A DNA stretch of 64,000 bases from Sporosarcina ureae (GTDB lineage Bacteria; Bacillota; Bacilli; Bacillales_A; Planococcaceae), in the NCBI RefSeq assembly GCF_029267015.1, contig NZ_JARIEA010000060.1, forward strand, positions 1 through 64,000, written 5' to 3'. Positions within the stretch are counted from its first letter, which is position 1. Each line of letters begins with the position of its first letter. The notes beneath the pieces were generated by a model that saw only the letters and a program-made list of their open reading frames with translations, was not told the DNA's origin and made no database searches. Position numbers and translations under genes: made by a program. Of the stretch, positions 1 to 64,000 are shown one piece after another.

Positions 1-347
1 CGTTCAATTGACTCGTTACTGACATATTCTTTCCACGCAGTTATTCCGCCTTCCAATACCGTAACATCGTAATCTTTACTAGAAAGAATGGTTGCACATT
101 TAGTCGCAGAATTTCCTGTTGTACACGTAATAATCATTTCTCTATTTTTCGTCAACTGTGGGATCACTTTTTCCACTTCGTTTTCTAACGCAAAGATTTC
201 TGTTTTCGGTACGTTTAAATCTTCTACCGTGTTTGCTTCGATATGGAATTGATTATATTTATCCTCAGCACGTACATCTAGTAGGACAAGTTCTTGTTCA
301 GCTTTTATTTTCTTGAATAATTCCTCTGCAGTAATCGTTTTAACCAT
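1..347 (-). CDS. Rhodanese-domain protein (3' part beyond window)
   Basis: The minus-strand frame stays open to the left edge, so the C-terminus is missing. It encodes about 115 residues of a rhodanese fold: an N-terminal LLDVRAEDKY segment, the active-site loop TCTTGNSATKCA with the presumed catalytic Cys, and the C-terminal VLEGGITAWK signature. Single-domain rhodaneses move sulfane sulfur, but this could also be one domain of a larger sulfurtransferase or persulfide dioxygenase fusion. An in-frame ATG lies four codons further upstream (359), directly abutting AAGGGG; the internal ATG at 347 has a more natural distance to that site, so the start is uncertain. Confidence 0.8.
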   Translation of the reverse strand, partial: MVKTITAEELFKKIKAEQELVLLDVRAEDKYNQFHIEANTVEDLNVPKTEIFALENEVEKVIPQLTKNREMIITCTTGNSATKCATILSSKDYDVTVLEGGITAWKEYVSNESIE

Positions 348-552
348 AATTGGATCCATCCCCTTACTTTCACTATATTCTTTCCCATTATAGCTTTAAC
401 TAACTATTTTCTGATACATTTTGATGTTTTATATGGTCGAATATATTTTTGAACAATAAAAAGATAGGTATCCTCCAAGAAAATGAATTAGAGAACGTCC
501 TATCTATTAGTAGTATGGATCATAGTATTGGAATTTATACATCCTTTTATAA

Positions 553-586
553 AAATACTCAGTCAAACGAAGTTGACTGAGTATTC
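553..586 (-). terminator. Intrinsic terminator of the thioesterase gene
   Basis: Perfect 13-bp inverted repeat (554-566 with 573-585, 6-nt loop) immediately after the stop of the thioesterase gene, followed on the minus strand by a short T run. Confidence 0.8.
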
Positions 587-1123
587 TTACGCATTCACTT
601 GTACTGGATCATGCCATGGGTAATTATTCGTTAACACTGTTGCCAATTCCTTACTCTGTTGTTTTCGCATTTTACGGATTTCTGCGCGTTGTGGTGCAGT
701 TTCATGCAAATATATTTCCTCTTCCGTTAAAGGAATAACACGTGGAACAGTTAAAGGCTTTTTGTTCTCATCCAATGCAACAAATGTCAATAATGAAGTT
801 GCCGCTATTTTACAACTACCCGTTGCTAAATCCTCTGCAATAACTTTTACGAAAATCTCCATGGAAGATTTTCCAGTCCACGTCACGTATGACTCAAAAC
901 AGACTGAATCAGAAGGACGAATTGGATACAGGAAGTCGACGGAATCCATAGATGCCGTAACACAATCTGCTCTGCTGTGTCGGGCTGCTGAAATCGATGC
1001 GATTTGATCTATATCGCTCATTAAACGTCCGCCAAACAACGTATTATGGTTGTTGACGTCATTAGGAAATACCCTGCTCGTCCGTACGACCCTTGAATCC
1101 CGACACTGCTTTTCTAGTTTCAT
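587..1123 (-). CDS. Acyl-CoA thioesterase, YkhA-type hotdog fold
   Basis: Encodes 178 residues. The NNHNTLFGGRLMSDID segment is the hallmark of the cytosolic acyl-CoA hydrolases related to YkhA/BACH, with the conserved Asp in the hotdog helix. These enzymes hydrolyse acyl-CoA thioesters to free acid and CoA. The reading frame extends 11 codons further upstream, but the ATG at 1123 has an AGAGGAGG ribosome binding site 11 nt away, so I start there. It is a single-gene unit closed by its own terminator. The physiological acyl chain cannot be read from the sequence. Confidence 0.9.
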   Translation of the reverse strand: MKLEKQCRDSRVVRTSRVFPNDVNNHNTLFGGRLMSDIDQIASISAARHSRADCVTASMDSVDFLYPIRPSDSVCFESYVTWTGKSSMEIFVKVIAEDLATGSCKIAATSLLTFVALDENKKPLTVPRVIPLTEEEIYLHETAPQRAEIRKMRKQQSKELATVLTNNYPWHDPVQVNA

Positions 1124-1268
1124 TGTAAACACGGCCTCCTCTAAGAAGTGAACCAAACTACTCTATAAGTAATTTGAAAAATTAAAATATTCTCCATTTG
1201 TATATCATCTAAATATACTCTTCGTTCACACAACTGTCAAGAATGATTTTCTTTTTATATCGTTCGAC

Positions 1269-2090
1269 TTAGTGTTTACAGTTTTGTTGAAGTAATGGAA
1301 TGTCTCTCTCTTCCAGTAAACCTACTTGAAGTAAACCTCTCATTATTCCATCCTCTGAACAAGAAGCGGTCACAAAATCCGCTATTTCTTTCAATTCCGG
1401 TATTCCATTATCCATTACTATTCCAGTGCCTACTGCCTCGATCATTTGCATATCATTTGCACCGTCTCCAAATGCATAGCTATTTTCAGTAGGAATATCC
1501 ACATGTTCTAATATCTTTTGAATACCAATTGCCTTAGAGGCCCCTTCAGGCAACATATCCACAGAGCTTTCATCCCATCTGACAAAAGAGTAACCCTTAA
1601 ATAATTCCATATATTCTTCCGTTTCTTTTGGCGTAGAGTATATCTGAACCTGATTCACGTCAGAATGGGAATATACTTCCGGATCGACGACAGGATAAGG
1701 TATTCTTAATCGCGCTGTTCCTTCTTGTACAAGGGGATGCGCTTCAGCGTTCGTAACAAACGACTCGAACGTGGAGTACGTTAATCCATGACCATTTTTA
1801 TGAGCAAGTTCGGTAAGTTGCTGAATAACTTCAGGTTTCATAGGATTCGAATAGATTACTTTTCCTTTCCAAACTACATGCTGGCCATTCATGGATACGT
1901 AGGAATCAAATTCTAGTTCCTCTAGCAACGATTTGAACATCAGCGGCGCTCTGCCAGTACATATCACAGTGTAGATCCCCTTCTTACGCAATGCTGTAAG
2001 TGATTGTTTAGTTGATTCTAAAATCGTTTTATCATGATTCATTAAAGTATCGTCTAAATCAAAGAATACAATTTTTTTATCTGAATTCAT
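1269..2090 (-). CDS. HAD-superfamily Cof-type phosphatase
   Basis: Encodes 273 residues. Motif I is FFDLDDTLMN near the N-terminus (nucleophile Asp and general acid Asp), motif II lies around VICTGRAP, and motif IV is AFGDGANDMQMIE. The long cap between motifs II and III marks it as a Cof/type IIB HAD hydrolase, usually cytosolic sugar-phosphate or flavin-phosphate phosphatases. Two further in-frame start codons lie upstream, but AAAGGGG sits 7 nt from the ATG at 2090. It is monocistronic. The substrate is not predictable. Confidence 0.88.
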   Translation of the reverse strand: MNSDKKIVFFDLDDTLMNHDKTILESTKQSLTALRKKGIYTVICTGRAPLMFKSLLEELEFDSYVSMNGQHVVWKGKVIYSNPMKPEVIQQLTELAHKNGHGLTYSTFESFVTNAEAHPLVQEGTARLRIPYPVVDPEVYSHSDVNQVQIYSTPKETEEYMELFKGYSFVRWDESSVDMLPEGASKAIGIQKILEHVDIPTENSYAFGDGANDMQMIEAVGTGIVMDNGIPELKEIADFVTASCSEDGIMRGLLQVGLLEERDIPLLQQNCKH

Positions 2091-2277
2091 TTTCATGCCC
2101 CTTTCGAATCTCATTATCTACCATGTAGTTTACCAATTACTTATCAGACATGCTGTGAAGTTGCCTATTATTGATGTTAGAAGTAATAAAATAATGAAAT
2201 TAAGTTTGATATTTTCGTAAAATCACGTTATTCTTTTTAAAGAACATCTAATTACTAAGTATGTGGAGGAATATTTC

Positions 2278-3069
2278 ATGAATTTCAGCGAAGAACGTGT
2301 AAGCGGTAAGAATGTAATTGATTATTTACAATATCCTATATTCACCACCCTTGACGAAGAACGCCAACATAATAAACAGCGATTAGCAGGTGCATTCCGA
2401 CTATTTAGCCGTTTTGGCTTTACAGAAGGTGTTGCAGGTCACGCAACGTATCGCGATCCAGAATTCAAGGATCATATGTGGGTGAATCCGTACGGTATAC
2501 CATTTGGCAAGATCAAAGCATCCGATCTTGTCTTAGTAAATCCAGACGGAGAAGTCGTAGAAGGTAAATATTCTCTTCACAAATCGGCTCTAGTGATCCA
2601 CTCCGCGATTCATGAAGCCAGAGAGGATATTACAGCTTCAGTTCACTTACATCCTGTGTACGGAAAAACTTGGGCATCTACAGGTAGATTGATCGATCCG
2701 TTAACACAAGATGCTTGTGCATTCTACAATGATCACTCTGTATTGGACGAGTTTTCTGGTGTAGTGTATGAAGATAATGAAGGAGTAAAAGTTGCAAACG
2801 CACTAGCGAATAACAAGGCAATGTTCCTTAAAAATCACGGTCCCTTAACTGTTGGCCAGACTGTTGATGCTGCTGCATTTTGGTTTATTACGCTTGAGCG
2901 TTCTTGCCAAGTTCAATTACTTGCGGAGGCAGCAGGGATTGTCAATCCGATCCCTGCAGAGTATGCTGCTAACACCGCCAAGCAGGTAGGAAGAGATATC
3001 GATGGTTGGGAAAACTTCCAGCCGCTATGGGAAATGATTGTAAGTGACGAACCGGATCTATTGGATTAA
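2278..3069 (+). CDS. Class II aldolase/adducin-family protein
   Basis: Encodes 263 residues. The family's metal-site features are visible: SVHLHPVYG (two His) and a later KNHGPLTVG (third His). Members include fuculose- and ribulose-phosphate aldolases, epimerases, and many uncharacterised homologues of about 260 residues such as this one. The ATG at 2278 is preceded by GTGGAGG at 8 nt, which is better than the upstream in-frame ATG. The next gene starts 45 bases downstream on the same strand, so cotranscription is possible. Substrate unknown. Confidence 0.85.
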   Translation: MNFSEERVSGKNVIDYLQYPIFTTLDEERQHNKQRLAGAFRLFSRFGFTEGVAGHATYRDPEFKDHMWVNPYGIPFGKIKASDLVLVNPDGEVVEGKYSLHKSALVIHSAIHEAREDITASVHLHPVYGKTWASTGRLIDPLTQDACAFYNDHSVLDEFSGVVYEDNEGVKVANALANNKAMFLKNHGPLTVGQTVDAAAFWFITLERSCQVQLLAEAAGIVNPIPAEYAANTAKQVGRDIDGWENFQPLWEMIVSDEPDLLD

Positions 3070-3114
3070 TCTATCTTCATCCTTTGTCATCTGTCATAAA
3101 AAGGGGGTCAGCTT

Positions 3115-3861
3115 ATGTATTCCAAACAATTCATTCGTGGAATGCGTTTGAAGCGGGACATAGTTCCATCTTTTGAACACTATCCCTTTCATTTACCTAG
3201 TATCAATACACTCACTGAGTTGGATTTTCATCCTAATGTGACGTTTTTCGTTGGAGAGAACGGGATGGGGAAATCTACATTACTTGAGGCAATCGCAGTT
3301 TCTTTTGGTTTTAATCCAGAAGGCGGTTCACTGAACTTCAATTTTTCCACTTACGATTCTCATTCTATCTTAGATGAATATATCACACTCATAAAAGGCG
3401 TTTCCCGACCGAAAGATGGATTTTTTCTGCGTGCAGAAACTTTCTACAACTTGGCGACGACAATTGAAGAGCTCGATCATGCACCTGGTACGAGTCCTCG
3501 GATTATAGACAGCTTTGGAGGGACATCATTACATGAACAGTCTCATGGCGAATCATTTTGGTCGACTTTCATTCATCGTTTTAGGGGTAATGGCATCTAC
3601 TTACTGGATGAACCAGAAGCTGCATTATCACCTATGCGTCAACTTTCCATGCTAAGTAGGATTCACGATTTAGTGGGTGAAGAATCACAGTTCATGATCG
3701 CAACACATTCGCCCCTTCTATTATCTTATCCAGGTGCAAAAATTATCGAATTTACAGATGAAGGTGCATATGAAACGACATTGGAACAGACAAGTCACTA
3801 CCAGATTATGAAGCAGTTTTTTGACGACAAAGATCGAATGCTACATTATTTGCTAAAATGA
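3115..3861 (+). CDS. AAA-family ATPase (ABC-like, COG3910 type)
   Basis: Encodes 248 residues. The Walker A is FFVGENGMGKSTLLEAIA (about residues 43-60), Walker B is GIYLLDEPEAALSP (about 161-174), and the H-loop-like segment is IATHSPLLL. There is no membrane segment. These stand-alone AAA_21/SMC-like ATPases are often annotated as predicted ATPases with unknown partners. The ribosome binding site AAAGGGGG lies just upstream of the ATG, and a strong terminator follows. Confidence 0.85.
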   Translation: MYSKQFIRGMRLKRDIVPSFEHYPFHLPSINTLTELDFHPNVTFFVGENGMGKSTLLEAIAVSFGFNPEGGSLNFNFSTYDSHSILDEYITLIKGVSRPKDGFFLRAETFYNLATTIEELDHAPGTSPRIIDSFGGTSLHEQSHGESFWSTFIHRFRGNGIYLLDEPEAALSPMRQLSMLSRIHDLVGEESQFMIATHSPLLLSYPGAKIIEFTDEGAYETTLEQTSHYQIMKQFFDDKDRMLHYLLK

Positions 3862-3873
3862 CTATATATCACT

Positions 3874-3909
3874 AAAAAGCGATTATTCTCTCGGAAATAA
3901 TCGCTTTTT
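3874..3909 (+). terminator. Intrinsic terminator, bidirectional
   Basis: A 14-bp perfect stem (3874-3887 with 3896-3909) whose arms end in A5 and T5. It closes the AAA ATPase gene and, on the other strand, the small gene ending at 3914. Confidence 0.9.
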
Positions 3910-3913
3910 GACA

Positions 3914-4060
3914 TTACTTATTTTCTTTTTCTGCTTGCTTTCGTGCATCTTTTTTAATTTCTTCTACTTGTTTTTCAGCTTTTTTTGCTGCTTCATTGGC
4001 TAGTTTTGCTGAACTTTTTTCATTATCATTTCCAGGTGTATCTGCATAACTTTTCGTCAT
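3914..4060 (-). CDS. Small Lys/Glu/Ala-rich protein, 48 aa
   Basis: A short gene with ATG at 4060, an AGGAGTG ribosome binding site 6 nt upstream, and a stop directly before a bidirectional terminator. The product begins MTKSYADTPGND and continues as an Ala/Lys/Glu heptad-like helix with no hydrophobic stretch, so a soluble coiled coil or intrinsically disordered peptide is likely. Nothing in it identifies a function. The ribosome binding site, start, terminator and strand-specific composition argue that it is real. Confidence 0.65.
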   Translation of the reverse strand: MTKSYADTPGNDNEKSSAKLANEAAKKAEKQVEEIKKDARKQAEKENK

Positions 4061-4186
4061 TTTCCACACTCCTGTCTAATTGAATGACTATATTATTCCC
4101 CGAAAACGTGAAATAAAACGCGCTTTTTAAATTCCTTGTTTTTTCATGCTACAATAAGGGTACTACCTAAGGAAGGTGGACTACTT

Positions 4187-4378
4187 GTGCCTAAAAAATT
4201 GTCTATCTATTTGCTAATGCTTGTCATTGGTTTTACATTTCTATTTTTAGCGATTTTTCTGGATTTACCCGAGAAATTAAAATGGTTCTTTTTAGCGGTT
4301 GCTGTCATATTAAATGTGACGAGTGCTGTAGCTGCTATGAGAATGGGCTTAAAAGAAATGAAACCTGACAACAGATAA
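4187..4378 (+). CDS. Small two-helix membrane protein, 63 aa
   Basis: I start at the GTG at 4187, which has a strong AAGGAAGGTGG site 7 nt upstream; the longer frame from 4136 has no such site. The product has two hydrophobic helices (IYLLMLVIGFTFLFLAIFL and WFFLAVAVILNVTSAVAAM) separated by a short polar turn with DLPEKLK. It lies 30 bases before the UbiB-like kinase gene on the same strand, so the two are probably translated from one message. Function unknown. Confidence 0.7.
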   Translation: MPKKLSIYLLMLVIGFTFLFLAIFLDLPEKLKWFFLAVAVILNVTSAVAAMRMGLKEMKPDNR

Positions 4379-4408
4379 AAATGATAGTTGCAGAAAGAGG
4401 AGCTGCCT

Positions 4409-6031
4409 ATGAAGCGTTCTGCTAGTTACCGTATTACACGCATTGTATGGATGGCAATCGTATTTTTCACTCAAATAATATTATTTCAAAGACGCCATCG
4501 AGGTAATTTTACACCTACCGTCACCAATCAGTGGAATACGCTGGTTACAAACCAAGCAAAAGTCTACAAAAAGACAGCACTTGAATTAGGTGGGTTACTT
4601 GTCAAACTAGGGCAGTTCCTTTCTACACGTGCAGACATCATGCCCGCATCATTCATTGCAGAATTAGAAGGCCTTACTGATCAAGTTACACCGGTTCCTT
4701 CTGATAAGGCATTACAATTGCTAGACGATGAATGGGAAAAACCTCACAGCGAATATCTAAAGGATATTACATCAAAGCCTGTAGCATCTGCATCCATTGG
4801 CGAAGTTTATAAAGCAGTTTTACATAATGGTTCAGAAGTCGCCATAAAAATTCAACGTCCCGATATCGAGCGTATTTTACGTGCAGATTTTAAGGCCGTA
4901 CGAATTGTCATTTGGCTGGCTAAGAAGGTATCTTCCGTAGGCAAACAAATCGATTTAGATTTATTGTATCAAGAAATGACAGATGTGATAGGCGCAGAAC
5001 TAAACTTTGTTGAAGAAATGAAGAACGGACGAGGTTTCGCTGAACGATTTCCCGACATGGCAGGGGTCAAGTTCCCAGTTTATTATGATGAATATACAAC
5101 TAAAAAGGTTCTTGTAATGGAGTGGATAGAAGGCTCCAAAATAACTGACATTCCATTTCTGGAAAAACATCATATCGATCGTAAAAAATTATCTGACCGC
5201 TTGTTTCGTTTGTTCTTAGAACAAATTCTTGAAGGTGGTCAATTCCATGCTGATCCTCATGGTGGCAATATACTCATACGTTCAGATGGGACGCTTGTAT
5301 TGATTGATTTCGGTATGGTCGTCAATATTACACAGGAAAATGCAGATGCAATGTTCGTAGTTACAGAAGGTGTCATCTTCAAGCAATACGATAGAGTTAT
5401 CGATGGCTTAGAAAAGATGAACTTCTTACTACCCAACGCGGATCGAAAAGTGCTGGCCAATGCTATCGAGAAAGTCGTAAAAGCATACGAATCACATGAT
5501 TTATATGATATGAATGGGCTCGTTGTGGAGAATCTTCTCCAGGATCTGCAAGTCATTGTCCGAACACAACCTGTACAAATGCCAGCTGACTTTGCTTTTC
5601 TTGGTCGCGCAGTATCCGTATTTGTTGGTGTTCTCTATATACTAGATCCCACAATCGATTTACTCGCAATCACTAAACCACGTTTAGTGGAATGGGCTAA
5701 GCAGAAGAGTAAAGAAAAAAATCCGTTTACTAATCCTAAAGAGTTTCAACGCTCGTTATTAAACGGTGTAGGGCAGATTCGCAGTTTTGGACCGAGAATC
5801 TCTTCCTTTTTGGAGCAACCTGCAGCAATCCATAGCTATTTGAAACAACGCGATATAGACCATCGCAAATTCCAAATAAAGATGCAAAACCGTTTATTCG
5901 CAGGTATTATGGCAGTGGGTTCTTTCGGTACTCTTGCGTATAGTTTACTTGACGATTATTCTACATTGGCAATAGGTTCAAGTATTGTTCTAGTGATTTC
6001 TTTCTGGCGATATCGTCGACTAGAAAATTAA
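4409..6031 (+). CDS. UbiB/ABC1/AarF-family atypical kinase
   Basis: Encodes 540 residues. The N-terminal KxGQ motif appears as LVKLGQFLSTRAD, the A-rich loop as ASASIGEVYKA, the catalytic core as FHADPHGGNILI and the metal-binding DFG as LIDFGMV. Two hydrophobic helices close the C-terminus, as in membrane-bound UbiB/ADCK proteins. The family has ATPase activity linked to isoprenoid quinone biosynthesis or lipid homeostasis; in Bacillales, which make menaquinone, the role is not established. The ATG at 4409 has AGAGGAG upstream, better than the ATG seven codons earlier. Confidence 0.9.
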   Translation: MKRSASYRITRIVWMAIVFFTQIILFQRRHRGNFTPTVTNQWNTLVTNQAKVYKKTALELGGLLVKLGQFLSTRADIMPASFIAELEGLTDQVTPVPSDKALQLLDDEWEKPHSEYLKDITSKPVASASIGEVYKAVLHNGSEVAIKIQRPDIERILRADFKAVRIVIWLAKKVSSVGKQIDLDLLYQEMTDVIGAELNFVEEMKNGRGFAERFPDMAGVKFPVYYDEYTTKKVLVMEWIEGSKITDIPFLEKHHIDRKKLSDRLFRLFLEQILEGGQFHADPHGGNILIRSDGTLVLIDFGMVVNITQENADAMFVVTEGVIFKQYDRVIDGLEKMNFLLPNADRKVLANAIEKVVKAYESHDLYDMNGLVVENLLQDLQVIVRTQPVQMPADFAFLGRAVSVFVGVLYILDPTIDLLAITKPRLVEWAKQKSKEKNPFTNPKEFQRSLLNGVGQIRSFGPRISSFLEQPAAIHSYLKQRDIDHRKFQIKMQNRLFAGIMAVGSFGTLAYSLLDDYSTLAIGSSIVLVISFWRYRRLEN

Positions 6032-6034
6032 AAA

Positions 6035-6061
6035 ACTCAGAGTTTATAATAAACTCTGAGT
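6035..6061. terminator. Bidirectional terminator between convergent genes
   Basis: A 12-bp perfect inverted repeat (6035-6046 with 6050-6061) with a 3-nt loop, flanked by A-rich and T-rich tracts, between the UbiB-like gene and the convergent YcxB-like gene. Confidence 0.85.
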
Positions 6062-6066
6062 CTTTA

Positions 6067-6579
6067 TTATGCATTCATTCGCTTTTGTACATAGGTCTTT
6101 AACCCATCTACTGAATAGACATCTCGTTTCGGTATAATATATGCGCTAACAGTACTAGTGTAGATATAAAAGTACTCAGCATCTTCAATCAGATTCTTTA
6201 CCCCAATCCATTGTACATTCGTTTCACCAACTACTGTTTTATCGTGTATACCCGCCTTGTTCATGTTCATTGTATGCTTCCCAACAAGACCTTCATTTTT
6301 TCCACCTTTCAGCATCTTACGTACTTGTCGCGTGATGTGGAAATAGAAATACTTTGGATATAACATCACCCATAAAATAACGGTCAAACCAAATGTCGCA
6401 AACAGCGGACCTCTTGGCATGTCTGTAAAAACAGACAAAAAGTAAGCAAACAATAAAAATATGAGTGGGGATATATATCGTTGCCATTGTAGTGAGTTTT
6501 TTCCTACCTTAGAATTTTTCACATGGTATAAATTAAATGCAACAACATCTTCCTCGGTCAATGCATACTCAATCTCCAT
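6067..6579 (-). CDS. YcxB-like membrane protein
   Basis: Encodes 170 residues. The N-terminal ALTEEDVVAFNLYHVKNS segment is followed by two membrane helices (about residues 35-75) and a C-terminal cytosolic domain with HMNMNKAGIHD and the conserved AYIIPKRD motif of the YcxB-like C-terminal domain. The family is common in Firmicutes and uncharacterised. The start overlaps the end of the histidine phosphatase gene by 11 bases, so the two are translationally coupled. Confidence 0.8.
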   Translation of the reverse strand: MEIEYALTEEDVVAFNLYHVKNSKVGKNSLQWQRYISPLIFLLFAYFLSVFTDMPRGPLFATFGLTVILWVMLYPKYFYFHITRQVRKMLKGGKNEGLVGKHTMNMNKAGIHDKTVVGETNVQWIGVKNLIEDAEYFYIYTSTVSAYIIPKRDVYSVDGLKTYVQKRMNA

Positions 6580-7153
6580 CTGTTCCTCCTGCTAAGTGTG
6601 CCGTATCATTCAACAATACACAACTTTTCTTTTCTACATCTAACACTGTTAAGGAAGTGTTATCGATCTTTACAGCATAATTTTCATCTTCCATTAGTGC
6701 AACAACTATTCGTTTAATAAAACTTCCATGACTGACGAAGAGTAGACGCTGATTAGGAAACTTTTGAACCTGTTCATTCACAAATTCAAGACCTCTAGCC
6801 ACTACACTCTCTCCAGTCTCAAATTGTAAATCTAATTCTTTCCATAGTGGTCCCCACTTCTGCTGGCGCTCTTGTTCCGTCGTACCTTCAATCATTCCGC
6901 CACTTCGCTCACGCAGACGGTGATCTTCTATCACTTCTATCCCAGACTGTTCTGCAAGTAGATCCGCCGTTTGCCTAGCGCGGGTCATTGGGCTCGTGAA
7001 AATGATATCCCAATCTTCTTCTGCCAAGCGTGATGCTAGCATCTTCGCAGCCTCTATACCTTCCTCGTCTAAAGGAATATTCGAACTCCCTTGTGCGCGA
7101 CCTTCTTTATTCCAAGCAGTCACACCGTGTCGAACAAAACCTACGATGGTCAA
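6569..7153 (-). CDS. Histidine phosphatase (phosphoglycerate mutase-like)
   Basis: Encodes 194 residues. The RHG catalytic motif is FVRHGVTAWN at residues 6-15, the second Arg is in TSPMTRARQTA, and the second catalytic His is in LFVSHGSF. This is the CobC/GpmB-like branch, which dephosphorylates small phosphometabolites; the substrate cannot be assigned. The start lies 11 bases downstream of the MFS gene and the end overlaps ycxB, giving a three-gene minus-strand unit. Confidence 0.85.
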   Translation of the reverse strand: MTIVGFVRHGVTAWNKEGRAQGSSNIPLDEEGIEAAKMLASRLAEEDWDIIFTSPMTRARQTADLLAEQSGIEVIEDHRLRERSGGMIEGTTEQERQQKWGPLWKELDLQFETGESVVARGLEFVNEQVQKFPNQRLLFVSHGSFIKRIVVALMEDENYAVKIDNTSLTVLDVEKKSCVLLNDTAHLAGGTDGD

Positions 7154-7164
7154 TGAAATCCCTC

Positions 7165-8337
7165 CTAGATATTAGGTCTGAAAGCTGGTGTTCTTTTAAT
7201 CCATAAATAATTAAGTGCTACTCCAAGCATTAATACAAACGCACCGAAATAGAAAGGATAATCTACATCGACATCGAACAACGCTCCACCTATGATCGGT
7301 CCAAACACATTTCCAATACTAGTGAACATCGAGTTCATACCGCCAACAAATCCCTGTTCATTGCCAGCAACTTTAGATAAATAAGAAGTGGCTGCAGGTC
7401 GTATTAAATCAAATCCTACAAAGATAATCATCGTAACGGCCAATACAGCAAAATAACTCTGTACGAACGTCGCGAGGAAGACTAAAATCGAAGAAAAGAT
7501 CAGACAAAAGAAAATCAAACGTTTCTCCCCTATTGTCCTGGCAAGCTTATCGAATAACAGTACTTGCGCAACAGCCCCAACTAGACCGCTTCCTGTAATG
7601 ATGATTGCAATATCTTTTGGTGTAAATCCAAATTTATGATCCACAAACAAACTAAAAATCGATTCAAATGATGCGAGACCAAAAGATAGTATTAAAATAA
7701 TGATAAAAACGATGAAATAATGACGGGCAAAAATCCTCTTTAATCCAGGCTTAGTTACATCCTCTGCCACCGCTTCCTGATATCGTTCAGGTTCACGCAA
7801 AGCGATAAAAGAAAAAATCGCTGCGACCAAGGCAAGCCCACCTGCAAAGAAGAAAGGAACCCGCGTGCCATATCCAGCTAAAAATCCACCAATACCCGGC
7901 CCTAATATAAAGCCTGTGGAAATCGCAGCAGACATAAAACCTAACGCCTTAGAGCGTGTTTCCATCGTCGTAATATCCGCAATAAACGCCGTAACAGCTG
8001 GCATAATGAAAGCCGCACTGACTCCACCCAAAATTCGGGAAGCAAACAGCACTGGCAATGTTTGTCCTACACCAAATAAAAACTCTGATGAACTAAAAAT
8101 GATCAAGCCGATGACAATCATCTTTTTCCGACCAAATGTATCGACCCATCTTCCTGATAAAGGAGAAACTAGCAACTGCGCCATGGCAAAAATTGCAACC
8201 ATATAGCCCACCACTGTACCTGTTATATGTAATTCATTCATTAATCTAGGCATGACAGGAATGACTAATCCAATTCCTAAAAAGGCGATCAGTAAATTCG
8301 TCAACAGTAGCCCTAATGTGATAGATTCCTTTTTCAT
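7165..8337 (-). CDS. MFS drug-efflux-type transporter
   Basis: Encodes 390 residues and about 12 hydrophobic helices. Motif A of the major facilitator superfamily appears as GRWVDTFGRKKMI, and the antiporter motif C as ILGPGIGGFLAGYG at helix 5, which points to a drug:H+ antiporter of the DHA1/TetA-NorA group. It sits at the head of a unit with the histidine phosphatase and YcxB genes. Substrates are not predictable from the sequence. Confidence 0.85.
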   Translation of the reverse strand: MKKESITLGLLLTNLLIAFLGIGLVIPVMPRLMNELHITGTVVGYMVAIFAMAQLLVSPLSGRWVDTFGRKKMIVIGLIIFSSSEFLFGVGQTLPVLFASRILGGVSAAFIMPAVTAFIADITTMETRSKALGFMSAAISTGFILGPGIGGFLAGYGTRVPFFFAGGLALVAAIFSFIALREPERYQEAVAEDVTKPGLKRIFARHYFIVFIIILILSFGLASFESIFSLFVDHKFGFTPKDIAIIITGSGLVGAVAQVLLFDKLARTIGEKRLIFFCLIFSSILVFLATFVQSYFAVLAVTMIIFVGFDLIRPAATSYLSKVAGNEQGFVGGMNSMFTSIGNVFGPIIGGALFDVDVDYPFYFGAFVLMLGVALNYLWIKRTPAFRPNI

Positions 8338-8433
8338 TTACTCTCTCCTACGTTCATTCTATGTTGATATTGGAACATCATAGCAAGCGCGGAATGAAGT
8401 TACAAGAAGAAAAGATTCGACAGTTTATTGATT

Positions 8434-9099
8434 TCACCACTTTATTTTCAAAAAATGCCGAATGAGATGTTGACGTGCATTTTCATGTAGTGGCCAGCTT
8501 TCAATTTCAGTCAAAATTTGATCTCGCGTGCTAAACCCTTTGACGAAACCATTTAATCTTGCAGCAAATGTTGAACCTATTAACGATTCTTCAGAAGCAT
8601 ATAGAGGATCTAACTGCTCCAAAACATTTGGGTAGCGCTTCAAATAGTATTTCTGATGACGTGATTCAGCTAGTGTGAATCGTTCTAATTTCGTGACTTC
8701 CGTTTCAATCTGCTCCCCAAGCTCTTTCTCCATTTCATATCTCACTTGAATAATCATCTGTTTTTGTTCATCAGTACGATAACGCAATGAAGAGATGTAT
8801 TGTTGTCCTTTATATTGATCTCGATTAGGATAGTGATTACGCCAAAAATGAAGTAGTATTTCTTCGTATGAAATAATCTTCGGATCGTAATCGATTTCCA
8901 CCGTTTCAGTATGATCTCCGATTGTCTTGTAAGTGGGGGCAACCGTAGTACCGCCTGCATAGCCCACCCTTGTCCTTATTACACCCTGTAAGCTACCGAA
9001 GCGTGCTTCAGGACCCCAAAAACAGCCCATTCCAAATGTTGCAGTTTCCATTTCGCCGTTCTGTACTAGTTCTTTTTCCATTTCACTGATAGTTAGCAA
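8434..9099 (-). CDS. msrA: Peptide methionine (S)-S-oxide reductase MsrA
   Basis: The active site is FGMGCFWGPEARF with the catalytic Cys; TRVGYAGG and the HTETVEIDYDP segment are typical of MsrA. It reduces methionine-S-sulfoxide in proteins using thioredoxin. The C-terminal extension (about residues 150-221) is longer than in minimal MsrA and no MsrB domain is fused. I choose a TTG start at 9099 because GGAGGAG lies 9 nt upstream; an ATG at 9117 would have that motif inside the coding region and only a weak site before it. Confidence 0.88.
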   Translation of the reverse strand: MLTISEMEKELVQNGEMETATFGMGCFWGPEARFGSLQGVIRTRVGYAGGTTVAPTYKTIGDHTETVEIDYDPKIISYEEILLHFWRNHYPNRDQYKGQQYISSLRYRTDEQKQMIIQVRYEMEKELGEQIETEVTKLERFTLAESRHQKYYLKRYPNVLEQLDPLYASEESLIGSTFAARLNGFVKGFSTRDQILTEIESWPLHENARQHLIRHFLKIKW

Positions 9100-9189
9100 G
9101 TCGAAACACTCCTCCATATTAATCTCACTATAATGGAAATATAAATATAAAAAAGAGCCCATGTAAAGGTGGACTCTGTAAGAAACGCA

Positions 9190-9744
9190 TCAAGATTTCT
9201 TGTGCTTTTTCCAATCATCTTCAAGCATACTATATACGATTAAGTCATGATAATGATCATACAAGTACTCGCCATCACGAATGATTCCTTCTTTCTTAAA
9301 CCCTAATCGTTCAGGAATCGCCCGACTTTTTTTATTTTCCGTACCACAGCGAATTTCCACACGATGTACATTGTATTCGTCAAAAGCATAGTCGAGCAGT
9401 GAGGATACCACAGCATGCATAATACCTTTTCCTTGATATGCCTCTGCTAGCCAAAAACCAATACTTGTTTGCTTATTTGCATAGTTTACTGAATGAAATC
9501 CTGCGAAGCCAGCTAGGTTTCCTTTATATAGAATCCCCGCTTGAAATCCATCTTCTTCAGCAAATTGCTGTAACCAAGCTTCAATAATAGGACCGTACTG
9601 ATCCGCATCAGTCATTGAATCCACCCACGGCAACCACTCCCGTAGATATTCTCTTGACTCATCCACCAAGGCAAACAAAACTTCTGCGTCTTTCTGTCCT
9701 ACAAGTTTTAATGAAATATCCTCTGATACTTGATGCACGAACAT
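9190..9744 (-). CDS. GNAT acetyltransferase, RimJ/RimL type
   Basis: Encodes 184 residues. The GNAT motif A region is IGFWLAEAYQGKGIMHAVVSSLLDYAF with the Q/RxxGxG/A acetyl-CoA loop, and the motif B region ends NKKSRAIPERLGFKKEG. The overall pattern (N-terminal LREWLPWVD, C-terminal YDHYHDLIVYSML) matches the RimJ/RimL/YdaF group acting on ribosomal proteins or small substrates. AAAGGGG lies 7 nt before the ATG. Substrate unknown. Confidence 0.85.
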   Translation of the reverse strand: MFVHQVSEDISLKLVGQKDAEVLFALVDESREYLREWLPWVDSMTDADQYGPIIEAWLQQFAEEDGFQAGILYKGNLAGFAGFHSVNYANKQTSIGFWLAEAYQGKGIMHAVVSSLLDYAFDEYNVHRVEIRCGTENKKSRAIPERLGFKKEGIIRDGEYLYDHYHDLIVYSMLEDDWKKHKKS

Positions 9745-9912
9745 ATCCTAACCCCTTTCTCCAGTAGTTACTTCTCCCTATTCCCTTCTATCATATATCT
9801 ACTTTAAGTCTGTCGGAAAAGAAAGTCAACTTAGGTATTTGGAATAGTAAGAGAATGAAAGGAATATCGTGATTACATATTTTATGCGATTTTAGTATTT
9901 CCTAGCAAGGCT

Positions 9913-10551
9913 TTATTCATCGCGGATCTCTAACCCCAACATTGAGGCGAATTGAATTGCTTGTAAAGAGGATACAATACAACCTTCCAATTCTTTTATT
10001 GATACAGTCATACTTTCGAATTCTGAGGTTCTAATCTCCACACCTTTTAAAGGTGTTTCGTCAAAACTGGCAGAATCCAGATTGCTTTTTATAAAGTATG
10101 TGTGTTTTAGTTTACAATCAAAGAAATCTGCGTCTTTCACCTGACATTTGTCGAACCAGACTCTTTCCCATTTTGCATGAACAAACGCAGAAAGGTTACA
10201 TATACATTCCTCAAACAAGACGTCGGTGAATCGAGAATTCGTAAAGTTCACACCGAGCATTTTGCAATTATGAAAGCTTACGCGATGAATGCTTATTCCG
10301 GTCAAGTCTGCATTAGAAAAATCACAGTTTTCAAACCGAACATCTGTAACAAAAAGTTCTGGTAGAAAAGCTCCTTGAAAACTTGAATTCTTAATGAGCA
10401 TGCTAGTAAATTGAACACGCTCAATTGTTTGCCCGTCGAGTCTTTCATCAACTATACATGCATTCTGCAAAAAGGGATCTTCATCATGTCGTACATCTTG
10501 TAGCTGCACGGATAGTAAGTGATCAGGAATTCTAGGTTGATTGCGTTTCAT
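9913..10551 (-). CDS. Pentapeptide-repeat protein
   Basis: Encodes 212 residues. From about residue 60 to 175 the chain follows A(D/N)LxX-like pentads (for example DFSNADLTGISIHRVSFHNC, then MLGVNFTNSRF and DADFFDCKL), predicting a right-handed quadrilateral beta helix. Some members mimic DNA and protect gyrase (Qnr/MfpA); most have no known role. An AAAAGGAG site precedes the ATG. It diverges from the DinB-family gene across an 81-base gap that must hold both promoters. Confidence 0.8.
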   Translation of the reverse strand: MKRNQPRIPDHLLSVQLQDVRHDEDPFLQNACIVDERLDGQTIERVQFTSMLIKNSSFQGAFLPELFVTDVRFENCDFSNADLTGISIHRVSFHNCKMLGVNFTNSRFTDVLFEECICNLSAFVHAKWERVWFDKCQVKDADFFDCKLKHTYFIKSNLDSASFDETPLKGVEIRTSEFESMTVSIKELEGCIVSSLQAIQFASMLGLEIRDE

Positions 10552-10632
10552 TATATTTTCTCCTTTTCTTCAGGCTTTCTCAAAAGAATTACGGCCCAGT
10601 AAATGGTACTATTATAAAAAGAGGTGACGATA

Positions 10633-11121
10633 ATGGAAATTAATAATCAAGCACGCAAAGAATTATTAGCGCAAGTAGAAAAGCTATCAGATGAAAAAAT
10701 CAATCAAAAGCCTTCTGAAAACGAATGGTCCATCAAACAACTTTTGGAACATCTGTATTTGATGGAAGGCGGAGTCACTAAAACCATTCAGAAACAGCTC
10801 GCTTCCGATGAGCAGAATATCACAACAGACAAGCCGATCCAGCTCACAGTAGATCGCTCAACCAAAGTAGAAGCACCTGACTTCGCTACACCGACAGATG
10901 ACTATTCTACGCTAGATGAGTTAAAGTCTAAGCTTTCTGCCACTCATACCGCTTTACGTGAAGTTGCCAAAAGCGCAACAGAAGATCAATTAGCAGTGAA
11001 ATCTTATCCGCACCCTGTTTTTGGCGAAATGAGCCTTACACAGTGGATTCCATTTATCGGCTATCACGAGTTACGTCATATTGAGCAAATTAAAGAAGTT
11101 AAAAACCAAATCGGTATCTGA
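10633..11121 (+). CDS. DinB-family four-helix protein
   Basis: Encodes 162 residues. The NEWSIKQLLEHLYLMEGG segment carries the first metal His, and the C-terminal GYHELRHIEQIKEV carries the HxxxH pair, forming the DinB/YfiT-like metal triad. Homologues include bacillithiol S-transferases and damage-inducible proteins, so a thiol-dependent transferase role is possible. I start at the ATG with AGAGGTG 6 nt upstream; an earlier in-frame GTG overlaps that site. Confidence 0.82.
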   Translation: MEINNQARKELLAQVEKLSDEKINQKPSENEWSIKQLLEHLYLMEGGVTKTIQKQLASDEQNITTDKPIQLTVDRSTKVEAPDFATPTDDYSTLDELKSKLSATHTALREVAKSATEDQLAVKSYPHPVFGEMSLTQWIPFIGYHELRHIEQIKEVKNQIGI

Positions 11122-11126
11122 AAAAA

Positions 11127-11159
11127 ACCCCCACTATCACACTTCTGTATAGTGGGGGT
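11127..11159. terminator. Bidirectional terminator
   Basis: An 11-bp stem (11127-11137 with 11149-11159) between the convergent DinB and LOV-STAS genes, with an A run on the left and a T-rich right flank. Confidence 0.85.
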
Positions 11160-11163
11160 CACT

Positions 11164-11904
11164 TTATTTTCCTTCAATATAAAAAATCGCTTGTTGAATA
11201 CTTGAATATGTTTTCAACTCTTGATTCGGATCTTTAGCTGCCACCAACTTACGCGCCAGATCCGGAGAGACTCCCGTGAGATATAAACTGCTGCCCATGA
11301 GCTCCAAAACTTGTTGTATTTCCAAAAGCCGTTCTATAGAAGTTTCTTCATGCCAATAGAGACCTGTAACATCAACCATTACATGATCCACTTCTTGAGA
11401 GTGGACAAAACTACTTAACTTTTTGATTAGCAAATCAAATCGTTCTTCATTCATCTGACCGATTAGCGAAACAGCTGCTAAGTTATCGTAAATCATCATA
11501 ATAGGAAGCATAAGCTGTTCAATCTCATGATCTTTGCTGTGAAGTTCTTCTATTTGTTTGTATTGTACAGAAACGTCTGTCTGTGTTCCAATAAAGAAAT
11601 TCCTACCTTCAATAGTAATAGGACGGATGCTTAAGCGATTCCAAAATAGACTACCGTCCTTTTTATAGTTTTTTAATACAACTGTAAGAGGATTCCTTTC
11701 TGCTACCGCTCTTCTAACTTTCATCACAGTAGACGGATCCGTATCCTCTCCTTGTAGAAATCTGCAATTACGCCCCAATACCTCATCTTCGGTATAGCCC
11801 GTCATCGTTTCAAATGTTTTGTTTACAAAAATAATAGGGTTGTCATCTTGTGATGCATCTGTCACGATTGCTGAAACTCTACTTCCATTAATCAATGCTT
11901 CCAT
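11164..11904 (-). CDS. ytvA: LOV-STAS blue-light photoreceptor (YtvA/PfyP-like)
   Basis: Encodes 246 residues. The N-terminal PAS/LOV domain contains GRNCRFLQG with the photoactive Cys at residue 47, NYKKDGSLFWNRL, and the flavin-binding Gln in FIGTQTDVS. A linker helix (Jalpha) follows to about residue 140, then a STAS domain ending at the C-terminus. This is the architecture of B. subtilis YtvA, an FMN photosensor that raises SigB general stress activity via the stressosome. It is about 15 residues shorter than YtvA, at the N-terminus. No strong ribosome binding site precedes the ATG, and an in-frame stop lies 14 codons upstream with no alternative start between. Confidence 0.9.
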   Translation of the reverse strand: MEALINGSRVSAIVTDASQDDNPIIFVNKTFETMTGYTEDEVLGRNCRFLQGEDTDPSTVMKVRRAVAERNPLTVVLKNYKKDGSLFWNRLSIRPITIEGRNFFIGTQTDVSVQYKQIEELHSKDHEIEQLMLPIMMIYDNLAAVSLIGQMNEERFDLLIKKLSSFVHSQEVDHVMVDVTGLYWHEETSIERLLEIQQVLELMGSSLYLTGVSPDLARKLVAAKDPNQELKTYSSIQQAIFYIEGK

Positions 11905-12105
11905 TAACTGTTTTTGTATCGCGTCTGCTAAATTCTTTATTTTTCACACATCCCGTCGTTTTCAATAGATTCTTTTATTTATAGTAGCATATTCTTCTAT
12001 ATAAGACTTGGAAACTAGAGTAATCTATCTGCATTAACAGAAATATCTATAAATATCCCAGTGAACACGGTGATTTACTTGAAGATTTTTTCAACCGATA
12101 GAAGA

Positions 12106-12143
12106 AAAAACTCCCCTGACTTTTCATACGTCAGAGGAGTTTC
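12106..12143 (-). terminator. Terminator of the opp operon
   Basis: Inverted repeat with one mismatch (12108-12120 with 12130-12142) directly after the oppF stop, followed on the minus strand by six T. Confidence 0.85.
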
Positions 12144-12147
12144 TATC

Positions 12148-13080
12148 TTATACACGTGCAACTTGCATCTCGTTAAATTCTTTTTCTGAGCACAATACAA
12201 AGTGTTCAGGAGCAACTTCACGAAATTCCACTTTATCCTCTGGTTCGTATTGATGATCTTTCGGATTATACGGATGGCGTACACGTGAACGCTCATAAAT
12301 TGGGTCCGGTAAAGGGATTGCTGACAGTAGAGACTTCGTATATGCATGCATCGGATTTCGGTATAATTCATCCGCTGGAGCCATCTCTACCAGTTTACCA
12401 AAGTACATTACACCAATGCGATCGGAGATATATTTAACCATTGATAAATCGTGGGCAATAAATAAATACGTCAAGCCCTTCTCTTCCTGTAATTCCTTCA
12501 ACAAGTTTACGACTTGCGCTTGAATAGAAACGTCGAGTGCCGATATTGGCTCATCCGCAATGATGAATTCGGGATCTACGGCTAATGCACGAGCAATTCC
12601 GATACGTTGACGCTGTCCACCTGAGAACTCATGAGGGTAACGTTCAGCGTGCTCACGATTCAATCCTACAGTTTCAAGCAAATCAATTACTCGTTGCTTG
12701 CGATCGGCTTTGCCTTTTACTAGACCATGTATATCGAGTCCTTCAGCGATAATATCTAGGACTTTCATTCTCGGATTCAATGAAGCATAAGGATCTTGGA
12801 AAATCATTTGCATCTTTCTATTCAATGCGTGATTTTCTTTTTTACTTTTAGGTGCATGAACATCTACACCATTATAAAGAACTTGACCAGCTGTGGCATC
12901 ATATAGTCGGATCATAGTACGCCCTGTTGTGGATTTACCACAACCTGACTCCCCTACTAAACCGAATGTTTCTCCACGTTTAATAGTGAAGCTAATATCA
13001 TCAATCGCACGTACTTCAGTTGATTTCCCAGCGTTAAAATATTGTTTCAAATTACGTACTTCAATTAAATTATCTGACAT
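12148..13080 (-). CDS. oppF: Oligopeptide ABC transporter ATP-binding protein OppF
   Basis: Encodes 310 residues. The Walker A is GLVGESGCGKSTTGRT, the signature is [15 protein letters not shown], Walker B is FIIADEPISALD and the switch His is in FIAHDLSMV. The C-terminal NPMHAYTKSLLSAIPLPDP extension is typical of OppF/DppF. It pairs with OppD to power uptake. The ATG at 13080 shares a base with the oppD stop, and GGGAGG lies 9 nt upstream; a GTG one codon earlier is possible. Confidence 0.95.
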   Translation of the reverse strand: MSDNLIEVRNLKQYFNAGKSTEVRAIDDISFTIKRGETFGLVGESGCGKSTTGRTMIRLYDATAGQVLYNGVDVHAPKSKKENHALNRKMQMIFQDPYASLNPRMKVLDIIAEGLDIHGLVKGKADRKQRVIDLLETVGLNREHAERYPHEFSGGQRQRIGIARALAVDPEFIIADEPISALDVSIQAQVVNLLKELQEEKGLTYLFIAHDLSMVKYISDRIGVMYFGKLVEMAPADELYRNPMHAYTKSLLSAIPLPDPIYERSRVRHPYNPKDHQYEPEDKVEFREVAPEHFVLCSEKEFNEMQVARV

Positions 13081-14144
13081 CACACAGTACCTCCCGTCTG
13101 TTCAACATAGTACCGGCTACCCTTAAATGTTTTCATACGTTCAATCACAAGCGCTGGCGGTTCAACCTGTGGTGCTTGCGGGTGCAATAACCATGTCGCA
13201 GCGTAATGTGTATCACTCACTTTAAAGAACGGAGCCCGACGTTCCATATCAATCTTCATGGCATATTCGCTCCGCAACGCGAAAGCATCACCTTTTGGAG
13301 GATTCAATAAATCAGGCGGTGTTCCCGGAATCGCATAAAGTTTTTGATCCGCCAAATCCATGGACGGCATAGAGCTTAGCAATCCCCAAGTATATGGGTG
13401 TTGTGGATTATAGAAGATTTCATCCACAGTGCCTATTTCAACAATTCGACCACCATACATAACTGCTACTCGGTCTGCAACGTTTGCTACAACGCCTAGG
13501 TCGTGCGTGATAAATATGATAGATGTATCAGTCTTTTTCTGGATTTCTTTCATTAACTCTAGAATTTGCGCTTGAATCGTTACATCTAGTGCCGTAGTTG
13601 GCTCATCTGCGATCAGCACTTTCGGGTTACATGCTAGCGCAATTGCGATAACAATACGCTGGCGTTGCCCACCTGAAAATTGATGCGGATACATTTTATA
13701 ACGATTTTCTGCATTAGGAATGCCTACAAGATTCAATAACTCAATCGTCTGCTTGCGTGCTGCTGACTTGTTCAGCTTCTGGTGTTTCAAGATGGGTTCC
13801 ATAATTTGTCTACCAATTGTCATAGTCGGGTTTAATGAAGTCATCGGATCCTGGAAGATCATCGAAATATCTTTCCCACGAATCTTTTGCATATCTTTTT
13901 CAGGGATCTTCGTTAGATCTTTTCCTTCAAATAAGATTTCTCCATTTTTATATTCTGCACTCGACTCCGGAAGAAGTCGCATGATCGATTTCGTTGTTAC
14001 TGATTTACCTGATCCCGACTCACCTACGATTGCGAGCGTTTCACCTTTGTGTAAATCAAAGTTTACACCACGGATAGCTTTCACTTCACCTGCAAATGTA
14101 TGGAAGGAAAGCTCGAGGTCTTTTACTTCTAATATTTTTGTCAA
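13080..14144 (-). CDS. oppD: Oligopeptide ABC transporter ATP-binding protein OppD
   Basis: Encodes 354 residues. The Walker A is [16 protein letters not shown], the signature [15 protein letters not shown], Walker [13 protein letters not shown] and the switch His in FITHDLGVV. The C-terminal peptide-transporter domain carries [17 protein letters not shown]. In place of the Cys-rich iron-sulfur motif found in many DppD proteins it has [11 protein letters not shown], as in the cysteine-free OppD of Bacillus. It overlaps oppF and lies 15 bases after oppC. Confidence 0.95.
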
Positions 14145-14159
14145 CTTGCTCTCCTCCTC

Positions 14160-15185
14160 TTAATCTTTCATTTTAGGATCTAGTGCATCACGCAGTCCAT
14201 CACCAATCAAGTTAAATGCAATCATGAGAACACTGATCACAATAGCCGGGAACAATAAGACGTATGGTTGATTCTCCATCACTTTATATCCGTCATTGAT
14301 CAATGTACCTAATGAAGCAGCTGGTGGCTGAAGTCCAATTCCGATAAAGCTGAGAAACGCTTCAAAGAAAATGGCATTTGGAATCGTGAACATTGTATTG
14401 ATGATAATAATTCCAAGCATATTCGGCAACAAGTGCTTTGTAATGATTTTGCCATCCTTGGCACCTAGCGTACGTGAAGCCAAAACGAATTCCTGGGATT
14501 TATATTTTAATGTTTGTGCTCGTACAATCCGCGACATCCCTATCCAACCGGTTATGGTTATTGCGACAATTATCGCAGTTATTCCTGGGTCCATAATCAT
14601 AATCATCAAAATGACGACAATTAATGTAGGTATACCGATCAATATCTCAACAATCCGTTGCATGATGTCATCTGTTCGTCCACCAAAGTATCCGGAAATC
14701 CCACCATATGCTACCCCTATAACCATATCAATAGCCGCGGCTACGAATGCGATGAATAGTGATACACGAGAACCTTCCCAAAGTCGTGTAAATAAATCAC
14801 GACCAAGTCCATCTGTACCAAACCAATAATACTCGTCAACTTTCTTCATCTCGTATAAATTGACAGTTTTCCCTGCCAATTTACCGTCCCCATCAAAAAG
14901 TCCTGTTGCTTCAATACCAGGAATTTTAGGTGGTAAGTTTGCGTGACGTAAGTTTTGCGTGTCGCCCGCATGCCCGTTTAAATGTGGACCGATTAATGCC
15001 ATTAGTATAACTAATAGAAGAACGACCATACTGATAATAGCTGCTTTATTTTTACGGAGTCCTAACCATGCATCTTGCCAGAAACTCAAACTTGGTTTCT
15101 CTATACGTTCGGAATGATGTGCGTCAATGGTCACTCGCTCAAAATCTTCTGGTGTTAATTTTTCTTGTTCGTTTTCAATACGCAT
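14160..15185 (-). CDS. oppC: Oligopeptide ABC transporter permease OppC
   Basis: Encodes 341 residues. An N-terminal cytosolic tail is followed by one membrane helix (about residues 45-67), an external segment, and five further helices. The EAA loop that contacts the ATPases is RTLGAKDGKIITKHLLPN. The OppC_N domain and the DPG-containing loop are typical. The start overlaps the oppB stop by one base, so the two permeases are made in a coupled way. Confidence 0.95.
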   Translation of the reverse strand: MRIENEQEKLTPEDFERVTIDAHHSERIEKPSLSFWQDAWLGLRKNKAAIISMVVLLLVILMALIGPHLNGHAGDTQNLRHANLPPKIPGIEATGLFDGDGKLAGKTVNLYEMKKVDEYYWFGTDGLGRDLFTRLWEGSRVSLFIAFVAAAIDMVIGVAYGGISGYFGGRTDDIMQRIVEILIGIPTLIVVILMIMIMDPGITAIIVAITITGWIGMSRIVRAQTLKYKSQEFVLASRTLGAKDGKIITKHLLPNMLGIIIINTMFTIPNAIFFEAFLSFIGIGLQPPAASLGTLINDGYKVMENQPYVLLFPAIVISVLMIAFNLIGDGLRDALDPKMKD

Positions 15186-16117
15186 TATCCCTTACCTCCA
15201 GACACGCGGATACGTGGATCGATAACCCCGTATAAAATATCCACAATAAAAATAACTACAATAAGGAAGGCTGAGAACATTAATGTCGTACCCATGATCG
15301 TTGCATGGTCATTCGTCATGATAGACGATACGAATTGCTCACCAATTCCTGGAATAGCAAAAATTTGTTCTACTACTAGTGAACCTGTTACCAAACCAGC
15401 TGCAAGTGGTCCAAGAACCGTGATTAAAGGAATTAATGCATTTCGGAATGCGTGTTTGAAAGCAATTTCAAAGCCATTGGCACCTTTTGCTTTTGCTAAA
15501 ATAATATAATCTGAATTCAATACTTCTATCATCTCAGTCCGTATAAAGCGCGCGGATAGGGCTAGTGGCCCCATAGCGAGTGCAAGCGATGGCAGGACAC
15601 TTGACTTCCAACCGTCATTCCACAAACCGACCGGTAATAGATGCCACTCTGAAGCAATCCAATATTGCAACAATGATGCAAACACAAAGGACGGAATGGA
15701 AATACCGAGTATCGCTAAAAAGGTGCTTCCGTAATCCCAGAATGTATTATGCTTCAAAGCGGCAAGCATACCTAGTAGGATTCCGACAATAGTCCCGAAG
15801 ACCATCGCTTGCGCTCCCAAGATTAAAGAAGGTTTTAATCTAGTAGCCAATAAATCGTTGACACTTTTACCTTTAAATACAAAGGACGTCCCCAAGTCAC
15901 CTTTAGCCAAATTTTTCATATAGATTGCATACTGCACAGGCTTAGGCTTATCGATTCCATATTTTTTTTCAACAATTGCTTTTTGTGTATCATTCAACTT
16001 ATTGTAAGAAGCAATTGGTGAACCTGGCAATGTCTGCATGAGGAAAAAAGAGGCAGTTGCAATTAAAAACAACGTTATAAACATATATACTATGCGTTTT
16101 CCAATATACTTAACCAC
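15185..16117 (-). CDS. oppB: Oligopeptide ABC transporter permease OppB
   Basis: Encodes 310 residues with six predicted helices. The N-terminal YIGKRIVYMFITLFLIATASFFLMQTLPG helix and the EAA loop AKAKGANGFEIAFKHAFRNAL are characteristic of OppB/DppB. An external domain of about 70 residues follows helix 1. An intrinsic terminator between oppA and oppB should make this gene less expressed than oppA. Confidence 0.95.
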   Translation of the reverse strand: MVKYIGKRIVYMFITLFLIATASFFLMQTLPGSPIASYNKLNDTQKAIVEKKYGIDKPKPVQYAIYMKNLAKGDLGTSFVFKGKSVNDLLATRLKPSLILGAQAMVFGTIVGILLGMLAALKHNTFWDYGSTFLAILGISIPSFVFASLLQYWIASEWHLLPVGLWNDGWKSSVLPSLALAMGPLALSARFIRTEMIEVLNSDYIILAKAKGANGFEIAFKHAFRNALIPLITVLGPLAAGLVTGSLVVEQIFAIPGIGEQFVSSIMTNDHATIMGTTLMFSAFLIVVIFIVDILYGVIDPRIRVSGGKG

Positions 16118-16225
16118 GGTACGTTACACCTCCAAAAGAGTTTCTTACTTTACTTATTAGTAATCACTTGACATTTTTCGACAAAATACTTTTTAAATAT
16201 TGCAACTATTTGCTGTTACTAAAAA

Positions 16226-16260
16226 GAGAGTATATGGAATACAGATCCCCATATACTCTC
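16226..16260 (-). terminator. Intercistronic terminator between oppA and oppB
   Basis: A 12-bp perfect stem (16226-16237 with 16249-16260, 11-nt loop) followed on the minus strand by TTTTT. It lies 34 bases after the oppA stop. With no clear promoter before oppB, it is expected to be leaky and to give a high ratio of binding protein to permease. Confidence 0.85.
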
Positions 16261-16293
16261 CCCTATTAAACTCAAGACTTTACAACGTTACTA

Positions 16294-18033
16294 TTACTTA
16301 CCTGAAATATACGCCCACTTGAAGCTATAGTCTGCTCCGAATGGATGATCAACTAAGCCTTTGAAGTGTGGCTTATGCAAGAAGATCAAACCACGTTGGT
16401 AAATTGGTGCAATTGCAGCGTCATCATCAAGTAGAATTTTCTCAGCTTTTGCGAATGCTTCATAACGCTCCTCAGGCTTAAGAGCCAATTCGCCTTTAGA
16501 ATCTTCAATCAATTTATCGTACTCAGGATTAGAGTAAGACATCAAGTTGTTTGTACCATCTGTTACAAATAGATCCAAGAATGAAATCGGATCCTGGAAG
16601 TCTGGTCCCCAACCTGATACTTGAATATCATAGTCTTGGTTGCCATCCAAATCCAAACGTACGGAGAATGGTACTTCTTTCAACGAAATTTTAAGTCCTT
16701 CTAGGTTACCTTCTAATTGAGACTTGAAGTACTCGTCCATTTTCTTAGAAAGTTCAGTGTCGCCACCAAGAATTTCTAGATCAAGAGATTCAACACCTAG
16801 TTCTTCAAGACCTTTTTTCCAATGATCTTGTGCTTCTTCCACATTGTACTCTAAGTGGTTTCCGCTTAATTCACGGAAGTCTTTTTCATTTTCATCAAAT
16901 GCAAAGTTTGTTGGTACTAAGAAGTTTGCAGCTAATGATCCGTTAGCTAGTACTACATCTACCATATCTTCCTTTTCGAAAGATTTAGCAATAGCTTTAC
17001 GGATGTTTTCGTTCGCAAGTGGTGTTTCTTTACCATCACGCTCTTGGTTAAACTTGAAATAGAATACAGATGTTTCTGGTTGAATAACTGCTTCTTCATC
17101 ATCACGGTATTGCATAGCTAGGTCACCAGAAACTCCGGCACGATCTAATTTACCATCTTGATAAAGTTTAATTGCAGTTGCAGAATCTTTTACAACGTTT
17201 ACGTGAATTTCATTAAGTTTAACGTTTTCTGCATCCCAGTAATTTTCGTTCTTAACATAAGTCCAGCTATCGCCTGTTCCATCCCATTTAGTTAAAACGA
17301 ATGGTCCATTTGAAAGAAGGTTATCAGAGTTTGTTGCAAATGCATCCGCTTTAGAAGCTACAAACTCTTCTTTAAGTGGATAGAAAGTTCCAAATGACAT
17401 AAGTGACAAGAAATATGGTACTGGACGCTCAAGTTTAACTTCAAACGTCTTCTCGTCTATAGCTTTAACGCCAAGCTCAGATACTTCCATTTTTTCTTCA
17501 GAGATTGCTGTTGCATTTTCTACTACACCAGACATCATGAATGGTCCGTAAGGTGAACCAGTTGCTGGATCAATTGCACGCTGCCAAGCATAAACGAAAT
17601 CGTTAGCTGTTACAGGTGTTTCATCAGCCCACATTGCATCACGAATTTTGAATGTATAAGTCAATCCATCTTCACTTACTTCAGCTTCTTCAGCAGCCAT
17701 TGCAGGTTCTGCGATATTTTCTTGGTTTAAACGGTATAAACCTTCGTTGATATTGTTCAACACGTTGAAGCCAACTGCGTCTTCCACGATTGATGAGTCA
17801 ACAGATGGGATAGCAGCAGATTCAGCTAAGTATAATACTTGCTCAGCATCTGGCTCTCCTTCTTCGTCTTTGGCATGCTGTTTTTCTTCTGGTTCTTCAG
17901 TTGCCGCTTCCTTGTCCTTGTCGTCCCCGTCTGCTGCTGGCTTTTCTTCGTCTTTCGAACCGCCACATGCAGCTAAGAACATACTTAGCACTAACGTTAG
18001 TGCCATTAATAAAAGCCACTTATTACTCTTCAA
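16294..18033 (-). CDS. oppA: Oligopeptide-binding lipoprotein OppA
   Basis: Encodes 579 residues. I use the TTG at 18033 because AAGGGGAGG lies 8 nt upstream and the signal peptide then begins with KSNKW; longer in-frame starts add an implausible N-terminus. The lipobox is LAAC, followed by a highly charged linker rich in Lys, Glu and Asp (about residues 25-65) and the SBP_bac_5 domain, in which YAWQRAIDPATGSPYGPF and DFQDPISFLDLF are typical of Gram-positive OppA. It captures extracellular peptides for OppBCDF. Confidence 0.95.
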   Translation of the reverse strand: MKSNKWLLLMALTLVLSMFLAACGGSKDEEKPAADGDDKDKEAATEEPEEKQHAKDEEGEPDAEQVLYLAESAAIPSVDSSIVEDAVGFNVLNNINEGLYRLNQENIAEPAMAAEEAEVSEDGLTYTFKIRDAMWADETPVTANDFVYAWQRAIDPATGSPYGPFMMSGVVENATAISEEKMEVSELGVKAIDEKTFEVKLERPVPYFLSLMSFGTFYPLKEEFVASKADAFATNSDNLLSNGPFVLTKWDGTGDSWTYVKNENYWDAENVKLNEIHVNVVKDSATAIKLYQDGKLDRAGVSGDLAMQYRDDEEAVIQPETSVFYFKFNQERDGKETPLANENIRKAIAKSFEKEDMVDVVLANGSLAANFLVPTNFAFDENEKDFRELSGNHLEYNVEEAQDHWKKGLEELGVESLDLEILGGDTELSKKMDEYFKSQLEGNLEGLKISLKEVPFSVRLDLDGNQDYDIQVSGWGPDFQDPISFLDLFVTDGTNNLMSYSNPEYDKLIEDSKGELALKPEERYEAFAKAEKILLDDDAAIAPIYQRGLIFLHKPHFKGLVDHPFGADYSFKWAYISGK

Positions 18034-18076
18034 ATTGTTGACCTCCCCTTGATGTTTTTGAAGTACTAACTTTTTC

Positions 18077-18105
18077 ATTATACAAGAAAAACTTATGAAT
18101 GTAAA
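18077..18105 (-). promoter_or_regulatory. oppA: Sigma-A promoter of the opp operon
   Basis: Reading the minus strand: TTTACA (18105-18100), 17 nt, TATAAT (18082-18077). It lies 44 bases before the oppA start. Confidence 0.75.
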
Positions 18106-18114
18106 CGCTAACAA
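18099..18114 (-). promoter_or_regulatory. cre site (CcpA) overlapping the opp -35
   Basis: TTGTTAGCGTTTACAT on the minus strand matches the cre consensus WTGNNARCGNWWWCAW at every position and covers the -35 box of the opp promoter, a location expected to give carbon catabolite repression. Confidence 0.75.
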
Positions 18115-18222
18115 CAATATTATCTTAATTTTAAACTATTATTGAAGATTCTACACATTCTTACTCATTTCTTGTATGATAGACAGTAGCTATCAACATT
18201 AATTATGAAAAGAAGGACTTCT

Positions 18223-18567
18223 ATGAAACGTAATAGTATTGTATTTCTCATATCGCAGCTGGTGATTATTATTTCTGCCTATTCAGTATACGGTAAAATC
18301 TCATTATTAGGCTATATTAATGCTTCCTTTTTCGTCAGTGGTATTCTGTTATTCTTTGGTGGGCTTGTGTTTGTCGTCCGTACTGGATTCTTCGACTTCT
18401 TCATGACGAGTTCGCGTAAAGTGTTTGCTAGAAAAGGTCAAAGAGAAGCTATCGAATCTATGCGTGCTCCATCCGAAGTTATGTCGGCGAGTCCCGCTTG
18501 GTTCTTCATTGCAGGTATGCCAACCTTCATTTTTATGATTTTGGCGCTTGTTTTATATTATCTATAA
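18223..18567 (+). CDS. DUF3899 membrane protein
   Basis: Encodes 114 residues with three hydrophobic helices: two near the N-terminus (IVFLISQLVIIISAYSV, and FFVSGILLFFGGLVFVV) and one at the C-terminus. The FDFFMTSSRKVF stretch between helices 2 and 3 is typical of the DUF3899 family in Bacillales, which has no known function. AAGAAGGA lies 5 nt before the chosen ATG. It diverges from the opp operon and is closed by its own terminator. Confidence 0.75.
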   Translation: MKRNSIVFLISQLVIIISAYSVYGKISLLGYINASFFVSGILLFFGGLVFVVRTGFFDFFMTSSRKVFARKGQREAIESMRAPSEVMSASPAWFFIAGMPTFIFMILALVLYYL

Positions 18568-18609
18568 AAAAATCTCGGTACTTCCTTCATAGGAAATACC
18601 GAGATTTTT
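18568..18609. terminator. Bidirectional terminator
   Basis: A 13-bp stem (18568-18580 with 18597-18609), A5 on the left arm and T5 on the right arm, between DUF3899 and the convergent YusW-like gene. Confidence 0.88.
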
Positions 18610-18680
18610 AATTTACTGATATATTTTATAACTCATCGCCATTACTAGTTATTTTGTTCTCGCGCATTTAAAAACTTTGA

Positions 18681-19238
18681 TTATTTACGATCTTCTACCT
18701 CAAGTTTACTACCATCGTTGAATTTGATTTCTACTTCGAATTTTTCATAATCCGCTTGAAGATCAAAAGCGTCTAGTATACGATCAATCGTTTCTTGCTG
18801 TGAGCTATCTTTGGTCACATCTAGATTTTTCACTTTTGAATATACATCATCAAATGCTTCCTGACCTTTTAAATAGATTTCATTTAGTTCATCTTCTACT
18901 TTAGCTTTTATTGGTTCATTTTCATCTTGTTCAATTTCTGCTTCATACTCTTTGTCTTTCCCGTATGAAACATCTAATTCGATCTCTTTAAATGAAAGCT
19001 TGTCCATGTCGGCTTGCATATTTCCCGTCGCCGAGTCAGTTGAAGAATCTGTTGTAGTATCTGGTACAACTTCATCAGTATTTTGATCCGTATCACCAGT
19101 AGCTGGTTCTAGCGGTTGCTCTACCGGTGGATTGGTTGCATTAGAGTTTTCTTCTACCTTATCATCTGTCGCATTCGTTCCACATCCCGCCAACGCAAGT
19201 GCCATTACTGATACTCCTGTTATTACTAAATGTTTCAT
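18681..19238 (-). CDS. YusW-like lipoprotein
   Basis: Encodes 185 residues. A lipoprotein signal ends at LAGC (about residue 19), then a Thr/Asp/Asn-rich linker of about 60 residues leads to a C-terminal domain with FKEIELDVSYGKDKEYEAEI and a tail EIKFNDGSKLEVED, matching the YusW-like family. It should be anchored on the outer face of the membrane. Function unknown. An AGGAGGA site precedes the ATG. Confidence 0.8.
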   Translation of the reverse strand: MKHLVITGVSVMALALAGCGTNATDDKVEENSNATNPPVEQPLEPATGDTDQNTDEVVPDTTTDSSTDSATGNMQADMDKLSFKEIELDVSYGKDKEYEAEIEQDENEPIKAKVEDELNEIYLKGQEAFDDVYSKVKNLDVTKDSSQQETIDRILDAFDLQADYEKFEVEIKFNDGSKLEVEDRK

Positions 19239-19352
19239 AAAAATATTCCTCCTAAACGTCGTATTATTCTTATTGTTACCCTTTTTGCTACTTTCTAATC
19301 GGTTAGTTTTATTTAATGAAGGGTATGTTGGTAAGTAAAGGAGTGTTTTCGA

Positions 19353-20252
19353 ATGAATAATCAGAATCCCTTGACTGCTAAAGAAGCAATTGATTCAATT
19401 GAGTCAGCTGTACATACGGAAAGTAGTTTGCGACGTGCGCACGCGACCGGCGTCGCATTTGATGCAACTTTTCAACCAACTGGGGCTGCAGTACCTTGGA
19501 CAACAGCTACTCATCTACAGCAAACCGAAGTTCCTGCTGTTGTACGTTTTTCTCACAGTTCTACGAGCCTAACCCCCAATGAACGTCTGAATCCAATTAA
19601 AGGAATGGCAGTGCGCTTTCAATTACCTGATGGTACATTTACAAACCTGACTATGGTTAATATACCAATCTTCATTAGTAAAACTCCAGAAGCCTTTATT
19701 CGTCTAATACAGGCATTTGATTCAAGCAGTACATGGTCACAACGAATAGATGCTCTGATGCACGATACTGAGTACAAAGCATTTGCTTCCATTTTAAAAG
19801 AGCTCCAACCGTTTCGTAATTTCGAAACCCTTCATTACTATTCTATTCATGCGTATTTTTTGAAGAATGTTGACTTAGAGAGACAAGCCGTGCGATTTGA
19901 ATGGCAACCTCTGCCTCAAAATGATTTTGATACGGAAGGCCACTCTATGGAAAATGAACTCATTCATAAAGTAGAACAAGGACGTCCTGTACGTTTTCGC
20001 TTACTTATGCAATTAGCTGAACAAGGAGATCAAACGAATGACCCCACTATCGCTTGGCCGAATGACCGAAAGAAAATTGAAGCAGGAACTCTGACACTGA
20101 ACTCTCTTCGTGCAGATAACGCAGAAGCCTTCGTTTTCGATCCAACAGTTACTATAGAAGGAATAGAATGTAGCGATGATCCGGTATTACTATTTCGCTC
20201 TGCTGCGTACGAGGAATCCGCCAAGAGACGTGGCGTAAAGAAAAAAGGTTAA
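19353..20252 (+). CDS. Catalase-like (SrpA-type) heme peroxidase
   Basis: Encodes 299 residues, the size of the small catalase-related peroxidases rather than true catalases (about 480). The distal His is in RRAHATGVAF (His30), VRFSHSS and KGMAVRFQLPDG form the heme pocket, and the proximal Tyr ligand lies in DDPVLLFRSAAYEES (Tyr286, with Arg282). These proteins use H2O2 with organic donors. No signal peptide is seen, so it is probably cytosolic. AAAGGAG precedes the ATG. Confidence 0.82.
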   Translation: MNNQNPLTAKEAIDSIESAVHTESSLRRAHATGVAFDATFQPTGAAVPWTTATHLQQTEVPAVVRFSHSSTSLTPNERLNPIKGMAVRFQLPDGTFTNLTMVNIPIFISKTPEAFIRLIQAFDSSSTWSQRIDALMHDTEYKAFASILKELQPFRNFETLHYYSIHAYFLKNVDLERQAVRFEWQPLPQNDFDTEGHSMENELIHKVEQGRPVRFRLLMQLAEQGDQTNDPTIAWPNDRKKIEAGTLTLNSLRADNAEAFVFDPTVTIEGIECSDDPVLLFRSAAYEESAKRRGVKKKG

Positions 20253-20569
20253 CAAATCTCTAAAAAATCTTAGATGAATAGTTATTATGCTGTATTCGTT
20301 TTTACTATTTTCACTAAAAATTTTTCATTAAAAAGGTTAGTGAAATGTGTTTTTTGAAGACGTGAAAGTCTATAGTCATTCAGAAAATCAAGCTCTTTCA
20401 CTATCGTCAATACAAAGCTATGCTATCCTTGATTTTTTCATTATGTTTTTGTTAAACTATTGACGTGTCAATTCAAAGAACGAACCAAACTCAAATTCCG
20501 ATATGAATAAGAACGTGTTGGCTAAGCTAGCAGAAGGGGTTGACTATTTACTACAAGGAGCTGATGTGT
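20253..20569 (+). other. 317-base intergenic region
   Basis: No supportable gene. It contains two inverted repeats: 9-bp arms at 20309-20317 and 20337-20345 (weak hairpin, possibly the catalase-like gene's terminator) and ATTGAC-GT-GTCAAT at 20459-20472, a candidate operator about 100 bases before the permease start. I see no known riboswitch motif. Confidence 0.4.
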
Positions 20570-21976
20570 ATGACAACAGAAGAAGAAAAAACATTATATA
20601 CTATAGAAGAAGAGGAAACGGAAAAGGATTATTCCTTAGATCGTGTACCTTTAGAAGACCGCACTAAAAGTTGGCTTAGCATTACGAACATCACGTTCGG
20701 GATCGCGACTGCCATCTTTTATTTTCAAATGGGCAGCGTCATGGCTTTGCAATTCGGTGCACCAAACGCTATTGTGTCCGCAATCTATGCCATAATTGTA
20801 GCGGGCTTACTCGGTACCGTGATTGCCTACTTATCGGCTAAGTCCGGGATGAATGTGAATCTATTATCACGCGGAGGCGGATTTGGCTATATCGGCTCAT
20901 CGCTAACATCATTGATTTACGCCTCAAACTTTATTATGTATTGTGCATTTGAAGGATTAATTCTTGTATCGGCTGTGCACATTTTCATGCCTGACTTTCC
21001 GAAGTGGATTTTGATTGTCGTCTTTGGGACACTTGTCATTCCCTTGAATTGGTTCGGTATTGAGCAGCTAGACAAGCTTCAAAAATGGTCTATGCCAGTG
21101 TTTCTTGTGTTTCTTGTTGCGGCTATTGTTTTATCATTTATTAAACCGGCTGTTTATACAGGTTCTGTTTTTTCGTATATGCCTGAAGGCGTAGAATTTG
21201 GTGGAACAGCATTATTGTTCTGTATCGGAATGCATAATGGAATCATGGGATTGACTGCTTTACTCGCATCAGACTATGCCCGTTTCTTAAAACCATCCGA
21301 TCGAAAATTTGGTTCAATTGCGATTGGCTTCATTCCTCAAATTTTCTGTTACGGTGTAATGGGTGGACTTGGAATTTGGTTTGGTGTACGTTTCTTGGAA
21401 AAAGATCCAGGTGTATATATCGTACTATTGCTAGGTATTGGTGGAGCTTTGTTTACGATGCTCACACAGTTACGAATTAATGTAACCAATATTTACAGCA
21501 GTTCCCTATCGCTATCAAATTTCTTCGAAAACGTATTCCGTTTCACTCCGGGACGCAGATTCTGGGTAGTCGTCTCAGCTGTAAGTGCTATATTACTGAT
21601 GCTTGGTGGAATCGTAGATCATCTAGATACGGTCATGACATTCCAGGGTGTTTTCCTATTTTCGTGGGCTGCTATTCTAGTGACGGATGCATTGGTCGTC
21701 AAAAAGTGGCTGAAAATTGGTCCGACCTATTATGTCGCTCGACAAGAGTACTTGTACAAATGGAACCCTGTCGGTGTCGCTTCGTTACTAATAGCAAGTA
21801 CATTTGGCGCCATTGCCGCTTCTGGTTATCTAGGGTTATTCCTCCAATCTACAGCTGCATTTGTCGCTGCTATACTGGCTGCTATACTGACAGTGATCAT
21901 TGCCAAGTATACAAAAGGTAAATACTATTTAGTGCGTGAACCGAATGATATTACAGCAGACGATAAATTAGGTTAA
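20570..21976 (+). CDS. NCS1-family cytosine/purine-type permease
   Basis: Encodes 468 residues and about 12 helices after an acidic N-terminal tail. The region DRTKSWLSITNITFGIATAIFYF followed by a GSV-containing helix 1 and the helix 3 motif SRGGGFGYIGSS are typical of the NCS1 nucleobase:cation symporters such as CodB and PucI. The substrate may be cytosine, a purine, hydantoin or allantoin, but no catabolic enzyme lies next to it to decide. AAGGAG lies 9 nt before the ATG at 20570. Confidence 0.82.
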   Translation: MTTEEEKTLYTIEEEETEKDYSLDRVPLEDRTKSWLSITNITFGIATAIFYFQMGSVMALQFGAPNAIVSAIYAIIVAGLLGTVIAYLSAKSGMNVNLLSRGGGFGYIGSSLTSLIYASNFIMYCAFEGLILVSAVHIFMPDFPKWILIVVFGTLVIPLNWFGIEQLDKLQKWSMPVFLVFLVAAIVLSFIKPAVYTGSVFSYMPEGVEFGGTALLFCIGMHNGIMGLTALLASDYARFLKPSDRKFGSIAIGFIPQIFCYGVMGGLGIWFGVRFLEKDPGVYIVLLLGIGGALFTMLTQLRINVTNIYSSSLSLSNFFENVFRFTPGRRFWVVVSAVSAILLMLGGIVDHLDTVMTFQGVFLFSWAAILVTDALVVKKWLKIGPTYYVARQEYLYKWNPVGVASLLIASTFGAIAASGYLGLFLQSTAAFVAAILAAILTVIIAKYTKGKYYLVREPNDITADDKLG

Positions 21977-22004
21977 TATCAAAACTCCTCTTCGTCAAAT
22001 ATAA

Positions 22005-22049
22005 AAAAACGCCTGAAGGATCAGACATGATGATCCTTCAGGCGTTTTT
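22005..22049. terminator. Strong bidirectional terminator
   Basis: A 19-bp perfect stem (22005-22023 with 22031-22049, 7-nt loop) with A and T flanks, between the convergent permease and glycosyltransferase genes. Confidence 0.93.
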
Positions 22050-23473
22050 CATTCACTATCTTCAGATAACCCTCTACGTTGAATACTTCCCCACTCACGT
22101 TTACCACGCATCGCACGAATAATTCCTTCGACACGCCAAATTAATGTCAACGGTCGATACCAAAACACTTCTGTTAATGATAAAACGACTAGACGGAATA
22201 AATCTTCTACTTTCGGGTACGTATTGCGGCTCCACGCTTCCAGCAGCACGGACGCCATGGAAAAGAGTGATCCATACAAAATGAATAATAATCCTAAGAT
22301 TCCCGCGAAAATCATATATACTTCTCCCATAAATAAAGAAAGTACCATATATGCATAGCCAGCCAGTTCAATTACGGGACCCAGTAATTCAATAAATAAG
22401 AAATATGGGATGGAGATGACACCTACAGTACCATACTTAGGATTGAAGGCCATCTTTTTGTGAAGCCAAAGACTTTCAGCCAACCCTTGATGCCAACGTC
22501 GACGTTGCGTACGTAAATCTTTGAAATTATCAGGAGCTTCTGTCCAACAGACCGGGTCTGGTGTAAAGACGATTTCTTTATCTTCTTTACGATCCGATAT
22601 TTCCTCATGAAGCTTGACTACTAGTTCCATATCTTCGCCTACTGTATTTTTAGCGTAGCCACCTACTTGTAGCACCCACTTCTTAGAAAAAACACTAAAT
22701 GCCCCTGATATGATAAGCACTAAATTGTATTTACTCAGCGCCATACGCCCCATTAGAAACGCACGCATATACTCGATAATTTGCATCATCACGATAGCTG
22801 AGCTCGGTAAACCTTCTCTAACTACTTGTCCCATTTGAATTTCATAGCCATTAGCTATCCTCACATTTCCGCCTGTCGCAATAACTTCTTTATTCGACTC
22901 CATAATCGGCTTCATGACGCGCAATAGCGACGTGCGATCCAATATGGAGTCTCCATCAATCGAACAGAAATACGGGTACTTCGATACGTTAATTCCTACG
23001 TTTAATGCATCCGCTTTCCCTCCATTAACTTTTGTAATCAACAATAAATTGGGATGCATATCCGATTGATAGATCGCCTCGATAGGTTGAGTGTCAATTT
23101 GTTGATTCACTACTTTGCGGATCGGCTTCATATTGAAATGTTCAATAACGATATCTTCTGTGTTGTCCGTTGATCCATCATTCACAACCAATATCTCGAA
23201 TTGTGGATATTGCAATGCGAGTAATGAATAGATATTGCCTAGCACACCTTCTTGCTCATTGTAAGCAGGTACGATCACAGTTACTGGCTGTGTATAGATA
23301 AAGTCTACCGCTTCTTCATCTGATAAATTCTTCTGCAACTTTCGTTCTTTTCCTAATTGAATGAATGCGATAATCAACATTGAGGTATACGAGAAAATAA
23401 CGGCTAGCATATAGACGAGTAAAATATAGCCAACGAACGCAAATACCGAAGAAGTAATTACAGGTAAATTCAT
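22049..23473 (-). CDS. Processive GT2 glycosyltransferase (PgaC/IcaA-like)
   Basis: Encodes 474 residues. One or two N-terminal helices are followed by a GT-A domain with VNDGSTDN, a DGDS metal site (SIDGDSILD), the catalytic GEDMEL motif and TQRRRWHQG (QxxRW), the set that marks processive beta-glycan synthases such as poly-N-acetylglucosamine, hyaluronan and cellulose synthases. Three or four C-terminal helices form the export channel. It is the last gene of a five-gene operon whose other members are membrane and regulatory proteins, so it probably makes the polymer of this locus. The sugar cannot be read from the sequence. Confidence 0.88.
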   Translation of the reverse strand: MNLPVITSSVFAFVGYILLVYMLAVIFSYTSMLIIAFIQLGKERKLQKNLSDEEAVDFIYTQPVTVIVPAYNEQEGVLGNIYSLLALQYPQFEILVVNDGSTDNTEDIVIEHFNMKPIRKVVNQQIDTQPIEAIYQSDMHPNLLLITKVNGGKADALNVGINVSKYPYFCSIDGDSILDRTSLLRVMKPIMESNKEVIATGGNVRIANGYEIQMGQVVREGLPSSAIVMMQIIEYMRAFLMGRMALSKYNLVLIISGAFSVFSKKWVLQVGGYAKNTVGEDMELVVKLHEEISDRKEDKEIVFTPDPVCWTEAPDNFKDLRTQRRRWHQGLAESLWLHKKMAFNPKYGTVGVISIPYFLFIELLGPVIELAGYAYMVLSLFMGEVYMIFAGILGLLFILYGSLFSMASVLLEAWSRNTYPKVEDLFRLVVLSLTEVFWYRPLTLIWRVEGIIRAMRGKREWGSIQRRGLSEDSE

Positions 23474-23477
23474 CTCA

Positions 23478-24515
23478 TTACTCCTTTCCGAACATCTCTT
23501 CTGCTACATCTATCGCGAACTCGTCGGATGACGTAGTAATGACAGAATAAAGCGCTTGTTGGCCGTTTTTTAATGACTTCATCGACTTAGCAGCTTGGGC
23601 ACGAACTTGATAGGTAGAATCCTTTATCAAATGATTGAGTACAGGTAACGCCTTTTCTGACGACACGGAACGGAAAATTTTAGCTGTCATCAAACGTTCT
23701 TCCCAAACAGTTGAACGTGAAAACCCTTCATACAACTCCAGTGCATCGGCTACTTCTAGTTCAGCTATACTCTTTAACGCGCGGATTCGTAATTCTTGTA
23801 CAGAGCTATCTAGACATTCATGCAACAACGGAAGCCACTCCAAGTAATGACGGACACCTACAATTTCAATAGTCGCCAACTGTAATACTTCAGGTAACTC
23901 ATTAAAGTCTTCAGCTAGTAAACTAATCTGTGTCTCATCCAATTCCATCAATAACTTTTTATAGTCAAATTCACCTAACGAAACTTTAGGATGGATGAAA
24001 TGCGCCATGAATTCCGTCTTGGAAAACCTTGAAATAATTTCATACATCAATATATACTCTGTTTTAGAATAGCTTTTCTTTTTTTGAAGTTGTCGTGAAA
24101 CTTTATCTAACATAAACGTTAAATTAAATAGATTAATTTTATTTAACGTATTAATACGAATTCCACTACTTCTATGGCCAAGACCTTTACTATAGTAGTC
24201 ATTCATATAATGTTCCGCGAACGCATTTACTTTGTCGTTAATTTCATCGGACGAAAAGTGATAACTAAAGCGAAAAAACAATTCATCAATAGCTTCTAAT
24301 TCCAACTGACCATTTGGTTTTAGAGAATCTATCGGCATGTCATCTCCAAGTAAATATTCATACCAGTCGACTTGACGTTCTTCGATATAACGTGTAATCC
24401 TCATTTTATTTTTCACTTCTCGTATTCTATAAAACACGAGCAAAAAGAACATCGCAAAAAGTATGAACAGCAACACAACAATCGCTACTAGCAAAGATAC
24501 TAAAAACTTATCCAT
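23478..24515 (-). CDS. Membrane-anchored HEAT-repeat-like protein
   Basis: Encodes 345 residues. A single N-terminal helix (about residues 6-28) is followed by a basic stretch and a cytosolic all-helical region; the C-terminal 100 residues show HEAT-like helical pairs (IRALKSIAELEVADALELYE, then VRAQAAKSMKSLKNGQQAL). It is probably a scaffold. The start overlaps the pseudo-receiver gene by 8 bases and the stop lies 4 bases before the glycosyltransferase, so it may link the regulator to the synthase. No enzymatic motif is present. Confidence 0.7.
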   Translation of the reverse strand: MDKFLVSLLVAIVVLLFILFAMFFLLVFYRIREVKNKMRITRYIEERQVDWYEYLLGDDMPIDSLKPNGQLELEAIDELFFRFSYHFSSDEINDKVNAFAEHYMNDYYSKGLGHRSSGIRINTLNKINLFNLTFMLDKVSRQLQKKKSYSKTEYILMYEIISRFSKTEFMAHFIHPKVSLGEFDYKKLLMELDETQISLLAEDFNELPEVLQLATIEIVGVRHYLEWLPLLHECLDSSVQELRIRALKSIAELEVADALELYEGFSRSTVWEERLMTAKIFRSVSSEKALPVLNHLIKDSTYQVRAQAAKSMKSLKNGQQALYSVITTSSDEFAIDVAEEMFGKE

Positions 24516-25353
24516 AGTAGATTCGGTTCAACACTTTTTTTATTTGCGACTCAAATAAATTTGGATTGAATGGCTTAGTGATATATTCATCTACTCCATT
24601 TTCATATGCAAAAATCATTTCTGCTTCACTTTTTCTTTTGGTCATCATAAAGACATGATATTTTTGTGTGTTCGGTAATGTACGCAATGTATACAATACT
24701 TCCAAACCGTTTTTTCTCGGCAAAATATCATTCACAATCACTACATGCATATGTGAAGATTGATACCAGTCCGATTCAATAAATGATTGTCCATCATGAA
24801 AAACTCGAATATCTAGGTCTAACTGCTTTATGGATACTCGTTCTACCAATTTTCGGATGACCATTGTAACAACAGGATCTTCATCAATAATACTCACTCG
24901 AACACATTGCCTTTCAAGTTGTCTAAACGAACGATCTTTCACATAAGGCGTATTTCCTGTAAGTGAAAGAGCGCGATGTACTGCATCGTTTCCTGTCTGT
25001 AACACTTCTTCAAGTGTCGTATCACCATTACGAATTTCAATTACTGAAACACCTACACGATAAGAGCGGTTGGATTCTGTTTTCCTCAATCTATCAATAA
25101 ATACATCCGCTTCTTCTTCACCGGTATTTGCCATCAAAATGATGTCTGGTTCACCTGTAGGGAAACTAAACAGTAGGTCAGAGTTACGCATTTGTTCAAG
25201 TAGAACTTGTTTAATGTCTGGGCTCTCCGGACTTCTCACAAACACCACTGTAAAAACTTGCCGAAAGCGTTTGGTGTTCGCCAACTGCCAATGAAAGAGC
25301 TGTTGAAAAACCGAAGCATCCAGTAAATTAAGTTCTTTAATTTTTGTTTTCAT
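24508..25353 (-). CDS. Degenerate GGDEF plus pseudo-receiver regulatory protein
   Basis: Encodes 281 residues (ATG at 25353, GAGAGGTG 8 nt upstream). Residues about 15-130 align with a nucleotide-cyclase fold: RNSDLLFSF-PTGEPDIIL occupies the place of RxSD-xxxRxGGDEF, so the GGDEF loop is TGEPD (66-70) and catalysis is unlikely; RVGVSV and LEEVLQTGNDAVHRAL match the domain's end. Residues 152-280 form a CheY-like receiver with the acidic IIDED patch, Thr238 and Lys260 at canonical spacing, but Asn208 sits where the phospho-accepting Asp should be (30 residues before the Thr). I read it as a non-enzymatic, phosphorylation-independent regulator, possibly a c-di-GMP or protein-binding module for the polysaccharide machinery. 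Confidence 0.72.
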   Translation of the reverse strand: MKTKIKELNLLDASVFQQLFHWQLANTKRFRQVFTVVFVRSPESPDIKQVLLEQMRNSDLLFSFPTGEPDIILMANTGEEEADVFIDRLRKTESNRSYRVGVSVIEIRNGDTTLEEVLQTGNDAVHRALSLTGNTPYVKDRSFRQLERQCVRVSIIDEDPVVTMVIRKLVERVSIKQLDLDIRVFHDGQSFIESDWYQSSHMHVVIVNDILPRKNGLEVLYTLRTLPNTQKYHVFMMTKRKSEAEMIFAYENGVDEYITKPFNPNLFESQIKKVLNRIYYG

Positions 25354-25385
25354 ACTCATTGCACCTCTCATCAGCAAGTTTGCTG

Positions 25386-27122
25386 TTAGAATTTCTTCAA
25401 ATACGCATTTACTTCAGGAGTAAGTGAGTCTTCCGTCATGATATAATTCAATCCACTCTCGTGATCCAATAATGGAATCAATTCTTCTTCGTATCCTGTG
25501 GTCATTCGGACTACTTTGACTAAAATATGATGAGCTTCTCCAAGTTCCTTTACCTGTTTTACTTCTGCAGATGTACTTGTACTTGGAGATTGTAAGTAGA
25601 TAATTTGTGCTGCACCATAAGCTGTAGCGAATGTTTCATATTCAGATGGTTCAAGCATCGGACCAACTAGTAAGTTGCGCTCGTGTCGCTTAGCTTGTCC
25701 ATTCGCAAATATTATCCCTTCTAACTCTTTGCCACGCTGATCTGACCCATACAATAAGCCTGTTGCCATACGCTTTATTTGTTGTTGTTTTGAACCGGCC
25801 ACGATATATATTAGACGTTTCTGTTCTTTTGCTTCTTTAATTACCTTGTATTGTTCTGTAAGCTTCATTGCATCAAGTTGAATGAAATCTATAACGCCCA
25901 TTTTTCGCAAGCGGTCTCTTTCTATTTTATCCGGCTGACAACCGACAAGCATTTTACGGCCGATCCATTCGCTCATTCCGCAATGTAAAGCAGGAGGAAG
26001 AGTACCAGTTAATGTAGTCCCCCAATCTAAATAGGATTCTAGCATTGCAATTGCGGTACTTTTCGTGAAATCATGCACATATACTTTATGGTCTACCGAT
26101 TGTACATATTCGGCTACTTTTCTAATCTCATCAAGTGTTGGTTCCTCTTTCAATGGCATATGCGTATATTTCATTTGTAGTTCTGATATTGTCTTCTGTT
26201 CCTTCGCTAACCACTCAGAATCTTGCTTATCGTTCAATAGAGAAACGACTTCTTCCACTTCACCTCGCTTAATTCGCGTGAACCATTCTTCTTCTGTTGG
26301 GTAAGGTCCCATTAGAATCGACTGATCAGGAAAATAGAATAAACTTCCTCTTTCCAATGTGGTAGGTTGTAAAAAACGAAGTTCATATAACTCATCGCCG
26401 AGCTCTTCATTTATCACTTGTTTCACTACATCGACTCGGTGTCTACCCAAATAACAATGTACATAGTATTTTTTATCATCTTGCGCAATTAATTCTTTTA
26501 CTTTTTCAATAGATTTTGTATTATCGCCGACCCAAGGTAACATTGGCAGCGAGTGAACTTCTAAATCTGCATCTTCAGCAAACTTCACTTCCTGATCCAA
26601 AAGCGGTTTTTCAATTGGAAGCGTCGGATTGAGCAATGTAATGACACCGTCGTATCCTCGTTCCTTTAAACTTATCAAATCATCTTTTTCAGGATATGGC
26701 CCGAAGGTGAATCGTTCTCCTTCTACTACTTCACCTTGAGAAGCTTGAACAATTCCTGAACCTGTGTTGAGAAAGTAATACAAGCCCGCTACTGTTAGCA
26801 TGATCGAACTAGCAGCCAACAACCAAGTTAGTAGCCAACGATTCTTCTTGACGATAAAAAAGTAGTAAAGAAATGAAACCACAAAACCAAACACTACCCA
26901 ACCGACAACAAAGTATTTCATTGCATGGTCTATTTTGAATTGGGACCAGCCACGATCTGTGAAGACTTGTTCAATGGGCACAACAGCAAATAACAAGAAG
27001 AAAATGCCGCCTCCTACACCTAGTGTGCTTAAAAAGATAAACCACAATAAGAGTTTTAAGAAAAACCGACTTTTAGGTTCATTCGACAATATCTTCACCG
27101 CTCTTTCTATCATAGGTCTCAT
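25386..27122 (-). CDS. Membrane protein with four tandem tyrosine-phosphatase-like repeats
   Basis: Encodes 578 residues. Three membrane helices (about 21-48, 71-90, 97-117) are followed by four repeats, each opening with a FxxGPxP-like strand: FTFGPYP (about 138), ILMGPYP (269), MLVGCQP (391) and LLVGPML (484). The first repeat keeps a complete HCX5R signature, VHCYLGRHR with Cys223 and Arg229. The second has VHDFTKST at that place and the third IVAGSKQQQ, so they are pseudophosphatases; the fourth has no trace. The family resembles DUF442/dual-specificity phosphatases. The start is uncertain (ATG 27122, or TTG 27089) as ribosome sites are weak and the gene overlaps the previous one. It belongs to the polysaccharide-type operon. 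Confidence 0.68.
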   Translation of the reverse strand: MRPMIERAVKILSNEPKSRFFLKLLLWFIFLSTLGVGGGIFFLLFAVVPIEQVFTDRGWSQFKIDHAMKYFVVGWVVFGFVVSFLYYFFIVKKNRWLLTWLLAASSIMLTVAGLYYFLNTGSGIVQASQGEVVEGERFTFGPYPEKDDLISLKERGYDGVITLLNPTLPIEKPLLDQEVKFAEDADLEVHSLPMLPWVGDNTKSIEKVKELIAQDDKKYYVHCYLGRHRVDVVKQVINEELGDELYELRFLQPTTLERGSLFYFPDQSILMGPYPTEEEWFTRIKRGEVEEVVSLLNDKQDSEWLAKEQKTISELQMKYTHMPLKEEPTLDEIRKVAEYVQSVDHKVYVHDFTKSTAIAMLESYLDWGTTLTGTLPPALHCGMSEWIGRKMLVGCQPDKIERDRLRKMGVIDFIQLDAMKLTEQYKVIKEAKEQKRLIYIVAGSKQQQIKRMATGLLYGSDQRGKELEGIIFANGQAKRHERNLLVGPMLEPSEYETFATAYGAAQIIYLQSPSTSTSAEVKQVKELGEAHHILVKVVRMTTGYEEELIPLLDHESGLNYIMTEDSLTPEVNAYLKKF

Positions 27123-28164
27123 CCAAAATTTCTTCCATCATCGGGAAATAGGTTAACCAATAGAAAGCCGAAACATCTTTCGCAAAGTATTTGTACACAT
27201 TGTGCATCCCTTGCCATGTAACTATCGGTTTTTTATCGAAATCTGCATAGTCTCCTGCAAAGTAATACGTGTTCGACTGCTTTTGATGCAATACAGCTGG
27301 AAAAGTTTCAGGTATGCCTGCTTCCTGCAGCACGCTACGGCCCTTTTCCGTCAAATCAAATTCGTATGTTGCGAGTACTGCAGTTTGTTCAAATGGCTCT
27401 ACCACATCAAACCAATAAATATAATCAGATGAATATACTTTGGGAAACTTTTCTTTTCCTTCTTTTGTTAACTCAAAATGAGCAGCACTTTTATTTTCCT
27501 GCCCATCCAACACAATCACTTTTCCAGATGTATGGACAAATGCAAGACCAGCACCTGCAAATAGCCATTCACTATTCATCTGCTCCTTGTACCCAGCAAT
27601 AAGCCATTGAGGTATTTCTTCATTCGCTAAATCTGTAAAGTAGCGCCCAATCCAGCCTGTCCACGTAATACCTAAATTATTTTGCATGATGGTACTCATT
27701 TCTTCACTCGTAGGTGATGCAAAACTATTAAATTCCGCTATTAATGTCGTATTTTCATCTTTACTGGCCATTAATTCGTTCCATTCCAACAACTCCATAC
27801 CACCGTATAGTAGTTCAGATCGCGAACCATCAGGACGATCTTTAAGATCATCACTGAATACACCATACGTATCCGCTACATAAATCATATCGAGCGGCCG
27901 AGTTCGAAACGGCTCCATAGCTACTTGATCGTATGGATCGAATCCATAATAATCAAGTCCGAGGTCATACAATTCTCCATCAGGTCGTACAATTTTCTTT
28001 CCTTTTAATATGTGGAATAAACCGTTGTGCTCACGATAATCCTTTTTAGCAACGGACTTATCAATTACTGCTATATCCATGATCTTTTCTTCTTTAAGTG
28101 TCCAATAAATTCGTGGCGACAAGACGAGTAAGATCAATACTAGTGCTATTACTATTTTTTTCAC
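27079..28164 (-). CDS. Membrane-anchored extracytoplasmic protein of unknown family
   Basis: Encodes 361 residues from a GTG start (AAGGAGAG 8 nt upstream). A single N-terminal helix (about residues 3-20, IVIALVLILLVLSPRIYW) anchors a large outside domain with no Cys. Conserved-looking segments are DKSVAKKDYREHNGLFHIL, DMIYVADTYGVF and LLYGGMELLEWNEL, then ITWTGWIGRYFTDL. I do not recognise the family; the tone of these motifs (ADTYG, YGG, EFNSF) recalls carbohydrate-active folds, which is only an impression. It heads the operon with the phosphatase-like, pseudo-receiver, HEAT and GT2 genes. Confidence 0.75.
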   Translation of the reverse strand: MKKIVIALVLILLVLSPRIYWTLKEEKIMDIAVIDKSVAKKDYREHNGLFHILKGKKIVRPDGELYDLGLDYYGFDPYDQVAMEPFRTRPLDMIYVADTYGVFSDDLKDRPDGSRSELLYGGMELLEWNELMASKDENTTLIAEFNSFASPTSEEMSTIMQNNLGITWTGWIGRYFTDLANEEIPQWLIAGYKEQMNSEWLFAGAGLAFVHTSGKVIVLDGQENKSAAHFELTKEGKEKFPKVYSSDYIYWFDVVEPFEQTAVLATYEFDLTEKGRSVLQEAGIPETFPAVLHQKQSNTYYFAGDYADFDKKPIVTWQGMHNVYKYFAKDVSAFYWLTYFPMMEEILDETYDRKSGEDIVE

Positions 28165-28192
28165 TATCTGGTCTCTCCTTTACTCTTGTCGA

Positions 28193-28227
28193 CTGTTGTC
28201 TGTTGTCTGTTGTCTGTTGTCTTTTGT
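28193..28227 (-). repeat. Heptanucleotide tandem repeat in the operon leader
   Basis: Four perfect copies of CTGTTGT (28193-28220) plus one variant CTTTTGT (28221-28227); on the transcribed strand ACAACAG. They lie between the sigma-A promoter (28251-28279) and the ribosome binding site of the first operon gene, in the untranslated leader, where copy-number change would alter leader length without touching a reading frame. Confidence 0.85.
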
Positions 28228-28250
28228 CTTTTAAATACTCTTCTAGTATT

Positions 28251-28279
28251 ATTATATCACCTACTATTCTAGTATACAA
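28251..28279 (-). promoter_or_regulatory. Sigma-A promoter of the polysaccharide-type operon
   Basis: Minus strand: TTGTAT (28279-28274), 17 nt, TATAAT (28256-28251). About 90 bases of leader separate it from the GTG start at 28164. Confidence 0.75.
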
Positions 28280-28408
28280 TTATATTTTACATATCTTTAG
28301 TCTTAATATACTATGTCACTTTACATAAGTTAGTGTATAATACACCTGTAGGACTATTAGATTATGATATTCTACTCTATCTTAAGTTTCTAGAGAAAGG
28401 TGACTACT

Positions 28409-29293
28409 ATGTCGAAAAAAGTACGACTTATTTGGATGGCGGCGATTTTATTGGTTCTATCTAACTTCATTTGGTTGAAACCTATACTAACTATGCGCGT
28501 TGACCAACCAAAAACTACTTGGCTGTGGCACACATCGCAAATACTTGATCAATCCGATACGATCATTGAATTTATGGATAAAAAGAATGTATCGACACTC
28601 TATTTACAAGTCAATGCAGACATTCCAGACGAAGTGTATCAAGACTTCATTCGTAAAGCTAGCGAGCAGAATATAGAAGTGCATGCACTAGATGGTGCAC
28701 CGCATTGGACGACTGATCAAAAGTCGGTTCAACAGTTCTTCCGTTGGGTGGAGAAATATCAATCTGTTTCAGGTAAAACCGAACAATTTGCAGGTATCCA
28801 CTTAGACATCGAACCGTATATTTTGCCTGTCTGGAACTCTAATTTACAGGAGACCATCGAAAGCTATCAGCAAAATATTCGATTAGCAGCTGGTGAGTCC
28901 GCTCTTCTTGATTTACATTTTGGAATCGATATACCATTTTGGTTCGACAAGACATTCTATTCGAATTCGATGGGTGAAGGTGTTTTATCCGAATGGCTAA
29001 TTGATCAATCCGACAGTATCAACGTCATGGCTTACCGTAACAAGGCAAAAGGACGTAACGGAATGATTAGTTTAGCGCAAAGTGAAATGGACTACGCCAG
29101 TGCTACCGGCAAACAGGCACGGGTAGCCATAGAAACAAGTAAATCTTCTGAAGGCGATTATTTATCTTTCTTCGATAAGAATAATGCGTATATGGAAAAA
29201 CAACTAAAAGAAGTAGAGCGATCTTTTAATCACTCTGAAGAATTCCGTGGAATTGCTGTTCATTCGCTAGAAAGTTGGATGAAACGCAAATAA
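28409..29293 (+). CDS. Secreted or anchored TIM-barrel glycosidase-like protein
   Basis: Encodes 294 residues. An N-terminal hydrophobic helix (about residues 6-24) serves as signal or anchor. The rest looks like a (beta/alpha)8 barrel: VSTLYLQVNADIP, EVHALDGAPHW, then GIHLDIEPY with a D-x-E pair at a strand end as in GH18-like active sites, HFGIDIPFWF, INVMAYRNK and the closing FRGIAVHSLESW. It diverges from the GT2 operon, so trimming or processing of the same polymer is a reasonable guess. GAAAGGTGA lies 5 nt before the ATG. Confidence 0.65.
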   Translation: MSKKVRLIWMAAILLVLSNFIWLKPILTMRVDQPKTTWLWHTSQILDQSDTIIEFMDKKNVSTLYLQVNADIPDEVYQDFIRKASEQNIEVHALDGAPHWTTDQKSVQQFFRWVEKYQSVSGKTEQFAGIHLDIEPYILPVWNSNLQETIESYQQNIRLAAGESALLDLHFGIDIPFWFDKTFYSNSMGEGVLSEWLIDQSDSINVMAYRNKAKGRNGMISLAQSEMDYASATGKQARVAIETSKSSEGDYLSFFDKNNAYMEKQLKEVERSFNHSEEFRGIAVHSLESWMKRK

Positions 29294-29307
29294 CAGATAA
29301 GTACAAC

Positions 29308-29341
29308 AAAAGGCCGTCTCTATCAAATGAGACGGCCTTTT
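29308..29341. terminator. Bidirectional terminator
   Basis: A 13-bp GC-rich stem (29308-29320 with 29329-29341) with A and T flanks between the glycosidase-like gene and the convergent flavin reductase. Confidence 0.9.
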
Positions 29342-29365
29342 TGTATACGTTTAGTGTATGAGTAA

Positions 29366-29878
29366 TTAAGCTTTATTATCTTGATCATAAAATACTGGTG
29401 GTACAGAACCAAACACTCTACGATGATATAACATAGGATCTTTATTTTTCTCTACTTTTAAATCAATTACTTCGCCGATAAGGATTGTATGATCTCCTGC
29501 TTCAATCGTTTGGAAAGTCTTACATTCAAAAACACCGAATGCGTCTTCAATAATCGGTAATCCGTTATCCGACATTTCCCATTCACATGTAGAGAAACGA
29601 TCTTCTACACGGCTCGCAAATGTGCTACACAGTTCTTTTTGATCTCCCGCAAGTACATGTACAGCGAATTTACCACCTTCTGTGAATGCTTTGATAGATG
29701 AAACTCTATGATCTATAGACCATAAGAGAAGCATTGGATCCAAGGATACAGAAGCAAACGAGTTTACTGTCAATCCTACAGGCGTGCCATCTTCAGTTAC
29801 TGCAGTAACTACTGTTACACCAGTGGGGTAATTCCCCATAATCTCTTTGAATAAATTCTGTTGCTCTTCTTTTTTCAT
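29366..29878 (-). CDS. Flavin reductase-domain protein (HpaC-like), copy 1
   Basis: Encodes 170 residues of a flavin reductase-like split-barrel domain: MGNYPTGVTVVTA, LTVNSFASVSLDP, the GDHTILIGEV motif with the conserved His, and a C-terminal MLYHRRVFG. Such proteins make free FADH2/FMNH2 for flavin-dependent monooxygenases. It is very similar along its whole length to the protein at 43173-43676, but no monooxygenase lies beside it. An in-cell backup partner for the HpaB-like enzyme at 43790 is possible. Confidence 0.87.
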   Translation of the reverse strand: MKKEEQQNLFKEIMGNYPTGVTVVTAVTEDGTPVGLTVNSFASVSLDPMLLLWSIDHRVSSIKAFTEGGKFAVHVLAGDQKELCSTFASRVEDRFSTCEWEMSDNGLPIIEDAFGVFECKTFQTIEAGDHTILIGEVIDLKVEKNKDPMLYHRRVFGSVPPVFYDQDNKA

Positions 29879-30090
29879 GAAACATTCTCTCCTTTATTGA
29901 TGAGCCATTTCGAGTAATTTATATAGTCCATTTCTCTAGAAATAGGCAAGTCTATATATATCATAGCACTTCCACTATCTTTCTTCATTTTTCTCAACTC
30001 GTTGTATGTTTTTCTTTCAGCTTATGCGATGCATTCACTTTGTACCATGCTACTTTATTGCCTGTCACTTTAAAGGTACTAAAGCTTTAT

Positions 30091-30113
30091 TTTATAAACC
30101 ACATGTTTATAAA
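30091..30113 (+). promoter_or_regulatory. Inverted repeat upstream of the acidic lipoprotein gene
   Basis: TTTATAAAC and GTTTATAAA, 9-bp perfect arms with a 5-nt centre, 63 bases before the start at 30176. It is AT-rich and could be an operator; no T run follows, so it is not a terminator. The rest of the 297-base gap shows nothing I can name. Confidence 0.4.
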
Positions 30114-30175
30114 TACTAAATTCGGCTATTATAACCGTAGCAAGTCTATCAAACAATTCTAGGAGGATACGTATA

Positions 30176-30400
30176 ATGAATCTAACTACTCTCAAGAAAA
30201 ACAACTTATTCAAAGTGGGAGCAGCGGCAATTCTCTCTGTCGGCGTCCTCAGTGCATGCGGTGACGATGACCCGGTTATTGATGAAAACGATGATGTTGA
30301 CGTAGAAGTAGATCAGCCAGGCGATGTTACACCAAATGATGATGCAGATATGGATGAGCCTGAAGTAGACATGGAACCAGACGATGAAAACAAAGACTAA
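30176..30400 (+). CDS. Small highly acidic lipoprotein, 74 aa
   Basis: An AGGAGGAT site precedes the ATG. The signal peptide (LFKVGAAAILSVGVLSAC) ends in an LSAC lipobox; the mature part is almost only Asp, Glu, Val and Pro (for example DENDDVDVEVDQPGDV) with no predicted fold. It would sit on the outer face of the membrane as a polyanionic tail and could bind divalent cations. A terminator follows. Function unknown. Confidence 0.8.
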   Translation: MNLTTLKKNNLFKVGAAAILSVGVLSACGDDDPVIDENDDVDVEVDQPGDVTPNDDADMDEPEVDMEPDDENKD

Positions 30401-30430
30401 TAAAAAACAATAAATAGTAGAAGCTTAAAA

Positions 30431-30466
30431 TCCCTGAAATCAATTAAAGTATTTCAGGGGTTTTTT
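30431..30466 (+). terminator. Intrinsic terminator of the lipoprotein gene
   Basis: CCCTGAAAT pairs with ATTTCAGGG (30432-30440 with 30451-30459), followed by GTTTTTT. Confidence 0.85.
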
Positions 30467-30619
30467 CTTCCTACTTCTATTTAACTGAATTTTCAGTCCT
30501 TTAAAATGTTTTATTTACAAAAAGTTATATTACGTATAATCTCTAGACATTCATCACAACATGATATGTAGGAGTGCTATTGGTAAAATATGAAAGTCTT
30601 ATACAAGGAGGAGAATACC

Positions 30620-31453
30620 GTGACAGAACACAGACCGCATGAGGATACACAAAAAGGTATTAGTCGTAGAAATTTCATTAAAAATACCGGCTTAGTGGCG
30701 GGAGGTCTAGTTGGTGGATCATTATTTGGTGGTCTATTGACTAACCAGCTACAAAAACCAGATGCACCTATTAACTCAGAAAAAGAAGGCAGCCACTTAT
30801 TGGAAGCACGTACGTTCTTTAGTAATAGCGAAGATTTTCTTATCCTATCTGCTGCTACTGAAAGGTTATTTCCTACAGACGATTTAGGGCCAGGCGCTAT
30901 TGAACTAGGTGTCCCCTACTTTATCGACCGACAGCTAGCTGGCGAATGGGGAATGAATGCAAAAGAATATATGAAAGGTCCGTTTTTGCAGGCAGGTGTG
31001 GTAGACGCATATGAAAGCCAAGCAGATTCGACCCAAGACCAAGGTCCAAATGCCGAAACGCAAGTACCTACACCAGCCTTTAGATATCAGACACCTATGA
31101 CAAGGGGAGATATTTTCATGGAAGGCGTAAAAGCATTGGAACAAACCGCACAGGAGAAATTCGAAACAAACTTCCGTAAGCTAGAGCCGAAACAGCAAGA
31201 TGAGATTTTGCAGATGTTTGACGATGGTAAAGCGAAGATGAACGGTGTCGCTTCGACGACATTCTTTAATCTATTATTACAAACAACTATTGAAGGTGCT
31301 TATGCTGACCCCGTCTATGGTGGGAATCGCAATATGGAAGGCTGGAGGATGAAAGAATTCCCCGGTCCACGTATGAGCTATACAGCGGATATAGAAAAAG
31401 AAGACTTCATCGTAATGAAACCTGAAAGCTTACGAAATTACCAAGGTCATTAA
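30620..31453 (+). CDS. Gluconate 2-dehydrogenase subunit 3-family protein (Tat signal)
   Basis: Encodes 277 residues from a GTG with AAGGAGGAG 6 nt upstream. The N-terminus carries a textbook Tat motif, SRRNFIK, followed by a hydrophobic Gly-rich helix. The mature part contains LSAATERLFPTDDLGPGAIELGVPYFIDRQL, typical of the small subunit of membrane-bound GMC dehydrogenases. It lies 17 bases before the flavoprotein gene and should export that subunit by hitchhiking, since the flavoprotein has no signal of its own. Confidence 0.88.
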   Translation: MTEHRPHEDTQKGISRRNFIKNTGLVAGGLVGGSLFGGLLTNQLQKPDAPINSEKEGSHLLEARTFFSNSEDFLILSAATERLFPTDDLGPGAIELGVPYFIDRQLAGEWGMNAKEYMKGPFLQAGVVDAYESQADSTQDQGPNAETQVPTPAFRYQTPMTRGDIFMEGVKALEQTAQEKFETNFRKLEPKQQDEILQMFDDGKAKMNGVASTTFFNLLLQTTIEGAYADPVYGGNRNMEGWRMKEFPGPRMSYTADIEKEDFIVMKPESLRNYQGH

Positions 31454-31470
31454 AAACAGGAGGAACTCAT

Positions 31471-33216
31471 ATGGTAAAAAAATTAAAAAAGGTAGATGTA
31501 GTCGTAGTAGGAAGCGGCTGGGCAGGTGGAGTAGTTTCTGCAGAGCTGGCCAAGGCCGGATACCAGGTAGTAACGCTTGAACGAGGTAAAAAACAAGATC
31601 GACAAGACTATATAGGAGTTAAAGATGAATTGCGTTATACAGATCGTTACGAAATGATGCAAAACTTATCTCCTGAAACGATTACTTCACGCGTGAAAAT
31701 TGAAGATACCGCTCTCCCTGTCCGAACAAGAGCAGAAATGATGGCTGGGACCGATCTAGGTGGGGGTAGTGTCCACTGGGCAGGTGCTACATATCGCTGG
31801 AGAGCTATCGATTTTGAATTGCGTTCCAAAACTATTGAAAGGTATGGTAAAGAGAAAATTCCTGAAGGCATGACGATTCAAGACTGGGGTATTACATATG
31901 ATGAAATGGAACCTTATTACGATAAGTGGGAGAAAACCGCTGGAATTTCAGGCGAGCCCGATCCACTTGGTGACAAGCGTTCAAGTGATTACCCTAACCC
32001 GCCTATGTTAGCATCACCAGCTGTAAAATTATTCAAAGAAACGACTGAGAGGATGGGTTATCACCCTTTCCAAGTCGCTGCCGGTAACTTATCACAAGCG
32101 TATACTAATCCAGACGGTGAAAAATTAAATGCATGTATGTTCTGCTCTTATTGTACGATGTACGGTTGTGATTTTACGGCTAAATCGGACCCATTGGCTA
32201 CAGTTATTCCGACTGCACGCAAAACCGGAAACTGCGAAATACGCACTAATTCTTTAGTACGTCGAGTTCTGCATAAAGACGGTAAGGCAACCGGTGTTAT
32301 GTTTACTGATACACGTACAGGAATTGAATATGAGCAGCCAGCAGACGTCGTCGTATTAGGTGCATTTTCATTTACTAATAATCGTTTATTGATGCTTTCA
32401 GAAATCGGAAAACAATATGATCCAGCCACACGTAAAGGAACCATTGGCCGCAACTTTAATGGACAATTCAACATCACATTCCTTGGAGCGCGAGGCTACT
32501 TTGAAAATAAAAAGTTTAATCTCTACATGGGAGCAGGTGCTCTGGGTGGTACTTTGAGTGACTTTGCTGGTGATAATTTTGATCACTCTAATGTAGACTT
32601 CATCAACGGTGGCGGTATCGAAATGCGTCAATACGGTGATGGGGCTATTTCTACAAACCACGTCCCAAGCGGCACACCAAAGTGGGGACCTGAGTTCAAG
32701 AAAAACTCAATCCATTATGCGAATCGTTCACTAGTCGCATGGTATACACCTGCTGTTATGTCATGGTGGCATAACTACGTAGATTTGGATCCAACATACA
32801 AAGATGAATACGGAGATCCCCTATTACGTATAACGAATCGTTACACAGATCACGATCGAAATATGGCGAAATTCGGAATCGAGAAATGTAGTGAAATCAT
32901 GAAAGAAATGGGTGCCGATATCATTGACGAGGATGAAGTGCCTGAAGAGTTCGATCATATCTATTCAGGTGGTCACTACGCAGGCGGAATAATTATGGGG
33001 GCGGATCCTGAAACATCTGCAGTGAATAACTACCTTCAAATGTGGGAGATGGATAACTTATTCGTAGTGGGTGGTTCCGCATTTCCTCAATTCGGTGGAC
33101 ATCATCCGACTTCAACCATTGGCGCATTGGCTTATCGTGCAGCAGAAGGTGTAGAGAAGTATTTAAAAGAAGGTGGTCAGCTTGCAGAAGCGAAGCAAGG
33201 GACTTTAAACGCATAA
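31471..33216 (+). CDS. GMC-family oxidoreductase, flavoprotein subunit
   Basis: Encodes 581 residues. The FAD-binding dinucleotide fold is VVVVGSGWAGGVVSAELAKAG with the acidic end ERG; GTDLGGGSVHWAGATYRW and the C-terminal FVVGGSAFPQFGGHHPTSTIGALAYRAA are diagnostic of the GMC/gluconate 2-dehydrogenase group. It oxidises a polyol, sugar acid or similar alcohol at the membrane face. No cytochrome c subunit is encoded nearby, so electrons may go directly to menaquinone or to an unlinked cytochrome. Substrate unknown. Confidence 0.88.
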   Translation: MVKKLKKVDVVVVGSGWAGGVVSAELAKAGYQVVTLERGKKQDRQDYIGVKDELRYTDRYEMMQNLSPETITSRVKIEDTALPVRTRAEMMAGTDLGGGSVHWAGATYRWRAIDFELRSKTIERYGKEKIPEGMTIQDWGITYDEMEPYYDKWEKTAGISGEPDPLGDKRSSDYPNPPMLASPAVKLFKETTERMGYHPFQVAAGNLSQAYTNPDGEKLNACMFCSYCTMYGCDFTAKSDPLATVIPTARKTGNCEIRTNSLVRRVLHKDGKATGVMFTDTRTGIEYEQPADVVVLGAFSFTNNRLLMLSEIGKQYDPATRKGTIGRNFNGQFNITFLGARGYFENKKFNLYMGAGALGGTLSDFAGDNFDHSNVDFINGGGIEMRQYGDGAISTNHVPSGTPKWGPEFKKNSIHYANRSLVAWYTPAVMSWWHNYVDLDPTYKDEYGDPLLRITNRYTDHDRNMAKFGIEKCSEIMKEMGADIIDEDEVPEEFDHIYSGGHYAGGIIMGADPETSAVNNYLQMWEMDNLFVVGGSAFPQFGGHHPTSTIGALAYRAAEGVEKYLKEGGQLAEAKQGTLNA

Positions 33217-33268
33217 CAAAATATCTGGTTCTATCGTCTATTTATGTACTTATTGAATTCACATACTC

Positions 33269-33311
33269 AAAAATCCAGATTCGCAGTGCAACACTGCGAA
33301 TCTGGATTTTT
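33269..33311 (+). terminator. Terminator of the GMC operon
   Basis: A 20-bp perfect stem (33269-33288 with 33292-33311) with a 3-nt loop and T5. Its right end abuts the start of the duplicated fragment at 33309. Confidence 0.92.
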
Positions 33312-33459
33312 CTTCATCGTACATTAGAAGCGACAATTCCTAATCGATCACGTTCAATTGCACCCAACTTGTACATATGTTGACGGAAACAAGACATGAC
33401 AAACGCGTGCATGTTGGCTTGTGTTACGTAATAAACAAATCATGGATGGCGATGATTAC
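33309..33459 (-). pseudogene. Duplicated 3' fragment of the NAD(P)H-binding gene (left repeat)
   Basis: Nearly identical (two mismatches in the first ~125 bases, a third near the end) to 53695-53867, the 3' end of the intact gene at 53700-55136, in the same orientation. It lacks 22 bases, lost between imperfect 9-bp repeats (AACCATGGA and AATCATGGA in the intact copy), which breaks the frame. About 50 C-terminal codons are represented; the rest of the gene is absent. It ends where a TRAP permease remnant begins. Confidence 0.92.
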
Positions 33460-33672
33460 AGCAACAAGCAATATATCCAACCCTATAAAAGGAAATAAAG
33501 CTTTATAAATACTTTTCAATGAAACATCCTTTGGAACTACACCCTTCATTGTAAATAATCCCATAGCAATTAGTATAGCAATCATTACAATAATTGGAGG
33601 CATTTGCAGTTCGCCCACAATCGCTACAAGTTCACGAGTAACTCCTGAAAAAGATAATAACTCACTAAACAA
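33455..33672 (-). pseudogene. Decayed TRAP transporter large permease (DctM) C-terminal remnant
   Basis: The reading frame encodes SFSGVTRELVAIVGELQMPP joined to GLFTMKGVVPKDVSLKSIYK and ALFPFIGLDILLVAVI, the C-terminal signature of DctM-type permeases (normally ...PPVGLNLFVxKGV...). About 55 residues between these blocks are missing, the N-terminal ~300 residues are gone, and the true C-terminus is replaced by the out-of-frame NAD(P)H-binding gene fragment (ending IAIHDLFIT). It is not a copy of the intact DctM at 45634, whose C-terminus is different. Confidence 0.75.
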
Positions 33673-34242
33673 TGACCATTTTAGGATAACAGAATTTATT
33701 AGACATATAAGCGAATTGTATTATGAATTGGCGATGGCAATTGTATTAGTGCACTATAACGAACGGATTCCAACTATTAAGTACTTGTGAAAACGATTGA
33801 AATGCAACCAGAATAATGTATGGTGTCCATAAGTAAAAGAGAGGATCTCTTGGTAGATATGCGGGGTCAAAATCAGAGATCTGTAGAAGTCTTTGTTACC
33901 AACGTACGTTTGTCCTGACTAGTGATGGCTATTCAACCATTGAGCAGCAGTGCAATGCTTCAATGCTTACTCAAATGTTTTCTAACCAAATGATGCACGA
34001 TGCCGGATCGGATGTTGCACAACGTTACTTACTTCATAAAGCGTATAATCTTTTTTAAATTATTACTCTTAAATTCTATACATGTTTGTATTTTTAAAAA
34101 AGCTATTATGGTCTCTATTCTCTTAAATAATTAAATAGTAAACATTCAACATCAACCTTTTAATACCTCTACATCTATATTTACAGATAATACAAGATAT
34201 TAAGGTGTATATGATACATACAAAACATAATTCAAAATTATA
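33673..34242. other. 570-base region without an assignable gene
   Basis: Likely decayed sequence. On the plus strand a 70-codon open stretch (about 33838-34059) has natural-looking composition (QRTFVLTSDGYSTIEQQC, then MFSNQMMHDAGSDVAQRYLL) but no start codon with a ribosome site and no family I recognise. A second open stretch ends near 33790. Neither continues as a whole protein. Confidence 0.45.
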
Positions 34243-34545
34243 TTAAATACAGCAAGACTCTTGCTTCATAAATAATAAAACAAAAGCATCCTCCAAGTAA
34301 GCTTCTACTTCAGTCTTCAGCTCTTCATCGTCTATTTGTTCTAGTTTTTTTGTATTTACTCGTTTACTTTGATTATGCTCTAAGAAAAAAATTAGATTTT
34401 TACGTCGTTCTGATCTGTTTTCCATTCCATACTTTTGAAAAAGTGAATCTATTTTTATACATAAGATTTTATTTAACCCATACTTTTGATTACACTGATT
34501 AACGAATGCCGTATCTACTAAGCGAACTATTTCTTCATTCGACAT
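34243..34545 (-). CDS. Hypothetical protein, 100 aa
   Basis: The ATG at 34545 has GGAGTGG 6 nt upstream and begins just after the stop of the MFS gene, so the two are probably cotranscribed. The product is soluble, charged and probably helical (SNEEIVRLVDTAFVNQCNQK, then SERRKNLIFFLEHN), with an acidic C-terminal half and a CC pair near the end. I do not recognise it; it could be an accessory protein of the transporter. Confidence 0.6.
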   Translation of the reverse strand: MSNEEIVRLVDTAFVNQCNQKYGLNKILCIKIDSLFQKYGMENRSERRKNLIFFLEHNQSKRVNTKKLEQIDDEELKTEVEAYLEDAFVLLFMKQESCCI

Positions 34546-34547
34546 TA

Positions 34548-35801
34548 TTATCCACTCCATTCATTTCTAGTTGATTGACTCTTTGTTTGCTTTAGTAAAA
34601 GAATTACAATCACCATTAGTGCTGCAATAAATATCCATCCATATGAAAAGGAACCACTTGTATCTACGATATAACCAAACAGCGGCGGAATAATCAAAAC
34701 ACCCCACGAGCTGATTGTTATAGTAACGCCTGTAGCGAGACCAGATTTCTCTTTTTGTACTAGCTCCACTATTATCGTCATCCAGACACCATTATAGCCA
34801 GATATAGAAAAACCGAAAATAAAGACTGTAAGCAAAATAACAATAAGAGGTGTTGTTGGTTGAAACAAAGCACATACTAACGCACATGTTCCAGTTATAA
34901 CCGTTACAATGAACATAATAACCATTCGATTTCCCGCAAACATTCGATCACTAATCACGCCCCAAGCCACTCTTCCGATTGACCCTCCAACTTCAACTAA
35001 TACGAGTAATAGTCCTGCTAAAACAAGTGTCGTTTTAAGTTCTTCAAATGCGAATAAAATGATGTATGTAGTTAAGCATAATTGTGCTCCCTGTAATCCC
35101 ATTGCACTGATACTTAGTAAAAGAACTGGTTTATTTTTTATAATTGCTCGAAAATCGTCTTTAAACTCTTTTTTATTTATTGAGGACGTTTTCTTTATTG
35201 TAGACTCTGGTGCATCTTGATAGTAATGAGCCACTAATGCTCCTATAACTAACAGTAACAAACAGCTGATGAACAAAGATGGACGCCATCCAAATTCTTT
35301 GGCTAAAGGCAATAATAACAGCGCAGCCAATGCAGATCCCACTGTAATGCCCATCTGCTTAATCCCCATCGCGGTACCACGGCTTCGTTGAGGGAACCAA
35401 TAGAGAATTCCTCGATTAGTAGTTGGATGCATAGCCGCATACGCTCCACCACCTACTACTACAACTAAAAGCATTACGAAGAAGTTAGTAGAGAATGAAA
35501 TTAAAACAAAGCTTATTGCCAACAGTAATATTGTCGTAAACAATTGCTTTTTAGATCCTAAACGATCTACTAGCAAACCAGATGGGATTGCGGCCAAAGA
35601 TTGCCCTAGAAAAAGAGCAGCAGGTATAAACCCAATCTGTGTATTAGAAAGTGCTAAATCTTTACTGATTAAAATTGTCAAAGGAGCTAAGCTTCTTCCA
35701 ACGAAAGATACCATGACTTGAGCAATTAACAACCAAAGCAGCATCTTCCATGCCATATGTAGCGTAGTTTCTTTAGATTGTCCATTCATCATTCGGATCA
35801 T
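34548..35801 (-). CDS. MFS transporter, probably organic/aromatic acid carrier
   Basis: Encodes 417 residues and 12 helices. Motif A is GLLVDRLGSKKQLF; there is no drug-antiporter motif C. The pattern MHPTTNRGILYWFPQRSRGTAMGIKQ after helix 4 resembles anion:cation symporters and aromatic-acid or nitrate/nitrite-type MFS carriers. It lies downstream of the catabolic operon behind a terminator, and may import a pathway substrate or export an intermediate. Start chosen at the first of several nearby ATG codons; ribosome site weak. Confidence 0.78.
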   Translation of the reverse strand: MIRMMNGQSKETTLHMAWKMLLWLLIAQVMVSFVGRSLAPLTILISKDLALSNTQIGFIPAALFLGQSLAAIPSGLLVDRLGSKKQLFTTILLLAISFVLISFSTNFFVMLLVVVVGGGAYAAMHPTTNRGILYWFPQRSRGTAMGIKQMGITVGSALAALLLLPLAKEFGWRPSLFISCLLLLVIGALVAHYYQDAPESTIKKTSSINKKEFKDDFRAIIKNKPVLLLSISAMGLQGAQLCLTTYIILFAFEELKTTLVLAGLLLVLVEVGGSIGRVAWGVISDRMFAGNRMVIMFIVTVITGTCALVCALFQPTTPLIVILLTVFIFGFSISGYNGVWMTIIVELVQKEKSGLATGVTITISSWGVLIIPPLFGYIVDTSGSFSYGWIFIAALMVIVILLLKQTKSQSTRNEWSG

Positions 35802-35821
35802 CTCATTTACTTTCTATAATG

Positions 35822-35858
35822 AAAAAGAGAGCGCTGACAATCAGCAAACTCTCTTTTT
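35822..35858 (-). terminator. Terminator after the 3-hydroxyanthranilate operon
   Basis: A 10-bp outer stem (35822-35831 with 35849-35858) plus an inner GCTGA/TCAGC stem, right after the hydratase stop, with T-rich sequence on the minus strand. Confidence 0.82.
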
Positions 35859-35863
35859 ATCTG

Positions 35864-36655
35864 TCACTTACAAAACATCGAAACACTACCCAATCCATCA
35901 AATTGTGCAACGATAGAATCACCTGACACAAACGCAATAGCCTCCGACATAGCACCACTCAGTACGATATCACCTTTTTTCAAACCTTTTCCACGCTTGC
36001 TTAACTCTTTCACTGACCATGCAATAGCCTCAGCAGGATGTCCTAATACGGCAGCACTTGAACCTGTTTGTTCAACTTTACCGTTTTTGGTCATCACCAT
36101 TCCGATGCTGTCCAATTGTATTGATTCAGGAGATAGCCATTTACTGCCTACTACAAATTTAACGGAAGAACAATTGTCCGCTATTACATCTACTAATGTA
36201 AATTTGAAGTCTTTGTAGCGACTATCGATGACTTCTAATGCAGGAGCAACATATTTTGTAGCTTTGATTACGTCTTCAGCCGTTATATGCTCCCCTTCTA
36301 AATCTTCTCCAAGTAAGAATGCAATTTCAGGCTCTACTTTTGGATGAATTAAATCCGAGTACTTGACTGGTTCCCACTCTAGACAAAGCATATCTTCATG
36401 TAAATATCCGTAAATGGCTTCATCTACGCCCATCATAAGTTGTTTCGCTTTACTAGTTAATCCCAATTTTACACCGACATGTTTCGTTTCGTTTTCTTTC
36501 AATCGACGCTCTAATAACTTATCCTGTAATTTATATGCCTCTTCAATTGTCAGTTCAGGATATTTATCAGTAACTTTAATAACTTCACGCGCATCACGTT
36601 CAGCAGTATATAAGTACTCAACGATTTCTTGTCCTTGATCTATCGACACTGTCAT
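35864..36655 (-). CDS. 2-oxopent-4-enoate hydratase (2-hydroxypentadienoate hydratase)
   Basis: Encodes 263 residues of the hydratase/decarboxylase branch of the fumarylacetoacetate hydrolase superfamily: VGVKLGLTSKAKQ, the metal-ligand region HPKVEPEIAFLL, and VIDSRYKDFKFTLVDVIADNCSS. It hydrates 2-hydroxypenta-2,4-dienoate to 4-hydroxy-2-oxovalerate. It is a paralogue of the gene at 38615; I assign hydratase here from its position after the aldolase, as in nba/dmp operons, and the two roles could be swapped. The start is 2 bases after the aldolase stop. Confidence 0.82.
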   Translation of the reverse strand: MTVSIDQGQEIVEYLYTAERDAREVIKVTDKYPELTIEEAYKLQDKLLERRLKENETKHVGVKLGLTSKAKQLMMGVDEAIYGYLHEDMLCLEWEPVKYSDLIHPKVEPEIAFLLGEDLEGEHITAEDVIKATKYVAPALEVIDSRYKDFKFTLVDVIADNCSSVKFVVGSKWLSPESIQLDSIGMVMTKNGKVEQTGSSAAVLGHPAEAIAWSVKELSKRGKGLKKGDIVLSGAMSEAIAFVSGDSIVAQFDGLGSVSMFCK

Positions 36656-36657
36656 TT

Positions 36658-37677
36658 TTATGCCCTCACTTTCGACTTCTTAGCTAAATCAGCAGCTACA
36701 TCCAAAATCATATCTTCCTGTCCGCCTATTACTTTTAACTTACCTAGTTCCATTAAAATATCGCGCGGATCTAAACCAAATCTAGCAGCAGCTCTTTCAG
36801 AATGAAGTAGGAAGCTTGAGTACACACCCGCGTAACCTAATACGAGACTGCCTTTTTTTATCTCTTGTGTATCCGGAATTAAAGGACCAACGATATCCTC
36901 AGCTAAATCCATCATTTTATAAAGATCAATTCCTACATCTACTCCCATACGATCTAATACAGCAAGCAGTACCTCTGTTTGCGTATTACCCGCTCCCGCT
37001 CCTAAACAACGAACCGCTCCATCAATTCGAGTAGCCCCTTCTTCAATTGCAGCAAGTGTATTTGCTACAGCTAAAGACAAGTTATTATGTGCATGGAATC
37101 CTACTTCAATGTCTAATGAATTGCGTAATGCTTTAATTCGCTCACTAACTTGATGCGGAAGTAATGCTCCCGCAGAATCCGTTACATAAACTGCTTCTGC
37201 TCCATAGCTTTCCATAAGCTTCGCTTGTTCAACTAATTTATCAACAGGAACCGAATGCGCCATCATTAAAAATCCTAAGGCTTCCATTTCGAGTTCACGC
37301 GCTTGACTGATATGCTGTGCAGAAACATCTGCCTCAGTAGAATGTGTCGCTACACGAACAAGCTTTGCTCCTAATTGATGTGCTTGTTTAAGTTCGTTCA
37401 TAGTACCAATTCCGGGAATCAATAAGACAGCTACTTTTGAGTCTGTACATTCGTCAACTGCTGCCTCAATCAACTCCATTTCATTGACCAATGATCTACC
37501 ATATTGAAGAGTAGAACCACCTAAGCCATCGCCATGACTTACTTCTATATAGTGCATACCTGCATCGTTTAATGCACGTGTAACATTTCGTACTTGATCT
37601 ACCGTGAATTGATGTCCTACTGTATGACTTCCGTCTCGTAAACTTACTTCTGTAATTTTAATTGGCTTCTTCGTCAT
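36658..37677 (-). CDS. dmpG: 4-hydroxy-2-oxovalerate aldolase
   Basis: Encodes 339 residues. The DRE-TIM barrel carries TEVSLRDGSHTVGHQF with the catalytic Arg, metal Asp and His, and the metal pair GFHAHNNLSLAVAN; the C-terminal channeling domain ends YSSFLLHSERAAARFGLDPRDIL. It splits 4-hydroxy-2-oxovalerate into pyruvate and acetaldehyde and normally forms a complex with the acetaldehyde dehydrogenase encoded just upstream. GGAAGGAG lies 7 to 8 nt before the ATG at 37677. Confidence 0.94.
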   Translation of the reverse strand: MTKKPIKITEVSLRDGSHTVGHQFTVDQVRNVTRALNDAGMHYIEVSHGDGLGGSTLQYGRSLVNEMELIEAAVDECTDSKVAVLLIPGIGTMNELKQAHQLGAKLVRVATHSTEADVSAQHISQARELEMEALGFLMMAHSVPVDKLVEQAKLMESYGAEAVYVTDSAGALLPHQVSERIKALRNSLDIEVGFHAHNNLSLAVANTLAAIEEGATRIDGAVRCLGAGAGNTQTEVLLAVLDRMGVDVGIDLYKMMDLAEDIVGPLIPDTQEIKKGSLVLGYAGVYSSFLLHSERAAARFGLDPRDILMELGKLKVIGGQEDMILDVAADLAKKSKVRA

Positions 37678-37699
37678 ATAAGTTACTCCTTCCCATTTT

Positions 37700-38584
37700 T
37701 CAAATGAGAGATTTCTTCTCCAACATATTACGTGCAAAATCTTCAGCAACCCTCGTTGCAGCTGCGGTCATAATATCTAAATTACCAGCATAAGCAGGGA
37801 AGTAATCTCCAGCTCCTTCTACTTCTACAAATACCGTAACAACATTACCTTCGAATAGTGGCGGTTGTTTTAAACGATAACCTGGCACATACTCCTTCAC
37901 CTTTTCTACCATATCGCTAATAGACTTTGTTATCGCTTCTTCATTCATATTTCTCACTTCACAATAAATGGTGTCGCGCATTAAGATTGGAGGATCAGCG
38001 GGATTCAAGATAATCAGAGCTTTTCCTGTATCTGCACCACCCACGTCTTCTATACCTTTACGGGTAGTGAGTGTGAACTCATCAATATTTGCTCGTGTTC
38101 CAGGACCAGCACTTAAACTGGAAATTGTAGCTACAATTTCGCCATATGTAACGTCAGCCACTTTATTGATAGCATTCACAATTGGAATAGTCGCCTGTCC
38201 ACCACATGTAATCATGTTGACATTATCAAGATCTTTAGAGTCTGCGTTAGAGTTTACTGCTGGTGAAAAGAATGGCCCTATTGCTGCAGGTGTTAAATCT
38301 ATTGCTAGTTTTCCTAAGCTTTTGAGTACTTCTGCATGGTGAATATGCGCTTTTGCCGAAGTGGCATCGAATACAATATCCGCCAGTTCAGGATGATCTA
38401 TAATAGCTTGAATTCCAGTAGAGAAAGCTTGATAGCCTCTTTCTTTCGCTCGCTTTAGCCCATCAGATTCAGGTTCTATCCCAATGACAGCTGTTAACTC
38501 TATAACATCACTACGTTCAAGTTTATACATTAAATCTGTTCCGATATTTCCAGAACCGATGATGGCCGCTTTTATTTTCTCCAT
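37700..38584 (-). CDS. dmpF: Acetaldehyde dehydrogenase (acetylating)
   Basis: Encodes 294 residues. The NAD-binding motif is [17 protein letters not shown] and the catalytic Cys lies in [14 protein letters not shown]. It oxidises acetaldehyde to acetyl-CoA, receiving it through the tunnel of the aldolase partner. AAGGAAGGGAG precedes the ATG. With the aldolase it forms the last step of the meta-cleavage pathway. Confidence 0.94.
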
Positions 38585-38614
38585 TTTTTTGCTCCCTTCC
38601 TTACAATCCGATCA

Positions 38615-39394
38615 TTATTCAAAGTGCACTATAACAGATCCAATCGGGCCGAAGTCCGCCTCAATTGTATCCCCCGCTTCAACAACAACCGCTCCAGATA
38701 AAGCCCCAGGTAAAATCAATTCGTCTTTCTTCAATGTAATACCAAATGCATGCAACTTATTTGCAAGCCAAGCAACAGCGTGTGCTGGATGTCCAAGTGC
38801 TGCAGCTCCTGCACCTGTTGCAATTAATTCTTCATTTTTGTAGAGGCTCATACAATTAGTACGTAAATCTAACGTTTCCAATGTAGTTTGCTTTTCGCCA
38901 ATTACAACTTTAGCACTCGAACCATTATCCGCGACTGTATCGATTAGTTTAATTTTCCAATCTGACACACGGCTATCGATAACTTCAATGGTAGGCACAA
39001 CATACTTTGTTGCCATCATCACATCTAAATACGTTACATTCGGTCCTACCAAATCTTCGGACAATACAAACCCGATTTCAGCCTCCACTTTCGGTGCCAG
39101 CATTGAATTCACTTTAATGGTAGCTTCATTTCCTAATTCCATATCATCATATAAATGTCCATAGTCTGGCTCATCTACATTTAACATTTTCTGCATCGCT
39201 ACACTAGTTAGTCCAACTTTCTTGCCAATGACAGTTCTTCCATCTGCCAATTTACGTTTCACCATTTCTAGCTGAATATTATAAGCATCTTCTACTGTCA
39301 ATGAACTATCTCTATCCGTCAAAGGTGCAATACCTTTGCAAGTTTTCTCAGCTTCCAATAATTCTGATGCATAATTTTCAATTTTAGTAGACAC
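38615..39394 (-). CDS. 4-oxalocrotonate decarboxylase
   Basis: Encodes 259 residues from a GTG with AGGAGG upstream (the frame extends 14 codons further without a ribosome site). Same hydratase/decarboxylase family as the gene at 35864: GKKVGLTSVAMQKMLNVDEPDYG, then APKVEAEIGFVLSEDL and VIDSRVSDWKIKLIDTVADNGSS. It converts 4-oxalocrotonate to 2-hydroxypenta-2,4-dienoate with loss of CO2. The assignment as decarboxylase rests on gene order next to the aminomuconate genes. Confidence 0.82.
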   Translation of the reverse strand: MSTKIENYASELLEAEKTCKGIAPLTDRDSSLTVEDAYNIQLEMVKRKLADGRTVIGKKVGLTSVAMQKMLNVDEPDYGHLYDDMELGNEATIKVNSMLAPKVEAEIGFVLSEDLVGPNVTYLDVMMATKYVVPTIEVIDSRVSDWKIKLIDTVADNGSSAKVVIGEKQTTLETLDLRTNCMSLYKNEELIATGAGAAALGHPAHAVAWLANKLHAFGITLKKDELILPGALSGAVVVEAGDTIEADFGPIGSVIVHFE

Positions 39395-39459
39395 GATATT
39401 CCATCCTCCTGCGTGAAAACAACAAAAGGCGGGCACAATGCCACCTTTCGCTGTCCAGT

Positions 39460-40929
39460 TTATTTTTTAATTGTAATAGTCTTTGCTTCCGTATAGAAAT
39501 CAAAGCTATGACGACCGCCTTCTCTTCCTATTCCGCTAGCTTTCGCTCCACCGAATGGCGTACGCAAATCGCGTACGTACCAGCAGTTCACCCATAGTAA
39601 ACCAGCATGTACTTGAGAAGTAACTCGTTGGCCGCGTCGTAGATCATTTGTCCAGACAACACCAGCCAATCCATAAATAGAATCATTAGCGATATCAATT
39701 GCTTCTTCTTCAGTCTTAAACGGAATAATGACAGGGACTGGTCCGAATATTTCTTCCTGTGCCACACGCATTTTGTTATTCACATCATATAAGACAGTAG
39801 GTTCATAGAAGTTTCCTTCAGGTAGGCTTTCTACTTTTTTGCCACCATAAGCAAGTTTTGCACCTTCAGCAAGCCCTATCCCAACGTAGTCTGCAACTTC
39901 ATTCAAATGACTCTCTGACACTAATGCACCCATATCTGTGGCTTCTTCTGTGGGATCACCCACTTTAATATTTTTCACTGCAGCTACGAATTTCTCAAGG
40001 AATTCTTCATAAATGCCTTCCTGAACAAGTATTCTTGAACCCGCAAGACATATTTCCCCTTGATTACGGAAGATGGCTTCGATTGATCCTTCTACCGCTT
40101 CATCCAAATCTGCATCTTCAAATACAATATTTGCTGACTTTCCACCTAATTCAAGCGATACAGGCGTTAAGTTTTCCGCTGCATTACGCATGACTGTTTT
40201 TCCAGTTTCAGATTCCCCTACAAATGAAATACGCTGAACAAATGGATGCTTTGCCATTACAGTTCCTACTGTACTTCCGGGACCTGTTATAATATTTAAA
40301 ACACCTGGCGGTAGACCCGCTTCATTTGCAATTTCCCCCAGCAATACTGCACTTAATGGTGTATCTGAAGCAGGTTTAATTACTACGGTATTTCCTGCAG
40401 CCAATGCAGCTGATGCTTTCCATGTCATTTGCATGAACGGGAGGTTCCAAGGGATAATCAGACTAGTTACACCGGCTGGCGCATATTGAACATAGGACAT
40501 GTGATTAGCCATATCGTAATGTTCGTGCACCATATACTTTGCCATTTCAGCAAAGAAACGGAAGTTTGATGCAGCGCGAGGAATATCAAATTCACGGCTT
40601 TCACGAATAGGTTTTCCAACGTCCAACGTTTCAACATAAGCAAGTTGGTCCACTTTTTCTAAAATCAAATCAGCCATACGACATAAAATTGCTGAGCGTT
40701 CCTCAACAGGCATTTTACTCCAGACTCCGCTGGTAAATGCTTTGTGTGCGGCTTCAATTGCACGGTTTGCGTCTTCTTCTCCACCTTTAGCCACTGTAGC
40801 AAGTTTTTGGTTAGTCGCAGGATTTATCGTATCAAATGTTTCCCCTGAAATCGCATCTACATATTTCCCATCAATAAATAGTTTTGCGTCTTGAACAGTT
40901 GTATTGTCCGCTACTAATTCTTTAGCCAC
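39460..40929 (-). CDS. 2-aminomuconate 6-semialdehyde dehydrogenase
   Basis: Encodes 489 residues of the aldehyde dehydrogenase superfamily, GTG start with AGGAGG 6 nt away. The catalytic Glu lies in LELGGKSANIVFEDAD and the catalytic Cys in FRNQGEICLAGSRI; the WVNCWYVRDLRTPFGG segment is typical of the hydroxymuconic/aminomuconic semialdehyde group (AmnC/NbaE, also DmpC). It oxidises the unstable 2-aminomuconate semialdehyde to 2-aminomuconate before it can cyclise to picolinate. Confidence 0.9.
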   Translation of the reverse strand: MAKELVADNTTVQDAKLFIDGKYVDAISGETFDTINPATNQKLATVAKGGEEDANRAIEAAHKAFTSGVWSKMPVEERSAILCRMADLILEKVDQLAYVETLDVGKPIRESREFDIPRAASNFRFFAEMAKYMVHEHYDMANHMSYVQYAPAGVTSLIIPWNLPFMQMTWKASAALAAGNTVVIKPASDTPLSAVLLGEIANEAGLPPGVLNIITGPGSTVGTVMAKHPFVQRISFVGESETGKTVMRNAAENLTPVSLELGGKSANIVFEDADLDEAVEGSIEAIFRNQGEICLAGSRILVQEGIYEEFLEKFVAAVKNIKVGDPTEEATDMGALVSESHLNEVADYVGIGLAEGAKLAYGGKKVESLPEGNFYEPTVLYDVNNKMRVAQEEIFGPVPVIIPFKTEEEAIDIANDSIYGLAGVVWTNDLRRGQRVTSQVHAGLLWVNCWYVRDLRTPFGGAKASGIGREGGRHSFDFYTEAKTITIKK

Positions 40930-40939
40930 GATATTCCTC

Positions 40940-41386
40940 CTAGTCTTCGATCTCGATGATCATCTCAATTTCAATTGCTGTATTGTTAGGGAGTTGCGAC
41001 ATTCCAACTGCCGATCTTCCATGTTTTCCTTTTTCTCCAAATACCTTGCCGATTAAATCAGATGCACCATTCATAACTTTAGGCTGATCCGTGAAATCTT
41101 CTGTACTATTTACCATACCAAGTACTTTTACGAATTGCTTCACCTTGCTGAGCTCACCTATTTCTTCTTTCACTACACTCAATAAGTTCAGCATAGATTG
41201 CTGTGCTGCCAAATAGCCTTGTTCCACAGTCAAATCTCTTCCAAGTTTGCCATGGTACTCATCAACGCCTTGGCCCGCAGTGAACAATAAATTTCCTGTC
41301 CGAACACATCGAACATAATCTCCAAGTGATGGACGTAAAGCAGGCAATTCCAACCCTAATTCTTTCAGCTTTTCTTCAGGAGTCAT
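40940..41386 (-). CDS. 2-aminomuconate deaminase (RidA-like)
   Basis: Encodes 148 residues of the YjgF/RidA/UK114 fold: LLFTAGQGVD, VKQFVKVLGMVNSTEDF and RSAVGMSQLPNNTAIEIEM with the conserved Arg and Glu. Within a 3-hydroxyanthranilate operon between the decarboxylase and dehydrogenase genes, it corresponds to the RidA-type 2-aminomuconate deaminase (NbaF), which releases ammonia to give 4-oxalocrotonate or its enol. It overlaps the preceding gene by 4 bases (ATGA). Confidence 0.88.
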   Translation of the reverse strand: MTPEEKLKELGLELPALRPSLGDYVRCVRTGNLLFTAGQGVDEYHGKLGRDLTVEQGYLAAQQSMLNLLSVVKEEIGELSKVKQFVKVLGMVNSTEDFTDQPKVMNGASDLIGKVFGEKGKHGRSAVGMSQLPNNTAIEIEMIIEIED

Positions 41387-42393
41387 TTTTTCATCTCTTC
41401 CTTTACTGATATGTTTAAGAATTCCAGCGCATTTCCTCCCAGGATAGCCTGTCTTTGTTCATCAGTTAAGTTCACCGTGTCATCGATTACTTTCCCCGGT
41501 GGAATTTCACGTAATAAGAATGGATAGTCAGAACCCATTACGATCTTCTCATGACCAAAACGATCAATCATAAAGTTGAGATTTAAGGGATCGTAATTTA
41601 ATGAATCGAAATAAAAGTTTTTTGCATAATAGCTTGGCATTTCTTTTGTCTGTCTCAAATGGGGCCAAACTTTCCAACCTTGATCTAAACGTGGCAAGAT
41701 GTATGGGAATGAGCCCCCACCGTGCGCAAAGCATACTTTTAGTTTCGGGAACTTTTCTATTACACCACCGTTTATAAGACTTGCCGCAGCTAAAGCTGTC
41801 TCGCTTGGCATACCTACTGTGTACATGAAGTTGTGACGAGGCATTCTGTCTTTACCAAGTGTTTCCCAAGGATGCACGAATAGGGGTACTTCCCACTTCT
41901 CAGCCATTTCAAAGAACTTAGTGAAATCAGGATCATCCAGATTCTTGCCATTAATATTCGTTCCAATTTCAATTCCTTTAAGCCCAAGTTCCTTGACGCA
42001 TCGCTCCATTTCACGGATTGATACTTCAACGTCTTGTAAAGGAACAGTTCCTAGACCAATAAATCGCGTTGGGTATTGCTTTACAGTATCTGCAATAAAA
42101 TCATTTTGGATTTTGGACATTTCTTCTGCTTGTTTACCGTCTGCCCAATATGAAAACGTCACAGGAATTGGTGAGAGTACCTGAATGTCCACACCTTCCG
42201 CATCCATATCTTTAATTCGCTTTTCAGGGCTCCAAACTTGGTCTGTCACTTCGCGAAAAACATTTCCTTCAACCATAATATTTGCACCGCATGAACACGT
42301 TTTTTCTAAAGTCGGCCAGCGTCCGCCACCGAACTTTTCCACAAAGTCAGGGATGTTTTCAGGAATAATATGTGTATGGAAGTCTATTCTCAT
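41383..42393 (-). CDS. 2-amino-3-carboxymuconate-6-semialdehyde decarboxylase (ACMSD)
   Basis: Encodes 336 residues of the amidohydrolase_2 superfamily. Zinc ligands are visible as DFHTHI (HxH), FVHPWETLG (His) and MGSDYPF (Asp), and FAHGGGSFP carries the catalytic His. It decarboxylates ACMS to 2-aminomuconate semialdehyde. The ATG at 42393 overlaps the dioxygenase stop (ATGA); an ATG two codons earlier is equally usable. Confidence 0.92.
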   Translation of the reverse strand: MRIDFHTHIIPENIPDFVEKFGGGRWPTLEKTCSCGANIMVEGNVFREVTDQVWSPEKRIKDMDAEGVDIQVLSPIPVTFSYWADGKQAEEMSKIQNDFIADTVKQYPTRFIGLGTVPLQDVEVSIREMERCVKELGLKGIEIGTNINGKNLDDPDFTKFFEMAEKWEVPLFVHPWETLGKDRMPRHNFMYTVGMPSETALAAASLINGGVIEKFPKLKVCFAHGGGSFPYILPRLDQGWKVWPHLRQTKEMPSYYAKNFYFDSLNYDPLNLNFMIDRFGHEKIVMGSDYPFLLREIPPGKVIDDTVNLTDEQRQAILGGNALEFLNISVKEEMKK

Positions 42394-42935
42394 TTCCATA
42401 ACCCTACTTCTTCCGACATCACGTGACCGCAGTTATCACATGTGCGCAATTCCTCACTGCTATTAAACTCTTCAATTGCACCTTTGACTTGTGTTTCGAT
42501 ATTTGTTAATTGCACAGTCTTTTTATGCATTTGCTGATCGCAATTTTCACAGAACCAAACGAAGTCTTCTAGTTCACCTTGATCGCGCTTACGCTCAATT
42601 ACAAGTCCATACGTATCAGCAATACGATGTGGAGAGTGTGGCATCATAGCTGGAAGCATAAACACTTCTCCTTCTTTCACTTCCACGACTTCACGCTTTC
42701 CTTCAAAATTGATCACTTCAACAAAGCAACTACCTTTGATTTGGTAGAAAAATTCTTCAGAAGGATCCACGTGAAAATCACGTCTTCTATTAGGTCCACC
42801 TAAAATCATACAAATAAATTCTGAGTCTTCCCATAAAACCTTGTTGTTGACAGGTGGCTTTAACTCACTTTTATTTTCCTCGATCCACTGTAGCAGGTTG
42901 AACGCCTTTAAAGTTTTAATTGTTGAAGTTGTCAT
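42390..42935 (-). CDS. nbaC: 3-hydroxyanthranilate 3,4-dioxygenase
   Basis: Encodes 181 residues, the size of the bacterial enzyme. The cupin iron ligands are His55, Glu61 (FHVDPSEEFFYQI) and His100 (MMPHSPH). The C-terminus has two CxxC pairs, Cys129/132 and Cys166/169, the rubredoxin-like second iron site seen in bacterial homodimeric forms. It opens the ring of 3-hydroxyanthranilate to ACMS. GGAGGG lies 6 nt before the ATG. First gene of an eight-gene operon running to 35864. Confidence 0.94.
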   Translation of the reverse strand: MTTSTIKTLKAFNLLQWIEENKSELKPPVNNKVLWEDSEFICMILGGPNRRRDFHVDPSEEFFYQIKGSCFVEVINFEGKREVVEVKEGEVFMLPAMMPHSPHRIADTYGLVIERKRDQGELEDFVWFCENCDQQMHKKTVQLTNIETQVKGAIEEFNSSEELRTCDNCGHVMSEEVGLWK

Positions 42936-43042
42936 TTGAAACCCTCCATTATGTTTTTATTTATTAATAGATACTTTACAGAACTGAGTAGTATTGCATA
43001 CCAGAATCATACTGGCTCTCATACCAACTTTTCTCTACTATC

Positions 43043-43048
43043 AGTATA
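43043..43048 (-). promoter_or_regulatory. -10 box of the 3-hydroxyanthranilate operon
   Basis: TATACT on the minus strand, about 110 bases before the dioxygenase start. The position 17 bases upstream (GGAGAA) has no resemblance to a -35, as expected for an activator-dependent promoter. Confidence 0.55.
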
Positions 43049-43049
43049 A

Positions 43050-43065
43050 ATGAAAACGCATACAT
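43050..43065 (+). promoter_or_regulatory. cre site (CcpA) in the promoter of the 3-hydroxyanthranilate operon
   Basis: ATGAAAACGCATACAT matches WTGNNARCGNWWWCAW at all positions and fills the space between the -10 box and the upstream palindrome, so CcpA binding there should block transcription. Confidence 0.75.
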
Positions 43066-43073
43066 TTCTCCAT

Positions 43074-43102
43074 CTCACTATTTCATCATGTGAAATAGTG
43101 AG
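43074..43102. promoter_or_regulatory. Operator A: TTTCA-N5-TGAAA palindrome
   Basis: TTTCATCATGTGAAA (43081-43095) lies inside a longer 12-bp inverted repeat (43074-43085 with 43091-43102). Its centre is 40 bases upstream of the -10 box at 43048. Related sites are at 45485 and 49570. Confidence 0.7.
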
Positions 43103-43172
43103 AATATTTTATCAGATATAACTAGATTAGAAATTTATCGTATTTATCAAGAAAATATACTTAGTTTTACAT

Positions 43173-43676
43173 TCATGTCACTGCATAAAACTCTGCCGGA
43201 ATAGATCCAAACACCCTGCGATGGTAAAGCATAGGATCCTTCGAGCTGTCGACCTTCAAGTCCACTACTTCGCCAATCAGAATCGTATGATCTCCTGCTT
43301 CAATTGCTTTGAAAGTTTTACATTCAAATACACCGAATGCACCTTCAATAATAGGCAAGTTGTTTTCCGACTGATGCCAATTACATGTACCAAAACGATC
43401 TTCATGTTTGCTAGCAAATGTTTTGCAAAGTTCGGATTGTTCACCTGCTAACACATGGACAGCAAATTTTCCTCCCTCAGTAAATTCCTTTAGGGATGAT
43501 ACTCTATGATCAATAGACCATAGTAACATCAGTGGATCTAACGAAACAGAAGCGAAGGAATTCACTGTCAAGCCTACTGGTATTCCTTCACCTGTAGTTG
43601 TTGTAATGATTGTTACACCTGTTGGATAATTACCCATAATATCTTTGAATACTTGTTGTTTTTCTTCTTTATTCAT
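43173..43676 (-). CDS. Flavin reductase, component of the anthranilate-type monooxygenase (copy 2)
   Basis: Encodes 167 residues; the ATG at 43676 has AAGGAGAG 6 nt upstream. Same flavin reductase split barrel as copy 1 at 29366 (MGNYPTGVTIITT, LTVNSFASVSLDP, GDHTILIGEV). It should deliver FADH2 to the oxygenase encoded directly upstream. A terminator and an own promoter separate the two genes, so expression levels can differ. Confidence 0.9.
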   Translation of the reverse strand: MNKEEKQQVFKDIMGNYPTGVTIITTTTGEGIPVGLTVNSFASVSLDPLMLLWSIDHRVSSLKEFTEGGKFAVHVLAGEQSELCKTFASKHEDRFGTCNWHQSENNLPIIEGAFGVFECKTFKAIEAGDHTILIGEVVDLKVDSSKDPMLYHRRVFGSIPAEFYAVT

Positions 43677-43692
43677 CGCCATCTCTCCTTAA

Positions 43693-43721
43693 AAGATATT
43701 TTCTGTATTAGAACTAGTCAA
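43693..43721 (-). promoter_or_regulatory. Probable promoter of flavin reductase copy 2
   Basis: Minus strand: TTGACT (43721-43716), 17 nt, TATCTT (43698-43693), directly before the ribosome binding site. Confidence 0.5.
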
Positions 43722-43728
43722 TTTAGAT

Positions 43729-43776
43729 AAAAAAGCATTATCGAAGTAAAATCCACTTACCTGACAATGCTTTTTT
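43729..43776 (-). terminator. Terminator after the HpaB-like oxygenase
   Basis: An 11-bp stem (43729-43739 with 43766-43776) with A6/T6 arms, 13 bases after the oxygenase stop. Confidence 0.8.
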
Positions 43777-43789
43777 ACTTATTTCATGA

Positions 43790-45274
43790 TTAGTGTGCTA
43801 CAGTGTCTTTCGCCATTTCCAACGAATCTTTTAATGCTTTGTCTACCATTTCATAGGATGGATTATTACGCTTATGTGTGTTGTAGAACATACCCAACTT
43901 ACGAACTGGGTCGCCAGAATAGTATCGCTCATATTGTACGAGGCGCTGACCGAATGCTTCTCCGCATAAATCCCATGCCAGCTTGAACAAGCGTACGCGT
44001 TGTTCTGCTGTAACACCTGAACGTCCACCATAGTGTTTTTCCATGTCTTCTGCAGTTTCAGGATTTGAGAAGTCTGCCCCTGTCGGAGACATCAACAATC
44101 CACCTGCTCCAATTGTTTGTAAAATTTCCATTGCCCGAGGATATAGTGTTGGTAAGATTCCACGAATAGTCTCTAAAGGAACAATAGCCGGAAGTGCTTC
44201 TCCGTGAGGCGTTACAATAAACTCTTGCTCAGCCACACGTACTAGTGCACGTATTGTTTCAACTCCTTGAATCAACTCAGATAATTGATTTTGCACATTG
44301 AGGAATCCATCGACCCCTATTGCATCTGCAACTGCACAAGTGACTTCTGTAGCAAATGAAATCTTCGTCAGTCCACGAACTGCTGACTGATGTGAAGGCT
44401 GTAAGTTGATACCTGTTTTAGGATACAATAAGTTTCCAGCTTCCACGTTTTGATTGATGAACACGCGATCCCAAGGCACAAGCACATCATGGAACACAAG
44501 CACTGCATCCATTTCTTCAAACCGGCTTGCAAGTGGATGATCCCAAGTAGAACGTTCACCATTTTGTGTTTCTTCACGGCAATACATGCGGAGTCCTGGA
44601 GTGTCGATTGGAACAGCAAATGAAATTGCATACTTTTCATCACCTGGTTTGAAACTAGGGTACGAATAGATAATGACTTCATCTGTTACAGGTGCAAGGG
44701 TAGCCAACATTTTAGATCCACGAACAATCAAACCTTCATCCGTTTCACGCACAACTCCTAGATGTGTAAATTCATCTTCCTGCTCGTTCGATGCTTTACT
44801 GCGATCATTCTGTGGATTGATAATTGCATGTGTAAGGAACAAATCATTGTCGCGAATATAATTATAGTAATTTATAATATTATCGCCCCAACGCTCTCCG
44901 TATTGTCTAAAGAACCAATCATTGGACGCCATCGCGGTAACTACTGTTGCTAGGAAATCTGGTGTACGTCCCATTAAACCGAAAGTTGCCTCTGCCCAGA
45001 CTTCGAACACGCGTCTACGAGCTTGTAAATCTTCGCCGTTTCGCGGAATTAGAAATGCGTTATTCACTCTCTCGCCAGTTTCCTCACACACATGTGTAAT
45101 ATCTTCTTGATACTTTGGATCATGTTGCATATCATATAGTCTTGCCATTTCTTTAATAGGTTGTTTGAATACGGGCTCATCCGCCAGATTGGTAATACGG
45201 CGACCCCCTAAATATACTTCTGGTTGACGTGATCTAACTGCTTCGATGTAATCTGCACCTGTTCTAATTCCCAT
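43790..45274 (-). CDS. HpaB-family flavin monooxygenase, probably anthranilate 3-monooxygenase
   Basis: Encodes 494 residues. The chain matches the 4-hydroxyphenylacetate 3-hydroxylase family: [46 protein letters not shown]-like [17 protein letters not shown] and the C-terminal [16 protein letters not shown] related enzyme of Geobacillus, with a flavin reductase, hydroxylates anthranilate at C3. The position next to a flavin reductase and ahead of the 3-hydroxyanthranilate dioxygenase operon, with kynureninase in the same locus, makes anthranilate the likeliest substrate. AGGAGG precedes the ATG. Confidence 0.85.
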
Positions 45275-45447
45275 TGTGTATTCCTCCTATATATTGATAG
45301 TATGCTGATAGTCTTTTGCATTTATAAGTGAAAGCTGCAAGAGTATGATTTGTAAGCCCTTTCATTTGAACTTTTAAAAAAAGTCTTTCTACTACTGAAA
45401 GACAACTTCTCTTCTCTAAATGCTTTCACCACAATTAACTTACTTGT

Positions 45448-45476
45448 AATATACCTAATCTGAAAAGTTGTCACAA
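45448..45476 (-). promoter_or_regulatory. Promoter of the HpaB-like oxygenase gene
   Basis: Minus strand: TTGTGA (45476-45471), 17 nt, TATATT (45453-45448). About 174 bases of leader precede the start at 45274. Confidence 0.6.
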
Positions 45477-45484
45477 TGTTCATA

Positions 45485-45499
45485 TTTCACAGTGTGAAA
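45485..45499. promoter_or_regulatory. Operator B: TTTCA-N5-TGAAA palindrome
   Basis: TTTCACAGTGTGAAA, centre 39 bases upstream of the -10 box. The following TAGTAAGAATATTTCA is nearly the same as the sequence beside operator A (TAGTGAGAATATTTTA), so about 28 bases are conserved. Confidence 0.75.
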
Positions 45500-45579
45500 T
45501 AGTAAGAATATTTCACAAAAAAATTTAATTGAATAATATATAGCATTTCACGTTTCACTCCACCAATTTTTAACAAAAC

Positions 45580-45628
45580 AAAAACTGTAGATAGACTCCA
45601 AGACCTTGGGGTTTAACTACAGTTTTTT
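45580..45628 (-). terminator. Terminator of the TRAP operon
   Basis: AAAAACTGTAG and CTACAGTTTTT (45580-45590 with 45617-45627) immediately after the dctM stop. Confidence 0.82.
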
Positions 45629-45633
45629 ATCCT

Positions 45634-46911
45634 TTAATTCTTATATAAACTAGGGATCCATAACGCAGCATCTTCCCAATACGTAAGGATGAGCAACACG
45701 ATAATTGCCATGGCCAAGAAGGGCATAATGGCTTTGATGAGATCTTCAAATTTCACCTTAGCAATAGACGATACAATAAATAATCCCGTACCTACTGGCG
45801 GTGTTAGAAGACCAATCGTTAAGTTAATACATACAATAACACCAAAATGTACAGGGTCAATCTGATATGTAGCAAGCAATGGAAGCATAACAGGAATTAG
45901 AATAATTAACGCTGCAATTCCATCCAATACAGTACCAATTAATAGTAAGAAGATATTAACTAACAGTAAGAAGATCAATGGATTATCAGACAAAGAAAGC
46001 ATCGAATCAGCTACTAATTGAGGTATTTGCTCATATGCAATAATAAAACCAAATAAATTTGCCATGACAATCAAGAATGAAATGGTTGCTGTGTTCACAA
46101 CTGTATTCACTAGTATTTCAGGCATATCTTTCATTTTCAACTCCCGATATGCTAAACCAATTACAAATGCAATTACACAAGCAATAGCCGCAGACTCGGT
46201 TGGCGTAAACACCCCGCCAAGTATTCCGAAGATAATAGTAAAAGGTATCAACATTGCAGGTAGTACACGAAAAAATGATTTTATAATCATTTTGAATGTT
46301 GCTTTTTCACTCTTAGGAAACTGTTGTTTTTGATTCATAATTCCAATAACAATAATAAATCCAATACCCAACATAATACCTGGTATTACTCCTGCCATAA
46401 ATAGATCCGCAATGGATGCGCCTGTTAACGTTCCGTAAATGATAAATAGCATACTAGGCGGAATGACAGGTGCTACAATGGAAGACGCTAATGTAATAGC
46501 TGCAGAGAAATCACGGCGATACCCTTCCTTTTCCATCTCGGGAACCATTACTTTACTCATCATCGCGGCCTGTGCATTAGCGGAACCTAATATAGAAGCT
46601 AGGAACATATTCGCAATAACCGTAACATATGCCAATCCGCCACGATAATGACCGATTAACACTCTCGCAAACGATACGAGCCGTGTCGTAATTCCCCCAC
46701 CGTTCATTAACTCTCCTGCTAACATAAACAATGGAATTGCCAAAAGACCAAAGTTATCAATTCCCGAGAACATTTTCTGGGGTGCCGAACTCATTAGTGT
46801 TGTTAAGTCCCCGAGAAGCAAATAACAAATAGATGTAATGGCAAGTACCAAAGAAATTGGAATACCAATTACTAAGAATAACAAAAACAACCCTATAACA
46901 ATGAAAATCAT
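45634..46911 (-). CDS. TRAP transporter large permease (DctM)
   Basis: Encodes 425 residues and about 12 helices of the DctM/YiaN family: GLLAIPLFMLAGELMN, LASILGSANAQAAMMSKVMVPEM, IVAPVIPPSMLFIIYG, and the C-terminal GLLTPPVGTGLFIV. It is the sodium-coupled translocation subunit. The start overlaps the dctQ stop (ATGA). The TRAP system probably takes up an aromatic or carboxylate substrate for the surrounding pathway, such as anthranilate, which is inference from context. Confidence 0.92.
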   Translation of the reverse strand: MIFIVIGLFLLFLVIGIPISLVLAITSICYLLLGDLTTLMSSAPQKMFSGIDNFGLLAIPLFMLAGELMNGGGITTRLVSFARVLIGHYRGGLAYVTVIANMFLASILGSANAQAAMMSKVMVPEMEKEGYRRDFSAAITLASSIVAPVIPPSMLFIIYGTLTGASIADLFMAGVIPGIMLGIGFIIVIGIMNQKQQFPKSEKATFKMIIKSFFRVLPAMLIPFTIIFGILGGVFTPTESAAIACVIAFVIGLAYRELKMKDMPEILVNTVVNTATISFLIVMANLFGFIIAYEQIPQLVADSMLSLSDNPLIFLLLVNIFLLLIGTVLDGIAALIILIPVMLPLLATYQIDPVHFGVIVCINLTIGLLTPPVGTGLFIVSSIAKVKFEDLIKAIMPFLAMAIIVLLILTYWEDAALWIPSLYKN

Positions 46912-47393
46912 AGCGTTTGTCCCCCTTGCTCTCTTATCTTAAGCAAGTTTACAAGATGGGTTAGTAAATGAATAAATGCGAAACTTAAACCTACTGGAAC
47001 AGACGCATATGGAATCCACATTGGAATCCGCATAGTAGAGGATGTTAAATTTACAACAGATAAAAGCCAAGGATAGCTCAAGTATAGTAAAATTCCAATA
47101 AACACTAAAATAATTATATGAGAGACTATTTCGAAATAGCGTTTCCCTTTGTCTGAAAAACGATCTACTAAAAAGGTAACAGAAGCTTGGGACTTATACT
47201 TAAGTCCCAAACTTCCACCGAGAAATGTAATCCATGCCATTATAAAAATACTCGCTTCGCTAGCCCAAAATATTGGTGCACCTAAAAAATATCGAAAGAC
47301 TACAGCGACTGCGATAATAATTGTCATTGCAGCAATCAAAATCATTGCCATGAACTTTTCTAAAGTTTCTATCCAGCTGCTTAACTTATTCAT
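46908..47393 (-). CDS. TRAP transporter small permease (DctQ)
   Basis: Encodes 161 residues with four helices; FWASEASIFIMAWITFLGGSLGLKYKSQASV is typical of DctQ. It forms the membrane complex with DctM. AGGAGG precedes the ATG at 10 nt. Confidence 0.9.
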   Translation of the reverse strand: MNKLSSWIETLEKFMAMILIAAMTIIIAVAVVFRYFLGAPIFWASEASIFIMAWITFLGGSLGLKYKSQASVTFLVDRFSDKGKRYFEIVSHIIILVFIGILLYLSYPWLLSVVNLTSSTMRIPMWIPYASVPVGLSFAFIHLLTHLVNLLKIREQGGQTL

Positions 47394-47407
47394 ATTGCAT
47401 ATTCCTC

Positions 47408-48445
47408 CTATTTACGGAACGTTTCAATGAACTCTTTAATCAATGGATCTTTTGCTTTATACTGCTCATCATATTTCTCTTTGTAAGGATCAAACAAAGA
47501 TTCGTCCATTTCATATAATTCCATGCCTCTGTCTTTCAATGTATTCATGTACTCTTCTTCTAGAGAAGCACGTTTCATTGTTCCATATTCAGAAGCTGCA
47601 GCCATTGCTTCCTCTACAATCTTTTGATCTTCTTCTGGCATTGCATCAAATTTTTCACCGCTTGCAATCATTACTGATGGCCATACCATATGGTTCGTCA
47701 AAGCCGCGAAACCTGTTACTTCATTAAAATTAGATGTTACCGCAGCGTCCAAATCCATTTCCATTCCATCAATGACACCTGTTTGTGCTGCTTGATAAAC
47801 ATCTGGTAAAGAAATGGATTCAGGGTTAGCGCCTAGTAAACGATACCAATCTTGTAATGCAGGGCTTGGCGTTACACGTAAAGTCAATCCTTTAATTTCT
47901 GCAGGAGTTTCAACTTTCTCTCTGAACATCATCGTACGGTTTCCGGAGAAGAAATAGTTCTTCGCACGTAACCCTTGATCATCTAGCGTAGCAAGAATTT
48001 TCTTTGCTACATCTGTATCTTTTGCTTCGAATGCAGATTCATATGAATCAAATAGATATGGGGCAAACCAAGCACTAAAAGCGTCTGACCTTGAAGTTAG
48101 AAACGCAGTTGTAATAAATCCAAAATCTAATGAGCCTGTCTCAAGCTGTTGAACCATATCAGGCTCTCCTCCAAGCTGTCCGCCCGGATATAATTCCATT
48201 TTCATTCGACCATCTGAACGCTCTTCAAGTTCTTCAGCAAATTTCGTTGCCGTTTCATTCCAAATATGATCAGGTGGAGCAATATGAGCTAGTTTGAAGT
48301 TATATGTTTGACCTGCATCTCCAGAACTTCCTGCCTTGTCAGTATCTTTCGCTTTTGCCTCATCGCTATCATCCCCACACGCACTCAGAAATAGTGCAGC
48401 TACAATTGTCATGATAAATAAATATAACCCACGTTTTTTTGTCAT
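47408..48445 (-). CDS. TRAP transporter solute-binding lipoprotein (DctP)
   Basis: Encodes 345 residues from the ATG at 48445 (AGGGGAG upstream). A lipoprotein signal ends at LSAC. The binding domain shows LAHIAPPDHIWNETATKFAEEL, YPGGQLGGEPDMVQQLETGSLDFG and, in the ligand pocket, LRVTPSPALQDWYRLLGANP with the Arg that binds a substrate carboxylate. The ligand is an organic acid; which one cannot be read directly. Confidence 0.92.
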   Translation of the reverse strand: MTKKRGLYLFIMTIVAALFLSACGDDSDEAKAKDTDKAGSSGDAGQTYNFKLAHIAPPDHIWNETATKFAEELEERSDGRMKMELYPGGQLGGEPDMVQQLETGSLDFGFITTAFLTSRSDAFSAWFAPYLFDSYESAFEAKDTDVAKKILATLDDQGLRAKNYFFSGNRTMMFREKVETPAEIKGLTLRVTPSPALQDWYRLLGANPESISLPDVYQAAQTGVIDGMEMDLDAAVTSNFNEVTGFAALTNHMVWPSVMIASGEKFDAMPEEDQKIVEEAMAAASEYGTMKRASLEEEYMNTLKDRGMELYEMDESLFDPYKEKYDEQYKAKDPLIKEFIETFRK

Positions 48446-48588
48446 GAATAGTCTCCCCTTTTCTTTTCTTGAATTCAATTCTAAATATTCGGTAAATTAA
48501 CTTTAAAACTGCACTGTAATTCTCTAGTAGATGGGAAATATAATATATTGAGTACTCATCACCCCTTTAAAAGACTATAAATTGTATA

Positions 48589-49335
48589 TCACACTTCGAT
48601 ATAACCCAATTCTTTTGATATAGAATCCGCTGTTTTAATTACACTTTGGATAATTCTCTTCTGATTGTCTCCTTGCATATAAGTTGCCGGTCCCACTAAG
48701 TTTACTGCTGCAATTGTTTTACCTGAATACGACAAAATTGGTGCGGCAATTGCATAAGTACTGGTCGAGTTTTCATTATTACTAATAGAATATCCGATGT
48801 CGCGAACTCTTTTTAAATCTTCTTTTAACTTATCAATATCTGTAATCGTATTAGGCGCTTGTAACGATAGCCCCCGTTCGATTGTTTCTTTAAGATAGGC
48901 ATTGTTATAAGCTAACAATACTTTCCCGGTACTCGTAGCATAAGCAGGCTTTCGTGATCCGATGTGTGTGTGAATTGGAGAGGCTTCCTGAGAGGATACT
49001 TTAAGAACAAAGACCACTTCACCTTTGTCAAACATGGCGATATGGGCAGTTCCTACAAATCTACTTATTAAGTCTTTTACAAGTGGTATGGCTCTGTCAT
49101 AAATATCTTGCTGAAACATGACATTATTATTCCATTCTAGTAATTTCCAGCCCAAACGATAACGTCTATTTGAATCTCTCATCAATACACCTTCATTACA
49201 CAATGTACTAACCAAATGATGTGCCGTACTTGGACTGATCCCAAGTTTACCGGCTATTTCTGCATTGCCTAATATCGGTTCCTCATTAGAAAAACAACTA
49301 ATAATAGAACATGCCTTTTTAACAGACTCGATCAC
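48589..49335 (-). CDS. IclR-family transcriptional regulator
   Basis: Encodes 248 residues from a GTG with GGGAGGAG 8 nt upstream. An N-terminal winged helix (NAEIAGKLGISPSTAHHLVSTL, about residues 23-45) and a C-terminal effector domain (YAIAAPILSYSGKTIAAVNLVGPATY). No terminator separates it from the TRAP genes 143 bases downstream, so it may head an iclR-dctPQM unit. IclR regulators of aromatic pathways often activate on binding their effector; it is the best candidate for the protein binding operators A, B and C. Confidence 0.9.
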   Translation of the reverse strand: MIESVKKACSIISCFSNEEPILGNAEIAGKLGISPSTAHHLVSTLCNEGVLMRDSNRRYRLGWKLLEWNNNVMFQQDIYDRAIPLVKDLISRFVGTAHIAMFDKGEVVFVLKVSSQEASPIHTHIGSRKPAYATSTGKVLLAYNNAYLKETIERGLSLQAPNTITDIDKLKEDLKRVRDIGYSISNNENSTSTYAIAAPILSYSGKTIAAVNLVGPATYMQGDNQKRIIQSVIKTADSISKELGYIEV

Positions 49336-49384
49336 TTGAATTTCTCCTCCCTAGCTTAATGTAGGTACACTTACTGTTCTTCAC

Positions 49385-49400
49385 TTGTAACCGCTTTCAA
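49385..49400 (-). promoter_or_regulatory. cre site (CcpA) in the iclR leader
   Basis: Minus strand TTGAAAGCGGTTACAA matches WTGNNARCGNWWWCAW at every position. It lies about 50 bases before the iclR start and 130 bases after the promoter, so a roadblock mode is likely. Confidence 0.7.
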
Positions 49401-49484
49401 GATATAGCGGAAAAGTTCTCGGAATTTTCTACCGAAAACGTTCTTCTGCACTTTTATGTTATGAACGATATAAACTTATCTGAA

Positions 49485-49515
49485 GGTTACTCGTATATCA
49501 GGTTACTCGTATATC
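49485..49515. repeat. Tandem 15-bp direct repeat in the iclR leader
   Basis: GGTTACTCGTATATC occurs twice (49485-49499, 49501-49515) separated by one base. It lies just downstream of the iclR promoter. Confidence 0.85.
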
Positions 49516-49532
49516 GTTTAGTAGTAATTTAA

Positions 49533-49561
49533 ATTATACGAATGCTAGAATGACATAACAA
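49533..49561 (-). promoter_or_regulatory. Promoter of the iclR gene
   Basis: Minus strand: TTGTTA (49561-49556), 17 nt, TATAAT (49538-49533). Confidence 0.65.
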
Positions 49562-49569
49562 GCTTTAAA

Positions 49570-49584
49570 TTTCACATTATGAAA
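49570..49584. promoter_or_regulatory. Operator C: TTTCA-N5-TGAAA palindrome
   Basis: TTTCACATTATGAAA, centre 39 bases upstream of the iclR -10 box, the same geometry as operators A and B. Confidence 0.7.
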
Positions 49585-49681
49585 CTTACACCAACAATTC
49601 AACTAATTTTCAGATTTTTTACATACGACTTTCATACATTAATGAATGAATAAAACAATCATAAAATTCGATATCACAAAA

Positions 49682-49715
49682 ATATAACTCGATGTGGAAG
49701 AGAATCGAGTTATAT
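49682..49715 (-). terminator. Terminator of the kynU-permease operon
   Basis: A 12-bp perfect stem (49682-49693 with 49704-49715, 10-nt loop), then TTTTT on the minus strand, 20 bases after the permease stop. Confidence 0.85.
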
Positions 49716-49735
49716 CTAAAGTTGCTTGTTTTTGT

Positions 49736-51160
49736 TTATTCAAGCTTTTCATCATTCTCGTACTGAGTGATTATACGCTTACCAATTGTGCGTTTCCAAA
49801 TGAAATAACAAATCGTAATGAAGAGCAGCCATGGGAATCCTAAAAGAAGTGTAGCTCTAAAATCTGGAGAGAACCAGGTTGATAGTACGACACTTGCTAA
49901 TAATAATGCCCCAAATATAGTGAGGTATGGGTAACCAATCATTCGAACGGGTAATTTTCTTCCACTCGTTTCATTCCACTTCTTTCGGAAGAATAAATGC
50001 GTGATAAATATCATAAACCATGCAAACATCGCGCCAAAGCTAGATAATGAAATCATCATTGTGAATGCAGTATCAGGCTTTACAATGGTAAAGACTGTTG
50101 CGAATACAATGCCGATCACAGATGCAAATAAAGCGATAGAGGGCACTGATTTTTTGTTTAATCTTCCTAGGATTTTTGGTGCATAACCACCTCTTGATAA
50201 TGAAAACATCATACGGGTCGAAATATATAATTGACTATTCATAGCTGATAAAGCAGCAATCAATACGACGAAGTTCATAATTGCAGCTGCCCCTGGTATA
50301 TCGACAATCTGCATTACCTTAACAAATGGGCTTATATCAGCACCTGCCATAGTCCAAGGTACAATCATCAACATTAGTGATAATGTTATCAAGTAAAATA
50401 CTATTAAACGAACAACTGCTGAACGCAATGCAATTGGAACGGCTTTCTCAGGATCCTTCGCTTCCCCTGCGCTGACTGCAATCATTTCAATACTTAAATA
50501 ACTAAATAATGATATGAAAACGGCAATCCACATTCCATAAAAACCATTTGGGAAAAATCCACCATTTTCAGTATAGTTCTGAATTCCAATAGAGGAAGTA
50601 GCGTCGGCTCCCACAATAACATATGTTGCCAGTATAATGAATCCAGTAATTGCCACTACCTTTATTAAAGAGAACCAATATTCCACAGCACCAAATACCT
50701 TAACAGCTGTCATATTTACATACATTAATAATGCTGCAAATAAGACAATCCAAACGATAGCAGGTACTGTTGGAAACCAATACTTCATATAGATCGCTAC
50801 TGCCGTGACTTCTGTTCCAATCGCACATACTAAACTGAACCAATAGGAATAACGTACAGAAAAGCCAGCCCATGGATTGATATACTTTTCAGCATAAGCA
50901 CCGAATGAACCAGTTACAGGATGAGCCACTGTCATCTCAGAAAGACAACCCATCAGTAATAATGCTATCAAAGCACCAATCGCGTAACTCACGATTACAC
51001 TTGGACCTGCAAGACCGATTGCCAAACCACTTCCAAGAAATAATCCTGTACCAATAGCTCCTCCAATCGCGATCATCGTCAGTTGCCTTGTTGTCAGACT
51101 TTGGCTAAGACCTTTCTCTCTTTCAATTATGTCTTGAAAACTTGTATCCTTCTTCCCCAT
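49736..51160 (-). CDS. Amino acid permease (APC superfamily, AAT family), likely kynurenine/aromatic
   Basis: Encodes 474 residues and 12 helices. The first helix has the AAT signature MIAIGGAIGTGLFLGSG and the GSFGAYAEKYINPWAGFSVRYSYW segment follows helix 3. The frame reaches back into kynU, but the ATG at 51160 has AAGGGGGTGGGG upstream. It follows kynureninase by 19 bases, so kynurenine, or tryptophan-like amino acids, is the likely cargo; this is inference from linkage. Confidence 0.86.
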   Translation of the reverse strand: MGKKDTSFQDIIEREKGLSQSLTTRQLTMIAIGGAIGTGLFLGSGLAIGLAGPSVIVSYAIGALIALLLMGCLSEMTVAHPVTGSFGAYAEKYINPWAGFSVRYSYWFSLVCAIGTEVTAVAIYMKYWFPTVPAIVWIVLFAALLMYVNMTAVKVFGAVEYWFSLIKVVAITGFIILATYVIVGADATSSIGIQNYTENGGFFPNGFYGMWIAVFISLFSYLSIEMIAVSAGEAKDPEKAVPIALRSAVVRLIVFYLITLSLMLMIVPWTMAGADISPFVKVMQIVDIPGAAAIMNFVVLIAALSAMNSQLYISTRMMFSLSRGGYAPKILGRLNKKSVPSIALFASVIGIVFATVFTIVKPDTAFTMMISLSSFGAMFAWFMIFITHLFFRKKWNETSGRKLPVRMIGYPYLTIFGALLLASVVLSTWFSPDFRATLLLGFPWLLFITICYFIWKRTIGKRIITQYENDEKLE

Positions 51161-51179
51161 TACCCCACCCCCTTGAATT

Positions 51180-52463
51180 TTATGACACCACGTTGCGCTC
51201 TTTCCCATACTGTTCATATTGCTTTTCAATGACAATACGTTTTAAAATTTGCACTGTAGTGAAGACTTCCTCATAAGATGTGTAAAAAGCAATAGGTGCT
51301 AGTCGTATAATATTTGGTGGGCGGTTATCAGGTATAATATTTTCGGCAACCAATGCCTTGCATATCCGCACGGCCTCATCATGCTCTAGACAAACATGTC
51401 CACCTCGACGTTCATCCTCCATTGGATTACCAATGGAATAACCTAATCCGTCTAACTCTTGTTCGATTAACTGAAGCATGAAGCGAGTGATGTGAAGTGA
51501 TTTCTGGCGTACCCTTTCAATTTCCGCTTCAGCAAAGAGCTCTAATGATGCAATGATAGGTGCTAAACTCAGTACATGTGATGTCCCAACTTGGAAAGCT
51601 CCTGCTGACTCCTCAACATCCAAGGTGTGACTCATATCAAACTGCTTATCCTTTTTAGAGCTATACCAGCCCGCAAGACCTGGTGTAATACCGAAGTGCT
51701 TTTTATTAACATAAAGTCCCGCAACAGATCCAGGTCCACCATTTAAATACTTATAATTACACCAAACAGCAAAATCTACTTCCCATTCGCTAAATCGATG
51801 GGGTACTGCACCAATAGAATGACACGCATCAAAACCAATAGGAATTCCGCGTTTATGTGCTTCTTTAGTCAAACGTTCAATATCCAATAGCTGTCCGCTT
51901 CGGTATAGTACTGTAGGCAAGAAAATTAAAGCGATATCATCGGTCATGGCAGCAATAATGTCATCTTCTTCTATCATGCGTCCATCACGACTTTTCACTT
52001 GAATCAAATGTTCATCGGGATCGTACCCTTGTAGTTTAATTTGGCTTTGAAGCGCATAAATATCTGAGGGGAATGTCAGTTCATCAGCTAATATTTTCGT
52101 CTTTTTACCATTCGGTTTATAAAAAGTAGAAACTACCTGATGGATATTACTAGTTGTTGATCCGCAAATTGATACTTCTTCACTTTCAGCTCCAATAAGC
52201 GGTGCACACATAGCACTTAATTTCTCCGGTAAGTAAAACCAAGGGTATTTTCCGTTTGTCCAACCTTGAATCGCTAATTGCTTCCAAGAATCCATAAGTT
52301 CATCTACTTTCACTTCAGCTTGTTTTGACATAAGCCCTAGTGAATTACCGTCCATATAAATTTTCCCTGGCTGAAGAAAAAACTCATTACGGTACGGTTG
52401 AAACTCATCCTTTGAATCGTATTCCTTCGCTTCTTTAATTGTAATTAACTTTTCCACATTCAT
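51180..52463 (-). CDS. kynU: Kynureninase
   Basis: Encodes 427 residues, the normal length. The PLP lysine lies in [12 protein letters not shown] (Lys238), the phosphate and ring contacts in [12 protein letters not shown], and [11 protein letters not shown] is the family's N-terminal signature. It cleaves kynurenine to anthranilate plus alanine (or 3-hydroxykynurenine to 3-hydroxyanthranilate). No tryptophan dioxygenase, formamidase or kynurenine monooxygenase gene lies here, so the locus seems to start from kynurenine and go through anthranilate. GGAGG precedes the ATG. Confidence 0.94.
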
Positions 52464-52497
52464 TATGTAAGCGCCTCCAATAAACTGAATTTACTCA

Positions 52498-52526
52498 ATA
52501 ATAATAGCAAGTTGACATGGTGTCAA
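52498..52526 (-). promoter_or_regulatory. kynU: kynU promoter overlapped by a TTGACA-N3-TGTCAA palindrome
   Basis: Minus strand: TTGACA (52526-52521), 17 nt, TATTAT (52503-52498), a consensus -35. TTGACATGGTGTCAA (52512-52526) is a perfect 6-bp-arm palindrome whose right half is that -35, so a repressor bound there would block RNA polymerase. The divergent TetR regulator is the obvious candidate. Confidence 0.72.
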
Positions 52527-52571
52527 TATCTTTTTATGCAAGTTTCAGCAGGTGAAATCCTTGATGCTTCA

Positions 52572-52600
52572 TTGTCTGAACAAAAAATATACGCTACAAT
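52572..52600 (+). promoter_or_regulatory. Promoter of the divergent TetR gene
   Basis: TTGTCT (52572-52577), 17 nt, TACAAT (52595-52600), 32 bases before the tetR start. Confidence 0.65.
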
Positions 52601-52632
52601 AAGTACGATTGAATTGGAAAGGAGGCAATACG

Positions 52633-53250
52633 ATGAAAAAGGAAGAGATAACGGACGGGAGAAATTTGAGATCTATTGCGACTAAAAAACGTTTACTTGA
52701 GGCATCTAAAGAGCTCTTCTATGAGAATGGTTTTGAAAAAACAACTATTACACAAATTATTAAGAAGGCGAAGACAGGCTATGGTACAGCATATGTTTAC
52801 TTTAAAGGAAAAGATGATATATTAATCATGCTCATTGAGGATGTAATGCAGGAGTTTTTGGATATGGCAAGTACTCCATTTGCACCTTCATCAAAGAAAG
52901 AAGCCGAAGTCTTGATTCATAAGCAAGTGTTGTTATTTTTGAATATGGCAAATAACAACCACAAAATTATGAAAGTATTCTCCGAAGCTATCGGCTTGTC
53001 TTCAGCAGTGAACGCGAAATGGGATGAAATACGCGAAACAAATATTCATTATATTACAAAGGATATTACATATTCACAATCCTGCGGACTAGCGCGCTCG
53101 GATCTGCAAGCAAACCTTGTTGCTCGTTTTTGGTTCTTCGCAAATGAGAATTTTCAATGGGAAGTAGTACATAAAACTAATACTGCTTCAATTGAAGAAA
53201 TCGCAAATACTTTAACTGCAATGTATGTAGATGGTTTATACAACATGTAA
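52633..53250 (+). CDS. TetR-family regulator, probable controller of kynU-permease
   Basis: Encodes 205 residues; ATG at 52633 with AAAGGAGG 7 nt upstream. The helix-turn-helix is FYENGFEKTTITQIIKKAKTGYGTAYVYFKGKDDIL (about residues 27-62), followed by an all-helical ligand domain. It diverges from kynU across 169 bases containing a palindrome on the kynU -35. A kynurenine- or anthranilate-responsive repressor is likely. Confidence 0.85.
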   Translation: MKKEEITDGRNLRSIATKKRLLEASKELFYENGFEKTTITQIIKKAKTGYGTAYVYFKGKDDILIMLIEDVMQEFLDMASTPFAPSSKKEAEVLIHKQVLLFLNMANNNHKIMKVFSEAIGLSSAVNAKWDEIRETNIHYITKDITYSQSCGLARSDLQANLVARFWFFANENFQWEVVHKTNTASIEEIANTLTAMYVDGLYNM

Positions 53251-53285
53251 AAAAGCAAACTTCCGTCTGGGCAAGTTCGCTTTTT
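53249..53285. terminator. Terminator between convergent tetR and tautomerase genes
   Basis: Stem with one mismatch, 53249-53262 against 53273-53285, with A-rich and T-rich ends. Confidence 0.8.
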
Positions 53286-53308
53286 GTATAACTTTTATAA
53301 TCTATTAT

Positions 53309-53512
53309 TTATGATTGACGTTTTTGCTTAATCTCTTTCATTGTCAACCCGCCTGCTCCCCAATTCGTATCTTGAATTTCTGTCAAGATGACTCGTACTT
53401 GTTCAGGACGAACCTCTAGATTCTTGACTGATGCTTCCGTGATATCCTCTATTAACCCTTTAATTTGTTCTTTGCTTCTTCCCTCTAACACTTGAACTTG
53501 AATGATTGGCAT
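53309..53512 (-). CDS. 4-oxalocrotonate tautomerase
   Basis: Encodes 67 residues, the 4-OT size. After removal of Met the N-terminus is Pro1 (PIIQVQVLEGRSKEQ), with Arg11 and Arg39 at the catalytic positions; position 50, Phe in classical 4-OT, is Trp (DTNWGAGG). It interconverts 2-hydroxymuconate and 4-oxalocrotonate, so it can feed the decarboxylase at 38615. The frame extends 11 codons upstream, but only the Met-Pro start gives a working enzyme; AGAGGTG lies before it. Confidence 0.9.
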   Translation of the reverse strand: MPIIQVQVLEGRSKEQIKGLIEDITEASVKNLEVRPEQVRVILTEIQDTNWGAGGLTMKEIKQKRQS

Positions 53513-53694
53513 ACCACACCTCTGTTTCATAGCTTTTAACTTCATGCTATATTACTACTACTTCTTTTACAACAACATGTCACTCTTGAGGATATTTTGT
53601 TTAAATAGAATCATGTACCAAGCATGAACTAAACATAGTCAAAGTATATGGATTCAAAGTGAACAATTGCATTCTAGAAATTAAAACCTAGATC

Positions 53695-53867
53695 TTTCTT
53701 CATCGTACATTAGAAGCAACAATTCCTAATCGATCACGTTCAATTGCACCCAACTTGTACATATGTTGACGGAAACAAGACATGACAAACGCGTGCATAT
53801 TGGCTTGTGTTACGTAATAAACAAACCATGGAATGGAAGGGAGATAATCATGGATGGCAATGATTAC
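53695..53867. repeat. Right direct repeat (3' end of the NAD(P)H-binding gene)
   Basis: This part of the intact gene is repeated in direct orientation at 33309-33459, about 20.4 kb away, with three substitutions and one 22-base deletion in the left copy. Together they bracket the catabolic island. Confidence 0.9.
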
Positions 53868-55136
53868 TTCATTTGATCCCGGAATCTTTCGAAACTCCAT
53901 TCTGCCACGTTCATTGGAATCAGGATCCATTAATAATCCACCCGTAATATAGTAAAGCGAGCGATCTTTTGTACTACGATCAGCAGAATAACTAAGCTCT
54001 AATAGTGTTCGATCGCCTAGAAAACCGATGCGACAGTTTAATTGGTCGTCTACTTCCGTCTTGACCCAAGGATTAAGGAAAGTGGATAGCCACTTGACGT
54101 AATAACGTGCAGTCTCATCAGCTGTCCAGCTATGGGGCAACGTGATTCGTTGTACAGATCGTACATCCTGTTTAAGCGGCCCCATTGGTGATTTCTGTTT
54201 CGGTGTTTCTTTTTCTTTCGTTTCTGCTTCAAGCGCTTCTCTTGCCGCTTGAATAAATGGAATTTCACCGTCACTAATGCCTTCCATATAATGTTTCGGA
54301 TTCACAACCATTGGATGTTTCAAGCTTTCCACCAATGGATAGACGATTTCTTTCGGTGTTTGTGTCACCAGACGCAACCAAAGCCTTGAAAGACTCAGAG
54401 AGAAGAATGGAACATCCAACATTCGTGAAGATTTCCCTGCTACTTCTGCAGTTTTCTCCATCATAACTTTATACGTCATCACCTCGGGACCACCTATATC
54501 GATAGATCGTTGCGCAGGTTCAAAGTCTAGTATTAATGAACTTAATGATTTCATCACATCATCCAGTGCGACGGGCTGTGTATCGGAACGTGTCCATTTA
54601 GGTAAAATCATTATCGGAAGCCGTCTAACTAGCTTCGACAAAATTGGGAATGAAGAACCTTTTGGGCCGACAATTAGCCCTGCACGTAATGCGGTGACAG
54701 GAACAGTATACGATCGTAAAATACGTTCCACTTCCAAACGGCTTTTCAAATGCCTAGATAAATCTTTTTCATCTTCATCTGGAATAATCCCACCCAAATA
54801 GACGATCTGCTTAATCCCTTGTTTTTTCGCCGCCTGTGCAAAATTATCTGCCAATATAACATCCATATCTTCAAAAGTTCCTTGAGATAGTTTTGCTGAT
54901 TTCAGCATAGAATGAACGAGATAAACCGCAACATCAGCACCAGCTAAACTCTTCTCCGCATCTTTCATAGAAAACAGATCACAAGAACGCCACTCTACAT
55001 CTTCCGTATTCTGCCTCTGATCACCATTACGTGACAGACCAATAACTTTAGCCTTTCCTTTAAGTTTTTTCAATAGATTATTGCCGATATAACCACTTGC
55101 GCCAGCTACAGCTACAACCAATTTCTTTTCACCCAT
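53700..55136 (-). CDS. NAD(P)H-binding SDR-type protein with C-terminal DUF2867-like domain
   Basis: Encodes 478 residues. The Rossmann motif is VAVAGASGYIGNNLLKKL; VYLVHSML and IKQIVYLGGIIPDE belong to the atypical SDR (NAD(P)H-binding) domain up to about residue 300. A Lys/Glu-rich linker leads to a second domain of about 150 residues (TLPHSWTADETARYYVKWLSTF to the end) resembling DUF2867. The role is unknown; homologues are annotated as nucleoside-diphosphate-sugar epimerase-like. AGAGGGTGAG precedes the ATG. Its 3' end is duplicated at 33309. Confidence 0.82.
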   Translation of the reverse strand: MGEKKLVVAVAGASGYIGNNLLKKLKGKAKVIGLSRNGDQRQNTEDVEWRSCDLFSMKDAEKSLAGADVAVYLVHSMLKSAKLSQGTFEDMDVILADNFAQAAKKQGIKQIVYLGGIIPDEDEKDLSRHLKSRLEVERILRSYTVPVTALRAGLIVGPKGSSFPILSKLVRRLPIMILPKWTRSDTQPVALDDVMKSLSSLILDFEPAQRSIDIGGPEVMTYKVMMEKTAEVAGKSSRMLDVPFFSLSLSRLWLRLVTQTPKEIVYPLVESLKHPMVVNPKHYMEGISDGEIPFIQAAREALEAETKEKETPKQKSPMGPLKQDVRSVQRITLPHSWTADETARYYVKWLSTFLNPWVKTEVDDQLNCRIGFLGDRTLLELSYSADRSTKDRSLYYITGGLLMDPDSNERGRMEFRKIPGSNEVIIAIHDYLPSIPWFVYYVTQANMHAFVMSCFRQHMYKLGAIERDRLGIVASNVR

Positions 55137-55214
55137 ACAATCTCACCCTCTCTTGTACGTATACAGTAAAACTACCCATTCTAACAGTTTTATAAGCCTA
55201 TATATTTAATTAAT

Positions 55215-55233
55215 ACTACTTTTGAGCAGTAGT
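55215..55233. promoter_or_regulatory. Candidate operator between the SDR and TetR genes
   Basis: ACTACT and AGTAGT, 6-bp arms with a 7-nt spacer, ending three bases before the TetR promoter's -35. Short, so only suggestive. Confidence 0.35.
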
Positions 55234-55235
55234 CT

Positions 55236-55264
55236 TTGCTTTTTTCATTAAAAGTATTTATAAT
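55236..55264 (+). promoter_or_regulatory. Promoter of the second TetR gene
   Basis: TTGCTT (55236-55241), 17 nt, TATAAT (55259-55264). Confidence 0.68.
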
Positions 55265-55335
55265 GAAATGAACGATGAAAACTATATTTGTTTTTAAAGT
55301 TTTGCTTGATATGTATAAAGATAGGGGTACGATAA

Positions 55336-55896
55336 ATGAAAGCACGTATTATGAAAGCTTTCCTCGAAGAAATTCATGAGAAAAGTATGAAGTTCACAAT
55401 GGATGATCTAGCGAAAAGACTGGGCATCAGTAAACGAACGTTATACGAAAACTTTTCTTCAAAAACGGAAATTTTAGATGCGATTATTGACTCGACATTA
55501 CAAGAGTTTGATGAAAAAACCGATATCATCATGAAAGACACTGAACTACAACTTGTAGATAAGATCAAGAAAGTCATAACAGTTATCCCGAAGTATAATG
55601 ATTTTTATAACTGGCAAATCCTTGATCAGATGAGAAAAACACATCCCGTACAATGGGAACGCGTCCACTCTGCACTTCATGAATGGGATGAACTGCGCGA
55701 ATTGATTGAACAAGGTATTCATGAAGGTATTATTGCCGATCAAAATATAGAGTTACTAATGAAATTGATTATAGATGCAACGAACTCCACTCTTGATCGA
55801 AAGTTCTTCTATGAAAATCGCATGACTGTAACCGAAGCACTGGATTCTATTGTAGATATCCTGTTGTTCGGATTTATTAAGAAAAGTGACGACTAA
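55336..55896 (+). CDS. TetR-family transcriptional regulator
   Basis: Encodes 186 residues. The helix-turn-helix is FTMDDLAKRLGISKRTLYENFSSKTEILDAII (about residues 19-50). It is followed on the same strand by GNAT and MATE genes and diverges from the SDR gene, any of which it may control. AGGGG lies before the ATG at 9 nt. Confidence 0.82.
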   Translation: MKARIMKAFLEEIHEKSMKFTMDDLAKRLGISKRTLYENFSSKTEILDAIIDSTLQEFDEKTDIIMKDTELQLVDKIKKVITVIPKYNDFYNWQILDQMRKTHPVQWERVHSALHEWDELRELIEQGIHEGIIADQNIELLMKLIIDATNSTLDRKFFYENRMTVTEALDSIVDILLFGFIKKSDD

Positions 55897-55957
55897 AAAA
55901 ACTAATAAAACACAAAAAGTTTTTCTGTTTTACAAAATATGAAAGCGAGATGGAATT

Positions 55958-56422
55958 ATGAGCCTCCACGCATGTGAGGTAACGAATGAAAATTGGCAGG
56001 ATGTTGCCTATTTATCCGTACACGAAAACCAAAAGAACTTTATTGAAAGCAATTCATTTTCACTAGCACAGTCGCAGTTTGAACCCGAATGGAAATCTAT
56101 TGGGTTATACGATGGAGAGGAGCTAGTCGGCTATGCTATGCATGGACGTGAAGCAAATGGCAATGTATGGCTGGATCGCTTTATGATAGATCAGCATCAT
56201 CAAGGGAAAGGCTATGCTAGCAGATTTCTTAAACTTCTACTAACCAGAATGGAAGAAAAGTATCAATGCAATAAGATCTATTTAAGTATTTATCCAAGTA
56301 ATAAAGCTGCACAGCATTTATACGAAAAGTTCGGTTTTAAGTTAAATGGAAAAATTGATGACGTAGGTGAATTCCCTTGCCTCATCATGGAACTTGATCT
56401 TCAAAGGAGTCCTTTGCAATGA
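55958..56422 (+). CDS. GNAT acetyltransferase, SpeG/BltD-like
   Basis: Encodes 154 residues. Acetyl-CoA loop DQHHQGKGYASRFLKLLL and motif B YPSNKAAQHLYEKFGFKL; the N-terminal NENWQDVAYLSVHENQKNFI resembles spermidine/spermine acetyltransferases of the BltD/PaiA type. It overlaps the MATE gene by 4 bases, and pairing of an amine acetyltransferase with an efflux pump recalls blt-bltD of B. subtilis; polyamines are thus possible substrates (inference). Confidence 0.82.
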   Translation: MSLHACEVTNENWQDVAYLSVHENQKNFIESNSFSLAQSQFEPEWKSIGLYDGEELVGYAMHGREANGNVWLDRFMIDQHHQGKGYASRFLKLLLTRMEEKYQCNKIYLSIYPSNKAAQHLYEKFGFKLNGKIDDVGEFPCLIMELDLQRSPLQ

Positions 56423-57765
56423 ATTCTTCTTCACCCAAACTCAATCAATTAGATACTGAACCAGTAGGACGTATCTTTTTACGTTACTTAATACCTTCAA
56501 CTGTCGGTATGTTACTAATGGCAATCAATATTGTGGCAGACGGCATCATGGTCGGTAATCGATTGGGTGCAGAAGCATTAGCGGGAGTCGGAATTTCGGC
56601 TCCCGTTTATACTATCTTTTTTGCTATTTCTTTATGGATTGGTATCGGTGCTGCTACGAAATACTCGATGGCTATGGGTGCTAAGGATACGCAAAAAGCC
56701 CGGTCGATCTTTACGCACGCGATTCTTTCCATATTCTTATTTACTATTGTATTAGGTTTGACTGCCTTTGTTTTTAGGGATCCACTAGCATACGCGCTTG
56801 GGGCCAATGCGACTACATTCCCTTATGTATCGCAATACTTATTTGTTATTTTATTGTTTGGTTTTATCTTCACTGTAGAAAACACTTTTAGTATTTTTGT
56901 GCGAAATGATGGAGCACCTAACCTGTCAATGGCTGGTTTGATTGTGACGTCTGTCGTCAATATTATTTTGAACTACGTGTTCTTATTCATTTTAGACTAC
57001 GGAGTCGCTGGGGCTGCATCAGCTACTATTATTGCCTCATTTTTGGGTATGCTCGTACTGGTGACACATTTCTTTAAGAAGACCAATAACTTGAAACTGA
57101 TTCGCTTGAAATTCAATAAAAAACTATTTCTAGCGATCCTATTCATTGGATTCCCAAGTTTCTTATCCGAATTGGGTATATCCTTCTTTACCATCACACA
57201 TAATATTGCGTTCGAACGGATGGCTGGTACGGAAGGGGTTGCAGCGTTCTCTATTTTGAATTATGTACACAGCGTCATGCTGATGCTATTCCTAGGAATG
57301 GGTGGTGCAATTCAGCCGCTGATTAGTTATTATAAAGGCTCCGGCAACCGAGAAAGAATGAAGGAAACCGTTAAAAAGGCCACGCTCACTGTCGTCATCG
57401 CAGGTGCTGTATTTTTCCTCGTTGGACAGTTCGCAGCAGGCCCTATTGTATCGATTTTCGGAGACTTCCCACAAGCCGTCAGAGATTTGGCCACTACCGG
57501 AATTAATTTATTCTTCATTGCCTATTTATTCACAGGTACAAACTTCGTGATGATGACGTATTATCAGTCAGTCGGTAATGTTCGAATGGCGACTTGGATC
57601 ACCGCTTCTCGCGAAATTATTATTATGTTGATTTTCTTGATGATTTTACCACGCTTCTTTGGGCTTAATGGTATTTGGCTATCTATCCCTGCTTCTGAGT
57701 TTATCGTATTTGTTGGAGTATATTTATATCAACGAAACGCGACTCGTCATTCGCTGAGTGGATAA
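56419..57765 (+). CDS. MATE-family multidrug efflux transporter
   Basis: Encodes 448 residues with 12 helices in two halves. The N-terminal IFLRYLIPSTVGMLLMAINIVADGIMVG is the typical MATE start, and GAGVGAA-like IGIGAATKYSMAMGAKD follows helix 2. It exports cationic compounds in exchange for Na+ or H+. AAAGGAG lies 9 nt before the ATG, inside the GNAT gene end, so the two are coupled. Confidence 0.88.
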   Translation: MNSSSPKLNQLDTEPVGRIFLRYLIPSTVGMLLMAINIVADGIMVGNRLGAEALAGVGISAPVYTIFFAISLWIGIGAATKYSMAMGAKDTQKARSIFTHAILSIFLFTIVLGLTAFVFRDPLAYALGANATTFPYVSQYLFVILLFGFIFTVENTFSIFVRNDGAPNLSMAGLIVTSVVNIILNYVFLFILDYGVAGAASATIIASFLGMLVLVTHFFKKTNNLKLIRLKFNKKLFLAILFIGFPSFLSELGISFFTITHNIAFERMAGTEGVAAFSILNYVHSVMLMLFLGMGGAIQPLISYYKGSGNRERMKETVKKATLTVVIAGAVFFLVGQFAAGPIVSIFGDFPQAVRDLATTGINLFFIAYLFTGTNFVMMTYYQSVGNVRMATWITASREIIIMLIFLMILPRFFGLNGIWLSIPASEFIVFVGVYLYQRNATRHSLSG

Positions 57766-57865
57766 CTTGATTAAGGAAAAAGTTATAGTGCAGATCCTAT
57801 ATGGATACTGCGCTATTTTATTCCTTTCATAAATAATAGTGATATACTGAGAGAGCAACTGAATA

Positions 57866-58045
57866 TCGTGTTAGAGATAGGTGCGTTTATTTTTCTTAAA
57901 CGCTTAAAAGGGAAATCGGTGAAAAACCGATGCTGTCCCGCAACTGTGAGTTGGAGTATAATTCGTTACCACTGTTTCACCGCAAGGGAAATGGGAAGGT
58001 GAAATATACGTTGAAGACGAGCCAGGAGACCTGCCTAGATCAGTA
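57866..58045 (+). ncRNA. Cobalamin riboswitch
   Basis: The conserved core elements occur in order: a 5' helix region with TAGGTGC, GGGAAATCGGTGAAAAACCG, the GCTGTCCCGCAACTGT block, a variable arm, and the B12 box AGCCAGGAGACCTGCC (58020-58035). This is the adenosylcobalamin-binding aptamer. No cobalamin gene follows within the window; see the hairpin and broken frame directly downstream. Confidence 0.93.
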
Positions 58046-58046
58046 C

Positions 58047-58076
58047 ACACCAATACCCTACGCGGATAGGAGGTGT
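58047..58076 (+). promoter_or_regulatory. Hairpin masking a ribosome binding site after the riboswitch
   Basis: ACACC (58047-58051) pairs with GGTGT (58072-58076) and CCTA with TAGG inside it; the 3' arm contains the strong site TAGGAGGTG. This is the usual expression platform of translational control by a B12 riboswitch. Confidence 0.65.
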
Positions 58077-58088
58077 CAAGTGCGGCTT

Positions 58089-58290
58089 ATGAACAATCAT
58101 ACACAAGCCGACGTACGAAAAAACGGGATCAGGACATTCATTAGGTGGCTTCGATACAGCTTCTATCGATCCACTATATATGAATATCCGACTGAACCGT
58201 TTAATTCGTCATGGCTTCCCACTTAACATCCTTCCAGGTATTTACTCGGACGGATGTTTTTTGTCGACGAACCACTACAAAACACGATGA
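58089..58290 (+). pseudogene. Frameshifted remnant of the riboswitch-controlled gene
   Basis: An ATG at 58089 (or GTG 58080) follows the masked AGGAGGTG and starts MNNHTQADVRK; at the A6 run 58118-58123 the natural-looking frame changes to TGSGHSLGGFDTASIDPLYM and NIRLNRLIRHGFPLN, and stops at 58290 after running through a terminator-like hairpin. Removing one A joins the two parts. I do not recognise the family (GHSLGG resembles a serine hydrolase elbow, not proof). Only about 50 codons remain before the hairpin. Confidence 0.45.
58227..58265 (+). terminator. Terminator downstream of the riboswitch
   Basis: ACATCCTTCC pairs with GGACGGATGT (one mismatch), followed by a T6 run, about 180 bases after the B12 box. 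Confidence 0.7.
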
Positions 58291-58302
58291 GGAGAATGAA
58301 TT

Positions 58303-58524
58303 ATGAATAACCAAACAATCGATGATTTTACAAACTTATTAAAGGATACGCTGATGTCGGACCGAGTGAGCACTCACTCTACTCCACTCCCCTTAGTACT
58401 CAATGATGTGAAGAAACAGATTTCCGAAGATACTTCAAAAGATCAAATAGAAAAAGAACAGCAACTTTATAATTTAGATAAAGCATATAAAACAGTAGTA
58501 GAAGAATTGGTTGGTAGTAACTAA
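58303..58524 (+). CDS. Hypothetical small protein, 73 aa
   Basis: GAGGAGAA lies 5 to 6 nt before the ATG and a strong terminator follows. The product is hydrophilic and helical (DDFTNLLKDTLMSDR, later KDQIEKEQQLYNLDKAY) without membrane segments or Cys. It lies downstream of the riboswitch and its terminator, so B12 control by readthrough is conceivable. No family recognised. Confidence 0.6.
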   Translation: MNNQTIDDFTNLLKDTLMSDRVSTHSTPLPLVLNDVKKQISEDTSKDQIEKEQQLYNLDKAYKTVVEELVGSN

Positions 58525-58532
58525 TAGTAAAT

Positions 58533-58562
58533 ACGCCTCTGACATTAATCTGTCAGAGGCGT
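58533..58562. terminator. Bidirectional terminator
   Basis: A 12-bp perfect GC-rich stem (58533-58544 with 58551-58562) between the small gene and the convergent permease gene. Confidence 0.9.
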
Positions 58563-58569
58563 TTACACT

Positions 58570-60513
58570 TTATAGAGAATCTTTTATCACACGTTTATAA
58601 TTTATAACGGATAGTAATCCGAATATCGAGTATAATGCCGTGTAGATGAACATCACAATAATCATTGGTGTTAGCATTTCAGTACCGAATAAAAACCAGC
58701 CCGACTTTACTGCGAAGTAGCTATGGAGCAATCCGACAACTAATGGAATACCAAAGTTAAATAATTGCTTTTTCTGGATGCCCTTCAACAAATCAGATTG
58801 TGTAAAGCCCAATTTACGAAGAATCGTGTAGTTTGATTTCTCATCTTCACTTTCGTCCATTTGTTTGAAATAGAGAATGCAGCCGGATGTGATGAGAAAT
58901 GCAAGGCCTAGGAAGCCTACGATAAACATCGTGATGCCAACACTTTGCTTTTGGTTTATTCTTTCTTCATATTTTGATTCATGTCCCGCCCATACATTTA
59001 TTTCCAACTCATTGAAAATAGCATTCGCTATTTCAAGTTGATTTTTATTATTAATATTCACTCCATGATACTCAGTGAATTCAGACGTAAAGGAAGAATC
59101 CTTATCTACTAGCATTCGCTGAAATACTTGGTCATCGACTACAGCGACAGGGAAAGCATAGGTTATACGAGTTGGTAGAATAACCAAATTCTCTACACCT
59201 TTAAAAGTCAGATCATATGAATGTTCTTCACCTTGGAATATGACTTGTTTATCAGCTTGAAACTTCATAAATTTTTCCATGACAGAATCTGAATTAATAA
59301 ACAGTACTTCGTTTTCCTCTACATCTACTTTCTTTACTGTTTTCTCGCTCATTACGATCATACGCGTGTTACTATAGCTTTGATCTCCAGGAACCTCTCC
59401 TAGAATAGACAGTACTTGCGATAAATCAACTGGTGATGTTAATAAATCCGTAGCCGTCTCCGTATAGGCTACGTTCTCTTTTTCTAACGCTTGTGTGAAT
59501 TCCGCGGCACGCTCAGTATTTGGAATAGTGAAGTCTGTAGGAATAGTTCTTTCCACAGTTTTCTCTACTGAGTAATACGAAATGTAACTAAGCGATAGCA
59601 ACGCAATAGATAACGCGGATAATGTTGTGATAATCATCAATAAAAATGAATTGGATTTCATTCGGAACATAATAGATGATAAAGACAATACATCGTTAAC
59701 GTTTAAATATCCCCCTTTTCGCTTACGGATCAAATTAAAAATGAAGCTGACAGAGCCTTTATAAAATAAATACGTACCTATAACAACAGATGCCAGAATG
59801 ACGACCATTGTGAGAAACAAGTACTCGCCAAGGATTGCGCCACTGAATAGCCGAGTAGATAAATAGTAGCCAAACGAAATAAGCAAAATGCCTACCACGC
59901 CAATGAATGCTTGAAATGTTGTTACCTTTTGTACACGTTGCTGCGCAACAGTCGTTACACTAAATAGTGACAAGATGCTTTGACGTTTAATAAATAATGC
60001 ATTCATAATTAAGATTAATACATAAATCACTGCAAATACTACGATTGTTTGAAGCATTGCTTCCAACGAGAAACGCAATGTTGCCACGTCGGTAACACCT
60101 GTTACCTTAAAAAGAATGATCATCAATAATCGAGACATAGAAAAACCTAGGAATATACCCACGAGCAGAGATCCAATGTATAACACGAAATTCTCAACAC
60201 TCAATATGCGGAAAACTGTCCCTTTCGTCATGCCAATCAATTGGAATAAACCTATTTCCTTACTGCGACGCTTGATGAATAAATTGTTAGCATAAAGCAA
60301 GAAGATCGATACGATAACAATCAGTAAAATCGAACCCGACTTAATAGCCGCCGCACCTTTTACTCCACCCGTTGCATCGTCTAATGCTGGATCAAATTGC
60401 AGTGTAACGAATGAAAAGTACAGACCAACACTAAAGACTAAAGCAAAGATATACACATAATAATGCTTGAGGTTTTTCTTAATATTGCGGAAGATTAGCT
60501 GATTAAGCGTCAT
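58570..60513 (-). CDS. BceB-type ABC permease (peptide antibiotic sensing/resistance)
   Basis: Encodes 647 residues. It has the BceB layout: ten helices and a large outside domain of about 200 residues between helices 7 and 8 (from [17 protein letters not shown] to [12 protein letters not shown]), with FtsX-like regions. BceB removes bacitracin-like antibiotics from their lipid targets and signals flux to the BceS kinase. The ATG at 60513 overlaps the ATPase gene by 11 bases, with GGGTGGTG upstream. Confidence 0.9.
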
Positions 60514-61264
60514 GTTGCACACCACCCAATACACCTTGCGTTTTTATAATGTCATTGAAAAACTCATTCCGTGTTTGGTCTCCTTTATATAGTTGCGTGT
60601 AGATTTGTCCGTCTTTAATGAACACGACCCGCTCACTGAAACTTGCCGCTAATGGATCATGAGTGACCATGACGATAGAGGCATTTCGTTTCGTGTTAAG
60701 TTCACTTAGTTTATTCAAGAGATCAGATGCTGCTTTTGAATCGAGGGCGCCCGTTGGTTCATCTGCAAAGATGATACTTGGATCATGAATAAATGCCCGC
60801 GCAGCAGACGTTCTTTGCTTTTGACCACCTGATATTTCATTAGGATATTTGTCTGCAATGTCTGCAATGCCTAAGTCTTCCGCCACTGCATGAAATTTTT
60901 CATTGGCTCTTTTTTTCGCTACTTTTTGTACCGATAACGGAAGTAGAATATTTTCTTTTACAGTTAACGTATCTAGTAAGTTATAGTCCTGAAAGATGAA
61001 GCCTAAGTGACGTTTACGGAATTCCGCCATTTGCTTCTCCTTCATTTGATTAATATTCTGCCCTTCTATGCTAATCGTTCCTTGACTCACCCGATCAATA
61101 GAGGAGAGAACGTTAAGCAGAGTCGTTTTACCGGAGCCAGACGCCCCCATAATACTGACGAATTCACCTTTATTTACTTCTAAATCAAGCGCACTGAGTA
61201 CTTCTTGTTTATTAAATTTGTTGCCGTATGTTTTATATATTTTCGTTGCTTGTAGAATTACCAT
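60503..61264 (-). CDS. BceA-type ABC ATPase
   Basis: Encodes 253 residues. Walker [18 protein letters not shown], signature [15 protein letters not shown] (Thr in place of the common Val/Ile), Walker [15 protein letters not shown] and switch [12 protein letters not shown]. This MacB/LolD-like subgroup pairs with FtsX or BceB permeases. The ATG at 61264 has AGAAGGAGTG 6 nt upstream; two earlier in-frame ATG codons overlap that site. Confidence 0.93.
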
Positions 61265-61340
61265 GTCCATCACTCCTTCTTAATGCTATCTTAATCAAGA
61301 TACGGATGTTTCTCCTGTCTTTGACATGACAATTAGAAAA

Positions 61341-61366
61341 AGCATGTGACATTATCGTCACATGCT
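61341..61366 (-). terminator. Terminator between the kinase and ABC genes
   Basis: A 10-bp perfect stem (61341-61350 with 61357-61366) and T5 on the minus strand. It separates the regulatory pair from the ABC pair, which would then be transcribed from a regulated promoter in the 76 bases before the ATPase gene. Confidence 0.82.
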
Positions 61367-61464
61367 GTAAGTTGGGGTGACTAGTAGTATTCTGCATCGC
61401 CCCACTTTTTAAGTAGGATTGAAGCGTTCGCTAGCTGGAGCTACAATCCCAGACCACTTATCTC

Positions 61465-62469
61465 CTACATACCAGCAATGCGTATCAACTCGTTTTCTTT
61501 CGCAAAGATCAAGTTGAACCGCGTACTTTTTCCATGTGTGGACTCTACTTGGATATCAATCAGCAGTGCGTCCGCCACTTGTTTAGCTAAGTACAGTCCC
61601 ATTCCTGTAGCTGCATGGTCTTGGTGGTCGACAGTTCCGGTGAAACCTTTGTCGAATATGCGGGATATGTCTTTCGGATCGATTCCACGGCCAAAGTCTT
61701 CTATTGATAGCGAAGTCATTTCATTATGCGTTGTACTTCGAATACGTATATCTGACGCTTCACTGTATTTCACCGCATTCGTCAACAGTTGTCGAATGAT
61801 AAAGCCGCACCATTTTGCGTCAGTCAGCACTTCTTCTGTCTCCAACGATATATCAAATCCTATCCCTTTTTGCATACACCATTGTCTTAATGACTTAATC
61901 TCTTGAAATAACAGCTTCTCCATTTCCACTTTTTCGATATATAAATCATTTTGAATGAATGGAATACGCTTATGATGAAGTTGTTGATCGAGTAGCAGAT
62001 GAATACGAAGCCATTCATACATTAGCCGTGAACGAAGAACAGGATCTTCCGTACGTTCAATCATTAACTGCATTGTCGTAAGCGGTGTTTTCACCTCGTG
62101 TATCCAATTTAAAATATCGTCTTTCTCTTGCTCAACACTCGTTTGTAATTCATTTAATTGAAGGTTAAACATCTGGTTTTGTTCAGCTATCCTTTCGGCT
62201 GTTACTACTTCGAAAGGGGTATTGGCTACTGGTATTTCACTATTATCAAACGTTGAATTTAGTCTCATTAGACCTTTGTAAAACCGTGTTTCTCTTACAT
62301 AGCGCATTACTAAAAACAGTAAGAAGAAGAGGCTAGACAGAAACACAATGTACATAGCAGAGCTAAATGACACACTTGTATCAAGATAGCCCATTCCTAT
62401 AATCAACAACTGCAAAAGAACAAAAAACAGTATCCAGCTGGCCCGCTCTTTTACAAACAATCGAATCAT
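61465..62469 (-). CDS. BceS-type intramembrane-sensing histidine kinase
   Basis: Encodes 334 residues. Two N-terminal helices with almost no external loop (about residues 12-29 and 36-58), a phosphoacceptor His in WIHEVKTPLTTMQ, and ATPase boxes LTNAVKY (N), DFGRGIDPKDISRIFDKGF (G1/F) and GMGLYLAKQVAD (G2). Kinases of this type do not bind the antibiotic but read the activity of the BceAB transporter. The start overlaps the regulator stop (ATGA). Confidence 0.93.
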   Translation of the reverse strand: MIRLFVKERASWILFFVLLQLLIIGMGYLDTSVSFSSAMYIVFLSSLFFLLFLVMRYVRETRFYKGLMRLNSTFDNSEIPVANTPFEVVTAERIAEQNQMFNLQLNELQTSVEQEKDDILNWIHEVKTPLTTMQLMIERTEDPVLRSRLMYEWLRIHLLLDQQLHHKRIPFIQNDLYIEKVEMEKLLFQEIKSLRQWCMQKGIGFDISLETEEVLTDAKWCGFIIRQLLTNAVKYSEASDIRIRSTTHNEMTSLSIEDFGRGIDPKDISRIFDKGFTGTVDHQDHAATGMGLYLAKQVADALLIDIQVESTHGKSTRFNLIFAKENELIRIAGM

Positions 62470-63155
62470 AGCGGTTCTTCTTTCGCCATATAGCCTTGAC
62501 CCACTTTTGTTTCAATTACATCCACTAAGCCAATTTCCGCAATCCTTTTTCGTAAACGATTCACGTTGACTGTGAGCGTATTGTCACTAACAAACCGTTC
62601 ATCATCCCAGAGGCTCGTAATAATTTCTTCTCTCGATACGATTTCATTCTTCCTATCTATCAATATTTTTAAAATATATATTTCGTTTTTCGTTAACTCA
62701 ATTGTACCGTTTCTATTAGACAGCGTACCTTTTACAAAATCAACAGTTGCGCCACACCACGTTTTGACTTCCAAGATCTGCTCGGTATTATAGTTATAAA
62801 CACGTCGTAAAATAGCTTGAACCTTTGCGATCAGTACATCGAAATGAAAAGGCTTTTGGACAAAGTCATCGGCTCCCAGTTGCATGGACATGACGATATC
62901 AGTCGGATGGTCTCGTGAAGACAGAAAAATGATAGGTACATTCGAATGCGCGCGGATCATCCGACACCAATGGAATCCGTCAAATTTAGGTAACTGAATA
63001 TCGATAATGACTAGATCAGGTTTGATTTCTGTAAACTCATGCAGCACATTTGAAAAGTCCTGAATTCCAGCCACTGTATAAGACCACTGTGTTAGACGTT
63101 CTTTAATTTCTTCAAATAATGTCTGATCATCTTCTATCAGCATAATCGTAAACAT
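62466..63155 (-). CDS. BceR-type response regulator (OmpR family)
   Basis: Encodes 229 residues. The receiver has IEDDQ, the phosphorylated Asp in LVIIDIQLPKFDG and the Lys in DFVQKPF; a winged-helix DNA-binding domain ends NTLTVNVNRLRKRIAEIG...TKVGQGYM. It should switch on the bceAB-type operon. I start at MFTIMLIEDD, the typical BceR N-terminus; in-frame ATG and GTG codons four and three codons earlier, near AAAGGA, are alternatives. Confidence 0.92.
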   Translation of the reverse strand: MFTIMLIEDDQTLFEEIKERLTQWSYTVAGIQDFSNVLHEFTEIKPDLVIIDIQLPKFDGFHWCRMIRAHSNVPIIFLSSRDHPTDIVMSMQLGADDFVQKPFHFDVLIAKVQAILRRVYNYNTEQILEVKTWCGATVDFVKGTLSNRNGTIELTKNEIYILKILIDRKNEIVSREEIITSLWDDERFVSDNTLTVNVNRLRKRIAEIGLVDVIETKVGQGYMAKEEPL

Positions 63156-63217
63156 AGGACTCACCATACTTCCTTTAATTACATTTAGTTTATCCTATCT
63201 GAAGGTAGAATCAAAAC

Positions 63218-63252
63218 AACGCGCAAGTGAAAGTTGATTTCACTTGCGCGTT
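63218..63252 (-). terminator. Terminator of the yqhG gene
   Basis: A 15-bp perfect stem (63218-63232 with 63238-63252, 5-nt loop) 21 bases after the yqhG stop, followed on the minus strand by TTTTG. Confidence 0.88.
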
Positions 63253-63273
63253 TATATTCGTTTGGGCTATACG

Positions 63274-64000
63274 TTATTTCAAATAAAATAGCCCGCCATT
63301 CACAATATCCAACGTCATTCGCGGTTTAAAACGTTCTTCCATCGCACGTTTCTCATTCTCATAACTCTCAGGTTTTTGTTCCTGTTCCTCATAGAAATAA
63401 TCCAAGACTGCTAGATCCTTTTTCCATCGTTTTTCCGCTTCATCTATCCACGTTAGGTCTTCATTTTCAATTACTTGCGTGATTACAGCGTCCAGTCGAT
63501 CAAGTGCCCGAACAGGTGTGATGATATACGGCAAATGAAATACGTGTTCAGATTGTTGCTCGGTCATGTCCCGTAAACTAATAGCTTCCTGAAAATCTTT
63601 CACTACGGCACCCGTCATCAAATTAATGCCTAATGAATACAGCATTTCCTTTGTTTGATGACTGATGAATGATACTTTATAATTTACACCAACCCACGGG
63701 GTCAAAACTATCTGCTTGTTAACTTCAACTAGCCGCTCATACATTTTCACGAACTGTCCCATCTCTTTGGTCACTCTAAAAAGCTGATGCAAGCGAGGAG
63801 AACCAAGATGAATGACTTCTCCCTTCATTCCATGTTGCAACTGCTCCATGTCCGTGATCAACGTAAGTTGTGCGGGATTCGGTGTTTCATTGACACTTTC
63901 TATATACCGCCAATAAAATGGCCGGTTCATGATCCTTTTATCCATATCAATTGTCAGTTGTACAGTTAAATAGTGCTCGTTTCCATGAAGTACTTCACAG
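63274..64000 (-). CDS. yqhG: YqhG-family protein (5' part beyond window)
   Basis: The frame runs off the right edge, so the N-terminus is missing; about 242 codons are present. From the edge it reads CEVLHGNEHYLTVQLTIDMD, then KRIMNRPFYWRYIE and PNPAQLTLITD, the conserved core of B. subtilis YqhG (about 260 residues). The Met at 63945 is internal, not a start. The family is restricted to Bacillales and has no assigned function. Confidence 0.88.
   Translation of the reverse strand, partial: CEVLHGNEHYLTVQLTIDMDKRIMNRPFYWRYIESVNETPNPAQLTLITDMEQLQHGMKGEVIHLGSPRLHQLFRVTKEMGQFVKMYERLVEVNKQIVLTPWVGVNYKVSFISHQTKEMLYSLGINLMTGAVVKDFQEAISLRDMTEQQSEHVFHLPYIITPVRALDRLDAVITQVIENEDLTWIDEAEKRWKKDLAVLDYFYEEQEQKPESYENEKRAMEERFKPRMTLDIVNGGLFYLK

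Follow-up and report, generated by a model that had tools for sequence, protein, structure and literature searches.

A putative c-di-GMP-controlled polysaccharide synthase locus of Sporosarcina ureae, with a degenerate GGDEF protein as its candidate receptor

The stretch of DNA considered here (the window; 64,000 nucleotides of contig NZ_JARIEA010000060.1, assembly GCF_029267015.1, from Sporosarcina ureae) contains six genes that had been picked out in an original prediction made from the sequence alone, and all six are present at the coordinates given there. The proteins of 361, 578, 289, 345 and 297 residues are called P361, P578, REC, HEAT and GH297, respectively; the synthase gene is called GT2. 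The features are:

22004-22050, minus strand: terminator-like hairpin, a 20-pair stem plus a T run, closing the five-gene unit
22049-23473, minus strand: GT2, processive glycosyltransferase of 474 aa with several transmembrane (TM) segments
23478-24515, minus strand: HEAT, 345 aa, one N-terminal TM segment, solenoid predicted to be cytoplasmic
24508-25377, minus strand: REC, 289 aa, no TM segment, degenerate GGDEF domain at about residues 17-145 and pseudo-receiver at about 161-277, predicted c-di-GMP receptor
24730-24732, minus strand: Asn216 of REC, at the receiver phospho-acceptor position (Asp in 29 intact cyclases)
25090-25092, minus strand: R96 of REC, which completes the predicted I-site triad (kept in 92% of the 39 degenerate homologues)
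25177-25188, minus strand: I-site motif R64-N-S-D67 of REC (39 degenerate homologues: D 100%, R 95%)
25386-27122, minus strand: P578, three TM segments followed by four DSP/PTP-like repeats predicted to lie outside the membrane, accessory
26436-26459, minus strand: HCX5R, H222-R229, in repeat 1 of P578 (H222, C223 and R229 invariant in 10/10)
27079-28164, minus strand: P361, N-terminally anchored, with a predicted extracytoplasmic domain
28165-28399, strand not applicable: P361/GH297 intergenic sequence, presumed divergent promoter region
28400-29293, plus strand: GH297, N-terminally anchored, glycosidase-like, divergently transcribed

The six genes had been regarded as one transcript. This fits the five minus-strand genes, up to the terminator at 22050-22004, although GH297 has to be excluded; it is divergent and on the plus strand, and therefore lies outside the five-gene transcript as a separate transcription unit. 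Promoter-like sites point in both directions from the region between P361 and GH297, and it should be noted that a region-wide scan gave 21 such sites against a shuffle mean of 23.9, i.e. no excess over shuffles. A scan of positions 19000-32000 gave no Rfam family at gathering score, so none of the described families of c-di-GMP riboswitch is represented in it.

The assignment of the first protein as a processive GT2 enzyme is upheld by a match to PF00535 (1.5e-22), several TM segments and the motifs DGD, GED and QRRRW, which we take to be the DxD, TED/GED and QxxRW motifs of processive synthases; all are invariant in the 22 relatives aligned (D173/D175, E280-D281 and Q323-R324-R326-W327). The best NCBIfam match, PgaC_IcaA, scores 137.2 bits against a cut-off of 422.3, so that by score GT2 is not a PNAG synthase, and CelA scores 37.9 bits against 699.1. 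No PilZ, deacetylase or exporter match was found among the six genes. HEAT is, as had been proposed, an anchored HEAT-like protein (HEAT_2, 1.3e-8); simple hydropathy places a single TM segment near the N-terminus, at residues 9-27, and six K/R residues follow it.

REC had been described as a degenerate GGDEF/pseudo-receiver protein, and this description is borne out. The receiver domain is matched at 3.7e-14 and GGDEF ancestry is found, the catalytic motif and the phospho-accepting Asp having been lost. In single hhalign comparisons, the N-terminal half matches GGDEF with a probability of 98.0% (E 2.6e-13); DosC in the PDB is matched at 3e-7. REC is not a phospho-accepting response regulator, Asn216 standing in place of Asp. 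Seventy-nine related proteins were aligned and seven removed, the neighbour of HEAT being neither GGDEF nor receiver, to leave 72, in which the phospho-acceptor position is Asp in 38, Asn in 29, Glu in four and Ser in one. Judged by its sequence, REC is a descendant of the REC-GGDEF-REC cyclase of the operon, and a signal-making enzyme thus seems to have been turned into a receptor of the same signal.

Evidence for this comes from the I-site. Forty-three of the 72 proteins were scored as not active; L099, L100, L126 and L128 were set aside, the I-site region being missing, to give 39 degenerate proteins for comparison with 29 intact cyclases. RxxD is retained in 37 of the 39 proteins that have lost the active site and cover the region (K replaces the Arg in L064 and L065, and the call for L063 is based on a poor alignment). 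It is also present in 25 of the 29 intact cyclases, and so retention by itself could be inheritance. A stronger argument is the shift in conservation rank: among 159 columns, R64, D67 and R96 rank 2nd, 1st and 4th in the degenerate proteins against 38th, 30th and 58th in the intact ones, with the proviso that the alignment of the degenerate domain could be drawn by the I-site residues themselves. Five of the 72 are duplicates or near-duplicates, and the ranks were repeated without them; the same five loci were omitted from a quick, unrooted tree, in which L151, L155, L122 and others sit on long branches and the deep nodes are weakly supported. REC also shows the sequence features of receptors of the PelD and YdaK kind, namely a GGDEF fold without the catalytic motif (by profile) and an I-site RxxD with a downstream Arg. 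The spacing of R64/D67/R96 equals that of R363/D366/R395 in PelD of the Bacillus cereus pelDEADAFG operon, residues which PMC7112168 reports as validated by ITC and mutation. Eleven GGDEF matches elsewhere in the same genome indicate that c-di-GMP is probably available to the cell. REC is best read, therefore, as a c-di-GMP receptor that drives the polysaccharide synthase, a role that the original prediction had not seen. It could be argued that REC is merely a structural subunit of the same machine, holding HEAT and GT2 together without responding to c-di-GMP, as both the catalytic and the phospho sites are gone in the window and the I-site is common in intact cyclases too; this would offer no evident reason for the R, D and R to have moved to the top of the ranking, and we consider it unlikely.

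The window set is a local form of an operon that is widespread in Bacillales. The widespread unit comprises a REC-GGDEF-REC cyclase, an anchored HEAT protein, a processive GT2 and a P361-glycosidase fusion of ~1060 aa. Records in which P361 was found carry, among other names, those of Bacillus, Priestia, Lysinibacillus, Planococcus, Paenibacillus, Anoxybacillus and Sporosarcina. The proposed system was examined for partners scattered without the GT2, and it was not refuted: across 80 P361 loci, GT2 follows HEAT on the same strand for 67 of 67 HEAT genes, although against this 12 of the 80 have no such GT2 within the DNA examined. A further 20 hand-picked loci (L166 and L169 from the window's family, and L165 a duplicate of L054) have HEAT adjoining GT2 in all 20, on the same strand in 19; in 17 of them the pair has a GGDEF/receiver gene as its immediate neighbour. 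Among 200 genomes of the family, P361 and HEAT occur together in 91, alone in one and 10, respectively, and neither occurs in 98, at unequal cut-offs (1e-3 for a single sequence, 1e-10 for a profile). The sample of the class includes 41 genomes with HEAT only, several of which match over the C-terminal ~120 positions only. A search of mainly open-access literature showed no description of the operon, the HEAT partner, P361 or P578. The idea of an undescribed polysaccharide/envelope system stands as regards a GT2 synthase set that matches no operon tested, but the six-protein set is only its local form.

The partners had been said to be foreign to the known operons, and this proved correct for those compared: one pel-like and four yda-type loci have no partner in common with the window set, and the PgaC and CelA cut-offs are far missed. 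The likeness to Gram-positive Pel includes a membrane-anchored solenoid partner (PelE being a TPR-type solenoid), a glycosidase and an outer protein. It extends to a degenerate GGDEF receptor with RxxD and an Arg 32 residues past the first Arg (PMC7112168). Unlike Pel, the window set has no PelF, PelG or PelA relative. L179, a locus of the window's family that we take to be pel-like from its gene layout and one DUF2334 match, gave a best E of 0.13 with the window queries and no profile match up to E 10 (one HEAT relative matches it at E 0.007). By comparison with this one pel-like locus, with which it has no protein in common, the window operon is not pel.

In Bacillus subtilis, the ydaJKLMN operon encodes a GT2 synthase, a glycosidase and a degenerate GGDEF receptor that works through its I-site (PMC13274460, PMC7064775), and these three elements are common to the window set. 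Over 269-288 aa, GT2 shares 21-25% identity with the GT2 of four loci, L192-L195, that were named yda-type from their layout and the domains of L194 (DUF2334, BcsB), and HEAT, P361, P578, REC and GH297 have no match in these loci at E 1e-3. Relatives of REC that are intact cyclases give weak matches to the GGDEF proteins of yda, with E values of 1e-4 to 8e-7. DUF2334 (PF10096, YdaL) has no match in the window's genome, and the six genes include neither DUF2334 nor BcsB (YdaN-like). YdaK is reported to have TM segments, whereas REC has none and carries a pseudo-receiver. The operon is therefore not yda, with which only a distant GT2 is in common; identities of P361 with YdaJ, REC with YdaK and P578 with YdaL, considered for their agreeing lengths, were rejected, as the sequences do not match. 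We read REC as working in the manner of PelD and YdaK while belonging to neither pel nor yda. The pga/ica and bcs systems, whose synthases are known to be under c-di-GMP control, resemble the window set in the GT2 superfamily and differ from it by the deacetylase and PilZ matches that it lacks. The Listeria pss operon is yda-like in composition. Its exopolysaccharide is an example of c-di-GMP induction in a Firmicute (PMC4125290).

P361 had been introduced as an anchored outside protein of an unknown family. No convincing match was indeed found in Pfam, NCBIfam or the PDB, but P361 matches the N-terminal third of the ~1060-aa P361-glycosidase fusions, of which it is the stand-alone N-terminal part, and it is fused to the glycosidase in most of the 80 loci. 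Pfam searches with 40 P361 members and 20 members of the glycosidase (GH) half gave scattered weak matches only, among them single weak matches of the fusion to GH113 (0.0015 and 0.013). Two glutamates of the GH half, E176 (in a GxEW context) and E326 (AEFG), are invariant in 20/20.

P578 was correctly recognised as a membrane protein with four phosphatase-like repeats, one with HCX5R; three N-terminal TM segments and four DSP-like repeats were found. In single hhalign comparisons, the repeats match each other with E values of 8.5e-12 (R1-R2), 1.5e-8 (R2-R4), 6e-8 (R3-R4), 7e-7 (R2-R3) and 5.6e-6 (R1-R4). R1-R3 is weak (0.001, probability 21%), so that repeat 3 is linked to repeat 1 via the others. 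HCX5R, which agrees with the DSP/PTP loop, is confined to repeat 1, and D200, the likely general-acid Asp, is replaced by Asn or Gly in 3/10. P578 lies directly after a stand-alone P361 in 15/15 relatives (12 distinct loci), with no other setting found; it occurs in 4/61 genomes of the genus, and was lost by deletion in a sister strain, where a 3' remnant is left. The first contig scan, with P578 alone as query, gave no relative, and plasmid records gave no match. P578 is thus an accessory and not part of the core of the operon.

The gene set probably serves to make and export a polymer of sugars, presumably a polysaccharide. The scores of GT2 fall well short of the cut-offs for PgaC and CelA, and its product could instead be a glycolipid or else a decoration of the secondary wall/teichoic-acid kind, P361 and P578 handling a phosphate-bearing wall polymer outside; the invariant anion-binding HCX5R loop predicted outside the membrane and the lack of an exporter among the six genes are in keeping with this. 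However, GT2 has the motifs and TM segments of a processive synthase, synthases of this type export their own chain, and glycosidase-like partners are regular, so that a glycolipid or wall product appears less likely still than a purely structural REC.

On balance we favour, with somewhat better than even confidence, a polysaccharide machine of the synthase-dependent kind under c-di-GMP control. GT2 would polymerise sugar from nucleotide-sugar precursors and pass the chain across the membrane, and the membrane-anchored HEAT would be a cytoplasmic scaffold joining GT2 to the REC sensor. REC, a former diguanylate cyclase, would bind c-di-GMP from the other cyclases of the cell at R64, D67 and R96, and in its bound form would turn GT2 on via HEAT. 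On the outer side, P361, together with P578 in loci that have it, may receive or present the emerging chain, which the glycosidase partners, mostly fused to P361, would trim; in the window this glycosidase would be GH297.

A unit of the ancestral type, with an intact receiver-bearing cyclase, could supply its own local c-di-GMP to the synthase. Whether the operon cyclase has repeatedly been converted in place to a receptor of its own product, with the GH half dropped and a pseudophosphatase substituted in several lineages, we regard as evenly balanced. Such conversion would have occurred in the window's clade (Sporosarcina, Lysinibacillus and Ureibacillus, with records also from Lentibacillus, Heyndrickxia and Siminovitchia) and in further lineages; with the active site and in many cases also the phospho site gone, and the I-site under stronger relative constraint, the synthase would then listen to the c-di-GMP pool of the cell. 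In several converted lineages the outer glycosidase half would have given way to the extracytoplasmic four-repeat pseudophosphatase. If the machine proposed here is real, Bacillales possess, in addition to pel and yda, another widespread exopolysaccharide machine under c-di-GMP control, with three protein families (the HEAT partner, P361 and P578) that are without description in the literature searched. The locus also offers a natural series from intact to degenerate GGDEF proteins in one genetic setting, which makes the transition from enzyme to receptor directly testable.

The window copy might, alternatively, be decaying. The GH half is absent from it, a second P361-GH copy in the same genome (G000:C81) is broken, the cyclase is dead, P578 has been lost in the sister strain, and many of the listed genomes of the genus have neither P361 nor HEAT. 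We hold this to be highly improbable. All five minus-strand reading frames are intact, and five genes of the set show purifying selection, with dN/dS of 0.02-0.111 against L051 and, for two genes, 0.074 and 0.115 against L040 (dS in the scored pairs is 1.2-2.8, near saturation; nine more pairs, including the sole P578 pair, are saturated). The identical five-gene order recurs at loci L005, L006 and L007.

The divergent glycosidase-like gene is confirmed on the plus strand. A relative of GH297 is present in 14 of the 80 loci, and D136, E138 and E245 are invariant in 14/14. PDB entry 10yv_A ('Putative GH97 from Cellulomonas fimi'), an actinobacterial protein, aligns as a homologue with positions 47-293 of the 295 in the GH297 profile (E=1.2e-23).

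The five minus-strand genes of the locus are arranged in the order P361, P578, REC, HEAT and GT2, with neighbours overlapping or less than 10 bp apart, in a genome of 3.1 Mb.

28400-29293, divergent from the five-gene run: GH297, a glycosidase-like gene
27079-28164, minus strand: P361
25386-27122, minus strand: P578, with four phosphatase-like repeats
24508-25377, minus strand: REC, the putative sensor
23478-24515, minus strand: HEAT, a membrane-anchored HEAT protein
22049-23473, minus strand: GT2, a processive glycosyltransferase
22050-22004: terminator-like hairpin of 20 pairs, closing the five-gene run

The original prediction of one transcript fits the five minus-strand genes, with their overlaps, short gaps and 3' hairpin, and fails for the divergent GH297. 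A short tandem repeat of ~7-bp units, GTCTGTT on the plus strand, is seen by eye at 28190-28222, immediately 5' of the P361 ribosome-binding site; slippage there could tune expression.

A contig scan gave 394 P361 relatives in 483 candidate stretches, the best 80 of the 394 forming the locus set. A frequent order in these 80 starts with a GGDEF/receiver gene, which is REC-GGDEF-REC (~540 aa) or a degenerate, shorter version (~290 aa), and continues with HEAT (~350 aa), GT2 (~470 aa) and a ~1060-aa protein. Each of the 67 HEAT genes in the set has this GT2 after it, on the same strand, and a GGDEF/receiver gene is directly upstream of HEAT in 59 of the 67 (66 same-strand neighbours minus seven others). 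This GT2 is absent from the examined stretch at 12 of the 80 P361 loci; in G217, the sole such genome inspected, the HEAT-GT2 pair and P361 are on different contigs. Amongst 20 further, hand-picked loci, HEAT adjoins GT2 in every case (same strand in 19), and the pair is directly flanked by a GGDEF/receiver gene in 17. A GH297 relative is present in 14 of the 80 loci.

Named P361 relatives at 84-91% identity are from Sporosarcina. In 200 family genomes, P361 relatives occur in 92 and HEAT in 101 (both 91, P361 alone 1, HEAT alone 10, neither 98). The corresponding figures for 398 class genomes are 59, 7, 41 and 291, several of the HEAT-only matches spanning just the C-terminal ~120 positions. 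This otherwise Bacillales-type locus is present in records titled Patescibacteria MAG (L122) and Arthrobacter beigongshangensis (L102), which are possibly mislabelled or contaminated.

The N-terminal half of REC is GGDEF-derived. A GGDEF-type motif is kept in 29 of 72 sensor homologues; the other 43 were scored as not active, and four of these are without the I-site region, leaving 39. RxxD is kept in 37 of the 39 degenerate homologues (including the poorly aligned L063) compared with 25 of the 29 intact ones. When the 159 GGDEF columns are ranked by conservation, the 39 degenerate homologues place the I-site Arg 2nd, its Asp 1st and the Arg 32 residues after the first Arg 4th. The same columns rank 3rd, 1st and 4th in the 34 homologues left after removal of duplicates and near-duplicates, and 38th, 30th and 58th among the 29 intact homologues. 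Eight catalytic-site columns, by contrast, fall from 1st-38th (intact) to 64th or lower (degenerate). At the phospho-acceptor position, the 72 homologues have Asp (38), Asn (29), Glu (four) or Ser (one). Asn is found in the window's clade and Glu in L062, L063, L066 and L068, where it may mimic the phosphorylated state.

Sensor state changes at least three times on the GT2 tree, which is unrooted with weakly supported deep branches. Inactive sensors fall into four groups (the window's clade; L054/L056; L062/L063/L066/L068; L064/L065), and therefore the motif would have been lost four times if regain is excluded. The window's clade extends beyond Planococcaceae and includes records under the names Lentibacillus, Heyndrickxia, Siminovitchia and Bacillus; an intact motif is retained in some genomes of the window's family (L049). 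Elsewhere in the window's genome there are 11 GGDEF matches, which do not include the window gene.

According to excerpts of PMC7112168, B. cereus PelD binds c-di-GMP via R363, D366 and R395 (ITC and alanine variants), a spacing identical to that of the window sensor's I-site Arg, Asp and Arg. Excerpts of PMC7064775 describe I-site Arg202 of B. subtilis YdaK as required for c-di-GMP binding and cyclase contact. Pel and, by prediction, the window locus have in common an I-site receptor, a membrane-anchored solenoid, a synthase, outer proteins and a glycosidase, and the analogy is close. Compared with one pel-like and four yda-type loci, the locus fitted neither the pel nor the yda operon. A yda-type operon is found in G019, of the window's genus (L192 2950-9983), where neither P361 nor HEAT was found, and a pel-like operon in G165 (L179 478-11640), which also has a window-type module. 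Our literature search found no description of the operon; excerpts of the Anoxybacillus flavithermus genome paper (PMC2614493), with its emphasis on c-di-GMP and biofilm, do not mention it, and Anoxybacillus carries it (L089, L114, L130).

Of the ~1060-aa protein, P361 aligns to the N-terminal ~360 residues. The remainder is a conserved domain with Glu invariant in GxEW and AEFG contexts (20 of 20), and is interpreted as a retaining glycosidase resembling clan GH-A by the usual criteria for that class; support for GH113 is weak, and a PDB search with this half gave no match. P361 proteins in the 80 loci comprise 63 fusions and 20 stand-alone forms. Seven same-genus genomes with stand-alone P361 (G001, G024, G030, G044, G047, G055, G187) each have at least one further copy with an open frame of 1042-1079 aa. 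The window genome's further copy (G000:C81:76136-77047 and beyond; L047 7413-10066) is broken into frames of 317 and 560 aa, its middle apparently partly missing. A local expansion is seen in G165 (L041 6970-17822): around a single REC-HEAT-GT2 set are a P361-glycosidase fusion and two stand-alone copies of P361, and P578 comes after the second of these copies. G044 has a second, divergent GT2-HEAT-P361/glycosidase locus (L046 5212-15292) with an extra 744-aa glycosidase protein; one 578-aa protein there contains a tandemly duplicated GH297 domain.

P578 has three transmembrane segments and four repeats; as predicted, one alone, repeat 1, keeps HCX5R. It occurs in four of 61 genus genomes and in five of 398 class genomes, each of the five also having P361 and HEAT. 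In the fetched loci, all 15 relatives directly follow a stand-alone P361 and none a fusion; they represent 12 distinct loci, since L006=L061, L007=L055 and L165=L054. Its presence changes at least nine times on the GT2 tree. No remnant was found in the P361-REC gap of L052, L053 or L040, and that of L039 holds a weaker one (29 versus 27 for shuffles). In a sister strain (L051 and L038, which are one strain) a piece of the P578 3' end is still recognizable in this gap, scoring 41 against 24 for the best of 200 shuffles; the ancestor therefore most likely had P578, which was later deleted from the sister strain.
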